Source: Lycium barbarum
Taxonomy: Eukaryota; Streptophyta; Magnoliopsida; Solanales; Solanaceae
Direction of reading: 5' to 3'
Assembly: GCF_019175385.1 (NCBI RefSeq)
Contig: NC_083348.1
Location: forward strand, 49,932,950 to 49,996,949
DNA: 64,000 bases
Made by a program: the position numbers and the translations under genes. Positions 1 to 64,000 of the stretch are shown here, piece after piece. Numbering within the stretch: the stretch's first letter is position 1; each line of letters opens with the position of its first letter. Under the pieces are notes generated by a model. It saw only the letters and a program-made list of their open reading frames with translations, was not told the DNA's origin and made no database searches.

Positions 1-90
1 ATCAACGTGTGAAGAAAGATCAGCAACGTGACAAGGGACAATTTTTATTTCATCGAAGAAAAAAACGTGAAGAACGACATAGAGGTTATA
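1..90 (+). repeat. LTR-C1, left piece (split by element B)
   Basis: This matches the same part of LTR-C2 (from about 12668) and LTR-C3 (from about 16160). It rejoins 9212 onward if element B and one copy of its 5-bp target duplication are removed: the text around 12740 reads straight through the join. The start of this LTR lies left of the window. The last five bases (86-90, TTATA) are the left target-site duplication of element B. Confidence 0.9.
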
Positions 91-192
91 TGTCACGACC
101 CAACTAGGGGCCGTGACGAGTACCCGATACTTGTACCGAGCACCCCCTTGTCTATCGTTTTGCCTTTACCTCTTAGCAAGCCGTATGAACGG

Positions 193-197
<5 letters not shown>

Positions 198-239
<42 letters not shown>
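198..239. repeat. (TA)n microsatellite in LTR-B
   Basis: A run of about 19 TA units followed by T's. The same site in the other LTR (about 6321-6338) has far fewer TA units and a longer T run, so it is an unstable simple repeat. Confidence 0.95.
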
Positions 240-241
<2 letters not shown>

Positions 242-539
242 TTTGAACATTAACATTAGCAGCGTCATTATGAACATAGCCTAGTAAACTTCGTTATCAC
301 TTTATACAACAACATTAACATGCTAAAACACCATATATCTAACTGTACATGACTGACTGTACATATCTGTCTACGAGCCTCTAGACATAGTACGCTTATA
401 CATAGAAAGGGCCGAGTACTGTCGTGCCCAAGAATACATACACAAATTAGTACCACTGAAGTGAGGCTCCGGAACAACTGGAGCGCTGTAGAGTACCGCT
501 GGTAGAGCTCCTAAGGATCAAGTCCACCTGTCTGCCGAC

Positions 540-598
540 CTGCGCGGCATGAAACGCAGCGTCCACAAGAAGGGACGTCAGTATGAATAGTGTACCGA
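540..598 (-). other. Three-hairpin LTR module (LTR-B copy 1)
   Basis: Minus-strand RNA sense: TCGGTAC...ATACTGA, then CGTCC...GGACG, then CTGCG...CGCAG, placed end to end. One base of the first stem is unpaired in this copy. The second LTR copy (6644-6702) has the pairing version GTACTGA. Comparable modules lie in most LTRs of the window. Confidence 0.7.
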
Positions 599-689
599 GT
601 ATGTAAGACATGGAAGATAACACAAGCAATAACATAGTGTATAATTAATAATGTCATGGAGTCATAGGACATAGAAAATAGAACTTATA

Positions 690-1030
690 CCATGTCATGT
701 ATTATCATATCGTATCATATGTTATCTTGTCTTGTCGTAGCATATCGCGTTATAATATATCGTGTCATAGTATGTCAGGCTGTAGTATATCATATCATAG
801 TTCATCATATCATAGCATAGCATGTTATAGCGTGTCGTGTCATAGCATAGCGTGTCATAGCATGTCTCACCATAGCATAGCATGTCATAGCGTATCATAG
901 CATAGCATAGCTTGTCATATCATGTCCTGTCGTGGTAGATCATAGCATATCATGTCATAGTATAGCTTACCATAGCATATCTTATCATAGCATGTCTGGT
1001 CATGACATGGCAGGTCATATCATAGCGCCG
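690..1030. repeat. CATAG/CATGT minisatellite in LTR-B
   Basis: About 340 bp of imperfect 5-10 bp units such as CATAGCATGT and CATAGCGTGT. The other LTR carries a matching tract at about 6795-7118. It gives rise to open frames rich in His, Ser and Tyr that are not genes. Confidence 0.85.
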
Positions 1031-1194
1031 AGCAATGTCGGCTCACCCACATAGCGCCGATATACACCGGCTCACCCATATATCCCGCGTCCGGGCACCC
1101 CGCGTCCGGGATGATAAGCCAGCTGATCAGGTAGCAATGAAACATGTTTCCCTTCCCATTCCCCCATGTATCCCTTCCCCCCAGCCCAGGTTCA

Positions 1195-1440
1195 TATACA
1201 TAGCTTGCATATATGTACTTTGTATGCATATACACATCTTATATACGTACACATATTTTTGTATTCATATACATAGATTGTATACATATACATGTCTTAT
1301 ATACATTTACTTATCTTATATACATATACATATTTTATATACTTATATATATATCTTATATACATATACATGTTTTATATATATATATACATATCTTATA
1401 TAAATATACATGTTTTATATAAATATACATCATATAAGCA
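1195..1440. repeat. TATACATATACATGTTT-type minisatellite in LTR-B
   Basis: Imperfect AT-rich units of about 20-25 bp built from TTATATACATATACAT. They are repeated in the other LTR at about 7270-7520, where copy number differs slightly. Confidence 0.8.
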
Positions 1441-3858
1441 CACAAGGGAGCCCAAGGGAAAATCATGTAGCCATCGGAGTGACGTAAGGTCGGTGACCTC
1501 CGAGTACATTATGGAATACTCATGATCGCTCTTGTCTCACCTCGAAGGGACGAATATTTTAAGGTGAGATGGTCAACGGAGAATAGTATTAAAGTAAACG
1601 TAGAATGAAATCGTGGGCGTCATAGATGCAGTTCATAGGCTTGGAAGTCTTTAGAAAGTGAAGTCATAGCTAGGGAATATAAATAGGATTCGAAAATTAG
1701 TTTATCATTTTCATGTTTACATAAGATACTTAGCTTAGTCATCTTAGTCATAGAGTCGTTCTGGTAGTACGTATCATACGCATATCCTCTTATCTAACAT
1801 CATTGTTATCATTATCGTCATGGAAGTATCCTCGTTAGAGGAGTCATAGTACTTATCATTTGGTAACGAAATCGGGATTAAAGTTTCCCTTTAGATTCAC
1901 TTCAAGTAAGTCAAGCAAGACTATAAGGAAAATCCGAGAGTAACGGGCCCACCTCGGGCCGGATGAGGTAGCGTATACGATTTACATATATTACGTGTCA
2001 TAGCGTTACTTGTGAGGATCTTAGGGTAATCGGGTCCCATTTATACAAGTGCTAAGGGTTTAGGAGGTTTTCCCACAATTGGCACACTTTCTAATTCAAT
2101 TCTATTGAACGAAAAGGAGAAAACTTTAGGTGTGGATTCCGGGGAACAGAGTTGTCCCCGAGGCTCGTACCCGACTTATTACACCTAAGACATGCCATAG
2201 AAAGAAGGGTGAAGCCTTACATACCTCTTTCCGCTCCTTTTGCTATTCCAAATTCACGTCACAATTTCGTCAAAATCAGCAAATTGGTCGTTTTTACCAA
2301 AACTCTCATTAGTATACTTAGAGTTGAAATCTTAAGGAAACACTTGGCTACCGAAATTTCGGCAGCATTTCCTCTGTAAATATACCATCCTCAACATTCA
2401 ACATAGCCAAATTCTCAACCAACACAATCCGGGAATTCAAACCCGACCAAACTATTAACATAATCAACAATCGCACTAGCAATTCACATATTTCATCCAA
2501 GATGCATGATTTCAATTTATTACCTTCTTCAAAACCTTCCGACTCCAATGAACACGATAACAACCTTATAGTATATATTCCAACGACATCATACCAATAT
2601 CATTACATACTATCCATGCAAGAACATTATTCTTCAATATACATAATCTTCCAATTACCAATACTTTACCACACTTATCAAGTCTTTACTTGCTATATGC
2701 AATCTACAACACAACAACTAAAACACTAAATATAACTTGCTCATTATTCTTCAACAATTCAACACATATACACGACTACATATGCCATAAAACAACCCAC
2801 ACACTATTTTCCAAATTTCTCAACCAACCCACTTGTGATACAACTATTTAATAATCTTTACTTTCGTAAGGAAGTTGAAATTAATGCCAACACATCAATA
2901 ACAACATCTTCAACATTCTACAAGATGATTATATACATATTTTATCCAAAATTTTCTTCAAACCTCAATCCATAATTCAACAACATCAATACAACAAACT
3001 ATCACCTTATTCTTGCAATTATTTCTTAATCCATGTTGATAAAGAAAGAAATTTAACGATTCATACCTTGTATTTACTAAAGTAACAAAATCTTCAATTT
3101 TTCACTTGCTCCCAAGCTCCTCCAACTCCAAAATGAAATTATATTTGTGACTCTGCGTTGCCCGGACTTCGATTAGTACTTGTAGCTTGAAATTTTGCTC
3201 AAAATCTTTGATTTCGTATGAGATTTGAGAGCCCTTTGATGGCTGACCTTTCTGGAATTTTTCAGGGGTTTTTGATGAAGAAAAATGGGTTTTTGCCCCT
3301 TTTATATTAAATTGGGTCGGCATACTGTAGCTACAGTACTGCTGCAGTACTGTAGCATTACTGTAGTAGCTGTAGCAGTGTTGTTTCTGCGCGGCAGTTC
3401 AGTTTGTAACATCTATAATTCTCTCCTCCGAGGTCCTATCAACGAGCGGTTTGTTACATTATAAACTAGACTCGACGAACTGCATTTTAGGCTTTTGAAA
3501 CGCCTTAAAACTCCAACTATACATGGAGATATACCCCTCCAAAGTTGAATAAAAATCCTTCCAGCATTTCTCAAATTTTTCATCGAACTTATTTTCTTCA
3601 ATTTGCTCGATCTCGAAATATTCCGAAACTCTCCATACATGATATTTATCACTTATTATACTAATAACGATCATGTTCTCGTGTTTCAAAATACTCTTTT
3701 CCGATTACGACTTACGAGATCGTAATTCACCCTCTTTCTTCGTTGTTACGTACTTTCCATGGCTTGTGCTTTTCAAAACATTATGGGACGTCTCCGACAC
3801 TCCCTTACTACGGTGAGTTAAATGTCATACTCCTGCTCTGAAAACGCGGGGTGTAACA

Positions 3859-3873
3859 TCCTCCCCCTCTTTA
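3859..3873 (-). other. Polypurine tract, element B
   Basis: Minus-strand TAAAGAGGGGGAGGA directly abuts the 3' LTR, as expected for the plus-strand DNA primer of an LTR retrotransposon. Confidence 0.9.
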
Positions 3874-5383
3874 AAAACATTCGTCCTCGAATGTTGAGGC
3901 AGAGTTCGCTCCGAGGTAGATATCAATGTTTTTACCCGTATTTGTCGGTATTTACTTTACTGACTTGCATCCTTACTTGATCATTTAAAATTGAACTTAT
4001 TCGAATTACGCAGTTTATCCTTCCTCTTTTGTAGCCAAAATTTATGCCTGCACTCAAGGTCATCTCTTTTCTTATAATCTGTCTGTCTACTAACTCTCCA
4101 TACTTTATCTTTTTCATTGTCTCTTCAGCCTTCATTGTTTACATTATCTTATGCACCTTTCATCCCGTGCCTACCACATACTTTTATCCAATTTTTGATC
4201 TCATCTTCTTTTTATTCAGGAATTCTTGTCCTCTTCGATCTCCACGTATCTTTCGTACGTTTCATAGATGTCCCAAGCCTTTGTCTCCTTGGAGTTGAAT
4301 TATTCTTATTCTTCCTCCCTTAAAATAACCTCGAGACTGGTCATATTTTAGCATCCTTTGCTTTCTATAGCAGTTGAATTAATCTTTGCGGTACTTTATC
4401 CTTCAACTGATTTAACACCGAAACGTCTCACTTAATTTCTCTTTCCTTCAATTGGACTTCTGGCCCTTGGCTAACTAATGGAAATTCGTGTACTTATATC
4501 AAAAACATCTCAAACCTCTTCTTTAATGATTCATTTCCTTCAATCTACTCTTAAAGTTTCTGATCCTTAGTTCGGCTAATACATTAGGGGTGAATGCAGA
4601 AGTTTGTCGAAGAATAACCACGATTCTTAGTCATGCAGTGAATTCGGATCTTTTCATTCTTTCTTTTGTCTGTAACCAATTTGTCACGGATAAGATGTCA
4701 TGTACATATATACATTTCCATCACTATTTTACTTACCAACACTTCCAGAAGCCAATCAAACTTTCTTTAGTCCTGAAGCCCTGTCATGCTTTCTCCCCTT
4801 CTGCTAGCCTAGTCCGTCTCCACTTACCCGACTTCTATAGGGTTTTTAACCACTTCATACGCTCTAATTTACCTTAGGATACCTAATTTCACATTCGTCT
4901 CTTGTTCCCCCGTTTATGACATTTTCAGCATATTTCCCAGGGGGTCACCCATCATGATATTGCTCTCATCCTAGCACGCTTAACCTTGAAACTTTAGTGC
5001 ATTTTAATACGTGAATGCCGGTATAATTATATCGACTGCCCCGCACGACCTTTGTCACATCATTTAAGGTAAGTCGGGGTTCTAGCAACTCCCAAAACGT
5101 CCTTACGGCGGGTCCCGCTCCTCTCTTCACTTTCCTAACCATACAACTACCATACTGCCTCTGCTTAAATCTTCGCTATTTACTCCTATCCATACATATA
5201 ACTATCTTTTACCAGGGTTTCTAAATTCACACTGGTGGCGGGGACATCTCAGTCGTCATTACTTATATCCGCTAAATCTTTGACCCCTTTTTGAATTTCT
5301 ACCTGCCGTTATTAATTAGTATTCCTGCAGAGGTTACATATACATAGAAAGTTTTAAAGAAAATCTCATATACCTGTAGCCGA
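3874..5383 (-). other. Element B internal region without coding capacity
   Basis: About 1.5 kb between the ORF stop and the polypurine tract. It holds the CATTCG-AGGACGAATG motif near the PPT that also occurs beside the PPTs of A and C. All six frames are broken, and I recognise no gag, pol or other domain. Confidence 0.7.
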
Positions 5384-6013
5384 TCAATCTCGAGCCTGGC
5401 CTGGGGAGCTACCATGTGAAGTATGTTCTTCATTCTCGTCTGTCTGCTCATCGCTCACCCGACCCTCGTCATTTCTTGCGTCCGAATCCGAAGAGAATAG
5501 CGGTGATTCCTGGTTCTCTGACGGCCGGAACAAGGGACAGGAGAAATCCGTAGCACTCTCCGAGGTGGCCGGGCTGGCACGGTCCTCCATCACGGGGGTA
5601 ACTGGCGTACCCCCGGAAGCCTCCTCATCTGTCATCCCAGAAGAGTGCTCTGACGGGTCTGTGCCATAACTATCCTCCTCCCTGGAGGTAAGAAGCTCTG
5701 GGGGGGTCATCGTCGAATCCTCTGAGGGATCTGTATCATAGCCACTGTCTGTGGAGTCCCCTGCCCTAGGGGTTAGCATCTCGGGAGGAATTGTCGCTGG
5801 GTCCTCCGACGGATCCGTATCATAGCTGTCCTCCGCGGGATCCTCCGCTCTGGGAATCAGAAAATCTGGAGGAGTTGTGGCTGGGTCCTCTGACGGGTCT
5901 GACTCAATCGAATAGCCGAGGCTCCCCCTACTCGGCTCTGGAGATACTCTAGGGGCCTTACTGGTGCCCCCATCATCTGAAGCTGATCTCTTCATCGACA
6001 GTACTGAAACCAT
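5384..6013 (-). CDS. Acidic repeat protein of non-autonomous element B (unknown function)
   Basis: The only substantial ORF of element B: 209 codons, starting about 185 bp after the PBS, where gag would normally begin. The protein starts with a short basic stretch (KRSASDDGG near residue 8) and is otherwise strongly acidic and rich in Ser, Pro, Glu, Asp and Thr. It carries four imperfect copies of a unit with the core DTDPSED followed by PP and an (L/M)L(I/T)PR-like segment, at roughly residues 37-125. I see no CCHC knuckle, protease, RT or membrane segment. An upstream ATG (6013) and an in-frame ATG six codons later are both possible starts. It may be a reduced Gag-like or accessory product, but this is inference; I do not recognise the family. 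The single uninterrupted frame in an otherwise non-coding element is the main support for translation. Confidence 0.6.
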   Translation of the reverse strand: MVSVLSMKRSASDDGGTSKAPRVSPEPSRGSLGYSIESDPSEDPATTPPDFLIPRAEDPAEDSYDTDPSEDPATIPPEMLTPRAGDSTDSGYDTDPSEDSTMTPPELLTSREEDSYGTDPSEHSSGMTDEEASGGTPVTPVMEDRASPATSESATDFSCPLFRPSENQESPLFSSDSDARNDEGRVSDEQTDENEEHTSHGSSPGQARD

Positions 6014-6198
6014 AGCATAGGATTAGGAAAGGGATATGGAAACCTGATAGCATAGCTCTATCGCACGATCTTAGGACACAAAGAAGGTCATATTTCCTAA
6101 ATGCCCTGTAGCCTCCTGCCTATAAGTGTGGCGCGCTACACACCCATAAACAGGACTCTACTGGACACGGCTCGTAGACAAACTCCTAGGACCGAACT
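6014..6198 (-). other. Element B untranslated leader with DIS-like hairpin
   Basis: The region between PBS and ORF closely resembles the leaders of A (59047-59233), C (11098-11260, 14537-14715) and L (63872-64000). Shared blocks include GTCTAGTAGAGTCTTG-like, ATAAACAGGAGGCTACAGGG-like and ATCGTGCGATAGAG. The hairpin at 6126-6143 (minus) is GTGTG-TAGCGCGC-CACAC, with the self-complementary hexamer GCGCGC in its loop. Confidence 0.7.
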
Positions 6199-6210
6199 GC
6201 TCTGATACCA
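6199..6210 (-). other. Primer binding site (initiator tRNA-Met type), element B
   Basis: Minus strand TGGTATCAGAGC, four bases from the 5' LTR edge at 6215. This is the standard plant Ty3/gypsy PBS complementary to the 3' end of initiator tRNA-Met. Confidence 0.93.
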
Positions 6211-6214
6211 CTTC

Positions 6215-9206
6215 TGTCACGACCCAACTAGGGGCCGTGACGAGTACCCGATACTTGTACCGAGCACCCCCTTGTCTATCGTTTTGCCTTTACCTCTTAG
6301 CAAGCCGTATGAACGGTGCCATATATATATATATATATTTTTTTTTTTGAACATTAACATTAGCAGCGTCATTATGAACATAGCCTAGTAAACTTCGTTA
6401 TCACTTTATACAACAACATTAACATGCTAAAACACCATATATCTAACTGTACCTGACTGACTGTACATATCTGTCTACGAGCCTCTAGACATAGTACGCT
6501 TATACATAGAAAGGGCCGAGTACTGTCGTGCCCAAGAATACATACACAAAATAGTACCACTGAAGTGAGGCTCCGGAACAACTGGAGCGCTGTAGAGTAC
6601 CGCTGGTAGAGCTCCTAAGGATCAAGTCCACCTGTCTGCCGACCTGCGCGGCATGAAACGCAGCGTCCACAAGAAGGGACGTCAGTACGAATAGTGTACC
6701 GAGTATGTAAGACATGGAAGATAACACAAGCAATAACATAATGTATAATTAATAATGTCATGGAGTCATAGGACATAGAAAATAGAACTTATACTATGTC
6801 ATGTATTATCATATCGTATCATATGTTATCTTGTCTTGTCGTAGCATATCGCGTTATAATATATCGTGTCATAGTATGTCAGGCTATAGTATATCATATC
6901 ATAGTTCATCATATCATAGCATAGCATGTTATAGCGTGTCGTGTCATAGCATAGCGTGTCATAGCATGTCTCACCATAGCATAGCATGTCATAGCGTATC
7001 ATAGCTTGTCATATCATGTCCTGTCGTGGTAGATCATAGCATATCATGTCATAGTATAGCTTACCATAGCATATCTTATCATAGCATGTCTGGTCATGAC
7101 ATAGTAGGTCATATCATAGCGCCGAGCAATGTCGGCTCACCCACATAGCGCCGATATACACCGGCTCACCCATATATCCAGCGTCCGGGATGATAAGCCA
7201 GCTGATCAGGTAGCAATGAAACATGTTTCCCTTCCCATTCCCCCATGTATCCCTTCCCCCCAACCCAGGTTCATATACATAGCTTGCATATATGTACTTT
7301 GTATGCATATACACATCTTATATACGTACACATATTTTTGTATTCATATACATAGCTTATATACATATACATGTCTTATATACATTTACTTATCTTATAT
7401 ACATATACATATTTTATATACTTATATATATATCTTATATACATATACATGTTTTATATATATATATATATACATATCTTATATAAATATACATGTTTTA
7501 TATAAATATACATCATATAAGCACACAAGGGAGCCCAAGGGAAAATCATGTAGCCATCGGAGTGACGTAAGGTCGGTGACCTCCGAGTACATTATGGAAT
7601 ACTCATGATCGCTCTTGTCTCACCTCGAAGGGATGAATATTTTAAGGTGAGATGGTCAACGGAGAATAGTATTAAAGTAAACGTAGAATGAAATCGTGGG
7701 CGTCATAGATGCAGTTCATAGGCTTGGAAGTCTTTAGAAAATGAAGTCATAGCTAGGGAATATAAATAGGATTCGAAAATTAGTTTATCATTTTCATGTT
7801 TACATAAGATACTTAGCTTAGTCATCTTAGTCATAGAGTCGTTCTGGTAGTACGTATCATACGCATATCCTCTTATCTAACATCATTGTTATCATTATCG
7901 TCATGGAAGTATCCTCGTTAGAGGAGTCATAGTACTTATCATTTGGTAACGAAATCGGGATTAAAGTTTCCCTTTAGATTCACTTCAAGTAAGTCAAGCA
8001 AGACTATAAGGAAAATCCAAGAGTAACGGGCCCACCTCGGGCCGGATGAGGTAGCGTATACGATTTACATATATTACGTGTCATAGCGTTACTTGTGAGG
8101 ATCTTAGGGTAATCGGGTCCCATTTATACAAGTGCTAAGGGTTTAGGAGGTTTTCCCACAATTGGCACACTTTCTAATTCAATTCTATTGAACGAAAAGG
8201 AGAAAACTTTAGGTGTGGATTCCGGGGAACAGAGTTGTCCCCGAGGCTCGTACCCGACTTATTACACCTAAGACATGCCATAGAAAGAAGGGTGAAGCCT
8301 TACATACCTCTTTCCGCTCCTTTTGCTATTCCAAATTCACGTCACAATTTCGTCAAAATCAGCAAATTGGTCGTTTTTACCAAAACTCTCATTAGTATAC
8401 TTAGAGTTGAAATCTTAAGGAAACACTTGGCTACCGAAATTTCGGCAGCATTTCCTCTGTAAATATACCATCCTCAACATTCAACATAGCCAAATTCTCA
8501 ACCAACACAATCCGGGAATTCAAACCCGACCAAACTATTAACATAATCAACAATCGCACTAGCAATTCACATATTTCATCCAAGATGCATGATTTCAATT
8601 TATTACCTTCTTCAAAACCTTCCGACTCCAATGAACACGATAACAACCTTATAGTATATATTCCAACGACATCATACCAATATCATTACATACTATCCAT
8701 GCAAGAACATTATTCTTCAATATACATACTATCCATGCGCGACAGTTCAGTTTGTAACGTCTATAATTCTCTCCTCCGAGGTCCTATCAACGAGCGGTTT
8801 GTTACATTATAAACTAGACTCGACAAACGGCATTTTAGGCTTTTGAAACTCCTTAAAACTCCAACTATACATGGAGATATACCCCTCCAAAGTTGAATAA
8901 AAATCCTTCCAGCATTTTTCAAATTTTTCATCGAACTTATTTTCTTCAATTTGCTCGATCTCGAAATATTCCGAAACTCTACATACATGATATTTATCAC
9001 TTATTATACTAATAATGATCATGTTCTCGTGTTTCAAAATACTCTTTCCCGATTACGACTTACGAGATCGTAATTCACCCTCTTTCTTCGTTGTTACGTA
9101 CTTTCCATGGCTTGTGCTTTTCAAAATATTATGGGACGTCTCCGACACTCCCTTACTACGGTGAGGTAAATGTCATACTCCTGCTCTGAAAACGCGGGGT
9201 GTAACA
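6215..9206 (-). repeat. Element B 5' LTR (internally deleted)
   Basis: A 2992-bp LTR with the same ends as 91-3858. At about 8728-8738 it lacks the stretch equal to 2645-3388 of the other LTR; in its place are about ten bases (ACTATCCATG) copied from just upstream (8692-8702). The loss removes the palindrome cluster and the splice-donor region. The three-hairpin module is kept at 6644-6702. Confidence 0.92.
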
Positions 9207-9211
9207 TTATA

Positions 9212-11082
9212 CCCGCGTCGGTTTCCTCCAGATGATAGCAAATCGGAGATTTCTTTAAAGTGAAATAAGGTGGAAGAAGAGGAGTTTTTTTGCAAATGAG
9301 GTAAGAATTCTCCTCTCCTATATATATTTAAATTCATCCAGGTCACAGTTAAATTGTGAGATGAGAACTACAGAATTAATGATGGAAATTAGATAAGTTG
9401 ATGTTGTTGTCGTGTTGTTGTTGTTACTGCCGATGTGGTTGTTGTTATAATTGTTTGTTGGTATTGTAATTTCGGGCTGAGAATATAAACAGAGGAGATG
9501 CTGCTCGAATTTTGGCAAAATTCTTAAAGGATTTAATTTGGAGGCTTAAGATAAGCATATGACGACAAGCCTAATAATAGTACGAATTGTTTTATATGTA
9601 GATTACGAGACTATGAATGATCTTACGTAGATTTCAAGACAAGAAGTAAGTTGGAAAGTTAAAAGTAAGCTTCCAGGTATGTAAGACAAACATTTCTTCC
9701 TTTGGCATGATTCTTGTTGTTATTCATTCTATAAGTATTCCGTATGATTCCATTCTTAGACGAGTAAGGTCTAAATGTTTCTTGTGATGGCTTATTGATA
9801 TTGTACTCCTATTCTGTTCCGAAGGGAACACCCATAAGGTGCCAAGTTGAGTTGTGTATATGGTTTATTAATGATTTCGAAGAAATGAGTTTTATACTAA
9901 AGGAAACATAAAGTTTGATTTTCAAAACCACTCCGAAGGGGGTGCAAGATTTTACTACTTCATTTCCTTCACGATTTATGTTTACATTCCATAGTATCAT
10001 CCCTTTGTATTGATATGATCATTTATTCTTTGGGTAGGGAAATAAGATGAAATTGAGTAGAATATAAGTAGTAAGAATTTCATAACAATTCTACCATCAA
10101 ACCTGGAAGTATGTCCTCCTAAGTCTAGTGAGATAAAAGTTTGATAACTTCTAATGAAAGACTAAGGCTAATAATTGGATTGTGATGAGTTGATTAGTGA
10201 CTTATGATATGAATTGAAATTGATATTTGTGGATTGAGTTTTTGTTGATATGATGGTGATATTAAGTCGGAAGCGGCTGCCTGAGGGGGCCATCATTATT
10301 ATGCCGGAAGCGGCCGTCCGAAGGGACTATTGTGATACTAGCCTGAAGCGGCTGTTCGAAGGGACCATTTTGTAAATATGTCGGAAATGGCATGTGTGTT
10401 GGATTGCATTATTTACATAAATATTGTTTTGAGACTTCGTGTGCACATTTATGTTTCTTCCAGCGAAGGCTGCAGGTATTGAGTTAGATTGTGATTTCTT
10501 CTCACCTAAGTCAAATTCTGATTGTGATTTGATAGCACCTTACATATTCAGTACATTGTCCGTACTGACGTCCTTTTGCTTGGGCATGTTGCGTTCATGC
10601 CCGCAGCCCCAGATTGTTTGGCAGGTTAAGTGTATAGCTAGGATGCTTGGACGTCAGCTGGGATTAGAAAAGTTCCACCTCATTCTGGAGTTGTGATGAG
10701 TCATGTATAGATATGTATGATTATGGGTATGTCAGGGCCCTGTCGTGACTCATAATGTTCAGTTTACTTCTTAGAGACTTCTGCAGACAGTGTCCTGTGA
10801 CATGTTCGTCGAGATGTCGACAAAGTGATGTCAGTTGAGTCATTTGTGAATTTTAAAGGAGTACGTATTTTAGATGATTTCAATTGGTTTAAAGTACTAA
10901 TTTGATTGAAAGTTTTCATTATCGTTATAAAGATAATGATTTCTATTAGGAAAGGTTTTATGTTCTTAAAAGTTTTTTTTTTTTGAAATAACAGGTTTTT
11001 GATAGAGCGAGTGTTTGAGGGTTCGCTTGACTCTGATGAGAGTCGGGTGCCCATCAATCCCTATCGGGATTTGGGTGTGACA
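9212..11082 (+). repeat. LTR-C1, right piece
   Basis: The remainder of the C-family LTR interrupted by element B, ending ...GTGTGACA next to a PBS. It contains a GAG|GTAAGAATTC donor-like site near 9298, four CGGAAGCGGC-type short repeats (10266-10395), and the three-hairpin module (from 10548, with second hairpin decayed). Confidence 0.88.
10266..10395 (+). repeat. CGGAAGCGGC short tandem repeats in LTR-C
   Basis: Four imperfect units of about 38-42 bp with the core CCGGAAGCGGCTGYCCGAAG. Equivalent blocks lie at about 13799-13925 and 17301-17432 in C2 and C3, so the block is a family feature and not a local slip. Confidence 0.85.
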
Positions 11083-11881
11083 AAGTGGTATCAGAGCAGT
11101 TCGTCCTAGGGGTTGTCTGCAAAGTCTTGTCTAGTAGAGTCTTGTTTATGGTGTGTTGCGCGCCATATTTATAAATAGGAGGCTACAGGGCATTTAGGAT
11201 GGTTACTCTTCTTTCATATCTAAGATCGTGCGATAGAGCCAAGCCATAGGAAATGAGATTCCTTATACTAACCCTTGATTTCAGCAGAAGAACGGTATCG
11301 ACAGAACAAAGTGAGTGATGATATTGGAAGATACAGAGGTAAGTCACTTCGTTGACGCTATGTTATCAGAATATGTATTTATATAATGATGGATTGGTTG
11401 TCATAGAGGTAAGTCTGTGTAAGTACAACAGAGGAATTGATTAAATGTATCTCTTGATGATAAGTTCAGTTATATGTTTGTGAACTAAACAAATTGAATG
11501 AATCAGTACAAAGGTAAGCAACGGTACGAAAGATGCAAGTCGGGTAAGGTAAGAATATTGAGGTATGATTGAAATGTAAAGCTGAAGAAAGAAAGGGAAA
11601 GTAAATAGGAAGGTATAACAGGACAGATCGCTAAAGGATCAGGTACATCTCGAGGTGTAATATATGAGGTAAGTTTCGACATCTTTGTACTTTTACTTGA
11701 AATTGGGAGCCCTGTGGCTGAGATATGTCGTTTATATAAATTAGCCCTGTGAGGTATTGTTGATATTTGCTGCGTGCTGGTTTTGGATAGTAAGAAATAT
11801 GGAGAAAACTCTGCCAAAATTTTGATAAGACTCTATAGACTAGTTTAACATTCGAGGACGAATGTTCATAAGGGGGAAGGA
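11083..11881 (+). other. Family C internal region 1 (PBS, leader, PPT)
   Basis: PBS TGGTATCAGAGC at 11086-11097, then the shared leader with hairpin GTGTG-TTGCGCGC-CATAT (11151-11168; closes with G-U pairs). Several AGGTAAG motifs follow, then the CATTCGAGGACGAATG block, and PPT AAGGGGGAAGGA at 11870-11881. No frame longer than about 100 codons is credible as a gene. Confidence 0.85.
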
Positions 11882-14521
11882 TGTTACATCCCGTACTTTT
11901 GTACGTTGGATTATTCATAAGTTAACCGACATAAGCTCGGAGGACAAGATTATCTTGAGGTTATAAGTATTTATGTAATTCTTAACAAGTGATAAGTAAG
12001 TGTTGTGAAGGTTAGAGGTTAAACAAATTCGGGCTATGGTTTGAGCCGCTCGGATAGGACATTTTTTGGTCATACACAAGTATGCAAATAAAGAGATCGG
12101 AGTATAAAAGGATGAGGTCCCGAAATAATTTAGGACATAACAAGTGTGAACATGGTGATTGAGAATAATATTTGGTGTATATATAAAGAGGCTATGGACT
12201 AGAAGTATACCACATGATTATGATAATGAGTATATGAAGTGTGTTAAAAGTGGTCCATGTTTAAGTGAATTGAGACCAGGAAATTAATTATGGGTGTAAC
12301 TGGTTAAATATGGAGTGTGGCAGAGATAAAGGAATTAAGTAATTATTTAATGGATAAGTAGTGAATTGTTTGATTTCCATGTGGTCCATGGATGAACTGC
12401 ACGGAGTGACTATGCATTTTTATGTAGTGGCGGAACCTTTACAAAGTAGTTATCCAAAGTGAATAACAGGGATGTGGACCCCATGGTCCTAAAAATGATG
12501 ACAATTATTATATCCTTTACTTACAATTTCTCTAAAGCAAAAACGTTAGCAACAACTTTAGAGATTTTCACACTTTAGCTAATTTTTTGGTCTCTTGAGA
12601 AAAAGCAATGAAGCAAAGTTTTATTTTTGGCAGAAACATCTTTATCATGTATATGCAAATTCCCTTATCAACGTGTGAAGAAAGGGCAGCAACGTGACAA
12701 GGGACAAATTTTATTTCACAGAAGAAAAAAACGTGAAGAACGACATAGAGGTTATACCCGCGTCAGTTTCCTCTTGATGATAGCAAATCAGAGATTTCTT
12801 TAAAGTGAAATAAAGTGGACGAAGATGAGTTCTTGGCATATGAGGTAAGAATTCTCCTCTCTTAGATATATTTAAATTCATCCAGGTCACCATTAAATTG
12901 TGAGATGAGAACTACAGAATTAATGTCGGAAATCATATAAGTTGATGTTGTTGTTGTTACTGCCGATTTGGTTTTTGTTATAATTGTTTGTTGGTATTGA
13001 AATTTCGGGCCGAGGATATAAACAGAGGAGATGCTGCCCGAATTTCGGCAAAATTCTTAAAGGATTTAATTTGGATGCTTAAGATAAGCATATGACGACA
13101 AGCCTAATAATAGTATGAATGGTTTTATATGTAGATTACGAGACTATGAATGATCTTACGTAGATTTCAAGACAAGAAATATGTTGGAAAGTGAAAAGTA
13201 AGCTTCCAGGTATGTAAGACAAACCTTCTTCCTTTGGCATGATTCTTGTTGTTATTCATTCTATAAGTACTCCATATGATTCTATTCTTAGACGAGTAAG
13301 GTCTAAATATTTCTTGTGATGTCCTATTGATATTGTACTCCTATTCTGTTCCAAAGGGAACACCCATAAGGTTCCAAGTTGAGTTGTGTATATGGTTCTA
13401 CTAATGATTTCGAGGAAATGAGTTTTATACTAAAGGAAACATAAAGTTTGATTTTCAAAACCACTCTGAAGGGGGTGCGAGATTTTACTACTTCATTTCA
13501 TTTACGATTTATGTTTACGTTCCATTGTATCATCCCATTGTATTGATATGATCATTTATTCTTTGGGTAGGCCAATAAGATGAAATTGAGTTGAATATAA
13601 GTAGTACGAATTTCATATCAATTCTACCATGAAACCCGGAAGTATATCCTCCTAAGTCTAGTGAGATACAAATTTGATAACTTCTAATGAAAGACTAAGG
13701 CTAATAACTGGATTGTGATGAGTTGATTAGTGAATTATCATATTAATTGAAATTGATATTTGTGGATTGAGTTTGTGTTGATATGATAGTGATATTAAGC
13801 CGGAAGCGGCTGCCCGAAGGGGCCATCATTATTATGCCGGAAGCGGTCATCCAAAGGGACTATTGTGATACTAGCCAGAAGCGGTTGTCCGAAGGGATCA
13901 TTCTGTTAACATGTCGGAAGCGACATGTGTGTTGGATTGCATTTTTTACTTAAATATTGTTTTGAGACTTCGTGTGCACACTTATGTTTCTTCCAGCGAA
14001 TGCTGCAGGTATTGAGTTAGATTGTGATTTCTTCTCTCCTAAGTCAAATTATAATTGTGATTTGTTAGCACCTTACATACTCAGTACATTGTCCGTACTG
14101 ACGTCCTTTTGCCTGGGGACGCTGCGTTCATGCCCGCAGCCCCAGATTGTTTAGCTGGTTATGTGTATAGCTAGGATGCTTGGACGTTAGCTGGGATTCG
14201 AAAGTTCCACCTCATTGTGGAGCTGTGCTGAGTCATGTATAGATATGTATGATTATGGGTATGTCAGGGCCCTGTCGTGACTCATAATTTTCAGTTTACT
14301 TCTTAGAGACTTCTGCAGACAGTGTTCTGTGATATGTTTGTCGTGATGTCAACAAAGTGAAGTCAGTTGAGTCATTTGTGGATTTATATTTGGCAAAGTT
14401 TTATGTTCTTAAATGTTTTTTTTTGAAATGACAGATTTTCGTAAAGCGAATGTCTGAGGGTTCGCTCGACTCTGATGAGAGTCGGGTGCCCGTCATGCCC
14501 TATTAGGATTGGGGTGTGACA
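11882..14521 (+). repeat. LTR-C2 (complete)
   Basis: A 2640-bp LTR, TGTTACATCC...GGTGTGACA. It has a donor-like GAG|GTAAGAATTC at 12842-12852, short repeats at 13799-13925 and the three-hairpin module at 14081-14139. Compared with C1 and C3 it lacks about 100 bp near 14385. Both neighbours are C internals, so it serves as 3' LTR of one unit and 5' LTR of the next. Confidence 0.92.
14081..14139 (+). other. Three-hairpin LTR module (LTR-C2)
   Basis: Stems TCAGTAC/GTACTGA (14081-14087, 14095-14101), CGTCC/GGACG (14102-14106, 14117-14121) and CTGCG/CGCAG (14122-14126, 14135-14139) abut each other without gaps. The same module in C3 is at 17586-17644. Confidence 0.8.
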
Positions 14522-15192
14522 AAGTGGTATCAGAGCAGTTTGTCCTAAGGGTTATCTGCAAAGTCGTGTCTAGTAGAGTCTTGTTTATGGTGTGTTGCGC
14601 GTCACATTTATAAACAGGAGGGTACAAGGCATTTAGGGTGGTTATTCTTCTTTCATATCTAAGACCGTGTGATAGAGCTAAGCCATAGGAAATGAGATTC
14701 CTTATACTAACCTTGATTTCAGCAGAAGAACGGTATCGACAGAACAAAGTGAGTAATAATAATGGAAGTTACAAAGGTAAGTCACTTCGTTGAGGCTACA
14801 CTATCAGAATATGTATTTATATGATGATGGATTGGCTGTCATAGAGGTAAGTCAGTGTAAGCACAACAGAGGAATTGATTAACTGCATCTCTTGATGATA
14901 AGTTCAGTTATAAGTTTGTGAGCTAAACAAATTGAATGAATCAGTACAAAGGTAAGCAACGGTACAATAGATGTGTGTCGGGTAAGGTACGAATATTGAG
15001 GTATGATTGAAATGTAAAGCTGAAGAATGAAAGGGAAAGTAAATAGGAAGGTATAACAGGGCAGATCGCTAAAGGATCAGATACATCTCGAGGTGTAATA
15101 TATGAGGTAAGTTTCGATATCTTTGTACTTTTACTTGAAATTGGGAGCCCTGTGTGGCGGAGATATGTCGTATATATATATATATATATATA

Positions 15193-15236
<44 letters not shown>

Positions 15237-15374
15237 CCCTGTGAGGTGTTGTTGGTATTTGCTGCGTGCAGGTTTTGGATAGTAAGAAATATAGAGGAAA
15301 CTCTGCCGAATTTTTTATAAGACTCTATAGACTAGTTTAACATTCGAGGACGAATGTTCTTAAGGGGGGAAGGG
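14522..15374 (+). other. Family C internal region 2 (PBS, leader, PPT)
   Basis: A near copy of internal 1: PBS at 14525-14536, leader hairpin at 14590-14607 with loop GCGCGT (no longer self-complementary), and PPT at 15362-15374. It differs mainly by a (TA)n expansion at about 15168-15232. No coding region is seen. Confidence 0.85.
15168..15232. repeat. (TA)n microsatellite in C internal 2
   Basis: Nearly pure TA repeat, absent as a long tract from internal 1 at the same place (around 11730). Confidence 0.95.
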
Positions 15375-18116
15375 TGTTACATCCCGTTATTTTGTACGTT
15401 GGATTATTCGTAAGTTAACCGACATAAGCTCGGAGGACAAGATTATCTTGAGGTTATAAGTATTTATGTAATTCTTAACAAGTGATAAGTAAGTGTCGTG
15501 AAGGTTAGAGGTTAAACAAATTCGGGCTATGGTTTGAGCCGCTCGGACAGGACATTTTTTGGTTATACACAAGTATGCAAATAAAGAGATCGGAGTATAA
15601 AAGGATGAGGTCCCGAAATAGTATAGGACTTAACAAGTGTGACCATGGTGATTGAGAATAATATTTGGTGTATGTATAAAGAGGCTATGGACTAGAATTA
15701 TACCACATGATTATGATAATGAGTATATGAAGTTTGTTAAAAGTGGTCCATGTTTGAGTGAATTGGGACCAAGAAATTAATTATGGGTGTAATTGGTTAA
15801 ATATGGAGTGTGGCAGAGATAAAGGAATTAAGTAATTATTTAATGGATAAGTAGTGAATTGTTTGATTTCCACGTGGTCCCTGGATGAACTGCACGGAGT
15901 GACTATGCATTTTTATGTAGTGGTAGAAGCTTTACAAAGTAGTTATCCAAATTGAATAAATGGGATGTGGACCCCATGGTCCTTAAAATGATGACAATTA
16001 TTAGATCCTTTATTTACAATTTCTCTAAAGCAAAAACGTTAGCAACAACTTTAGAGATTTTCACAATTAGCTAATTTTTTGGTCTCTTGAGAAAAAGCAA
16101 TGAAGCAAAGTTTTATTGTTGGCAGAAACATCTTTATCATATATATGTAAATTCCCTGATCAACGTGTGAAGAAAGAGCAGCAACGTGACACGGGACAAT
16201 TTCATTTCACCGAAGAAAAAAACGTGAAGAACAACATAGAGGTTATACCGGCGTCGGTTTCCTCCGGATGATAGCAAATCGGAGATTTCTTTACAGTGAA
16301 ATAAGGTGGAAGAAGAGGAGTTCTTGGCATACGAGGTAAGAATTCTCCTCTCCTAGATATATTTAAATTCATCCGGGTCACAGTTAAATTGTGAGATGAG
16401 AACTACAGAATTAATGACGGAAATCAGTTAAGTTGATGTTGTTGTTGTCGCGTTATTGTTGTTACTTCCGATGTGGTTGTTGTAATAAATGTTTGTTGGT
16501 ATTATAATTTCGGGTTGAGGATATAAACAGAAGAGATGCTGCTCGAATTTTGAGAAAATTCTTAAAGGATTTAATTTGGAGGCTTAAGATAAGCATATGA
16601 CGACAAGCGTAGCAATATTATGAATGCTTTTATATGTAGATTAGGAGACTATGAATGATCTTACATAGATTTCAAGACAAGAAGTAAGTTGGAAAGTGAA
16701 AAGTAAGCTTCCAGGTATATAAGGCAAACCTTTCTTCCTTTGGCATGATTCTTATTGTTATTCATTCTATACGTACTCCGTATGATTCCATTCTTAGACG
16801 AGTAAGGTCTAAATGTTTCTTGTGATGGCTTATTGATATTGTACTCCTATTCTGTTCTTAAGGGAACACCCATAAGGTGCCAGGTTGAGTTGTGTATATG
16901 GTTTTACTAATGATTTCGAGGAAATGAGTTTTATACTAAAGGAAACATAAAGTTTGATTTTCAAAACCACTCCGAAGGGGGTGCGAGATTTTACTACTTC
17001 ATTTCATTTACAATTTATGTTTACATTCCATAGTATCATCCCTCTGTATTGATATGATCATTTATTCTTTGGTTAGGGCAATAAGATGAAATTGAGTAGA
17101 ATATAAGTAGTAAGTATTTCATAACAATTCTACCCTCAAACCTGGAAGTATGTCGTCCTAAGTTTAGTGAGATTTAAATTTGATAACTTCTAATGAAAGA
17201 CTAAGGCTAATAACTGGATTGTGATGAGTTGATTAGTGACTTATGATATGAATTGAAATTGATATTGTGGATTGAGTTTGTGTTCATATGATGGTGATAT
17301 TAAGCCGGAAGCGGCTGCCCGAAGGGGCCATCATTATTATGCCGAAAGCGGCCGTCCGAAGGGACTATTGTGATACTAGCCGGAAGCGGCTGTCCAAAGG
17401 GACCATTCTGTAAACATGTCGGAAGCGGCATGTGTGTTGGATTGCATTATTTACTTAAATATTATTTTGAGATTTCGTGTGCACATTTATGTTTCTTCCA
17501 GTGAAGGCTGCAGGTATTGAGTTAGCTTGTGATTTCTTCTCTCCTAAGTCAAATTATGATTGTGATTTGTTAGAACCTTACATACTCAGTACATTGTCCG
17601 TACTGACGTCCTTTTTCCTGGGGACGCTGCGTTCATGGCTGCAGCCCCAGACTGTTTGGCAAGTTAATTGTATAGCTAGGATGCTTGGACGTCAGCTGGG
17701 ATTCGCAAGTTCCACCTCATTCTGGAGATGTGCTGAGTCATGTATAGATATGTATGATTATGGGTATGTCAGGGCCCTGTCGTGACTCATAATGTTCAGT
17801 TTACTTCTTAGAGACTTCTGCAGACAATGTCCTGTGATATGTATGTCGAGATGTCGACAAAGTGATGTTAATTGAGTCATTTGTGAATTTTAAAAGAGTA
17901 TGTATTTTAGATGATTTCAATTGGTTTAAAGTACTTATTTGATTGAAGTTTTCATTATCGTTATAAATATAATGATTTCTATTTGGAAAAGTTTTATGTT
18001 CTTAAATGTTTTTTTTTTGAAATGATAGGTTTTTGATAGAGCGAATGTCTGAGGGTTCGCTCGACTCTGATGAGAGTCGGGTGCCCCTCATGCCCTATCA
18101 GGATTGGGGTGTGACA
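15375..18116 (+). repeat. LTR-C3 (complete, terminal)
   Basis: A 2742-bp LTR, TGTTACATCC...GGTGTGACA, ending the C array. It is followed at 18117 by GGATG and unrelated sequence instead of a PBS, so 18116/18117 is the outer edge. The matching target duplication would lie left of the window and cannot be checked. Confidence 0.9.
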
Positions 18117-18833
18117 GGATGATTCTAAGATGATAATGATTAAAGGGAAGTAAGTGATTAGAATAAGATTTACCTCCAAGAAATTCCTCAATTTATCCCT
18201 AAGAACAGCCTTCCCAAGCTCCAATATTGTGTTATGACATAATGAGGGACTAGGTCTTATTTTAAGATGCATTTAAAAAATTTCCACTGCCCGTCACTGC
18301 CACGACGAGGGTGTTGCCGCTACAGCGGTGCCGCTGCGGCGTCGGGGACACCGCTGCAGCGGTGAGGGCCCTTTTCGCATGACCGCCCCAGCGGTCACTA
18401 CGCTGCCAAGGCTCTGGTGCCGCCGTTGCGGGCACCAGACACTAGAAATCCCCACATTCTCTAAGTCTTCCATCGAATTTTTGGGTTATTCCCGAGGCCA
18501 TCTGCTCATAATCCGACAACCTAAACTTATACAAAAATATGCTACGAACGGACTTGTGGTCTCAAAATTTCCAACGGAAGTCTCGTTGACCGTGTCAACC
18601 ACCGGTGCCTACTTTCCATTTCCCATCCAAAGTCCCGAAATGCACCAAAATGCATTGGTATCCGAACAAATCATACATACAAGTTCTAAACAATTTTCCG
18701 GACCTCTCGGAGTTAACGAAACTCCGAAAAAGGTTCGTTGCCCAAAAGTCAACCTCGGGTCAAAATGAGTCAATAAACGCTCAGAAGTGGCGAAAGTGCC
18801 AAAAGGACTATAACGACCAAATGGGTCGTTACA
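18117..18833 (-). repeat. LTR-F fragment (5' end of a minus-strand LTR)
   Basis: On the minus strand the piece starts at 18833 with TGTAACGACCCATTTGGTCG, like LTR-E1 (21546) and LTR-E2 (23490). It runs through a GTTGACACGGTCAAC-like block and a cluster of CCGCTGCAGCGG-type palindromes (18290-18440). It is cut at 18117 by the C array; the rest lies left of the window. An open frame on the plus strand here (18328-18768) lies in LTR sequence and is not taken as a gene. Confidence 0.75.
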
Positions 18834-21545
18834 TGTTTATAAAAAGTAAAGTAGAGAACTTGAGAGAATGAGACAAACATATGTTTTTCTTCGTCTCTAG
18901 AGTCTTGTATTTAAATTCCTCAATTTTTTAGCTGTTAGACTCTTTCAGCAATGATGTCAACCCAAGAGAATTGATCCTTGTAAATTTGGAATATTGAGGA
19001 TCCTAATTTCCAAGAACAAAGTAAGACCTATTAATGTTGTACGACTTCTTTCCTTGTCCAGTATTTGCCTTGTTGGAATGGTTTAAATTTGGTACTTCTT
19101 TCCTTGTAAATCCTGATCTGATTAAACTTGAAATTTTTATGATTGACACTGATTGATCTCTTGATTGATTCCCCTTCCTTTGACATAGTGTAAGATTCTA
19201 TAATCTTACTTAATTGAAACCTTGGCTTGATCTGGTACTTTGTTCCCATAAATAAGTATGGCCCATAAATAAGCATGGGCTTATTTTCTTTGCACTTTGT
19301 GGTTTTTTCCCTTTGTAGCCAACTGAGCTTTACTTGTCAAATGGGCTTTGTATGTCCAATGGGATTGCTGCATCTTTGGGTTCCTTTAAGTAGGGTACCT
19401 ACATGAAAATAGTTTGTCATCATTAAAACATAGCACCAATAGCCCCAATGGACAGTTATCCATTGTGGCGGTCAAGAAGCTGCTGTAGCGAGGTCTGTGT
19501 ACTTTTGGCTTAGGAGCCATAGTGGGCCTTGGGCTGCCATGGCGGGTTCGCTATAGCGGTTGCCCATACCGCTGCAGTGCATGATGGGCAGTTTTCTAAT
19601 CATTTTTTTAGGTTAAAATCCCTCCATCCTTGTCATTTCATTCCATCCTTTTCTAAGCATACTTGGGCAATTTTGACAGCCTTGGGACTGAATCTTCACA
19701 GAGGTAAGATCATTGGCCTTAGAATTCATTACTTTCCTTTCTTAATCATTATGCTAGAATCAAAGAGGAAAAGTGGGTTTTTATGAGAAACTCTTAAAAT
19801 AGTTTTTAGACTTCCTAAGTAGAAATTGGCTAGTATAACCCTTGAATCTGATATATTCATTGTTGTTAAGCTTATATCTTCCATTTTTAGAGGTCAATTT
19901 GTGGATTGAAAAGTTAGGATTCATACCCAAATTTTGGGGTTCACTTTAATTCAAATTTTTCTTAATCTTGAGTTAATCTAGCAATTTATTAGTGGGTTTT
20001 GATCATCTAGACTTGAATTGCATATTCCACCTTAGAATTTTCCATTTTACCCTTGTGAGCCCGTTTTCCAAACTTCTATAGGTTGGATTAGACCTAATTT
20101 AGAAGCTTAGCAATATGGATATTGTTCTTCATGGTTTCTAATCTAGATTACATTTATAACTAGACATTGAGTATTTACAGACGCTATGAAAGGGCAAGGC
20201 AAAGATGTGGTTGTTCGTGGCTCCTGTTCAGCATTCTAGGTAGGTTACAGCTTACCTTATGGTTAGATTTCGGTTAGTAAAGCATATGTAGAGTTAGTGA
20301 TTGTCGGAGACAGCATGTTATGACTTCGGGTATGAAGTTGGGATGGATTCTTAGGGTGGTATTGTTGTTGACAATGGCTCGTCGCCTTATTGTGTTCTAT
20401 TGAGTTGTTGCCTTATTGTGATTTGTTGGCTTGTCACCACGTGATTGATTCTAGAGTTGATACTTAGCGGTTATATTATGATTTGGAGAGCGTATTTATC
20501 ATTGTTGAGGTTATTGGAAAGGAAAGGAAACTAAAGTAAAGTTATGATATTGATACTGTGATTGAGATATGTGTCCATGTGTGGCACGATTGATTTGATT
20601 TGTTGTCATCATTCATTGATATTATGCATTTCATTCATTCTCATTTTTCATGATACTCTGATATGAATACTTAGTGATTTATTCATGGTTGTGAACCCAT
20701 ATCTCTTAGTTATTGGTTATTAACTTGTGAAGAGGAAAGAATTGATATTGATCTTGGTATTGGGATATGTGTCCTTGTGTGGCACGATTTTTTTATTGAT
20801 ATACTCTTATTGGCAATGATATCATGCATGCATTCATACTCATATATTTGAATCGGGTTGCGCGCCGCAACACATATATATACACATATATTGGACCCGG
20901 TTGCACGTTTCGCAACGCTTACTTGGGTCGGGTTGCACGTACCGCAACACTGATTGGGATCAGGTTGCACGTTCCACAACACTGACTTGGATTAGACTGT
21001 GCGCCGCAGCAGGTACATGGAATTTGTGGGTCCCCCTTGGGTCATGACTGTCGGAGAGTAGACATCGTCCGTCCGGAGCATGTGTTTATCATTGCATTGC
21101 ATTCGCTCATACATCTGATTTCTGGTAATGGTTATTCATTGTATTGTACGGTGTTCTTGAACATTAACTCCCTGGTTGGTTATTGATTTGAGATCACCGT
21201 GTGCCTGATTAATATATATTTGGGAATTAATGGATTCGAGGATTAGAAACTTTCTCCTAGGTTAAAACTTGAGGTTTCTGAAAATATTGTTGCCGATACT
21301 AGAGTTTTTGGTTATTCTAAGGAATTGTGGAAAACTTGGCAAGCCTTGGGTTTAGATGCTTCACTATAGGCTTTATCTAGATATAATTCATTGAGGGTTT
21401 CTTGGATATTTCAGTACTTGAGCTATTATTCTTGGATATGTGTTTATGCTTTCTACTTGATTGTGAGCAAGTCCATTTTTTAGTCTCTTCCTTTATATAT
21501 GTTAACTAACTGTTGTAGGCCTATGATGCCTACTCAGTATGTGTT
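18834..21545 (+). repeat. LTR-E0, left piece
   Basis: LTR-like DNA continuing at 28023-28446 once E1 is removed: GTGTT at 21541-21545 is the E1 target duplication. It has GCTATAGCGG-type palindromes (19465-19590), an AGAG|GTAAGATC donor-like site (19700-19709), and a tandem GTTGCACG-CGCAAC repeat (20850-21010). Its start is not visible and may lie left of F and the C array. The first 600 bases (18834-19440) match nothing else that I can see here. Confidence 0.65.
20850..21010 (+). repeat. GGTTGCACG...CGCAACAC tandem repeat in LTR-E0
   Basis: Four to five units of about 36 bp, each containing GGTTGCRCG followed by CGCAAC, a small hairpin. A related block in opposite orientation lies in LTR-J (41620-41700). 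Confidence 0.8.
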
Positions 21546-21894
21546 TGTAACGACCCGTTTTGTCGTTACTATGATTATTCCGTTTTTACCCTCATTGACC
21601 CGTTCCTGAGTCTTGTTAGAACTATTTGGACCTGAGAAGATAGTTGCCATGGCTTCCTAGGCATCGTTTTGAGTTTTGGAACACCCTTTAGGAATGTGAC
21701 TTTAAGCGAAAATCGTTTGACCTAGAGTTGACTTGGTCAACGAAACCTCCGTTGGGAAATTTGAGGCCATGGGAGAGTTCGTAGCGCGTTTTTATGTATG
21801 TCTGTGTATCTGGTTTGTGTGTTTCGGGCCTCGGGTTATTGTTGGATTTCTTGATGAAATTGTGAAACTTGGGAACAGTTTCTGGTGTCTGGTG

Positions 21895-22050
21895 TCCGCT
21901 GTAGCGGCACAAGGACCGCTGTAGCAGTGTGGTTGCTGGTGCAGCGGTAAGTTGAGTTCCTGGCCTTGATCGCTATAGCGGTTTGCATAGCCGCTGGGAC
22001 GGTACCGCTGAAGCAGTAAGGGTGACCGCTGGAGCGGTCGACGAGCAGTT
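21895..22050 (+). repeat. CCGCTGTAGCGG palindrome cluster in LTR-E1
   Basis: Six to seven variants of CCGCTNNAGCGG spaced over 155 bp, shortly before the AT-rich stretch and the donor-like site. A comparable cluster lies in E2 at 23645-23815. Confidence 0.85.
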
Positions 22051-23489
22051 TTTATAAGTTTAAAACCCCAAAACCCTAGTCATTATTTCTATTCCAACTT
22101 GTGAGCTTTGTGGAGGCGAATTGGAGGGTTTTCAAGTGATTTCTTCCCTAAGGTAACATTCCTACCCTATTATGGTTTCATTAACCTCTTTTAATCATCT
22201 AGCATAACCTAGAATCCATAGAATCTAATGGGTCTTCAAATGGGTTCTTGAGTTAAGTTCTAAGTCATTTTTGGTTCCTAGAATCTTCCTGAATAGTAAG
22301 ATTAATGTTGAATATGCTTGAATATGTTGGGAACAAACCAGCTAGATTCATATTTTCCATAAAAAGCTTAAGATTAAAAGAAGGGGTTTTATGGGTTTTC
22401 TCCCTAATGAGTTTTTGGCATTAGAATCTTGTATTATTGGTTGGGTTAGCTTCATTAAGCATGGATTTGATTATTATAAACTATGTAAACATGTTTCTTC
22501 CATTTTAGTGATAAAATTGTGGGATTAAAGTTAGGGTTCTTAGACCAAAATTGGGGGATTTTCACATTAATGATGATTTTGAGAATTAATTGAGTATTCC
22601 TATGATTAAAGTAATGGGTTTTAACCCTTTGGTATTGAATTTGGTATTTTGGTCATAAAATTCCCTTTTGCCCTTGAGTCTTGTTTCCTAAATTAAAGAG
22701 TGGGTTTTTGACCCGAATAGAATATAGTCATTATGGGTATCATTATTCATGGTTTCTTACATAGAATTCATATGTGATAGAGTTTGATTTTTTGGGAGAC
22801 GCTTCGAAAGAAGAAACAAGATGTGGGTTCGTGGCACCTATTTGGCTGCCAGGTAGGTTACGACTTCCCTTTTGGTAAACTCCGGTTAGTTTCCCATATT
22901 CATGTATTAGAAAGAACGAAGAATGCATGTGTAGGAATTGGAGATTTGGGATGGAATCCTAGGATGGTATTATTATGTGATTTGTATGTTCGGGCTTGTG
23001 GCATGTAGATTCTTTAGGATGCTTGATTTGATTTTTGTGAGTATCGATGGATTTTATGTGACTTGGGAGTAGTGGGTGATACCTATTTTCTGTGTCTCAC
23101 GATGAGAATTTCCATAATATGTGACTAAGTGTGTTATGCTATTAATAGTGAATCTAGTTGTTAAATGGAAGGATAAAATGTATCAACAACTGCGATTGAG
23201 TTCTAGACTGAGCAGGAATGATGCCTTGTGAGTAGGAGGTGAATTTACTTGTACTAAGCTAATAGGCTAATAAAGGAAGAGCAGTAATATTGTATTGCGA
23301 CTGAGTTGATCTATGGTGTTGGCTTGATTCCACGAGTGAGTAATTGGTATTGAGAATTGTAGTTACAACTTGTTTTTGTTATGGTGGTACCTTAATTTGA
23401 TGTTGATACGTGGATATAATTCCGTATGACTTGTGTAGATATTGATGATAGTGTTGGCATACCCATGTTGGTATTGGTGACTTTGATTT

Positions 23490-26400
23490 TGTAACGACCT
23501 GTTTCGTCGTTACGGTAAAATTCTAAGGAAGGCGACAACTATGGGGCTTAACGATGTCTCCACCTTCTCGTATCTTGGAAACCTTTCAAGCCAAACCAAG
23601 ATCATCGTGCGCATCGCGTAAGCAATAGAAATGTGAGCAAACAAATAGAGCCAGACCGCTACAGCGGTCGCGTGGACGCTACAGTGGTGACGCTGTGGCG
23701 GTATACCAATCGCCGTAGCGGTAACCGCATGTGACTGCTAAACTACTATAGCGGTGTGTTGGCCGCCCTGGCGGTACCGCTGCAGTGGTACACCTACCGC
23801 CAGGGCGGTTTCGCATAGTGAATTCCACCTATTTAAGTGACATTTCGGGAATTGACTTCATTTCTCAAAGCCCTAGAGAGTCCAGCCGCCTTTGGAGTAA
23901 TTTTGGAGCAAAAAATGATACTTCCTTGGGAAAGGTTATTACCCTAACCTCTTCCATCCATTCTCCCAACATTGATTCTCATTAAGGATCCTTGTCTAGA
24001 GTCACAAATGGGAATCTCAAATCTCTTAAGTTCCAAAATGATGAACCCTTGTCCTTCTCGATATAAAGTCCTTGGAATATTTTCCTATCCTCATCATCCT
24101 AACATGATCCCCCAACCTAATCCTTCACCTACCCCATTAAAACACTTAGGGGTCTCTATTTTAGATCTTGGAAATGGGTTTCTTGAAACAAGCCTAAAAT
24201 GGCAATTTGACCAAACTAGTGACTTGGATATGGTCATGAATGTCCTAAATAAGGGTTGATTGACCAACTAGGGTTGTGATAGTGAACTTTTAGGTAGGAT
24301 AAAATTCCATATCTACCATAGCAATTTCAAAGTCCTTAAAAAGGGCCATAAAGGTGAATTCTACTCTTGGGCCTCATGGTTGTCTTTGAGATTTTCATAT
24401 AGATTACGCGGTGGTGATTAATTGAGGCATCGTTGGATGTTCGTGGTACCTGCTCGGCCCTGAGGTAGGTTACGACTTTCCTTTCGATAGACTCCGATTA
24501 GTTTTCCGTATTGTTGTGTAGAAGAAACGGAGAATGCATGTATAGGAATTTGGAGATATGGGATGAAACCTTAGGAAGGTATTGTTATGTGCGACTTGTT
24601 TGTTTGGGCTCATGGCTTGTAGACTCCTTAGGTGTTGATGTGGCTTTGTTGATTATCGGTGGATTTATGTAACTTGGGAGTAGCGGACGAAATTTAATTA
24701 TGCCCTTCGAGAAAGTTATTTGAACTAACTCTAAAAGCTAGTTGAGAATATAAATTGTACCATGGTAGTGAACGATGTCTAAGTTAAATGGTAACGAATG
24801 ACTCGAGAATAGGGGAGATTCTTATCCTAAGTAAAATACTGATTAGGGAAGTGGTAATGCCGTAAATTAAAATGATTGACTTGATGTGTGTTGGGCTAGC
24901 CACCCGTTATGTGTATTTATTGTTCTAGTTGAGGATTTGACACTATGAGTAGTGGTAGATATCTGAATCTGTGTTACTGTCATGACTGATTTATTATTGG
25001 CATACCATAGTTGGTATTGTGTTATGATACATTATTGGCGTACCCTCTCGTGGTATTCATGATATTGAACTTGGTTGTTGATACTTGATATATGCATGGC
25101 ATGCATTCTCACACATTCATGATGCATGGCCGATACCTGGTGATGATCCGGTATCGTTGATTGAGTAAACTGATATTTGATATACTCCTTACTTGAGTGA
25201 TTGTAAAAGGCCGATGTCCAAAGATCCAATCCGGAATCGTTGATTGTATAAAACTGATATTTGATAAACTCTTTTACTTGAGTGATTGTGAGAAGGGCGA
25301 TGTCCGAGGTTCAATTCCGGAATTGTTGAGGTGTGCATTGCATACCTTCCCTCATATTCATGATGCATGGCCGATAGATGGTAATTATCCGGTATCATTG
25401 ATTGAGCAACTCTTTACTTGAGTGATTGTGAGAGGTCGATGACCGATGATCTGTGCTGCATCATTGTTGCATGGCCGATTCCGATGTTATCTCGGAATCG
25501 TTGTTAGTGCATGGACTCCGCGGATCCCCCAGGGTGGTGCCGATGAGACTCCCCCTGCGAGCAATTAGCCAGGTCCCGTCTGTCGGTTTGGCAAAGATCC
25601 GGGACGGGTGGCACTTAGACTTCGCCAGTCACACAGGGTTGTACTACCGAGACGTCGATATTTCCGTCCGGAGTGCATGCGTACACCTCATTGGCATGGC
25701 ATAGCACGGCATGACATCATATTCATACCATTATCGCATTGCATTGCATTATGATTGGTCGAGATGTATGAGATGATTATATTGGGATGATTCTGTTATG
25801 ATGATTTGATTGTGATGATTCAGTTGCGATGATCGTATTGTGATGACTATAGCGTATGATTGGTTGTATCGGATATACTCAGACTTATTATATGGGGTTT
25901 TAGGTGCTATACATAGGCAATAATGAACATTTGGACTCGATTCTTCTGACTTATACTATTAACTTGTGCCTGTTAAATTAGTCTAAGACTCGTAGTGTAT
26001 TGTGTCAAGCAAGGTGGACATAAAGATGTTAAGAATTTGTATAGGTGTTTGGGCCAACTTATAATTAGTTGAAGATTAGTTGTGACTTAAGTCATATTGA
26101 AGTTGTGATCTACTACTTTGGAATATGTGATTTGATTTAGTGATTATCATCATTATTCGTGAAATTCTTTACTGATATGTACTCCTAACCGTTGTCAGCC
26201 TATGATACTTACTTAGTACGTGTGGTTGTACTGATATTGCACTTGCTACAACCTTTTGTGGTGCTTGTCTAGAAGGCCTCCTCCCATTTCATTCCGAGAT
26301 TGGAGGTTGAGTCTTAGAATATGATGTCATTTTGGAATTTACTTAGTCGCTCTTGTATTAGTCTAGACCAGGTCATGGAAAAATTGTATCGAGTCTGTAA

Positions 26401-26583
26401 AAATGTATTGTCAAATTATGTAACATTCGAGTTAGTATTTATAAATGAAATTCCACTGTTTTTCTTAATTTCCAAATGCTTTTGAGAGGAATGTTATGTG
26501 ATTGAAGCGTTGTTTAAACGAGAGGGTTCGCTTACCAAGGTGGGAAGATAGGTGCCCGTACGAGCCTAAATTGGGTCGTGACA
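23490..26583 (+). mobile_element. Solo LTR E2 nested in E1
   Basis: A 3094-bp LTR, TGTAACGACC...GGGTCGTGACA, with GATTT duplicated at 23485-23489 and 26584-26588 and no PBS or PPT beside it. Contents are CCGCNNNAGCGG palindromes (23645-23815), roughly 100-bp tandem units around ACTTGAGTGATTGTGAGA (25130-25470), and the pair TTAGTAC/GTACTGA at 26213-26234. It belongs to the same broad LTR group as E1, and its target lies inside E1. Confidence 0.92.
25130..25500 (+). repeat. About 100-bp tandem units in LTR-E2
   Basis: Three to four diverged units containing CCGGTATCGTTGATTGAG, a TTTGATAaACTC-like block and ACTTGAGTGATTGTGAGA. One unit also appears in E1 near 26860-26920, so the repeat belongs to the LTR group. 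Confidence 0.75.
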
Positions 26584-26589
26584 GATTTT

Positions 26590-26745
26590 TAGTTGGCGTA
26601 CTCATGTTGGTGCTTGTGACTCTGATATATTGGTGGCGCACCCATTGTTGGTGTTTGTGATTCAGATATATTGTTGGCGCGCCCATTGTTGGTGTTTGTG
26701 ATTCGGATATAATGTTGGCGTACCATTGTTGGTACTTGTGATATT
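26590..26745 (+). repeat. GTTGGTGTTTGTGATTC tandem repeat in LTR-E1
   Basis: Four units of about 45 bp with the core TTGGCGYACCCATTGTTGGT. The last unit left of the E2 insertion point lies at 23450-23489, so E2 landed inside this repeat. Confidence 0.8.
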
Positions 26746-28022
26746 GAGCATGATTATTGATGATGATACATGCATTGCACGTACTCTCATTTTTCATGAT
26801 ACACTGTTGAGATACTGATGATACTTGATGAAATACTGTGATGAGCTGGGCTCGATTTTTACTTGAGTGACGTGAGATGGCCGATATCTGATATTAGTTC
26901 TGGAATCGTTGATTGAGTGAGTGCATGGACTCCGCAGGTCCCCCAAATTGGTGCCGGTGAGAACCCCCCGTGGGCAAAGATCCGGGGTCCCGTCTGTCTA
27001 TTGGGCAAAGATCCGGGACGGGTGACACTTAGACTTCGCGAGTCACACTTGGTTGTGCTACCGAGATGTCGATATTTCCATCAGAGTACATCTGTACACA
27101 ACATTGGCATGACATTGCATTGCATTCATACATCATTGCATTGTATTGCATTATGGCTTTTTTGAGATGATTTGGTGTTTACTTGTGATGTTGGATTCAG
27201 ATTGATATGTTGAGACTTGGTACAATTGGGATTAGATGCTACTTAGGCGATGATGTATACTTGTCTTCGATTATCTGTAACTTTTACTGGTTGGTTTGTC
27301 TTGTGGATCGTTCGTAGGATCAGTTGTATGTTTGGCCTCTAAAGGATGTAGACTAAAGATATCCTAGTGAAGAGTCGACTCCTAGACTAAAAACAAATGG
27401 TAATAATGATATATGATTGTCGTGATATTGTTGTGGATCTGGCTTGTGGTTATTAGCGGAGTATGGAATGCGTTAAGGGTCTTGGTGTCATATTGTGTGG
27501 TAAATAGACGTAGGACTTGATTTAGTTGCTGATCATGTTTATTTATGACTTCTTTTACTGATATGTGTTCCTAACCATTGTCGTCTTATGATACTTACTC
27601 AGTACTCGTTGATTGTACTGATACTGCTCTTGCTACACCTTTTTCGGGTGTAGAGTGTTTCAGGTGATTGATTGCAACATTTTCGGAGATGCGCGGTGCC
27701 TAATCTGAAGGCCTCCTCCCATTTCATTCTGGGATGGAGGCTGGGTCTAGTAGTGTTGTTGTAATCCATATCATTTAGTTGCTCTTATATTAGTCTAGAC
27801 CAGGTCGTGGGAATTTGAAAAGAGTCTTTATTTATTTAATGGTTGTAAATACTTTCAATATTGGAGTTTATTAGGTAATTGATATCCGTTGTTAATCGTA
27901 CTTAGTTATTGGGAATATTGAAATTGTCTTTACTTGATTACTGTGTTATTGATTGAGGGTTCGCCTACCGAGGAGGGAAAGGTAGGTGCCTGTGCGATCC
28001 TAAATTAGGTCTTGACAGTGTT

Positions 28023-28446
28023 GTTTGTAATGATGCTACCTTGCTACACTCCTTTTTGGGGTGTAGAGTTTGAGTCAGGTTTCGCTTCCACTTCCGAGAC
28101 TAATTTTCGAGGCCTGGCTTACAAGTATCTAGCGTGAGCATCTGATGAGTCGCGGCCCGGAGACTCCTCTATCCTTGTCTTTGTTTTCTTACATTCAGAC
28201 AGATGTGTTTAGTATTTGAGACTTGTATATTCTAGACATTACTTAGTTGCTCTCGTACGAGTCAGACGAGTTCCTTGGGGATTTTATTTATGTTTCGCAT
28301 ATTATGATTATTTATGATTTCAGACTTCTACTTATTCTGCTCTATTTACTTTATTGTGGTATAAATTGATGATTTGGGAAAGGGTTCCCCTACCGAGGTG
28401 GGAAATTGTAGGTGCCAGAGTGACTTTGCGTAATTGGGTCGTGACA
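28023..28446 (+). repeat. LTR-E0, right piece and 3' end
   Basis: Continues E0 after E1. It has the hairpin CTACACTCC-TTTTT-GGGGTGTAG near 28047-28069 and ends ...GGGTCGTGACA at 28446. No PBS follows, so E0 also looks like a solo or truncated LTR. If it is solo, CCTCA (28447-28451) should recur at its left edge, which is outside the visible part. Confidence 0.75.
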
Positions 28447-28650
28447 CCTCATGTGAGCCTTCAAAGGCAAGAAATTCACTGATAGCATCGCTTGTCCACT
28501 TTATCTTTTAAAGTTCTTTTCAACTTAGCTCTAAGACCCATATTTCCATTTCTCCATGCCCGATGTTTCTTCCATAGCTGAATCCTCGTATATTCGAACT
28601 GAATCCGCTCGAATCCCCTGATTTGATTATAACCACACCTTTGTCTGCAA
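28447..28650 (-). other. Element J internal region, piece 1 (non-coding)
   Basis: Pyrimidine-rich DNA between LTR-E0 and LTR-G, lacking any credible ORF. By position and character it is read as part of the same interrupted internal region as 31166-33410, 35991-36987 and 40353-40877. That joining is inference. Confidence 0.45.
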
Positions 28651-31165
28651 TGTCACGCCCCAACCTAGGTAAGGCGTGATTGGCACCTGGCGCCCTACGG
28701 GGACCGAGCGAACCAAGCTGTAACTCGTATCTTTTATTTCTCAAATGGAAATGTAAGACCAAAGAGACTAAAAGCGGATGTAATATCATGTATATGAATG
28801 TGTACAATGGGCCTACGAAGCTGACATAACTACAGGAAAAAAATAACTAAAAAACATACAAGAGACTGTCTGCAGAGCCTCTATGAACATGACTGAAGTA
28901 CAGAAGTCGGGACAGGGCCCCCGACATACCCTTAATACAAAATACATATACAAACCCAGACTCGACAATGCTCCAGGAAGAAGTGGAGCCCGCCAATCAA
29001 GACTAGTACCTGGAGGCAGCCTACTGTGGAGGGTCCTCGTCTCATCTGTCTATACCTGTGGGCTATGAACGCAGCGTCCACAAGAAAGGACGTCAGTACA
29101 AACAATGTACTGAGCATGTAAGGCATGAATAGAGACATAATAAGAGATATGAAGCATAATATGAGATAAAGAGATAACCCGTACGTCTAATTGCCTCGTA
29201 AGGCGAATATCATGCATGCTTGGCTTTTTCTTAGAAAAACATTTCTCATACATATATACACAAAATAGTAATGCTGTGGAACGTGCAGCCCGATCCATAA
29301 ATAGATTATATTGTCGTGGAACGAACGACCCGATCCATAAATATATTATATTGCCGCGGAGCGAACAGACCGATCCATTTATCCCATATATCCCCGCGTC
29401 CGGGCATCCTGCGTCCGGGACGATATCCAGTTGATCAGGTGGTTATGCGTATATAACGCCTACCCTTTTTCCCATATCCCCACACATACATATATAATAT
29501 ATAAATAGCATGCATGAGAGCCCAAATAAAAGCTATAACTTTATCGGAGTGACGTAAGGTCGGTAGCCTCCGATTATATTATGGGATAAACATCATTGCT
29601 ATATCCCACCTTGAAGGAACGAGTAGCATAAGGTGAGATCAACAATAATGAATGACATCAAGAAAATCTGGAAATAGGCTCAATAATCTCATAATAACAT
29701 AAAATCCATATACTTTGAAATCTTTATAAATGAAGTCATCGTAATCATCATCATAGTCATCATAGAAATTATTGATCTTTAGCATCATAAGAACTTTAAG
29801 AATCATGAACTTCTAACATTCTTGGAGATGAGGATCTTATGGAATTCATTTATCATCATCATCACCATTATCATTATGGGAAACATCTATCTTTAGCCAT
29901 AGAGGAACTTTGAGGATCATGAACTTTTAGCTTTTGAGAATAAGGATGTTATGGAAAAACATTTATGGGTTCATAAGAAGAGAACCATGCCTTTAGAAAG
30001 AAAGGGACTAGCCTTACATACCTTGGAGCTTACTTCTTGACTTTTCCAACTCACTTCCTGTCTTGCAATTTACTTAAGTTCGTTCGTAGTCTCATGATCT
30101 ACATACACAACCATTCATACTATTGTTAGGCTCATCACATACGCTCGTCATAAGCCTCTAATTTAAATCCATTTAGGATCTGCTGAAATTTGGGCAACAT
30201 CTCCCCTGTTTCTATGCCTAGCCCGAAATCACAATCCAACAACCAACAACAACAACAATACCAACATCAACAACAATAATATCAACACCAAAATACTCCA
30301 TAAACATCCCACACGAGTTTTATTCAATTTCTCCATCAACAGTTCATTATACGATAATTTAATAACTCTATCTTCGTAAATAAACCGAAATCAATATCAA
30401 TAAGGGAAGATTCATACCTTGTCCTTGCTAGAGCAACAATATCTTCAATATTCACCTTGAATCCAAGCCAACTCCATTGCAAGACAATACTATAATCACA
30501 ACTACTCGTTACCCATACCTCGATTAATACTCCGTCACTTGAAATTACTCAAAATCCTCACTTTTGTGTTGTATATGTGCTCTCATGTGTTGCTGAGTGT
30601 TTTTGGGAATTATTGGGTGAAACATGAGGGGTTTTGATCCTTATATAGAGGGTTGAAGTCGGTGGAAACCGACTTAAAATTTTCCCGTCGCGTTCGCGGC
30701 CTTGGGTCGCATTCGCGAAGGCTTGTTCAGTACTACTCTTCACGTTCACGGCCTTTTGGTCGCGTTCGCGAAGGGTTAATTTCTGCTCTGGCGGCCTAAC
30801 TTGTAGCATCCATAACTCTCTACTCTGATGTCCTATCGATGAACGGTTTGTTGCGTTGGAAACTAGACTTCATGAACTTCAATCTAGGCTTTTGCTTTGC
30901 TCCAAAACTCCTCATATACTAAAAGATATTCTTTCTCCAAGTTGGACCAAAATTTTCCCTCATATGTTCTCCAAAGTTCAACAAACTTAATTTCCTTGAT
31001 TCACTTGCCCTCCAATCCTTCTGTAGCTTATTATGTGAACTTAAACCCTCATAACAATAAGATAAGCGCATATAACCCCATATATCCTTGGAGGTAACCC
31101 CAATGTCCATACTTAAAGCAACCAACACCTAACGAATTACAACGTACAAACTACGGGGTGTAATA
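28651..31165 (-). repeat. LTR-G (minus strand, probable old solo LTR)
   Basis: Begins TGTCACGCCC at the left and ends GGGGTGTAATA at the right, where TAACA is expected. The flanking pentamers (TGCAA and TGATT) do not match, and neither PBS nor PPT adjoins. Inside, on the minus strand, are CGCGTTCGCGAAGG-type palindromes (30685-30775), an ACAAG|GTATGAATC donor-like site (30412-30421), a roughly 45-bp tandem repeat with CCCGATCCATAAAT (29279-29385), and the three-hairpin module (29056-29113). Confidence 0.78.
29056..29113 (-). other. Three-hairpin LTR module (LTR-G)
   Basis: On the minus strand TCAGTACATTG...GTACTGACG, then CGTCC...GGACG, then CTGCG...CACAG, the last stem with one mispair. It sits about 0.4 kb from the 3' end of the LTR, as in the other families. 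Confidence 0.75.
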
Positions 31166-33410
31166 TGATTGATCCCACAAATATCACCTTAATCATCGCA
31201 ATCCTTTAGCTATAGCCACACACCATTGCCCAACCTATATCGGTAAAATAATCTGATTCCACTAATCCTTCTTTCACACTTTCCAAAACCGTCTTTAGCA
31301 TCAGGATTCCTTAGAAATACATTGACACATGCCACAAGTCCAAATCATGACTTACTCACACCAGAAAAGATTCCTTGCTCTATCTGATCACTTTCTAAGC
31401 ACTTCATCAAAAAATGATCTTATCCAAAGCCGATTGGGATAGTACCAAATCTATGAATTTTGTTCCGTCGAGTAGAAGCTACTGATCCGACACTCGTCAT
31501 CCAATCCCTCTTAAACCTTCAAATAGCATACCAAGCGTATCATCCGAATGATTATCTTCCCATGTGAAATCTACAGAAAATCAACTACTTACCCCAAATC
31601 TCCCCATATCCGATTTTACCTTTTCACTACATCACTACGTACATGCGTAAACCATTAGAACTGTACGTAAAGCCGTCATCAATAAAATATGACAAAGTCT
31701 CTCCACACAATCCGAATAAGCCCGGTAAACCTGCCATACCTCCATCCTAAACTCACATCTATCAATCTTTGAAAAGGGGTTACTAGAACATCAATACATT
31801 TTCTGGCAACATATCCATAAGCCATCCTGCATTATAGGAACAATTCTAACCATGTGCAAAGTCCACAATCCCTAAAATGTCGCCAACAATCACCCGAGTT
31901 GCTTTCAAATCTTGACAGACTAAATAGTAACCCTTTGTTAAGCCTGTGGTGACCCCTACCTTCTCTTTCCCATGACTAATCAATCATGTGCTGTCACCCT
32001 CGACTCCAAAAGCTGAATTTCACCAAACTCATCAACCTACTATTTAGGAGCTATACCTTATGACTTAAATCCTCATGTTTCTCAATTCATACCCGTCACA
32101 CAAATCCGATAGAGCTTTATGAAATATAAATACATCAAATTCTCCGAATGCTTCTCTCTTAACTCACTCACAACTTCGAACACTTCGATGCAAGGCTTGC
32201 AGCCTTGTATACCACACCTTCAGCCATTGAATCTCTAATTGTAATACGCCGTTACTCCTTTAGCAGCTGTAATACATCGACCTTACAATCCATGTACCCT
32301 GCACAATTACTCCTAAAATATTTAAAATACTCATCCATGCTATCCAGTCAGCAATGCTTCAACATAACCCACTTTTACAAACATATCCTCACCTCGAAAA
32401 TATGACTTTAACTTTCAAACTAAAGAGGTTTTCAATATTCATCCTTATTAATCAAATCTAGCCCATTCATTCAAGAATGATATGAAATTACCCATCTTGG
32501 TACAACGCAAGTTTATCCATCAATCCTATCATGTCAAACACCTGAAATTTGCTTTTCACTAGTCGCCAATCGCAAAACCCCATAGAACTTCGCCATAATG
32601 CTTAGCCAATTTCTGTAGGATTCCTTCTTCATGCGTACTTAACAATTTCACCCCATCTAAATGATGAAAAATGACAACGCCGTGATCCACACCCGACTCG
32701 AGTAATCCAGTTGCTTCGAATCCAGTCCTTTCCTTTTCTGAAGATATACCTTACTCCTTCCGATCCTAGTTCAACCATGCCTTTAACTGAATTTTAATTC
32801 CCATATTTCATTTAAAATATCATTCATTGCTATCCTCCGATCATCACTCAAACCTGCTAAAGAGTACAATATCATAAGCCTTGCAAAATAGCTAGACCAA
32901 TCTTGGAGATAGTAGTATTCCAGATACTCAAACAACTGAGAGTCTCCTTGCCGTCCTCGAACTTCAAAACTGAATACTTCTCTAAATCTGACACATCACA
33001 TGTACAATCCTTCATGAAGCCTCTCCACTAGAAAATACCGACCAACTCTGGTTACTACAACAACAATTAAATGTTTGTCGATGCAATAGCCCAAACCACC
33101 ATTGAACTGGTCCATAATCCATAGGGCGATCCTTAATTACCGTACGCACAATCCTACTAACGTCCTCATATAGCTTCACCGAAGTACCCTTGCCAAAATC
33201 TTTTAACTAAAGATTCCCTCTTCTATCTTGGTTAATGAGTTTACTAACCCAACATTTATACCCAAATGTTCTATAGTGAACACACCTCTCCTGGTTTGAC
33301 CGGTACTGCTGATCCGAGTCTCTATTTCTAAATGCTCTGCACAACTTGAATTAGATCAAAAACTTTATTGATCTTCTACTTTAATTGAACTTATTGACTG
33401 ACACCTCACT
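31166..33410 (-). other. Element J internal region, piece 2 (non-coding)
   Basis: About 2.2 kb of pyrimidine-rich DNA, broken in all frames; no frame exceeds about 70 codons. I find no recognisable gag, protease, RT or integrase motif on either strand. It probably continues at 35991 after removal of solo LTR H. Confidence 0.5.
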
Positions 33411-33415
33411 CGAGG

Positions 33416-35985
33416 TGTTACACCCCGTATCTTAGAACTAAGTTTAGACTCTTATTGTTAGAGTTTTAGCAAAAAAATTGAAAGTTTGTACGTGTTCCAA
33501 AAGTGGTTGACAGGCCTACTTCGAGCACCCATAACCCCTTGATTCATTGAGAATTTGGAAAAGGTTCTTTAATGAAAGTTTTAGCATGTAGTTTATAAAG
33601 ATCAGGCCAATCAGAGTTCGGAGCAATGAGATATGATCGTTGCAAAATGGTTGATAGATAGGTGCTTAAGATTCGATAGAATCAGCTAAGTTTTCGATAC
33701 ATCTGCCTTCCAGCCTCATTTCGTGGAATTCGTTGAGAATTTGAGAGAACTTAAAACATAAAATTGTAGTCCTTTGAAATAGTTTTCCAATGTTATATTG
33801 TGGACCCCAAATAGAGCTCTGTGTTTGGAGTTATGCCCATTTTACTGAACGTTATCGACGAGCAGAAAAATGTAATTTTTTGACTAAGTATAAAATGGAC
33901 AGGGGAACTCACTCAGCTTGCCCCAAAGCGAGGTAGGGGCAAGCCATAGACCGCGCTCAGCGAGGTAGGGGTCCAAAAGTGAAAAAAATTGAGAAAAATC
34001 GTCTAAGTATAAATGGATAGGAGAGCTCGCTGAGCTCGCACCACAGTGAGGCAAGGGCTTGCCTTAGACCGCACTTGGCCAGCCTGGGGGTCCAAAATGC
34101 CCGTGCTGTAAATTCAACACTTAACTCAAAATTTCATTTATCATACATTCCAACTTCATTCTAAAGTCCTAAGCAGCCGTTTTCCTCCTCTCCTCATCCT
34201 CCCACGTCAAGGTAAGATCGCTCTAACGATTCTTAAGTAATTCAAACATTAATTCATGATTAGCAACCTGATTTTTCAACCAAAACATAGGATTTCCAAG
34301 GTAAATCCTTCTCAAGCGATTCAAAGCTAGGGTTTTGGTGTTCTTCGTCAGAGAAGCAGTTTAGTTCGTTAGATTGAAGTGATTACAGATATGTGAGGCT
34401 TACTCTCTACATTTGGGAATGTTAATGATTATCCCTATGCTGTGTTTCTTTTATAACATTATGAATTGCCTCAAAAGTATAGTTCATCTTAGTCTCCTTG
34501 AATGGTTGTAGAACTTCTATTCCCTAGTTTCGTAGTTCGTTCATGACTTTCATTTCGAACGTTGTGAACCCAGAATGTAATCTATTTAGACTTGTGTTTT
34601 ATACCTATGAGTCTCAGTCTAGAAACTCAGCATGTTTATAAACTAGTCAAAGTTTCAGTTCTAATAATTAGTTCATTAATTCATGTCTCAGTTAGTATTG
34701 TAATAGTCAGTACTGCATATCAGCACCTCGGTATGCTTCCATGTCTCAGTATGAATTCATGTTCAGTATCTTATATCAATATTTCTATATGACTCTCAAA
34801 GCCATGTTAGTATGATTTCATGTTTCAAGATAGTAATGCTTAGATTTGTTTACGAATAGTTCATGAATAAATATCTCAGTTTAGTTCTATTCAGTATTCC
34901 TATATTATATAGCCCAGCATGATTCAGTATTTCTGTATTATGCATTACAGTATGACTTTCAGCTCCTTGATATTCCATGAGTCTTAGCTATGAAAACTCA
35001 GTATGTTTACACTCCATAATCAGTTCAGAAATACATGTCTCAGTTTAGTTTTGACTAGTATTCCAGTGTTATGCATTACAGTATGATTTTCAGTTCCTAT
35101 ATATATATTGTAGAATGTTGAACACCTGCATCTTTGCCCAATGGCACAGTCTTATGTATACGTTTACGTGGCCAAGGCCACTGACTGACGCAATTACTTG
35201 GCCAAGGCCACTGACTGATGCACTTACTTGGCCAAGGCCACTGATTTGTGCATTTATATTAGGCCAAGGCCCCGGAGTGTAGCGCTTACTTAGCCAAGGC
35301 CATAGTTTTTTGCATCCATATTGGGACAAGGCCCCATATTATTAACTCTGTAAAATAAGTGGTTCATATTCAGGACAAGGGAGTACCTATAAATTTACTT
35401 CTCTTGTTCAGTTTCAGTTATTAGTTTCAGTTTCAGTTCAGATTAAATTACCTTTTTATTGATTTGGGTTTCCCTTTCCCGAGCACCCCACTTACAGTTC
35501 TTTTCGTCAGTTGTTTTACATACCAGTGTAATTCAAATCGCCCGGGGCCTGCATCTCACAATGCAAGTGACGGTTTACAGGTTGACAATTCAGAGCGCTA
35601 GGATTCTCGTACCATCTATGTGGTGAGCCCCAGTCCTTTCGGGGCATTATTATTACTTTACAGTCTTTCATTATTTACATATAGTCAGTGTTTTCAGTAC
35701 TTTATTAGAGGCTTCATAGACTAGAGTAACAATTAGACAAAATCGCAGGTTTTTCATGTTAAGCTATGTTGGCTACAATTATGCTTCAGACTTGTATTAG
35801 TGTTTCCGCACTTTGACTATGTATCATTCAGACTTTCAGTATATTAGTATGTTTTAGATTATATTCCGCATTTCAGTATGTTATAATATCACATGTTGAT
35901 TTAGTCAGCCAGTTGGTTCGCTCGGTCACATGTAGTCAGTCACTGGGTGTCGTGTTTCGTCCAGGCCTAGGTTTGGGGCGTGACA
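33416..35985 (+). mobile_element. Solo LTR H
   Basis: A 2570-bp LTR, TGTTACACCCCGTATC...GGGGCGTGACA, with CGAGG at 33411-33415 and 35986-35990 and no PBS or PPT. It holds a palindrome-rich block (GAGCTCGCTGAGCTCGC at 34023 and variants, 33905-34075), a CAAG|GTAAGATC donor-like site (34208-34217), CAGTATG-type short repeats (34600-35100) and a GGCCAAGGCC tandem repeat (35160-35330). Confidence 0.92.
35160..35330 (+). repeat. TTGGCCAAGGCCACTGA tandem repeat in LTR-H
   Basis: Five units of about 36 bp, each with the palindrome TGGCCA followed by AGGCC. Decay increases towards the right end. This family-specific minisatellite is found in no other LTR of the window. Confidence 0.88.
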
Positions 35986-35990
35986 CGAGG

Positions 35991-36987
35991 GTCCTTAAGT
36001 GATGCTTGCATGGAAGAACCACCTCGTTCCTTGTTTTGCCGAACCAGATTACCTCCAACAATTCTGCGATTATCCCTCTCATCTCGTCAACTACATAGAG
36101 TCACCTCACCAGTAATTGCAGAAACTTGTCGAGTCTTAAACAATATACAATACCCATCCTTAAAGACATTTCCATTAATAAATCACTGTCCTCTAGTTGC
36201 CTACGACATAATCAATCATATTAACTAATTTATGTTCCTTTATCTCCGCTTCATAAATAGAGTAGTCTCGTTCCATGACCTTCTAAGGGATTTATCCCAC
36301 TTCTAACACCATGACCTTTGAGGATTCCAAGCTATTGTCACTTATCATTCTTCCATATCAAACAACTACAAGCCATCTCACAAGATCGACATGTTCTAGG
36401 TCCAAAAATAGTCCCCCTTATCACCAACCTTGAAACATCAAATGACCCTACAAACACTCCCATTACTGAAAGAATCACAACCGCCTATTCCTTTAAGATT
36501 TCCTCGCCACAGGTAACCTTCCCCCACTTCACTTGAGGCCAATAGCCATTCTATCAAGGAACCCCTAAACCACTAGTTCTTACTCCATTACCACGATTCT
36601 ATCAGGCCAAAGCTCAACTTACCTTTCCATAACCTTGTCCAACAACCACCTTTGCCTATTCTTGCTACATTATCATGACGAGCACGTCAGATACCAATTG
36701 TTCATTTCATATAACAGAGATTGATCCATACAAATTCTCTTCCTTACGTTCTCGTCCCATAGGACAGCTGAAAACTCCTTACAATCATTCCCTAAGAAGC
36801 CTTACTTCCTCACACCTTATCACAAAAGGTCGCCTTTTTTGTCCTTATCCCTAACTTCTCTCACTGTCTTAATATGGCCACTATCTTCTTATCACATCAG
36901 AGGATCCTTCCCAATTACACTTGTCTATGGCTATCGACACCTACACTCTTCCATGATAAATTGTTGACTTGCCATTGGTACACCCAT
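35991..36987 (-). other. Element J internal region, piece 3 (non-coding)
   Basis: Pyrimidine-rich DNA between solo LTR H and LTR-I, similar in composition to piece 2. The longest frames (72-82 codons) show no known domain. I see nothing else in it. Confidence 0.45.
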
Positions 36988-39900
36988 TGTTACATCCCGT
37001 ATTTTTGAACGTCGGATTAATTGTAAGTTGAGGTGGGGCCCACACGTCAAGATTTTTTTTGGGATATGTGACAAATTATATGAATCACATATGTGAAGTT
37101 AAACACAACTCAAGAAGGACCCTTGGGCCAAATCAAAGTGGAAGTCCTCCAAACGAGTATTTTTAAGAAAACGTTTTCGGGTGACCTGACTTTGGGGGGA
37201 AAAAACGGTATTATAAGTTTGGAATTTGGAAATATACCAAGAAATAGAAGTTGTAGATAATTGAATTAGTTTTCCATCCATAGGTCGTGGGTTCCAAGGT
37301 GACGTCGGTACAAGGAGATATGAACGTTTTAAGGTCGAAAGGTCAGTGGGCTAGGCCCAACTCGGGACCAACCGAGTTGGCCCAAAAATATGAAAAGAAA
37401 AATTTAGGCCCAAGGTGAGAGGGTGGCCGGCCATACCTGGTCCAAGCCCACCAAATTAATTAATTTTCATGTGGCAAATTAATTATAAAGGGATCATTAT
37501 CCCTTAGATGATTCAAGAAACTTAGAAGGAGAAAGAACAAACAAAACAAGAGCAAAAAAAAGGACCATTTCGGGTTTGGCCATGGAAAATTCAACCCTCA
37601 AAATCTTCCTCCAAAAATTATTTTCTTGTGGTATTCCTACTAATTTAAGGGTCCTTTACAACTTGGTGTAATTGTTTTGGAAGAAGGAGCACTTATTTCT
37701 TCAAGTTGACAACTTGTTCAAGTGAAGGAGTTTGTAGAAAAAGGTAAGAATCAATTCCTTTTTCTTATGTTATGAAGGTTTGTTTATGTTGTGGTATGTG
37801 GAAATGAGTAGAAATTATGGAAATAAGGAAGTTTGCAAAGTGGGTATGTATATATATATGTAGCCATGGGTGTATATATGTTGTATACATATATGAGTTG
37901 AATTTTATGTTGTATTCTAGTTGTGGTTATGGTGAAAATTATATTGGGAATGAAAGTTGAATGAATTTTGGTTGAAGTTGGAATGTAGAAGATTATGTCA
38001 CTTTAGAATGATTTTGTGATATTATGGAAATGAAGTTGTTAAGATGTGAATTATGATTATGGTTGATGAAATTGGAAGATGGAAATATGTTATGGATATG
38101 TAGGTTGAATATTAGAAGTTTTGGATGAATTATGACTTTGGTGGAAAGTTTGTATGTTTTGTATATCTTGTGAATATTTTGTGGAAAAGATATGAAATGC
38201 TTCCGAATTATGTTGTAATGATCTTGATTAGTAATGAATATGAAAATGTCGATATTGATTTGAAAATACGAAGTTGGAATGAAGGCTACGACGTTATGTT
38301 GGAAAGATGACTAATTATGTTATATTGTGTTTTGTAGTGATTATTGTTGTTGTTGGTGTTGTTGTTGGGTTGTTGTTGATTGTTTTGGCCGAGTTGAATT
38401 CTCGGGGGCGCTATATGTATAGGGGAGATGCTGCCCAAATTTTTGTAGAAAATGTTGACTCAAGATTTAGGACTTAAGTCTTATGGCTAACAATTGGTAA
38501 ACGTGACCATTTGTAGATTTCGGGCGAAACGGGAATTGAATTCGGAAAGGCGTAAAGACCATATGAGGTATGTAAGGCTATCCCGATTCTTCTTTTGGCA
38601 TGTCCTAGGTGTACTAGGATCGGATTTGAGCCTCGGAAAGTATTCTGCTCATCGGAATCTGCATTTGAAAATACCCCTTTTTCATTCAATGGAATTGAAC
38701 CCTACAAGTATGCTTTATTGAAAGAATTGTGCAAACTTCCGCAAATTGTTTAGAAAATTATGGAATGTCTCCAGAACCTCCGTAGGTGACTTTATAAGCT
38801 TAAAATACGTAATTTGAGCCCACCGCTTCGTTTGTCCCGAGGTGGGCCCACTATTTCCGATTTTACCCTTTTAGTGGTTATGACTTGTCTTCGAGCGTAT
38901 TTTTTAAAGAAATGTTTTTAACTACGCTTGTAATTACTAAATAAAACTTGTTTTAAATATCCCATTAAGTCTTGTAAAACTGTTTCGGAACTTGGAAACG
39001 AACTTAGAAAGATTATGCTTCTGTAATCCATTATGACATCCGAAATACACTCACTATGATTCTGTCCGATTTCATTATTTAGATTTGTCATCCGATAGGT
39101 CTTATTGAGTCTCTGGAAATATATGACATTCGTTTGAATTATTTTGATAAGCCCCATAATGTATTTTGAAACATGAAAATGATTACAAAAAGCTTATTTT
39201 GACATATGCTATTGGGATATCCGAAATGCATACACTATGATTACTGCTTCGCTTCTGTCATATGGTTTGTCATCTGAATTATGCTACTGAATCTCCGTAA
39301 ATGTGCTATATTTTATTTTGCATTAGTTTCTCACTACTCCATTCGTGGATGCCTCAACGTTTCCTTCACTGAGCCCGGGCCAGGATATGTTATCACGCGT
39401 ATTTCACTGCATTGTTCGCCGCGCCTCGATGTGAGGGGGCAGGTATACATGTACATGGGTTGTGGAGTATGCTGTGCCATGTACACACATTCTGATATGA
39501 TATGATCTGATATGGCCATCTGATATGATATGTTATGTTACGGGGTTATCCCCTATTCTGCTCCTTATGTGTGGTGGCACCAGCGTCGGGGGGTGGCCAC
39601 GTTCTGTTTGCCGAGTCCCTTGGCAGGGGTCGGATATGATATGGTATATGTTTCTGTACACACTCCTCATGTTTCGAAAATATGCATTTGATACTTCGGA
39701 TGTTACACTCACTTCTCTGTAAGTTCTGTTTCGGTTATGATCTTGTTCCGTAATGGGACCAGGTACGACATATGTTTCCAGCGAATATTATTTATGCGAT
39801 ATGATCAGCATTTTGCTAATCTGGATATTCAGTTCATTTTCTGTATCTTCTGCTTCGATTATGACTTTGTTTACTACGTTCCGTGCTTTACATACTCAGT

Positions 39901-40352
39901 ACATATTTCGTACTGACCCCCTTCCTTCGGGGGCTGCGTTTTCATGCCGCGCAGGTACAGACGACAGATTTGCTGACCCGCCTGCCTAGGACATCTATTC
40001 TGCTATTTTAGGAGTGCTCTTTTGTCCAGAGCCTATATGTTGGTACAGTCTTCTGCTATTGTATATATGTACGCTATTCAGGGGTACGATGGGGCCCTGT
40101 CCCGTCTTATGATTCTGTTATGTTCTGTAGAGGTCTGTAGACATACATGTGGGTTCTGTATATGTTTTGGGTTGCTATGATTTGTGATAGCCTTATCGGC
40201 TTCCATGTGCTATATATGTTCCTCTGTGACACTAGTAACGTCGACTGACTTTTATATTTATATAATCTGCTAGTCTGCTGGTTTGGGTTATTGGGTACGT
40301 TTGGGTGTCCAGCACGGACACTAGTCACGGCCTACGGGGTTGGGTCGTGACA
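36988..40352 (+). repeat. LTR-I (long-LTR relative of element A)
   Basis: A 3365-bp LTR, TGTTACATCCCGTATTTTTG...GGGTTGGGTCGTGACA, without adjoining PBS or PPT; flanking pentamers (CCCAT, CATAC) do not match. Its first 1.5 kb and its last 90 bp resemble the LTR of element A in sense orientation (for example CTCGGGGGCGCTATATGTAT near 38400 and GTCACGGCCTACGGGGTTGG at 40324), but the roughly 1.8 kb between them are missing from A. It has a CCAACTCGG...CCGAGTTGG palindrome (37358-37381), an AAAAAG|GTAAGAATC donor-like site (37738-37752) and the three-hairpin module (39896-39954). Confidence 0.82.
39896..39954 (+). other. Three-hairpin LTR module (LTR-I)
   Basis: TCAGTAC/GTACTGA (39896-39902, 39910-39916), CCCCC/GGGGG (39917-39921, 39929-39933) and CTGCG/CGCAG (39934-39938, 39950-39954). 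The middle stem is wholly different in sequence from the CGTCC/GGACG stem of families B, C, G and L, yet it still pairs. Confidence 0.8.
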
Positions 40353-40877
40353 CATACCACAAAACTATCATGATAAACTTGGAAGGTGCTGAAACTTTCC
40401 CATTCCAATCTTACCTCGAGCCATCATTCTTGCTAATCCATAAATGCATTTCCCCACCTTACGAGAAACTAACCAATGAAGACATGGCGATGATGTAGTC
40501 TGTTGTATTATCTCTTCCATCTCCTAGGGATATCACCTAACTAAAAAGTCTTATTCACAACCCTAACCAATTGAGTCTTCTAGTCATAGCTGAAAGGTGA
40601 ACTTGCTCACTCATCTGTATCACAGTGAAACATCTCATACCATACCGCGGGTCATCATATCAAGCCACTCGCGTGCGAATTCAAGAACACATCCCCACTA
40701 TCATTGAGAGAATAGAATAACAAAGTTCAGATACAAATTTGAAAAAACTCGCACGATAAGAATGGAAATTTCCTAAATTTCCTATAGCCTCTCGAGGATG
40801 GGTACATACGTTAACGTACCAATCAGCAAGACTCTACTACACATTGCTCATGTACTTGTGAGACCGATGAACCTAAG
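40353..40877 (-). other. Element J internal region, piece 4 and leader
   Basis: Its right part (40740-40877) is a decayed form of the leader seen after the PBS of A, B, C and L, including AAGACTCTACTA and CCTATAGCCTC blocks. A hairpin at 40801-40820 (minus GGTAC-GTTAACGTAT-GTACC) occupies the place of the DIS-like hairpin and has its own self-complementary loop hexamer GTTAAC. No ORF is visible. Confidence 0.6.
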
Positions 40878-40889
40878 GCTTTGATACCA
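40878..40889 (-). other. Primer binding site, element J
   Basis: Minus strand TGGTATCAAAGC, one base off the usual initiator tRNA-Met PBS, three bases from the LTR edge at 40893. It shows that the LTR to the right is the 5' LTR of a minus-strand element. Confidence 0.8.
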
Positions 40890-40892
40890 ATT

Positions 40893-42970
40893 TGTCACGA
40901 CCCATTTCACGGATGATGATGACACCTACATTGTCCCCCAGTAGGCGAACCATCCCCAAGTCATCAATCATTTATAAAGCAGAATAATGTGGAAATTAAG
41001 TACATTGATACTACGTAATAGTCTTGATATTATAAAGAAGGGCGGAAAGGATAACTTAGTCTTTACAATCCTCAAAACCTGGTCTAACTTGTATAAGAGA
41101 TTCTAAGTCTTAAATATAGGATAGAAAGTTATATAAAAATCTAAATAGACGAAAACATAAGATAGGAGGAGATCTAGGGCTGTTGGAGAGTCTGATGGCT
41201 CACCCTGAAACCTCGAAATAGACCGCCTCGAGATCAGTCACGAGGCCTAGTGCTAGAACAAGGATCAATATCTGCACCCAAAAGAAAGTGCATCAAGTAT
41301 AGTATGAGTACAACCACTAGTACTCGTAGGCATCATAGGCCGACAATGAAGGGAAACACATACACATGATACAAAGGTTGAATTCAAACACTCAAAATGT
41401 CAATTCATATTAGTTTCACCAAGTATTCTCTTTAGATCATATTCCACACCAAGACAGATAAGCACGTATCAGATAAGGAAAATAAGAGACGAATGGATAT
41501 ATGAATGTGTGATTGCAATGCATTGGCCAATATCAAACCTGGTACACACACGCTAGCGGTCATTCCGTCTAGTTGTGACCCATGGGGGACTTGCAAGGTC
41601 CATTTACCTTATTGAGGAGTGCAACCCGATCCCATATTGCGGCGTGCAACCCGATCCATAGATTATATATGTTGCAGCGTGCAACCCAATCCCATATATC
41701 ATCAAAATTAGGAAACCTCATTCTTATCTATACCATAACTTATTCATCAATATGTATGAATGAATGCATGTATGCAAAATATAAAGTGTCATATGTCATA
41801 TAATGGATAAGCATATGTATATCATTGACTCACAATAATTTCAACTCAAGCATCAACATGGATCATCCTTTAACAAGTCATACAAGTCATGCACTGATGG
41901 CATAAATGACATCAAATAATTGCAAGTATTTATCAACATGGATCCCATGCCTCATATAAACAACAATCATACCAACCTAATGAATTTATCACCACAACAA
42001 TACCCAAATGCCCTAATATGCATTCCCTGTCTCTAATCACTATTCACAATAACAACCCACACAGCTACATCGGTACCCACCCAAATTCTCATCACAGTCA
42101 CTGAGGTGGGAGACCCCTTTTCACGCCCAATACCCCTTAACATTTAGAAACTATATATGCCCTCCGATAAGAGTATGATGAATTAAATTGTAACCTACCT
42201 CGAGGCCGAACAGGAGCCACGAACCCTCAGGACAATGCCTTTCTTGCTGGATGCTTCTGAATGGTCAAAGTCTATCAAAATATGAAGTCTACATTAAAAT
42301 ACGATTCTACGAATATCCATATTTCCATAAAAAGGACTCGGGTTCGACACGTCAACCTAAAACCCTGTTCCAAACCCCGAAGGTCAAAATGGTAATTATA
42401 TTATGACATCAAGTTAAATTTGGTCAAATAGTACTCTACGACGTCACACAAATCCACCAATACCCATATTAATATACTATTGCCCGGAACTCAAAAATAA
42501 ACCCAACATTATCAAACCTGAGCTCTAAAGGCAAACCTGGAATTTTTGTGCGAAAATATGTTACCCATAGTCTAAATAGTAATAATCCTAAAATTCATAA
42601 GAATCTAACCATATTTAGGCCTTCAATTCCACTACTTACTCAAAACTCCAATTCAACAAAAACTCTTATTTTAATACCTAGAATCATGTATTGAATTGAA
42701 AAATAATGGATGAAATCATGAATTTTTCCTAGATGAAAGTTAGAAACTTACCCCAATGAAGAATATTGAAAGTAGAACTTGAAATCACCCAAAAGCGAGC
42801 TCTAGAACTCGTAATATTTGTAAAAGAAGTTTCTCCATTGATTTCGGAATTCAACATGTTTTGTGAAATTCCCTTCATCGCGATCGCAGAAGCCCCTCAC
42901 AATCGCAATGACAAGCGACCCGCCCCAAGAATTTAGCCTTCACGAATGCGAGGCTTTTCGCCTGGGCTAG
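40893..42970 (-). repeat. LTR-J (5' LTR, truncated by K)
   Basis: Starts TGTCACGACCCATTTCACGG at the left. Inside are GCGTGCAACCCGATCC repeats (41620-41700) and a CCTCGAGGCCGAACAGGAGC block matching LTR-E0 in reverse (about 20205), so it belongs to the E0 group. On the minus strand, hairpins GAGTAC/GTACTC and TGCAC/GTGCA lie at 41273-41325. A palindrome-rich stretch (CGCGATCGCAG and others, 42880-42965) is cut by LTR-K at 42971. Confidence 0.78.
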
Positions 42971-43833
42971 TGTCACGGCCAAACTCGCCATGACTAGCAC
43001 CCACACTAAATCCTAGTGGGCGAACCAATACGTAGGCCATCTATTCATTCAAAATCATTTTTATATTAACCATTTCAATAAGTTATTAACCATTCAAGCA
43101 CAAGATAAATCAAATTAAGTCATGCCATAAAATAATAAAGTAAATGCGGAAGTCCTAACTATTACAACCCTAAAATCTAAAAGTCACCGTACAAGGACTC
43201 TAATCCAAAACATGTCTAAGGAATGTATGCTGTCTAAACAAATAACCAACAATGTCTTGAATGGAAATAGACATTATAAAAGAAGATCTTCGGCTAACCT
43301 AGCATGGATAGAAGCTCACCCTAAATCTGTCAGCAAACGGCCTCAACGCTAGATATGAGGTTGGGTAGCAGTATCTGCATCACAATCTGCACTCAAAAGA
43401 ATGCAGCAAGGTAGTATTAGTACAAACACTATGTACCGGCAGATATCATAGGCCGACTAAGATTAGTATCATGCATACATCATAAAATCAATAAAATAGA
43501 CAAGCCAGTCAATAACACATAATCAATTAACCCAATCAACAAGACAACCAAGGATGTTAACAATCAAGTCACCCAATGATATCAAGAGTCAAACCAACGG
43601 AAGAAAGCAACGAAAACAAGTCTACTAGCAATAACTATATACACGTTGTACACACATGTTAACTGATGTCATTGCTAAGTAGTCATGACTTGCAGGGGAC
43701 CATGGTGTCCATGTACCACTCATTCTGGACTCACTCCTTGGACCCGAGCTTACAACCAGGCCACATCCTCACCCCGGTCAAATGTGCATGTTCATATCTA
43801 GGCCTCATCCTCACCCTTGGTCAAATGAGCCTT

Positions 43834-43861
<28 letters not shown>
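42971..43861 (-). repeat. LTR-K fragment (3' part of a minus-strand LTR)
   Basis: Begins TGTCACGGCCAAACTCGCC and shows the family-typical 3' region: hairpins CTGCA/TGCAG (43387-43406) and GTAC/GTAC (43420-43436), and two TCAAATG-ended repeats (43730-43830). It ends at a (TA)n tract (about 43832-43861), where pararetroviral DNA begins. Confidence 0.7.
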
Positions 43862-43865
<4 letters not shown>

Positions 43866-44285
43866 ACTATGTTTTTTTTAAGTAATCATGAATCTTGTTA
43901 CACTGTTCATCTGTTTCTCTTAACCTTTGTTCGTAATAACCTTTTTCTTTAACCACACCCCGGTCATGGCCAATATTGTCATTTATCATTTTTTAGACAT
44001 TAAACGGCTGATTTATCACCTAGGAATTTACAGGTTAATCCATCGAGTTTATTAAAAAGTTAAGAGAATAACCATATACTAAGAGTAATAGATTCATAAA
44101 ACATAGATTTACATAAATATTGATATAATTTACATAGTAGGGAGAGTAGTACAGAAAAACATAGTTATAAAACTTACATGATTTAACGACAGAGGGAGGT
44201 TTCCCTTTCGGGGAACCCCAAAAACTACTTCACACTAGGGGAATTATTGAAAACTAATACTATTTTACAATAGAAGATTATAGTA
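43862..44285. repeat. Pararetrovirus non-coding repeat, copy 1
   Basis: About 420 bp repeated in the same orientation at about 47985-48390, with scattered substitutions and a deletion of about 20 bp. A third, partial copy of its first 80 bases lies at 44550-44632. The 88 bp after copy 1 (44286-44373) are inverted relative to the DNA after copy 2 (48391-48477). Confidence 0.8.
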
Positions 44286-44383
44286 CAACACTCACGAGCA
44301 TAAACCATACCACTCCATATTCCCCTTCTCTTTCAAATGCCTGAAATCGTTTCCCTCACCAAAATCCATGTAATTTAATGTGT

Positions 44384-44496
44384 TTTTTATCAAATGTTTA
44401 AACAATCCTACTCGGTAATTCCTCACTCATAAAAATGTGATTTTTATCTAGGAGTGAGGAAGTACCGAGTAGGATTGTTTAAACATTTGATAAAAA
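44384..44496. repeat. Near-perfect 45-bp inverted repeat at the viral left side
   Basis: Arms 44384-44428 and 44452-44496 pair with one mismatch around a 23-bp spacer. A third copy in the orientation of the left arm lies at 47880-47927, on the far side of the viral ORFs, so the coding core lies between inverted copies. Confidence 0.88.
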
Positions 44497-44820
44497 TCAC
44501 ATTAAATTTTCCACTGAGTTCTTTGAACTTTCTTTGAAATTTTCCACATTTTTTTAAAAAGTAATCTGGACTCTGTCCAGTCATGAATCTTGTTACACTG
44601 TTCATCTCTTTCTCTTAACCTTTGTTCTTAATAGCAGGACAAAATAAAAATTCCACTAGGATAATAAACAAAGTCAGACAAAATAAATAGATTAAAAAAT
44701 TTAGAATACTTAGACTTAAGAATATATACAGAAAAGAAATATAGAATATTAAAAGACCATAATATTATAAAGTGTAATTTCAGTAACGGAGAACATATAC
44801 TACATAGTGAAGATAAATAA

Positions 44821-45216
44821 TTTAATACATTAATAGATTTAATCATAAACATTAGTGAAAGGACCCAAGAAAATAATAACGATACAGTTAGATTATTAGA
44901 CGTAATAGAATCTTCACAAATTAAACAAAAGAAAATATTAGAAAAACTAGAACAAAATTTTGATTTCCTAAAATCACAAGAACTGGAGCTTGAGAGAAAA
45001 ATTCAATTTTTAAATAATAAATTTAATTTAGAAAAAATACCTACAAAAACCGAAATAGAAAAACTAGTCAAAGCTATTATAGAAAAATCAAAAGAAATAG
45101 AAATAAAGACAACCCAAATAGTAGATCAGATAACACAACAGGTAGAAGTTTTAACCAATAATATTAGGGAATTAAAGAAGACAATAGAAGAGCTAAAAGA
45201 AATCTCTCTTTCATGA
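44821..45216 (+). pseudogene. Pararetroviral small ORF 1-like frame lacking an ATG
   Basis: Open for 131 codons between a TAA at 44818-44820 and a TGA at 45214-45216, with no ATG in frame. The product would be a Lys/Glu/Ile/Asn-rich, strongly coiled-coil protein with heptad-like spacing. Its stop overlaps the start of the next ORF as ATGA (45213-45216). Rice tungro bacilliform virus begins its first ORF at an AUU codon, and this frame has an ATT at 44851-44853, but a lost ATG or a truncated left end explains the data equally well. Function in relatives: small virion- or transmission-linked proteins. Confidence 0.55.
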
Positions 45217-45611
45217 GTGGACCAAACTTAGCACATATAGAAGCCTCAAAATTAACAGAAAAATCTCTTTCTTTACCACAAGACTATAAGGAATATGTAC
45301 CTACTGCGAAATCAGATCAAATAATACTAAAACAAAATATTGCTATAATCTCATTACTACTGGAAGTTAATACAAAATTGGGTAAAATAATTAAAGAAAA
45401 AGAGACAAGAGCTAATATAGAAAATCCAAGAAATAAAGAAGTAGACGAATTAATAGACCAATTAAAAAAGGCCGAAATAACACCTCAAAAAGAAAAAGTT
45501 AAAATAGTTAGAAAACCACAAAAATGGACCTTTTTTCAATTATATCGAGAAACGAAGGAGGATAAAAAAGACAAGAAAGACCAAGAGTATGTTTTTCAGA
45601 TAATAGAATAG
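45213..45611 (+). pseudogene. Pararetroviral small ORF 2-like protein
   Basis: 132 codons starting in the ATGA overlap with the upstream frame. The predicted product is hydrophilic, with a helical middle (residues about 45-95) and a Lys-rich tail. This fits the size and type of the second small ORF of badna/tungroviruses (virion-associated protein), but I cannot align it without a search. It is intact as an ORF, yet sits in an integrated copy whose remaining genes are broken, so it is listed as part of a relic. Confidence 0.55.
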
Positions 45612-46784
45612 GCAATAATCTACTATCAAGAATTTTAAATAGAAGAAGACTAGAAGAAAATAACCAACTGTTAAGTGAAGTAATAGACACAGATATAAAT
45701 ATACAAAATTTCCAACAAAATCAATTAAGACTACTAAATCCAAAGACTTTATACAATATATGACAGTTCTCAAGTACAACACAACTGTACAGATATTATA
45801 GAGAAGAACAATTATCAGCTATAGGAACCAAGGCTACAATTATAAACTTAATAAACCCAGAGGCGGTAAGACAAATACAAAAATACTCGAAAAAGTTTAA
45901 TGCATATGGTATTAATAGTAATAGGATTGAAAGGATTAACTGGAAAAAAACTTGGAACTAAATTATTAATAGTAATTTACCATGATAGGTGGTGAGACAT
46001 GAAAAAGTCAATAATAGGAATAATAGAAGTAGATATGACAAATAATAGAGGAACTTTTTATATTAGCCCAGACTTCATAATAAATTTAGCTGAATTTGGA
46101 AAACATATTAAAATAGGAATACAGACAAAAGTATACAAAGAAATGTGTGATGGTAATAATTTATTAATGTGCGTAGGATTTCTAGGAAAAATGAACAATA
46201 ATAGTAATACAAAATTCAAAATTAAGGTAGAAGATGTAGTGGAGGTAATGGGAAATAGAGGAATAAAATTAATAAATCCTGAAGAATATGGAGGATTAGA
46301 ATGAAATTTAGAAGACTTTAATAAGAAAAAGATTTTGCGGCCAGAATCTCATTTAATGTACACTAATTCTAGAGGAGAGACGTCTATAAGATTTACTAAT
46401 TATAATTATACAAAACATAGAGAAATAGAAGAAGAAAGTACTTTAGATGAAAATGACACAACTGAATCAAACCTAATGAATATAGAACTAATACAAGAAG
46501 ATTTTGAAGTTGATATACCCATAGAAAGGGCAAAAGACATCCATAAGAAAGACAAAAATAAAAATTTTAAATGTAAAGAATGTAAATTAAGAAATTTGAC
46601 ATTAGAAGAAACAATAAGCCATTTTAAAATATGTGAATTTAGAACCGATAATTGGGGATATAGAGTAGAAAGTATGTCCCAAAAGAAATTACACGAATTT
46701 GATAAAATATTAGAAGACACAAGAAAGCGATCAAGAAATAGAACTAGAGTCAATAACAAGTCAAAAAGAATTAATGGAATCTAG
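45612..46784 (+). pseudogene. Broken polyprotein: movement-protein region
   Basis: Decayed frames upstream of 45999 give way to a frame with a 30K-type movement-protein look (45999-46304: a beta-rich stretch with conserved-looking Gly and Asp positions). It resumes in the same frame after a TGA (46302-46304) as far as 46784. The second part has a C-x2-C...H-x3-C cluster at about 46568-46632 that could bind zinc. Movement proteins open plasmodesmata for virus spread. Breaks seen are several stops before 45999, the TGA at 46302-46304, and a frame change near 46730-46780. Confidence 0.55.
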
Positions 46785-47798
46785 TGCATCTAGTTCTAGT
46801 CCATTCCAAAGAATAGTTGGTGAAAAATACATAGTAGACATCAGTACAGGAAATGTATCAAGAAGAAGAGTTTTTAGAACAGCAGGAGAAACGATAGAAA
46901 ATATAAAACTATTAGAAAAAAGAATGCCTATAGAAGAGCCTATTACCCTTCAAGAAGGAGGTAATAAAGGTAAAATACTAAATATAGCAGCTCATGATCC
47001 ACGAAGGTGGAATTCAGTAATAGACCTTTGAAAAGGAATAGTAGTAGCAGACTATATAAAAACCTATAATGACACGGATGCAGAAACAATGTATAAATAT
47101 CTAGAGACATTTTTAGGAGAATCAACAAAAGCATTATAGGAAGCATACAAAGAAAATTTTCCAATGGAATTCCAAATCTTAGTATCAATGGGAGAAAATC
47201 CATATAATTTTACTAATAAGATACATACTTTAATTATAGGAGAAGACCCAAATAGTGGATTGCTAGTATTGCAAAGAAATGCATTAATAAAACTAGAACA
47301 GTTAAGTATAAGTAGTTGGTTTCATGTTAAAAAAAATTTAAATGAATATTTTTATTATTGTACCATTATTGGAAATGCTTTTGATCAAGAGTTAGGTAAA
47401 AAACTATTTAATAAATTACCTGGAGCCTTAGGGGAGAAATAGAAGACAGATGGAATAAGAGAGACGGAGTAATACAAAACCCTAGTCTAAAATGGTCAAT
47501 AGGGCATAGAATACAACATATAATGAATATACTACAAGAAAAATGTACTCATATATAAATACAAAAACAATTAAAACAAAATGAAATGAATTTTTGTAAA
47601 AGTGTGGTATATACTACTCAGAGTTATGACAAAGATAACCATAGAAAGAAAAAGCATAAAAAGTATAGAACTCAATATAATAGAAATTATCCTCAATATA
47701 ATAGAAAGAAATATTATCTTAGAAAGTCGGCAGCCAGAAAACACTATTTAGATAGAAATAGACATGTAAGGAAAAAAAATGGGGGAGATAAACCATAA
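46774..47798 (+). pseudogene. Broken polyprotein: coat-protein region
   Basis: Fragments 46774-47031, 47032-47139 and 47164-47442 lie in one frame, separated by stops at 47029-47031 and 47137-47139. A last fragment, 47586-47798, is in another frame. The middle fragment resembles the conserved core of caulimovirid coat proteins, and the last is the Lys/Arg/Tyr-rich stretch that normally precedes the CCHC zinc knuckle. The knuckle and everything downstream (protease, RT, RNase H) are missing: the frame runs into a hairpin at 47790. This is a relic with at least two stops, one frame change and a 3' truncation. Confidence 0.6.
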
Positions 47799-47837
47799 CC
47801 CCCCTCTGATACCAAAGAGAGAGTGGGGTTATGGTTT
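47790..47837. other. 13-bp hairpin with a PBS-like loop on the minus strand
   Basis: Perfect arms AAACCATAACCCC (47790-47802) and GGGGTTATGGTTT (47825-47837). The spacer contains TCTGATACCA, whose complement TGGTATCAGA is the tRNA-Met primer site expected in the plus sense of a caulimovirid genome. It therefore marks an inverted join of viral leader DNA to the coat-protein fragment. Confidence 0.65.
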
Positions 47838-47984
47838 TTTAATATTAAATTTTCAAAGAACTCAGTGGAAAATTTAATATGGTTTTTATCAAATGTTTAA
47901 ACAATCCTCCTCGGTACTTCCTCACTCCTAGATATCCTATTATCATGTAGTTATATTTCTAAGTTTTCTGTTTATCTCCCTTTT

Positions 47985-48477
47985 TTTTAAGTAATTTGGA
48001 CTCTGTCCAGTCATGAATTTTGTTATGCTGTTCATCTCTTTCTCTTAACTTTTGTTCTTAATAACCTTCTTCTTTAACCACACCCCGGTCATGGCCAATA
48101 TTGTCGTTTATCATTTTTTAGACATTAAACGACCGATTTGTCACCTAGGAATTTACAGGTTAATCCATCGAGTTTATTAAAAAGTAAAGAGAATAACAAT
48201 ATACTAAGAGTAACATATTCATAAAACATAGATTTACATAGTAGGGAGAGTAGTACAGAAAAACATAGTAATAAACTTACATGATTTAATGACGGAGGGA
48301 GGTTTCCCTTTCGAGGAACCCCAAAAACTACTTCACACTAGGAGAATTATTGAAAACTAATACTATTTTACAATAGAAGATTATATTACAAGGATTTTGG
48401 TGAGGGAAAATATTTTAGGCATTTGAAAGAGAAGGGAAATATGGAGTGGTATGGTTTATGCTTATGAGTGTTGTTGA
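47985..48477. repeat. Pararetrovirus non-coding repeat, copy 2
   Basis: A direct repeat of 43868-44285 (to about 48390), followed by a segment (48391-48477) that is the inverse of 44286-44373. Sequence divergence between copies is modest, comparable with a few percent by eye. Confidence 0.8.
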
Positions 48478-48503
48478 TTATCCCGTCTTCACCAAATGGT
48501 CTC

Positions 48504-48513
48504 TATATATAGG
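48504..48513 (+). promoter_or_regulatory. TATA box of a pararetroviral promoter
   Basis: CTCTATATATAGG, followed 168 bp downstream by AATAAA (48672-48677). Caulimovirid pregenomic promoters have a TATA box with the poly(A) signal placed a similar distance after it, inside the terminal redundancy. The spacing supports the assignment. Confidence 0.6.
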
Positions 48514-48671
48514 CATCTGGCGAACTTCAACTCCAGATTTCAAAATATTAAAGAATCTTTTGAGTTCAGCCATGTGCTCTTTGGGCTCCATCGTCATGTG
48601 AAACTTTCAGAAGAAACTTTATATTATTGTCCTTTGCTGATCTGTCCTTTGCTGTAGCTTAAAGTTACTTT

Positions 48672-48677
48672 AATAAA
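48672..48677 (+). terminator. Poly(A) signal AATAAA of the pararetroviral transcript
   Basis: AATAAAG in an AT-rich context, 168 bp after the TATA box. It fits the RNA 3'-end signal of a caulimovirid; the role is inferred from position. Confidence 0.5.
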
Positions 48678-48694
48678 GCCACTTTATTGATATT

Positions 48695-48854
48695 GTCTTC
48701 TAGTTCTTTTTGCTTTTTCCACGAATCTGCCTTTTTCTTTGTCTTTGTCTATCATGATTACTTCTTCCATTAATGTCTTCTAATTTCTTTTGCTTTTTCC
48801 ACGAATCTGCCTTTCTGGTTGTCTTTGTCTATCATGGTTACTTATTCCATTAAT
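48695..48854 (+). repeat. Two 80-bp tandem units
   Basis: Units start with GTCTTCTA at 48695 and 48775 and end with TTCCATTAAT. They are about 90% alike by eye and pyrimidine-rich. They lie just after the poly(A) signal in pararetrovirus-derived or adjoining DNA. Confidence 0.88.
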
Positions 48855-48890
48855 TTATCTCTCTTACGTGTCTAAATTATGTAGTGCAAT

Positions 48891-49148
48891 GGAATCAAAC
48901 CTCATTCCACGAATCTACATCAGAACAATGCATTTCAAGACTCGCAAGATGAAAATAATGTAGATTCGGGATACGATTATCACAACAGAATCATCAATAA
49001 CACAATCGCCACAATACAGTCATCACGACATCTCACTCAAGTCATAATGCAATGCAGTGCAATAATGGTATGAATGTGATGTCATGCCATGCTATGCAAA
49101 TGAGGTGTACATATGCACTACAGAAGGAAATATTGACGTCTCGGTAGC
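48891..49148 (-). repeat. LTR fragment related to E2
   Basis: The minus strand at 48955-49148 matches LTR-E2 at about 25640-25850 (blocks CCGAGACGTC-ATATTTCC, GTACACCTCATT, GCATGGCATGACATCA). Its position in the LTR does not fit a simple continuation of LTR-K across the viral block, so it is listed as a separate scrap. Confidence 0.65.
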
Positions 49149-51422
49149 ACAATTTGATACGCTCAAATTTACACTTTTAATAGCGTAAAGCATACGATGT
49201 CAAATATAGTAACCCAATGAGGTTGGGATCGAATTCCACAGAGAATATGGTGTGAAAAGTTTACTAAACAAGTATTTTACTAATCTTGCGGTCTTGGTGT
49301 ATTCCAGAAAAAGGGTTTTATAGTTGTTTTGGTTTGTGGACTAATTTAAAGTGATTGGAAATTTAAAGTTGTAAATATATGGGTAAAAAAGAACCAAGGT
49401 TGTGTCCCCGTCAGATAAAGTGTATGTTCATGGGTATCGATCTTGATATACTTCTAATGGATCGTTTGTATGGATGCACTTAACCTCTATGTGAATCCGA
49501 ACTATTTCCCAATAAGAAAAGATTATTTCTTTCTATGCTTTTTCCAAAGATAAGAAAGTATGCATGAAGAACGGTTAATTATGCCAAGTAAATTCCTTTT
49601 ATTCGTAAGTGAATTTATTAAACAAGGTTTAAAGCCTTGAGTTCATACCTAACCCTAGCTATTTTCCCAAATAAACTAAAGTTTATGACGTTAGCTAATG
49701 TTTGCAACCACTAACTATATGATGAAAACGAAGAACAAATAAACCATAACAATCCATTATGCGTATATCTTTCACGATCCCCAATCACAACACACCCATC
49801 CTTGGGTTCAGAACCTTAGTAAAGGTGTTTAGCCTCTCATGGCAACAAGAAAACAATAAAAGATTGAAGATTGCATAATTGAATTTTGTATTGAACTTAC
49901 GAATAAAAACTTGAAAGTAATGAATGTAATTAGTCTGGAAAATCTTCAAAAGCAATAACAACTCAAAAGTAATTACTATAAGTGTAATACAGTGGTTGTG
50001 GCAATTAACTTCCGGCATATCATGTGTATCCCAATGACTCTCCCCCCAATAAAGACAAAACCAATCAAAGACTCGTTGCAACTAACAATGAGGCTTCAAT
50101 TTATGACATCTAGTTATCAAAGAAACCATGGCGCACACGAATCAAGACTCACGGGAAACAGTCACTTAACAAATTTTCATGTCCTCACAAAGACCAAAGA
50201 ATGTCCCAACATATATGTACACACAGAATGTGACAAAGGACAGAGGAGAAGAGAAACACTCACACTCACAAAGAAATTCTCTAGCTAAGCATGCAAATAC
50301 CATAGACTTGCCCTTATTTTCGGTGCCCTTGACTTTGGACAGTTCGGCTATAATCACACTAGGAATTTTCAAGGTTGTAATGTAGGCTCGGGGACGGGTA
50401 TGATAGATATATTTGGATAACCGTGATTCACCCTCCTTGAACACTACATCTTATTCTTTTCTTTCACCCTTTTTCGCCTTTTGTTTTCTTCCCTTTTTTT
50501 TTCTTTATTGCCTCGGTGTGGTTTTATTGCTAATCTACTTCTATATAATTTATTTTTTCTTTTTGTTTTCTGTTTTGTTTCTATTTTTTTTCTTTCTTTC
50601 TTTACAATTACCACACCGATATCTTTTACTAGGAAATTCACTTCTACCCGACTTTAGGCTTACGCCTCATGTTCCCTTTATCCACCTATCACCCCCAACT
50701 TAGGATTTTAGCCTCAATCTTATTATCTTAGTGCTAAGGAGGGACCGGGTGCAAAGAGATGGATATTCAGAACGGGTATCAGCTTATTACGGCTAGTCAA
50801 AGAATAGGTTTTAAGGCTAAAAAATGGCTAACATGGGATACTAATCTATGGGTAGGCTTATATTTAGGCTAAACAGGGGTTCCTAACACAAACAAGGCCT
50901 AAGATCATTTCACAGCTTCATTTATCTTCAGAATGCAAGCACGACTAATAAGGCAAGTTCTAGATTACATACACAACTAGAGAATATATCTACAAGACCT
51001 CACAACACATGGCATCAGAATTGTCAACACACTAGTCTCCCCGCTATAATTCCTCACACAAGGTAACTCAATAATCTAAATGTCACAAAAAGAAGCATGC
51101 ATGTCAATTAAACAACCAAGTTCACTTTTCCAAAAAATTTCGGAGGGGAGTATTTTTTTTCTCAAATCAAAACAAGACAACCCTAAGTTAATCAAACCAC
51201 CACCACATAAGTCTACATTATACTACTTTATCTAAACATGTCCTAAACATTCCAGGTTCAACAACAAGTAAACCCCTCAGGAAAAGAACCATGGCAAAGA
51301 AAAGCCGAGAGGGTCCTAAACACATATATACAAATCAAATGCTCCCACCCTCAACTAAATATATCTGCAATGTCCCCAATGCAGTAAAAGTAAAGCCAGG
51401 GAGTAGGAATACCTGTGGTGCA
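49149..51422 (-). other. Decayed retroelement DNA downstream of the plant-transposon pseudogene
   Basis: About 2.3 kb without a credible gene. Around 49160-49260 lies a TACGCTCAAATTTACACTTT...GAATTCCACAGAGAAT stretch of a type common in Solanaceae retroelements. At 50450-50620 there is a strongly biased T-rich/A-rich tract, and near 50690 CACCCCCAACTTAGG. I read it as the 3' part (and perhaps LTR) of the unclassified element carrying the pseudogene at 51423-61456. No ends or target duplication could be fixed. Confidence 0.45.
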
Positions 51423-52516
51423 CTAGGCGCGCTGCTCATCTCGCGACTCATCGGTCTGCGAGGCATCAGGTGGTGCAACCGCACCAACAACAGTCTCTGT
51501 AGCAGCATCAGTAGTGGTGCCTGTAGGCACTGGTACTGGAGTAGGAAGGGATGGTGGAAATGTCTCACCAATGGGAGCACTGCTCGGGGTGGCTCCCGTA
51601 GTCCCAAACTGGACATTCTCCATGAGTGATCTCTGAATGACCTCTGCCATCTGCTGCTCCTCTAAACTCGGACGCCTAGGGCGAGTGCTCTCTCGCACCT
51701 CCTCCTTATCATGGGTCACTCTCTTTCTCTTACCCCAACCTCCCGCTGCGGTAGTCGTAAACAACTGCACCACTGGAAGCTCTACCTTAATCTCCGTCGC
51801 AACAGACGGTGGTGCTGCTACTAAGATCGGATCACGAGCCTTCAACAATGAAACATCAGCCTTAAGCTGCTCTAATTCTGCCCTCAAAGAATCCGTGGAA
51901 GTGGTCGGGCGGGCCATCTCCAATGTTGTCAATCTAATCTCAAACCTATCCAGCCAAGCCAACAGTGTCGACCTCACGGGCTCTACTGCCTCGTCCACTC
52001 TCGATCTCACATAATTATCGAGCTAGGCCACTATGATCTTGGACTGTTGGTCCGCTGTAGCCGCCTGTTTTGAAAATTTCCTAAAGTTGTCCATCGAGAA
52101 AGCATAGGGATCAACTCTAGCGGTACCCTGGGGCTGTGCAGCCGGGCCCGCTGGCTATGGAGCCGAAGTCTGCGGCTCAAGAATAGCAGTCCGAGTCTCA
52201 ACGGAATCATCACCAATATCAGTAGCTGGAATCTCAGAATCTGCAGCTTGGACAGTCTCAGCAATAGGGGCAGCAGTGGCGGGTAACTACTGTGTAGAGT
52301 CACCCGCGGCCCCTTAATGAACCAGCTGCTGCGGTAGGGGTACCCCTCCAAGTGCCACTGGGAACCCATCCGCTTCCCCTTGGCCATCATCAACGACCTC
52401 CTTCTTGCTCTTCTCTACAGAATAAACTGACGAAGTTGTAATCCGTTGGTCGATATCATGGATAAACTGCACGTGTGACCTCCGAGCAAGCTCTGTAATC
52501 AGGCATGGATATATCA
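51423..52516 (-). pseudogene. Putative plant transposon protein pseudogene, C-terminal part
   Basis: This continues in frame from 60778-61456 if element A and one TATCA copy are removed. It starts with the PCLITELARR-type motif typical of the 'putative plant transposon protein' family (Pfam Transposase_32, as I recall), then a linker, a coiled coil (LRAELEQLKADVSLLKARD, about 51840-51890) and a Pro/Thr-rich tail. Four in-frame stops (TAA 52314-52316; TAG 52287-52289, 52155-52157, 52023-52025) break it, and the last 195 codons are open. Despite the family name, no catalytic activity is established; members are usually carried in LTR retroelements. All four stops are one C-to-T change from CAA or CAG. 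Confidence 0.65.
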
Positions 52517-54045
52517 TGTCACGACCCAACCCCGTAGGCCGTGACTAGTGCCCGATCTGGGCACTCAAACGCATTCTAGTATATGGCAGAAGCCGACAAG
52601 GCTTTATTCTAAATTTAGATAATTTCCAGAAAATTTCGGCAGCACTTCCCCTATACATATAGCACCCCCGAGAACTTAACTCGGCTCACAATCATCAACA
52701 ACAACCCAAACAATAACATCAACATCAACATCAACAACAAACATTAGAAACACAATATGGCAACACTAGTTCTACTTGCCGACATAATGCCATTATCTTC
52801 ATTTCAACTTCAATTTCCAAACCAATTTCAATGATTTCACATTCATTATCAAACTGGATCATCACAACATAGTTTAGAAGCGTTTCATATCGTTTCCTTA
52901 AATTATACACACGATATACATAATATACGAACTTTCCGCCGAAGTCATAACTCATTCAAAACTTCTAATCTTTGGCATACATATTCATGACATGTTTTCA
53001 TCTTCCAAATTCATCAATAATCATCATGACTTGCAACCTAACAACTTCATTTTCGCAATGTCGTAAGATCGTACTAAAACGACATAAGCTTCTACATTCC
53101 ATTTCAATACTAACTTATATCATTCTATCTTCATTTACATTGTAAACATCACAATAACACACTAACATACTAAACAACTTAATTCATTACCATTCCAAGT
53201 CCACATATCCTACGGCCATATGCTCCATTCATCAACTTCAACCAAATTCATTTCACTTCCCATTTCCCATATGCATTTCATCACAACCATAACTAGAATA
53301 TAACATGAATTCAACACATTATAGCTATACACTTCATACATACACACGGCTACACATCATATTCCAAACCCACTTTACAAACTTCCATTTTTCCATACAA
53401 TCAACACATTTCTATATGCTACAACACAACCAAGACTTTATAACACAAGAATAAGGAATAAATTCTCACCTTTTCCTCAAGTCTTCTTCACTTGAACTTG
53501 TGTTCACTTTGATGAAATAAGGTCTCCTTTCTCCAAACCAACTACACCAAGTTGAAAAGGGCACCCACTTTAGTAGGAATCCAACAAGAACAAAATTTTA
53601 GAAGCAAGATTTTTGGTGGCAAATTTTCTATGGCCAAGCCGAACCCTCCCCTTTTTCTCTTGTTTTTGCTTTGTTCTTTCATGAATCTTCTAAGGGATGA
53701 AGATGGTATAATATATGATATATACACTATGGTCCCTTAGTTAATTTTTACACATGGAAAAATTAATAAAACATGGGCTTGGGCCACTAAGTTGGCCGGC
53801 CACCCTTCATCATTGGGCCTAATTTTTCTTTCAATTATTTGGGCCCAATGGATTATAATTCCCGTTTTGTAATTCCCGAAACTAATTTTCGAAATCTCAA
53901 ATTTTCCCTTAGCGTTCCTCGACACTTCCATATTAATATTCTTTCATAACAACTCAAGGGTTACATAAATTCAATTATGACCTTATTTCATACAAGTCCA
54001 AATTATTTCCAATTTTCCAACGGTGTGAAAACACGGGATATAACA
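52517..54045 (-). repeat. Element A 3' LTR
   Basis: 1529 bp, TGTCACGACC at the left to GATATAACA at the right. Three AACATC units near 52708-52730, against two in the other LTR, account for the length difference. On the minus strand it has an AAAAG|GTGAGAATTT donor-like site near 53473. It lacks the three-hairpin module found in the longer LTRs. Confidence 0.96.
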
Positions 54046-54060
54046 TCCTCCCCCCCTTTA
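54046..54060 (-). other. Polypurine tract, element A
   Basis: Minus strand TAAAGGGGGGGAGGA abuts the 3' LTR. Just inside lies the CATTCGAGGACGAATG block shared with B and C. Confidence 0.93.
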
Positions 54061-54126
54061 GAACATTCGTCCTCGAATGTAAAATTAATCTTATAGGGTT
54101 TGAAAACACTTTGGGGGAGTTCATGG

Positions 54127-57100
54127 TTACAAACAACACATATGACATACGATTGGCATTGAAATGAAATTAAGCAGGGGTTTAAGGTTACCTGTGGACA
54201 CAGGGAACAGATGAGGATATTTCTTCTTCATTTCTTCCTCGGACTCCCAGGTCATTTCCTCCCTATTATTATTCCGCCACAACACCTTAACAGAGGATAC
54301 ATCCTTGTTCCGGAGCTTTCTTACCTGGCCGTCCAAAATGGCTACGGGCTGCTCCTCGTAAGATAACTGCTCCGTCACCTGAATATCATCCGCAGGAAAT
54401 ATCCTGGAGGGATCACCAATGCATTTGCGGAGCATAGACGCATGGAATACCGGATGTACCGCTTCCAAATCTGATGGCAGATCTAACTCATAGGCGACAT
54501 TTCCAATTTTTCTAATAATCTGATAAGGCCCAATATAACGCGGACTAAGCTTACCCTTTCTGTCGAACCGCATTACGCCTTTCATAGGCGATACCTTTAG
54601 AAATACCCAATCACCAACCTGGAATTCCAAAGGACGACGACGTTTATCAGCGTATGATTTCTGTCGACTCTGGGCTGCCAATAGTCGCTCCCGGATAAGT
54701 TTCACCTTATCAACTGCCTGCTGGATCATATCTGGGACGATTAATTCTGTCTCGCCAATATCAAACCAGCCAATAGGTGACCTGCATTTCCTACCATATA
54801 AAGCCTCGTACGGAGCCATCTGGATGCTGGAATGGTAGCTGTTATTATAAGAAAATTCAATAAATGGCAAGTGATCCTCCCAGCTACCTCTGAAATCAAT
54901 AACGCAGGCCCGCAACATATCTTCAAGTGTCTGGATAGTGCGCTCGGCCTGTCCGTCACTCTGAGGATGGAAAGCTGTGCTCAGGCTCTGCTGAGTCCCT
55001 AATCCTTCTTGAAAAGATCTCCAGAATTTCGCTGTGAACTGAGCACCTCTGTCAGTGATAATAGATATAGGAACTCCATGAAGCTTCACTATTTCTTTAA
55101 TATAAAGCTTGGCATAATCCTCGGCGGAATAAGTAGTTCTGACGGGGAGAAAATGGGCTGATTTTGTCAGCCTATCAACAATAACCCAGATGGAATCATA
55201 CTTCCGTGGAGTGCGAGGAAAACCTGTAATGAAGTCCATATTAATAATCTCCCACTTCCATGTCGGAATTTCCATTTCTTGCAACAGCCCACCCGGTTTC
55301 TGGTGTTCGATTTTGACCTGCTGACAATTTGGGCACTGGGCGACGAATTCTGCGATAGCCCGTTTCATGCCATCCCACCAGTATAGGCATCGGAGATCAT
55401 GGTACATCTTCGTAGACCCAGGATGGACCGAATAGCGAGCATAATGTGCCTCGCTCATAACCTGCTGCCGAAGACCTGCAATATCAGGTACACACAACCT
55501 GCCCCTGAATAATAAAGTCCCGTCCGGAGTGAACTCGAACGGAGTCTTCTCCTTATCATAGGCTGTGTCTCTGTATCGAGCCAAAACAGGATCTTCATAT
55601 TGATGCCGCTTGATATCTTCCTTAATAGATGATTCAGAAACCCCTCGGACAGAAATCCGTGTACCTCCAGATTCGGCCAGACGAACCCCAAGATTAGCCA
55701 ACTGATGAAGATCACGCACTATCTCTCTCCTGTCTGGCTGTAAATCTGCCAAGCTGCCCATAAATTTCTGGCTAAGCGCATCTGCCACAACATTAGCCTT
55801 CCCCGGATGATACAGAATATCCACATCATAGTCCTTCAGGAGCTCCAGCCACCTCCTCTGCCGCAAATTAAGCTCTTTCTGCTTGAAAATATACTGGAGA
55901 CTCTTATGATCTGTATAGATATCAACATGAACGCCATATAAATAATGTCTCCATATCTTCAGGGCATGGATCACCGCTGCAAGCTCCAGATCGTGAGTAG
56001 GGTAATTCTTTTCATGCTTTTTCAATTGCCGGGAAACATAAGCTATAACTCTGCCGTGCTGCATCAATACACAGCCCAATCCCACGCCAGAAGCGTCACA
56101 ATAAATAACATATCCATCGGGTCCCTCTGGAAGAGTCAGAACTGGGGCTGTAGTCAGCTTCTCTTTCAGCAACTGGAAGCTTCGTTCACAAGCATCAGTC
56201 CACTGGAACTTGGCTCCCTTCTGAGTTAGCCTTGTCAAAGGCGCTGAAATCGAAGCAAACTTTTCCACATATCTTCTGTAATAGCCAGCTAACCCCAGGA
56301 AACTACGTACCTCTGTGGGCGTCGTGGGTCTGGGCCAATTTTTCACGGCCTCAATCTTCTGTGTATCCACCCGGACACCATCAGCTGCAATAATATGCCC
56401 CAGGAATGCCACTGAAGCTAGCCAGAATTCACATTTAGAAAATTTTGCATATAATTTCTGATGCCGAAGTACCCCTAATACCGCTCTCAGATGATCTGCG
56501 TGCTCTGCCTCGGACTGAGAATAAACCAGGATATCATCGATAAATACAATTACGAACATGTCTAAGAACGGCCTGAATACCCGGTTCATTAAATCCATGA
56601 ATACCGCAGGAGCATTAGTCAGCCCAAAAGACATAACTCTGAATTCATAATGCCCATATCTGGTCCGGAATGCTGTCTTAGGAATATCGGCCTCCCGTAC
56701 CCGTACCTGATGATAGCCAGACCGAAGATCTATCTTTGAAAAATACTTGGCGCCCTGCAACTGATCAAACAAATCGTCAATTCTGGGGAGGGGGTATTTA
56801 TTCTTTATGGTTACCTTATTCAGCTGTCGATAATCAATACACATACGCAACGACCCGTCTTTCTTACGCACAAATAATACCGGGGCTCCCCAAGGCGAAG
56901 TACTGGGTCTAATGAAGCCTTTTTCTAACAGATCCTTCAACTGCTCTTTCAGTTCTTTCAATTCTGCCGGTGCCATTCTGTACGGGGGAATAGATATCGG
57001 CTGAGTATCTGGAAGCAAATCAATAGTAAAATCTATCTCCCGCTCTGGAGGAAGTCCTGGAAGCTCTTCTGGGAACACATCTGGAAATTCATTAACCACG

Positions 57101-59046
57101 GGAACTGACTGAAAAGTCGGCGTTTCTGCTGTCAAGTCTTGTACCCGAACCAGATGATAAAAATAACCCTTTCTGATCATTTTCTTCGCCTTAAGGTATG
57201 AAATAAACTTACCTTTCAGCGATGCTGTATTACCGGCCCATTCTATAACTGGCTCCCCGGGAAACTGGAAACGAACTACCTTATTTTGGCAGTCAACATT
57301 AGCATAACAGGAGGCTAGCCAGTCCATTCCCATAATAACATCGAACTCGACCATATCTAACTCCACCAGATCTGCCTTAGTGTCACGGCCACATACAATT
57401 ACAGAACAGTTCTTATATACATGTTTTGCTACAATAAAGTCCCCAATCGGTGTGGCTACCTCAAACGGCTCTATAGGTTCAGATGTTATACCAATTTTAC
57501 AAGCAACCAGAGGCGAAATATATGACAAAGTTGAACCTGGATCAATAAATGCATACACAGACCGAGAGAAAACCAATAATGTACCTGTAACGACATTAGG
57601 CGATGCCTCCTGATCCTGGCGGCTGGACAGAGCATAGATGCGGTTCGAAGGACCACTAGTACTAGAAGCTCCACCACGGCCTCTGCCGTGACCCGCTGGT
57701 GCTGAAGTACCCGGCCCCGTAGGGCGCATAGCCACAGATGAAGATGAAGACCCGGCGGCTGATCCGGTAGGCTGCGCTGCACCACCCGAACTACCCTTAT
57801 ACGGGCAATCTCTCACAGAATGGCCCTGACGGCCACAAGAAAAACATGCACCGGTGGCTCTGTAGCACTCTCCCGGATGGTATCTGCCACAATAAGAACA
57901 CTGAGGCCTGGGTGGCCTCGTCTGACCAGAACCCCTATCTGTCCGCGAACCTGAAGCCCTGGAGCTCTGACCTGCTCCTGAATAACCTGGGCTATCAAAT
58001 CTGCGACCTGTAGGCTGTGGAGGTGCGCTCTGTGCCGGCTGGGATAGATGTCTGCTAGGCTGCTGCGGCTGCTGAGGCTGCCTGCCCCGAAAATCTCCAG
58101 AATACCCAGATGATCTGGCCCTCTTGGGCTGTCTCCGATCCTGGCTCCTATCAGGCTGACGCTCCCTATGCCGGTCCTCCATGCCCTGGGCGTGGGCCTG
58201 AATCCGGGCAATATCCATGCCGGGCTGAGCAGCCAATACCAAACAGCTGTCGACAAAATAACGGTCCAGCCCCATAATATACCTGTGCATCCTGTCAGCC
58301 ATAGTAGCTACCACAGCAGGTGCGTATCGGGCCAATGAGTCGAACTCCATACTGTACTCTCGAACACTGCGACCCCTCTGTCTCAGCAATAAGAATCTGT
58401 CAGCCTTGGCCCGCCGTAACTCCGGAGGCAGAAAATGACTGAGAAAAGCCTGAGAAAAATCATCCCAAACTGCTGGGGGAGCGCCGTCGCCTCTGGATAA
58501 CTCCCATGACTCGTACCAATTTGCCGCTACATCATACAACCGGTACGAAGCCAATGTGACTGACTCCGTCGCTGAAGCATTAATAAAATGTAAGGTTCGC
58601 CGCATCTTCCTGATAAACTCCTCAGGATCCTCCTCGGGCTTTGTCCCGAAGAACTCTGGAGGGCCACAAGTCAAGAACTCACGAGCTCTCGAACTGTCAC
58701 GCCTATATGCTCGGTCACCTCCCAATCCGTGCCCCTGAACCTGTCCCGCCACAAGTCTGGTCAATAGCTGGACTGCCTCTCTCATAGTCTGATCCTCAGT
58801 CCCTGGCCGTGGAGCTGGAGGCTCAGGTACTGGAATCTCGGGAGCTGGCGGTGGAGCCACCCCTCGACCTGCAGCTGCTGCTGCTCCAATCTCCTCTACG
58901 TGTGGCGGTGTGGAAGAGCCCTCTGCCGGGGGCAAAACATCAGGAGCAATATGAGCATGGGCCCTGGTAACCCTCTGGGCCCGACTAGTCTCTCCCACAG
59001 CTGCTGCCTTGGCCTTTTGGGCCGCTGTCGCCTTTTTTGGAGGCAT
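54127..59046 (-). CDS. gag-pol: Gag-Pol polyprotein of a Tekay/Del-type chromovirus
   Basis: 1639 codons, uninterrupted. It makes the capsid and all enzymes for reverse transcription and integration of element A. Domains: basic Ala/Lys/Pro-rich N terminus; Gag capsid core (about 120-300); a short CCHC-like motif (383-394) and a full zinc knuckle [14 protein letters not shown] (401-414); aspartic protease with D502 in DPGS; reverse transcriptase (about 690-870) with FIDD at 835-838; RNase H with D984, E1021, D1046 and D1089; integrase with H1201/H1208/C1238/C1241 zinc site and catalytic D1271, D1332 and E1368 (D-D35-E); a GPY motif (1506-1508); and a C-terminal chromodomain (about 1563-1613) that would guide insertion to heterochromatin. 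Length and order match intact family members. The first ATG after the leader is used. All catalytic residues are present, so it is probably functional. Confidence 0.97.
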
Positions 59047-59233
59047 AACTGCAAATGTAACAATTCGTTAGGGAGGAATCATCCTGATAACACAGCTCTA
59101 TCGCACGATCTAAGACAGAAAGAAGGGTAGTATCCTAAATGCCCTGTAGCCTCCTGTTTATAGGTGTGGTGCACGACACACCGATAAACAAGACTCTACT
59201 ATACACGGTCTGTAGACATTCCGAGGACGAACC
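59047..59233 (-). other. Element A leader with DIS-like hairpin
   Basis: The 187-bp leader between PBS and gag. It shares blocks with leaders of B, C, L and J. The hairpin at 59163-59182 reads, in RNA sense, GGTGTG-TCGTGCAC-CACACC; the loop holds the self-complementary hexamer GTGCAC. It is likely part of the packaging region. Confidence 0.72.
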
Positions 59234-59245
59234 GCTCTGATACCA
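59234..59245 (-). other. Primer binding site (initiator tRNA-Met), element A
   Basis: Minus strand TGGTATCAGAGC, four bases (AAAG) from the 5' LTR edge at 59250. Confidence 0.95.
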
Positions 59246-59249
59246 CTTT

Positions 59250-60772
59250 TGTCACGACCCAACCCCGTAGGCCGTGACTAGTGCCCGATCTGGGCACTCA
59301 AACGCATTCTAGTATATGGCAGAAGCCGACAAGGCTTTATTCTAAATTTAGATAATTTCCAGAAAATTTCGGCAGCACTTCCCCTATACATATAGCACCC
59401 CCGAGAACGTAACTCGGCTCACAATCATCAACAACAACCCAAACAATAACATCAACATCAACAACAAACATTAGAAACACAATATGGCAACACTAGTTCT
59501 ACTTGCCGACATAATGCCATTATCTTCATTTCAACTTCAATTTCCAAACCAATTTCAATGATTTCACATTCATTATCAAACTGGATCATCACAACATAGT
59601 TTAGAAGCGTTTCATATCGTTTCCTTAAATTATACACACGATATACATAATATACGAACTTTCCGCCGAAGTCATAACTCATTCAAAACTTCTAATCTTT
59701 GGCATACATATTCATGACATGTTTTCTTCTTCCAAATTCATCAATAATCATCATGACTTGCAACCTAACAACTTCATTTTCGCAATGTCGTAAGATCGTA
59801 CTAAAACGACATAAGCTTCTACATTCCATTTCAATACTAACTTATATCATTCTATCTTCATTTACATTGTAAACATCACAATAACACACTAACATACTAA
59901 ACAACTTAATTCATTACCATTCCATGTCCACATATCCTACGGCCATATGCTCCATTCATCAACTTCAACCAAATTCATTTCACTTCCCATTTCCCATATG
60001 CATTTCATCACAACCATAACTAGAATATAACATGAATTCAACACATTATAGCTATACAATTCATACATACACACGGCTACACACCATATTCCAAACCCAC
60101 TTTACAACCTTCCATTTTTCCATACAATCAACACATTTCTATATGCTACAACACAACCAAGACTTTATAACACAAGAATAAGGAATAAATTCTCACCTTT
60201 TCCTCAAGTCTTCTTCACTTGAACTTGTGTTCACTTTGATGAAATAAGGTCTCCTTTCTCCAAACCAACTACACCAAGTTGAAAAGGGCACCCACTTTAG
60301 TAGGAATCCAACAAGAACAAAATTTTAGAAGCAAGATTTTTGGTGGCAAATTTTCTATGGCCAAGCCGAACCCTCCCCTTTTTCTCTTGTTTTTGCTTTG
60401 TTCTTTCATGAATCTTCTAAGGGATGAAGATGGTATAATATATGATATATACACTATGGTCCCTTAGTTAATTTTTACACATGGAAAAATTAATAAAACA
60501 TGGGCTTGGGCCACTAAGTTGGCCGGCCACCCTTCATCATTGGGCCTAATTATTCTTTCAATTATTTGGGCCCAATGGATTATAATTCCCGTTTTGTAAT
60601 TCCCGAAACTAATTTTCGAAATCCCAAATTTGCCCTTAGCGTTCCACAACACTTCCATATTAATATTCTTTCATAACAACTCAAGGGTTACATAAATTCA
60701 ATTATGACCTTATTTCATACAAGTCCAAATTATTTCCAATTTTCCAACGGTGTGAAAACACGGGATATAACA
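59250..60772 (-). repeat. Element A 5' LTR
   Basis: 1523 bp with the same ends as 52517-54045. Read on the minus strand it would contain the promoter. A donor-like AAAAG|GTGAGAATTT lies near 60196, about 575 bp from its start. It is nearly identical to the 3' LTR. Confidence 0.96.
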
Positions 60773-60777
60773 TATCA

Positions 60778-61456
60778 GTGGAGTGTTGGGCTGGGAAGCC
60801 CTCAACTAAATATCAGTACTTGCCAAAGCTCCGAAATTAATCGGATATCTAGACATCAATGCGGCGACAACAACCTGCCAGTCAGCTGTGAGTGCATTAT
60901 CGGCTTGAGTGCGTAGAAGCCGCAATTGCACCATGCCAAAACTTGCCCTCCAATGTCAACCATCTCTTCACTATCCTCTTGTCCAAGTTAGTACACTCGG
61001 CCCTCATGCTCGGATGACCAATCACTGTAGCTACCCAGTCCCTGACGGACTGCTCCTTGCATCTCAGCAACTTGTCTTTCAACTCAATTGTTTGCCTCGG
61101 GGTGGTGTAATTATCGCCGAATTATACTCTGTTGATGGCCTGGGCAGATATATCAACACTCACTCCTCTGATCTCAACCTCTCTGAGCGGCTCCAACTCT
61201 CGTAGTTTCTGGCACCTGTTTCAGACTTTCTTGATCAAGGCCCCATACAAGGCATATACCTCACGGACCAAAATCGGGAAATAATCCCCAGGCAGCTCCT
61301 GCATAACCTCTAGCTGATAATGGCGAATGAGCTCTGTGGCCCTGGGTAAGATCTCTAGCCCCTCAAAACTAATCCGCCGCTCTTTATTTATGGTGCGGTT
61401 CTCATGCTGAGTGTCGTCACCTTTCAATTCAATACCATACTCATAAAGTTTCCTGG
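60778..61456 (-). pseudogene. Putative plant transposon protein pseudogene, N-terminal part
   Basis: The upstream half of the gene at 51423-52516. The minus strand shows the family's conserved run: an (I)LVREVYALY-like motif (near 61240), an AQAINRV-FGDNYT-like motif (near 61120-61150) and a WLTLEGKFWHGAI-like motif (near 60940). Breaks: TGA at 61221-61223, TAA at 61122-61124, a frame change near 60900 and TAG at 60806-60808. The true N terminus is lost, because element L begins at 61457. Across the element A insertion the frame continues exactly into the PCLITE motif. Confidence 0.65.
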
Positions 61457-61689
61457 TGTTACACCTCAGAAAAAATTTCCGTTGGTACGTAAGTGAACGA
61501 ACGAGTGATAAGTATGAGTGCATGATGTCCATGAGCAAGAAACGACGTTTGATGACCTTAGGCGAGATTTCGAAGGTATCCGATCTGAGATGAGAAGGTT
61601 GGCTAAATTAAGATGAGATATAAGGTAAGCAATGCATGTGCATAGACGTGGGTGATTAAAATGAGAAGTCTAAGAAATATGGGAAGTTG

Positions 61690-61955
61690 CAGAATTGTAA
61701 CTGCCCAGTGGTCGTAAAGTGCTAGGACGGACCGTAAACTAGCAGGTCGTAAACTGCCATGCAAGGCTTCAACTTTCTGCCAGTCGAGAAATGGTAAAAT
61801 ACGACCTGGAGGACGGACCGTAAAGTGATTTACGGCCCGTAAACCATGGTCGTAAATCACCATGCAAGCAGCCAAAGCTTCTGGTTTTGGAAATGGTTAA
61901 AGACGATCGCGAGGGACGGTCCGTAAACTGCAATACGGTCCGTAAACCATGATGG
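61690..61955 (+). repeat. CCGTAAAC/GTTTACGG palindrome cluster in LTR-L
   Basis: At least eight copies of GTAAA(C/T)-type words in both orientations, several as GGWCCGTAAAC...GGTCCGTAAACC. They lie between about 235 and 500 bp from the LTR start and upstream of the donor-like site. No other LTR uses this word. Confidence 0.85.
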
Positions 61956-63353
61956 ACGACCACTGTTCACCTCAGCAAAGATTTTGCAAGTCATTAAATA
62001 AAGGGACAAACACTTGTTTTATTTCATTACAACATTACACCACTTCTCTCTACATTTATTATACAAGTTTTCAAGGATATTTGAGGATCAACAACATAAA
62101 ACAAGGTGAATCAAGAGTAAGAACATCATCAAAGATCATCTAGGTCAAGAAATCCAAATGGAGAAAAACTAGGGTTTTGCTCAAAGTGGAGTATTATTAA
62201 CCAAAGCTTGTTCCTATAACTTCTTAGGTAAGGTTCATGATTTGTACATGATGTTTAAGGTATTGAAGAGTTGAAATACATGGATTGTAGAAAATATGGT
62301 CAAGTAGGTCATGAATGATGAATAGTGACATTTTGAGGAATAGTTTGAATTGAATCATGAATGTTGTTGTGTTGTGATATGAATGTATTATAAATGGAAC
62401 TAAGATCATGAACTAGACACTTTAGACGAATGGACGAATTTGGATGTTATGACCATGAATATGGGTGAATTAGAGGCAAATTAAGGAATCTAGATAATGT
62501 GAATGACTAATGACCATTTTTATGATATTAATGAAGGTATAAACGCTAGCATTGGGAGGAAGCGTGCAAATGTAGAATAGTCCGACGAAAAGGTATGTAA
62601 GGCTAACCTTTCTTTCATAAGGCATGGTTCCTTAGCCAAACTCTTAAATCCTCTATATGAGTATGTTGTATTCAAACGATTGATACTCCGAGCTCATAAG
62701 CTCACGATCCTCGATATGTGCTACGATTGTACTACGCACCCCATATGACGAGTAAGAATAAGATATAGATGTAGCGAAAATGATGATAATAGTGATGACG
62801 ATGATAATAATAATGATGCTAAAGGTGCCTATGGGCTATTATACTTACATGTGCCTATGAAGGACTATAATGACACCCCGAGCTTATAGCGCCGGGTAGG
62901 ATATATGTATATGAATATGTATAAAGTATGAATACGATTACGAAATGCGCGCACACCTCTGCAGATGGTACGGATAACCCTGAAGCCTTGGTAGGGCCAG
63001 GTATGAGTAACCTTGAGCCTTGGTTAGCCAAGTATGTATGAAACACCGATCCTATGAGGTCGGGTATGCTATGTATATGAAATGACTATGTATATAATAT
63101 GAATATGAATGTGATAAGACTATGTATTAGAATACGAATAAGGACATGTATACGAATATGAGCACAAGTATGGTACGAGTACTATTATGGAATACGGATG
63201 ATCACGCAGGTGTACAAATACGTATGAAAAATGGAAAGTCCTACGAAAGGCAGGTAAGTGGTATGACGATGATATTATTGTCTCCCTCCTCCTATGCTAT
63301 TTCATATGTTGTTCATGATGCTTATTTATTGATGTTGCTCATGCTTTACATAC

Positions 63354-63411
63354 TCAGTACATTCTTCGTACTGACGTCCTTTTGTTTGTGGACGCTGCGT
63401 CATGCCCGCAG
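63354..63411 (+). other. Three-hairpin LTR module (LTR-L)
   Basis: The cleanest copy. Stems TCAGTAC/GTACTGA (63354-63360, 63368-63374), CGTCC/GGACG (63375-63379, 63390-63394) and CTGCG/CGCAG (63395-63399, 63407-63411) follow each other without a gap, with loops of 7, 10 and 7 nt. The last arm ends in CAG|GT, which also looks like a 3' splice site. Confidence 0.82.
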
Positions 63412-63855
63412 GTGCACAGGGAGACAGACTTGATCCATAGCTGCCTATTCGGAGATTACATAGAGAGCTCCATTTCCTTCGGAGCCATATCTTTTGGGTA
63501 CTCATTCTTTTGTGTATATAATTATGGGCATAGCGGGGTCCTATCCCGCTAATGTGATATGTTATACTCTTAGAGGCTCGTAGACATGTGTGTGTGTGGG
63601 TAGATGTGTTTGGCCTTGTCTGCCTATGTTTTCTATATCATTTTGTCGGCCAGGTTGGCCCATGTACATTGATGTGACATAGATGCCTATGATGATATAA
63701 ATGTGCTGTTGTCCAAATGGGACTAGTTGACGAATGAATGGAAATGCATGTATAATTATGAGGCTCACCTAGATGTAAGCATAAGAATAAGCTAAGAGGG
63801 TGCCCGGGTGGGCTAGCACCGGGTGCTCGTCGCGGCCCCGAGTCGGGTCGTGACA

Positions 63856-64000
63856 AAAGTGGTATCAGAGCAGTTCAGTCCTAGGGTGTGTCTACGAGCC
63901 GTGTCTAGTAGAGTCTTGGTTATGGGTGTGTTGCGCGCCACACTTATAAACAAGAAGCTGCGGACATTTTAGGAATAAATGACCTTCTTTCTTCATAAGA
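63856..64000 (+). other. Element L PBS and leader (cut by window end)
   Basis: PBS TGGTATCAGAGC at 63860-63871, then the shared leader. The hairpin at 63926-63943 is GTGTG-TTGCGCGC-CACAC with loop hexamer GCGCGC. Coding parts, if any, lie beyond the window. Confidence 0.88.

Follow-up and report, generated by a model that had tools for sequence, protein, structure and literature searches.

The question raised by this locus is what purpose is served by a hairpin with a self-complementary loop that stands just after the primer-binding site (PBS) in several related plant retrotransposons. The window, meaning the whole stretch of DNA that was analyzed, is 64,000 nt of Lycium barbarum (GCF_019175385.1, NC_083348.1:49,932,950-49,996,949, forward strand); the host assembly comprises 1.67 Gb in 164 contigs. 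A first-pass annotation described such hairpins in five families, A, B, C1, L, and J, and likened them to retroviral dimer-initiation sites (DIS). Re-reading of the sequence confirms the coordinates and strands of all five. A PBS scan of the window yields these five and a sixth related leader of the same type, C2 (PBS at 14525, plus strand), which the list of five had omitted; PBS-like matches at -47814 and +18656 were set aside. In all six, as would be expected of a DIS, the stem-loop stands in the 5' leader and close to the PBS. Its base lies 34-40 nt past the PBS end, or 46-52 nt from the PBS start, and the spacing is similar in the other leaders read beyond the window.

Element A is a Ty3/gypsy element with gag, aspartyl protease, reverse transcriptase, RNase H, and integrase in that order in one frame. 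This open frame of 1,646 codons (54127..59067, minus strand) was scanned against Pfam in four separate pieces, and the coding analysis covers element A. Retrotrans_gag, RVP_2, RVT_1, RT_RNaseH, and Integrase_H2C2 score above the Pfam cut-off, and rve (32.4 against 32.6), Ty3_capsid (28.9 against 29.1), and zf-CCHC (20.4 against 20.8) fall just under their curated cut-offs. A weak chromodomain match at the C-terminus (Chromo, E 2.3e-5) reaches 24.6 bits against a cut-off of 25.1. The reverse transcriptase/RNase H piece returned no relative from the viral contig collection. Elsewhere in the window (9286-17952), a stretch of at least 1.6 kb occurs three times at a spacing of ~3.5 kb, with an internal region between each copy and the next. 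The order is LTR-internal-LTR-internal-LTR, leaders C1 and C2 lie within it, and the elements, which are short and probably non-autonomous, apparently form a tandem array.

Folding of the leaders shows that the short hairpin of the first-pass annotation, accurate as far as it went, is the tip of a larger structure of 54 nt and 20 pairs. From the base upward, GUAG is followed by a 2x2 internal loop (AG/GG), a run of ten pairs, a 1x1 mismatch, and a further six pairs, and the stem is closed by an 8-nt loop whose positions 3-8 hold the palindrome register. In element A, the whole hairpin occupies 59146..59199 on the minus strand, with a PBS, TGGTATCAGAGC, at 59234..59245. Its 5' arm reads GTAG, the AG.GG internal loop, TCTTGTTTAT, the 1x1 mismatch, and GGTGTG, and its loop TCGTGCAC (59169-59176) contains the palindrome GTGCAC (59169-59174). 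The hairpin of B (6108..6161, minus strand) has the loop TAGCGCGC with the palindrome GCGCGC. C1 (11134..11186, plus strand), whose 5' arm is one base shorter, and L (63908..63961, plus strand), an element interrupted by the window end, share the loop TTGCGCGC. The same hairpin in C2 (14573..14625, plus strand) carries the loop TTGCGCGT, which has no palindrome in register and is self-complementary solely when G-U pairs are allowed. The decayed element J (40784..40837, minus strand) keeps the architecture, with 18 of 20 pairs and the loop TTAACGTA in the homologous register. Rfam gave no match at gathering threshold across the window.

A short hairpin of this kind is not rare by chance. In shuffled sequence, the frequency per 100 nt on each strand is about 0.16 for a 5-bp stem closing a 7-10-nt loop with a 6-nt palindrome, and 0.065 if the stem has 6 bp. 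A single short hairpin is therefore unremarkable, and the case must rest on relatives. The full structure is rarer: equally or more stable 54-mers make up, of all those in the window, 0.08% (B), 0.24% (A), 0.47% (L), 1.5% (J), 2.1% (C1), and 3.2% (C2). The frequency of the short motif favors the view that the hairpin arose by chance and was kept merely because the leaders are related. That view has to contend with a twenty-pair stem that has changed on both sides and with the turnover of the palindromes, both described below, and we regard it as scarcely credible.

Across the six leaders of the window, 96.7% of pair cells are paired, compared with 31-56% when the arms are slid, and there are three both-side changes, all of them in J; depending on the measure, the observed value is equaled in 6 to 36 of 500 shuffles. 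J is identical to A at 32 of 54 positions, yet retains its 18 stem pairs. This retention has a P of 0.002-0.024 against changes at random stem positions, and a non-significant P of 0.08-0.57 once the changed positions are fixed; taken alone, the J stem would count as moderate support. J had also been offered as an example of a palindromic loop, and there it serves poorly. Its homologous register is GGTACG-TTAACGTA-TGTACC, an 8-nt loop without a 6-nt palindrome, and GTTAAC is freed solely by opening of the G-U pair that closes it. A perfect 12-nt palindrome is nevertheless present in J, TACGTTAACGTA (40807-40818), that spans loop and stem and could provide a longer dimer duplex in place of a loop kiss.

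Close copies of A add little here. Among 30 of them, the hairpin has 1 variable site in 54 and the remaining leader 5 in 152, too little variation to discriminate between the two; the single variable hairpin site is base 2 of the loop and so lies outside the palindrome. The 40 A-type leaders scored from 1,864 candidates are 99-100% identical.

A wider sample was drawn from twenty 10-kb stretches of the host genome at round coordinates. Every leader in the window and these stretches with a PBS and GTAGAGTCTTG, each at no more than two mismatches, was taken, giving 15 leaders: the six of the window and nine from the stretches. Two more, L066 and L077, failed this rule and were added by eye as two further lineages, and PBS-like matches in L068 (at 7450) and L077 (at 8246) were set aside. 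In the 15 leaders, aligned by sequence, 94.3% of 300 pair cells are paired, against 32-57% when slid, and 12 cells have both-side changes. The claim that the stem keeps pairing as its sequence changes thus holds over a larger set. None of 500 shuffles matches either the paired share or the both-side count, figures that are not probabilities because the shuffle control, for stem and loop alike, ignores the relatedness of the leaders. The result is weaker on counts of pairs or of pair types, which 20 and 12 of the 500 shuffles reach, and the stem slid by +2 likewise has 6 pairs with both-side changes. Folded singly, C1 and L063 have a minimum-energy apical stem that is shifted and buries part of the loop, and the minimum-energy fold of L066 pairs inside its own loop.

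The loops of the same 15 leaders change their letters and largely stay self-complementary. Self-pairs make up 88.9%, against 66.6 (sd 4.0) when shuffled, and no shuffle of 500 is as high; the counts of pairs or of types are equaled in 176 and 202 of 500. Loop pair 1-6 is GC in 10 leaders, GU in 2, and otherwise in 3; pair 2-5 is CG in 9, AU in 3, UA in 2, and otherwise in 1; and pair 3-4 is GC in 10, CG in 2, GU in 2, and otherwise in 1. Among the nine extra leaders, L063 and L064 have GCGCGC, the L071 leader at +4472 has GTGCAC, L068 has GCCGGC, and L080 has GAGCTC. Four are non-palindromic in register, namely the L071 leader at +848 (GCGTGC), L073 (CCGTGC), L079 (GAGCTT), and L075; these, with C2 and J, leave a perfect palindrome in 9 of 15. 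The two leaders outside the GTAGAGTC group have loops of other lengths, 7 nt in L066 (TGGCGCC, palindrome GGCGCC) and 9 nt in L077 (CTTGATCAT, palindrome TGATCA). With GACGTC, found in the genome-wide counts below, the palindromes seen in these loops are GTGCAC, GCGCGC, GCCGGC, GGCGCC, GAGCTC, GACGTC, and TGATCA.

Ordinary loops rarely look like this. The control comprised 1,190 apical loops, each 7-10 nt long and borne on a stem of at least 10 pairs, from the same 264 kb of window and stretches, with 26 AT-only loops excluded and the leaders' own hairpins included on both strands. A 6-nt palindrome occurs anywhere in 69 of these loops and in the last six bases of 23. For comparison, the pattern PBS-N25-55-GTAGAGTC-N20-50-GGCTA occurs at 16,578 places in the 1.67-Gb genome, and its reversed control at no place genome-wide. 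The first 44 of these leaders in contig order, all within the first 21 Mb of contig C1, were examined; they are unselected by loop, and the exact GTAGAGTC and GGCTA flanks favor undecayed copies. Of these, 36 are palindromic in register, 6 are non-palindromic, and 2 are undecided, an excess over the control loops. The palindromes are GTGCAC in 20, GCGCGC in 11, GAGCTC in 2, and GGCGCC in 1 (34 in all), plus two of GACGTC at contig C1:16707304 and C1:20384610, identified as such because both places recur in a query that fixed four of the palindrome bases p1 to p6 (p1=G, p2=A, p5=T, and p6=C). The proposal that the loop changes while remaining palindromic therefore stands for most copies and several lineages (36 of 44, 9 of 15), with C2 and J as exceptions.

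A genome-wide count points the same way for one pair of positions. With G at p1, A at p2, and C at p6, position p5 is T at 2,249 places and another base at 70, so 97.0% (2,249 of 2,319) keep the pair, although these places are not independent cases because copies within a family are related, and here too the exact flanks favor undecayed copies. The count covers the p2=A class, leaves p3 and p4 aside, and that class holds at least two different palindromes, GAGCTC and GACGTC.

Such turnover could also be found in a hairpin that binds Gag for packaging or has another regulatory role, with selection on the stem and palindromes that persist only by descent from a few families and by CpG decay. The leaders are homologous, the stem is conserved beneath non-palindromic loops (L073 and the L071 leader at +848), and a perfect in-register palindrome is missing from 6 of the 15; these points suit that explanation. 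Arithmetic on the sequences suits it as well: just two CpG deaminations turn GCGCGC into GTGCAC, and of the four double outcomes two are palindromic. The contrast between these two loops, the main one in the first-pass annotation, is present and is weak evidence by itself, since CpG decay yields it. The case is carried instead by GAGCTC, GACGTC, GGCGCC, GCCGGC, and TGATCA, all palindromes that CpG deamination cannot reach from GCGCGC. A rough binomial at 5.8% per loop gives 5e-5 for four of five arm lineages and 7e-7 for five of five, with lineages chosen post hoc, of which I and III also include non-palindromic members. The GACGTC string in that calculation came from a query fixing four of six bases; the two GACGTC leaders among the 44 were drawn independently of that query. 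On balance, a regulatory hairpin of this kind is rather unlikely.

What the leaders of several lineages have in common is a conserved stem with changes on both sides, its place after the PBS, and, in most copies, a self-complementary loop. Letters that change under retained self-complementarity point to selection for loop-loop self-pairing, and pairing with the same loop on another RNA would be the simplest account of palindrome turnover. The best reading, which we consider likely, is that a group of plant Ty3/gypsy retrotransposons uses this hairpin as its dimer-initiation site. In this model, a long stem 34-40 nt past the PBS would present a loop of 7-9 nt, the core of which is 6 nt long and self-complementary. 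Two genomic RNAs, from one element or from compatible ones, would join loop to loop in a kissing complex, and Gag would then take up the two-RNA complex. The kissing pair may turn into a longer duplex, perhaps aided by the internal loop near the base. We infer that loops on separate molecules pair, that packaging begins with this pairing, and that the loop sequence influences which RNAs become partners.

Self duplexes of the loops are predicted at -8.5 (A), -11.3 (B), -10.9 (C1), -10.9 (L), -8.5 (C2), and -3.7 kcal/mol (J). Among shuffles of each loop's own letters, 4.8-9.8% pair as strongly for A, B, C1, C2, and L, and 20% for J, so that the predicted self-pairing is only moderately unusual.

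The loop might alternatively pair within its own molecule. A second conserved motif, AGATCGTGCGATAGAGC in A (59095..59111, minus strand), lies ~35 nt downstream of the hairpin and recurs in B and C1, with two changes in C2, and partially in J; in L it would fall beyond the window end. In L066, CTCTA and TAGAG stand on either side of the second motif, which could therefore fold into a separate hairpin. A pseudoknot between the loop and this downstream motif (AUCGUGCGAU) would make self-complementarity a by-product, and the loops of A, B, C1, and C2 can indeed form 5-7 pairs with GUGCG (GUGUG in C2) at -6.8 to -8.9 kcal/mol. Self-pairing is nevertheless predicted to be stronger in all five leaders with the motif in view, where pairing to the motif reaches -7.0 (A), -7.5 (B), -8.9 (C1), -6.8 (C2), and -2.6 kcal/mol (J). 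Moreover, the motif of L066 is nearly unchanged (GATCGTGCAA) although its loop is GGCGCC. These results make the pseudoknot improbable.

Less probable still is a role in translation. Plant pararetroviruses have ribosome-shunt structures, in which light a short ORF ending just before the stem deserves attention: by eye, an ATG...TAG frame ends at the hairpin base in A (59199-59219, minus strand) and J (40837-40851, minus strand). This reading fails because B, C1, C2, and L have no ATG at that place, so the arrangement is not kept, and it gives no reason for palindromic loops. Extended pairing with the primer tRNA was also considered and rejected; the 38 nt after the PBS are complementary to the initiator tRNA no better than shuffled sequence in the six leaders (P 0.08-0.84). 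Pattern searches of viral and genome contig collections for relatives outside the host genome returned 3, 4, 1, and 24 stretches, and none for one pattern. By eye and motif scan, these were judged to be chance matches in bacterial or viral DNA; two of the stretches, L015 and L017, contain zinc-finger-like motif matches.

A comparison of the putative plant DIS with that of HIV-1 is instructive. The HIV-1 DIS is described as mostly GCGCGC, GUGCAC, or GUGCGC, with two critical central G-C pairs (PMC5874298), which bears out the two HIV-1 palindromes named by the first-pass annotation; GCGCGC and GUGCAC are also the commonest two among these plant leaders. Both systems, as described, have a leader hairpin whose apical loop displays a 6-nt GC-rich palindrome (PMC5874298, PMC516450), and both place it after the PBS, as with psi/SL1 (PMC3902901). 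Both also interrupt the stem with an internal loop, of which HIV-1 loop B is reported to matter for the dimer (PMC5874298, PMC516450). The main plant palindromes center on G-C/C-G as in HIV-1, whereas J and TGATCA do not. Unlike HIV-1, the plant internal loop is a symmetrical 2x2 AG/GG, and the 8-nt loop puts the palindrome at its 3' edge with no 3' flanking base. Flanking purines are reported to matter in the HIV-1 loop (PMC5874298); the plant loops do not have them on both sides, and the 5' flank of the palindromic ones is TT, TC, TA, AA, or AT. Finally, several palindromes coexist in one plant genome, and plant dimerization is a prediction from sequence.

Among retrotransposons, yeast Ty3, of the same Ty3/gypsy superfamily, is one close parallel. 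It dimerizes in vitro through CUGCAG in an apical hairpin, and deletion abolishes dimerization (PMC11381356). Its DS/PAL6 thus shares with the plant hairpin, compared by description, a short palindrome in the apical part. The Ty3 DS lies at nt 391-396, among palindromes that the source assigns to GAG, in contrast to the plant position in the leader right after the PBS (PMC11381356). Ty1 and the barley elements BARE1 and BARE2 belong to Ty1/copia. In Ty1, loop-loop pairing of SL1a with SL3a near the 5' end is proposed to start dimerization and packaging (PMC5454406; review PMC4974528), and stem and loop compensations have been tested (PMC5454406). Rather than a single palindromic loop, Ty1 uses two different complementary 7-nt motifs (PMC5454406). 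BARE2, a plant LTR retrotransposon like those studied here, is mentioned as having conserved dimerization and packaging signals, in a description of BARE1/BARE2 that includes no hairpin or palindrome (PMC3735527).

Words that start with "dimer" are absent from a 2025 review on how host factors act in plant LTR elements (PMC12786077) and from a study of Sirevirus non-coding motifs (PMC2829016). A study of quadruplexes in plant elements names dimerization, in the part available, for HIV-1 and as a possibility (PMC3902901). Leader sequence strings sought as text in the literature gave unrelated matches only. Judged by titles and abstract openings, with few subscription papers covered, the literature returned no account of plant Ty3/gypsy elements with a kissing-loop hairpin. 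The palindromic-loop DIS is known; what would be new is the plant Ty3/gypsy case and the unusual variety of natural loop codes that a single genome contains.

Whether this diversity sorts RNAs into co-packaging classes, with A and J each apart from B, C, and L, is answered in part by the predicted energies. J pairs with the other loops at -1.8 to -3.2 kcal/mol and is the sole clearly incompatible loop. A, on the other hand, is predicted to pair with B at -7.6 kcal/mol, and with the B, C, and L loops at -7.6 to -8.6 kcal/mol through G-U pairs, making a sharp division between A and B/C/L doubtful.

A broader suggestion, which we offer tentatively and would not expect to hold in full, is that one conserved stem carries interchangeable kissing-loop codes (GTGCAC, GCGCGC, GCCGGC, GGCGCC, GAGCTC, GACGTC, and others) in plant Ty3/gypsy elements of one nucleus. 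Code switching, mostly from palindrome to palindrome, might then change the partners in co-packaging and recombination and help to separate or fuse families, in a manner similar to mating types. Since a single genome offers the hairpin in thousands of copies and with several natural codes, control of co-packaging by the loop code is directly testable, as is whether non-autonomous copies ride along through a shared code. These leaders would also supply naturally evolved kissing loops to set beside those of HIV-1, in which few palindromes prevail.
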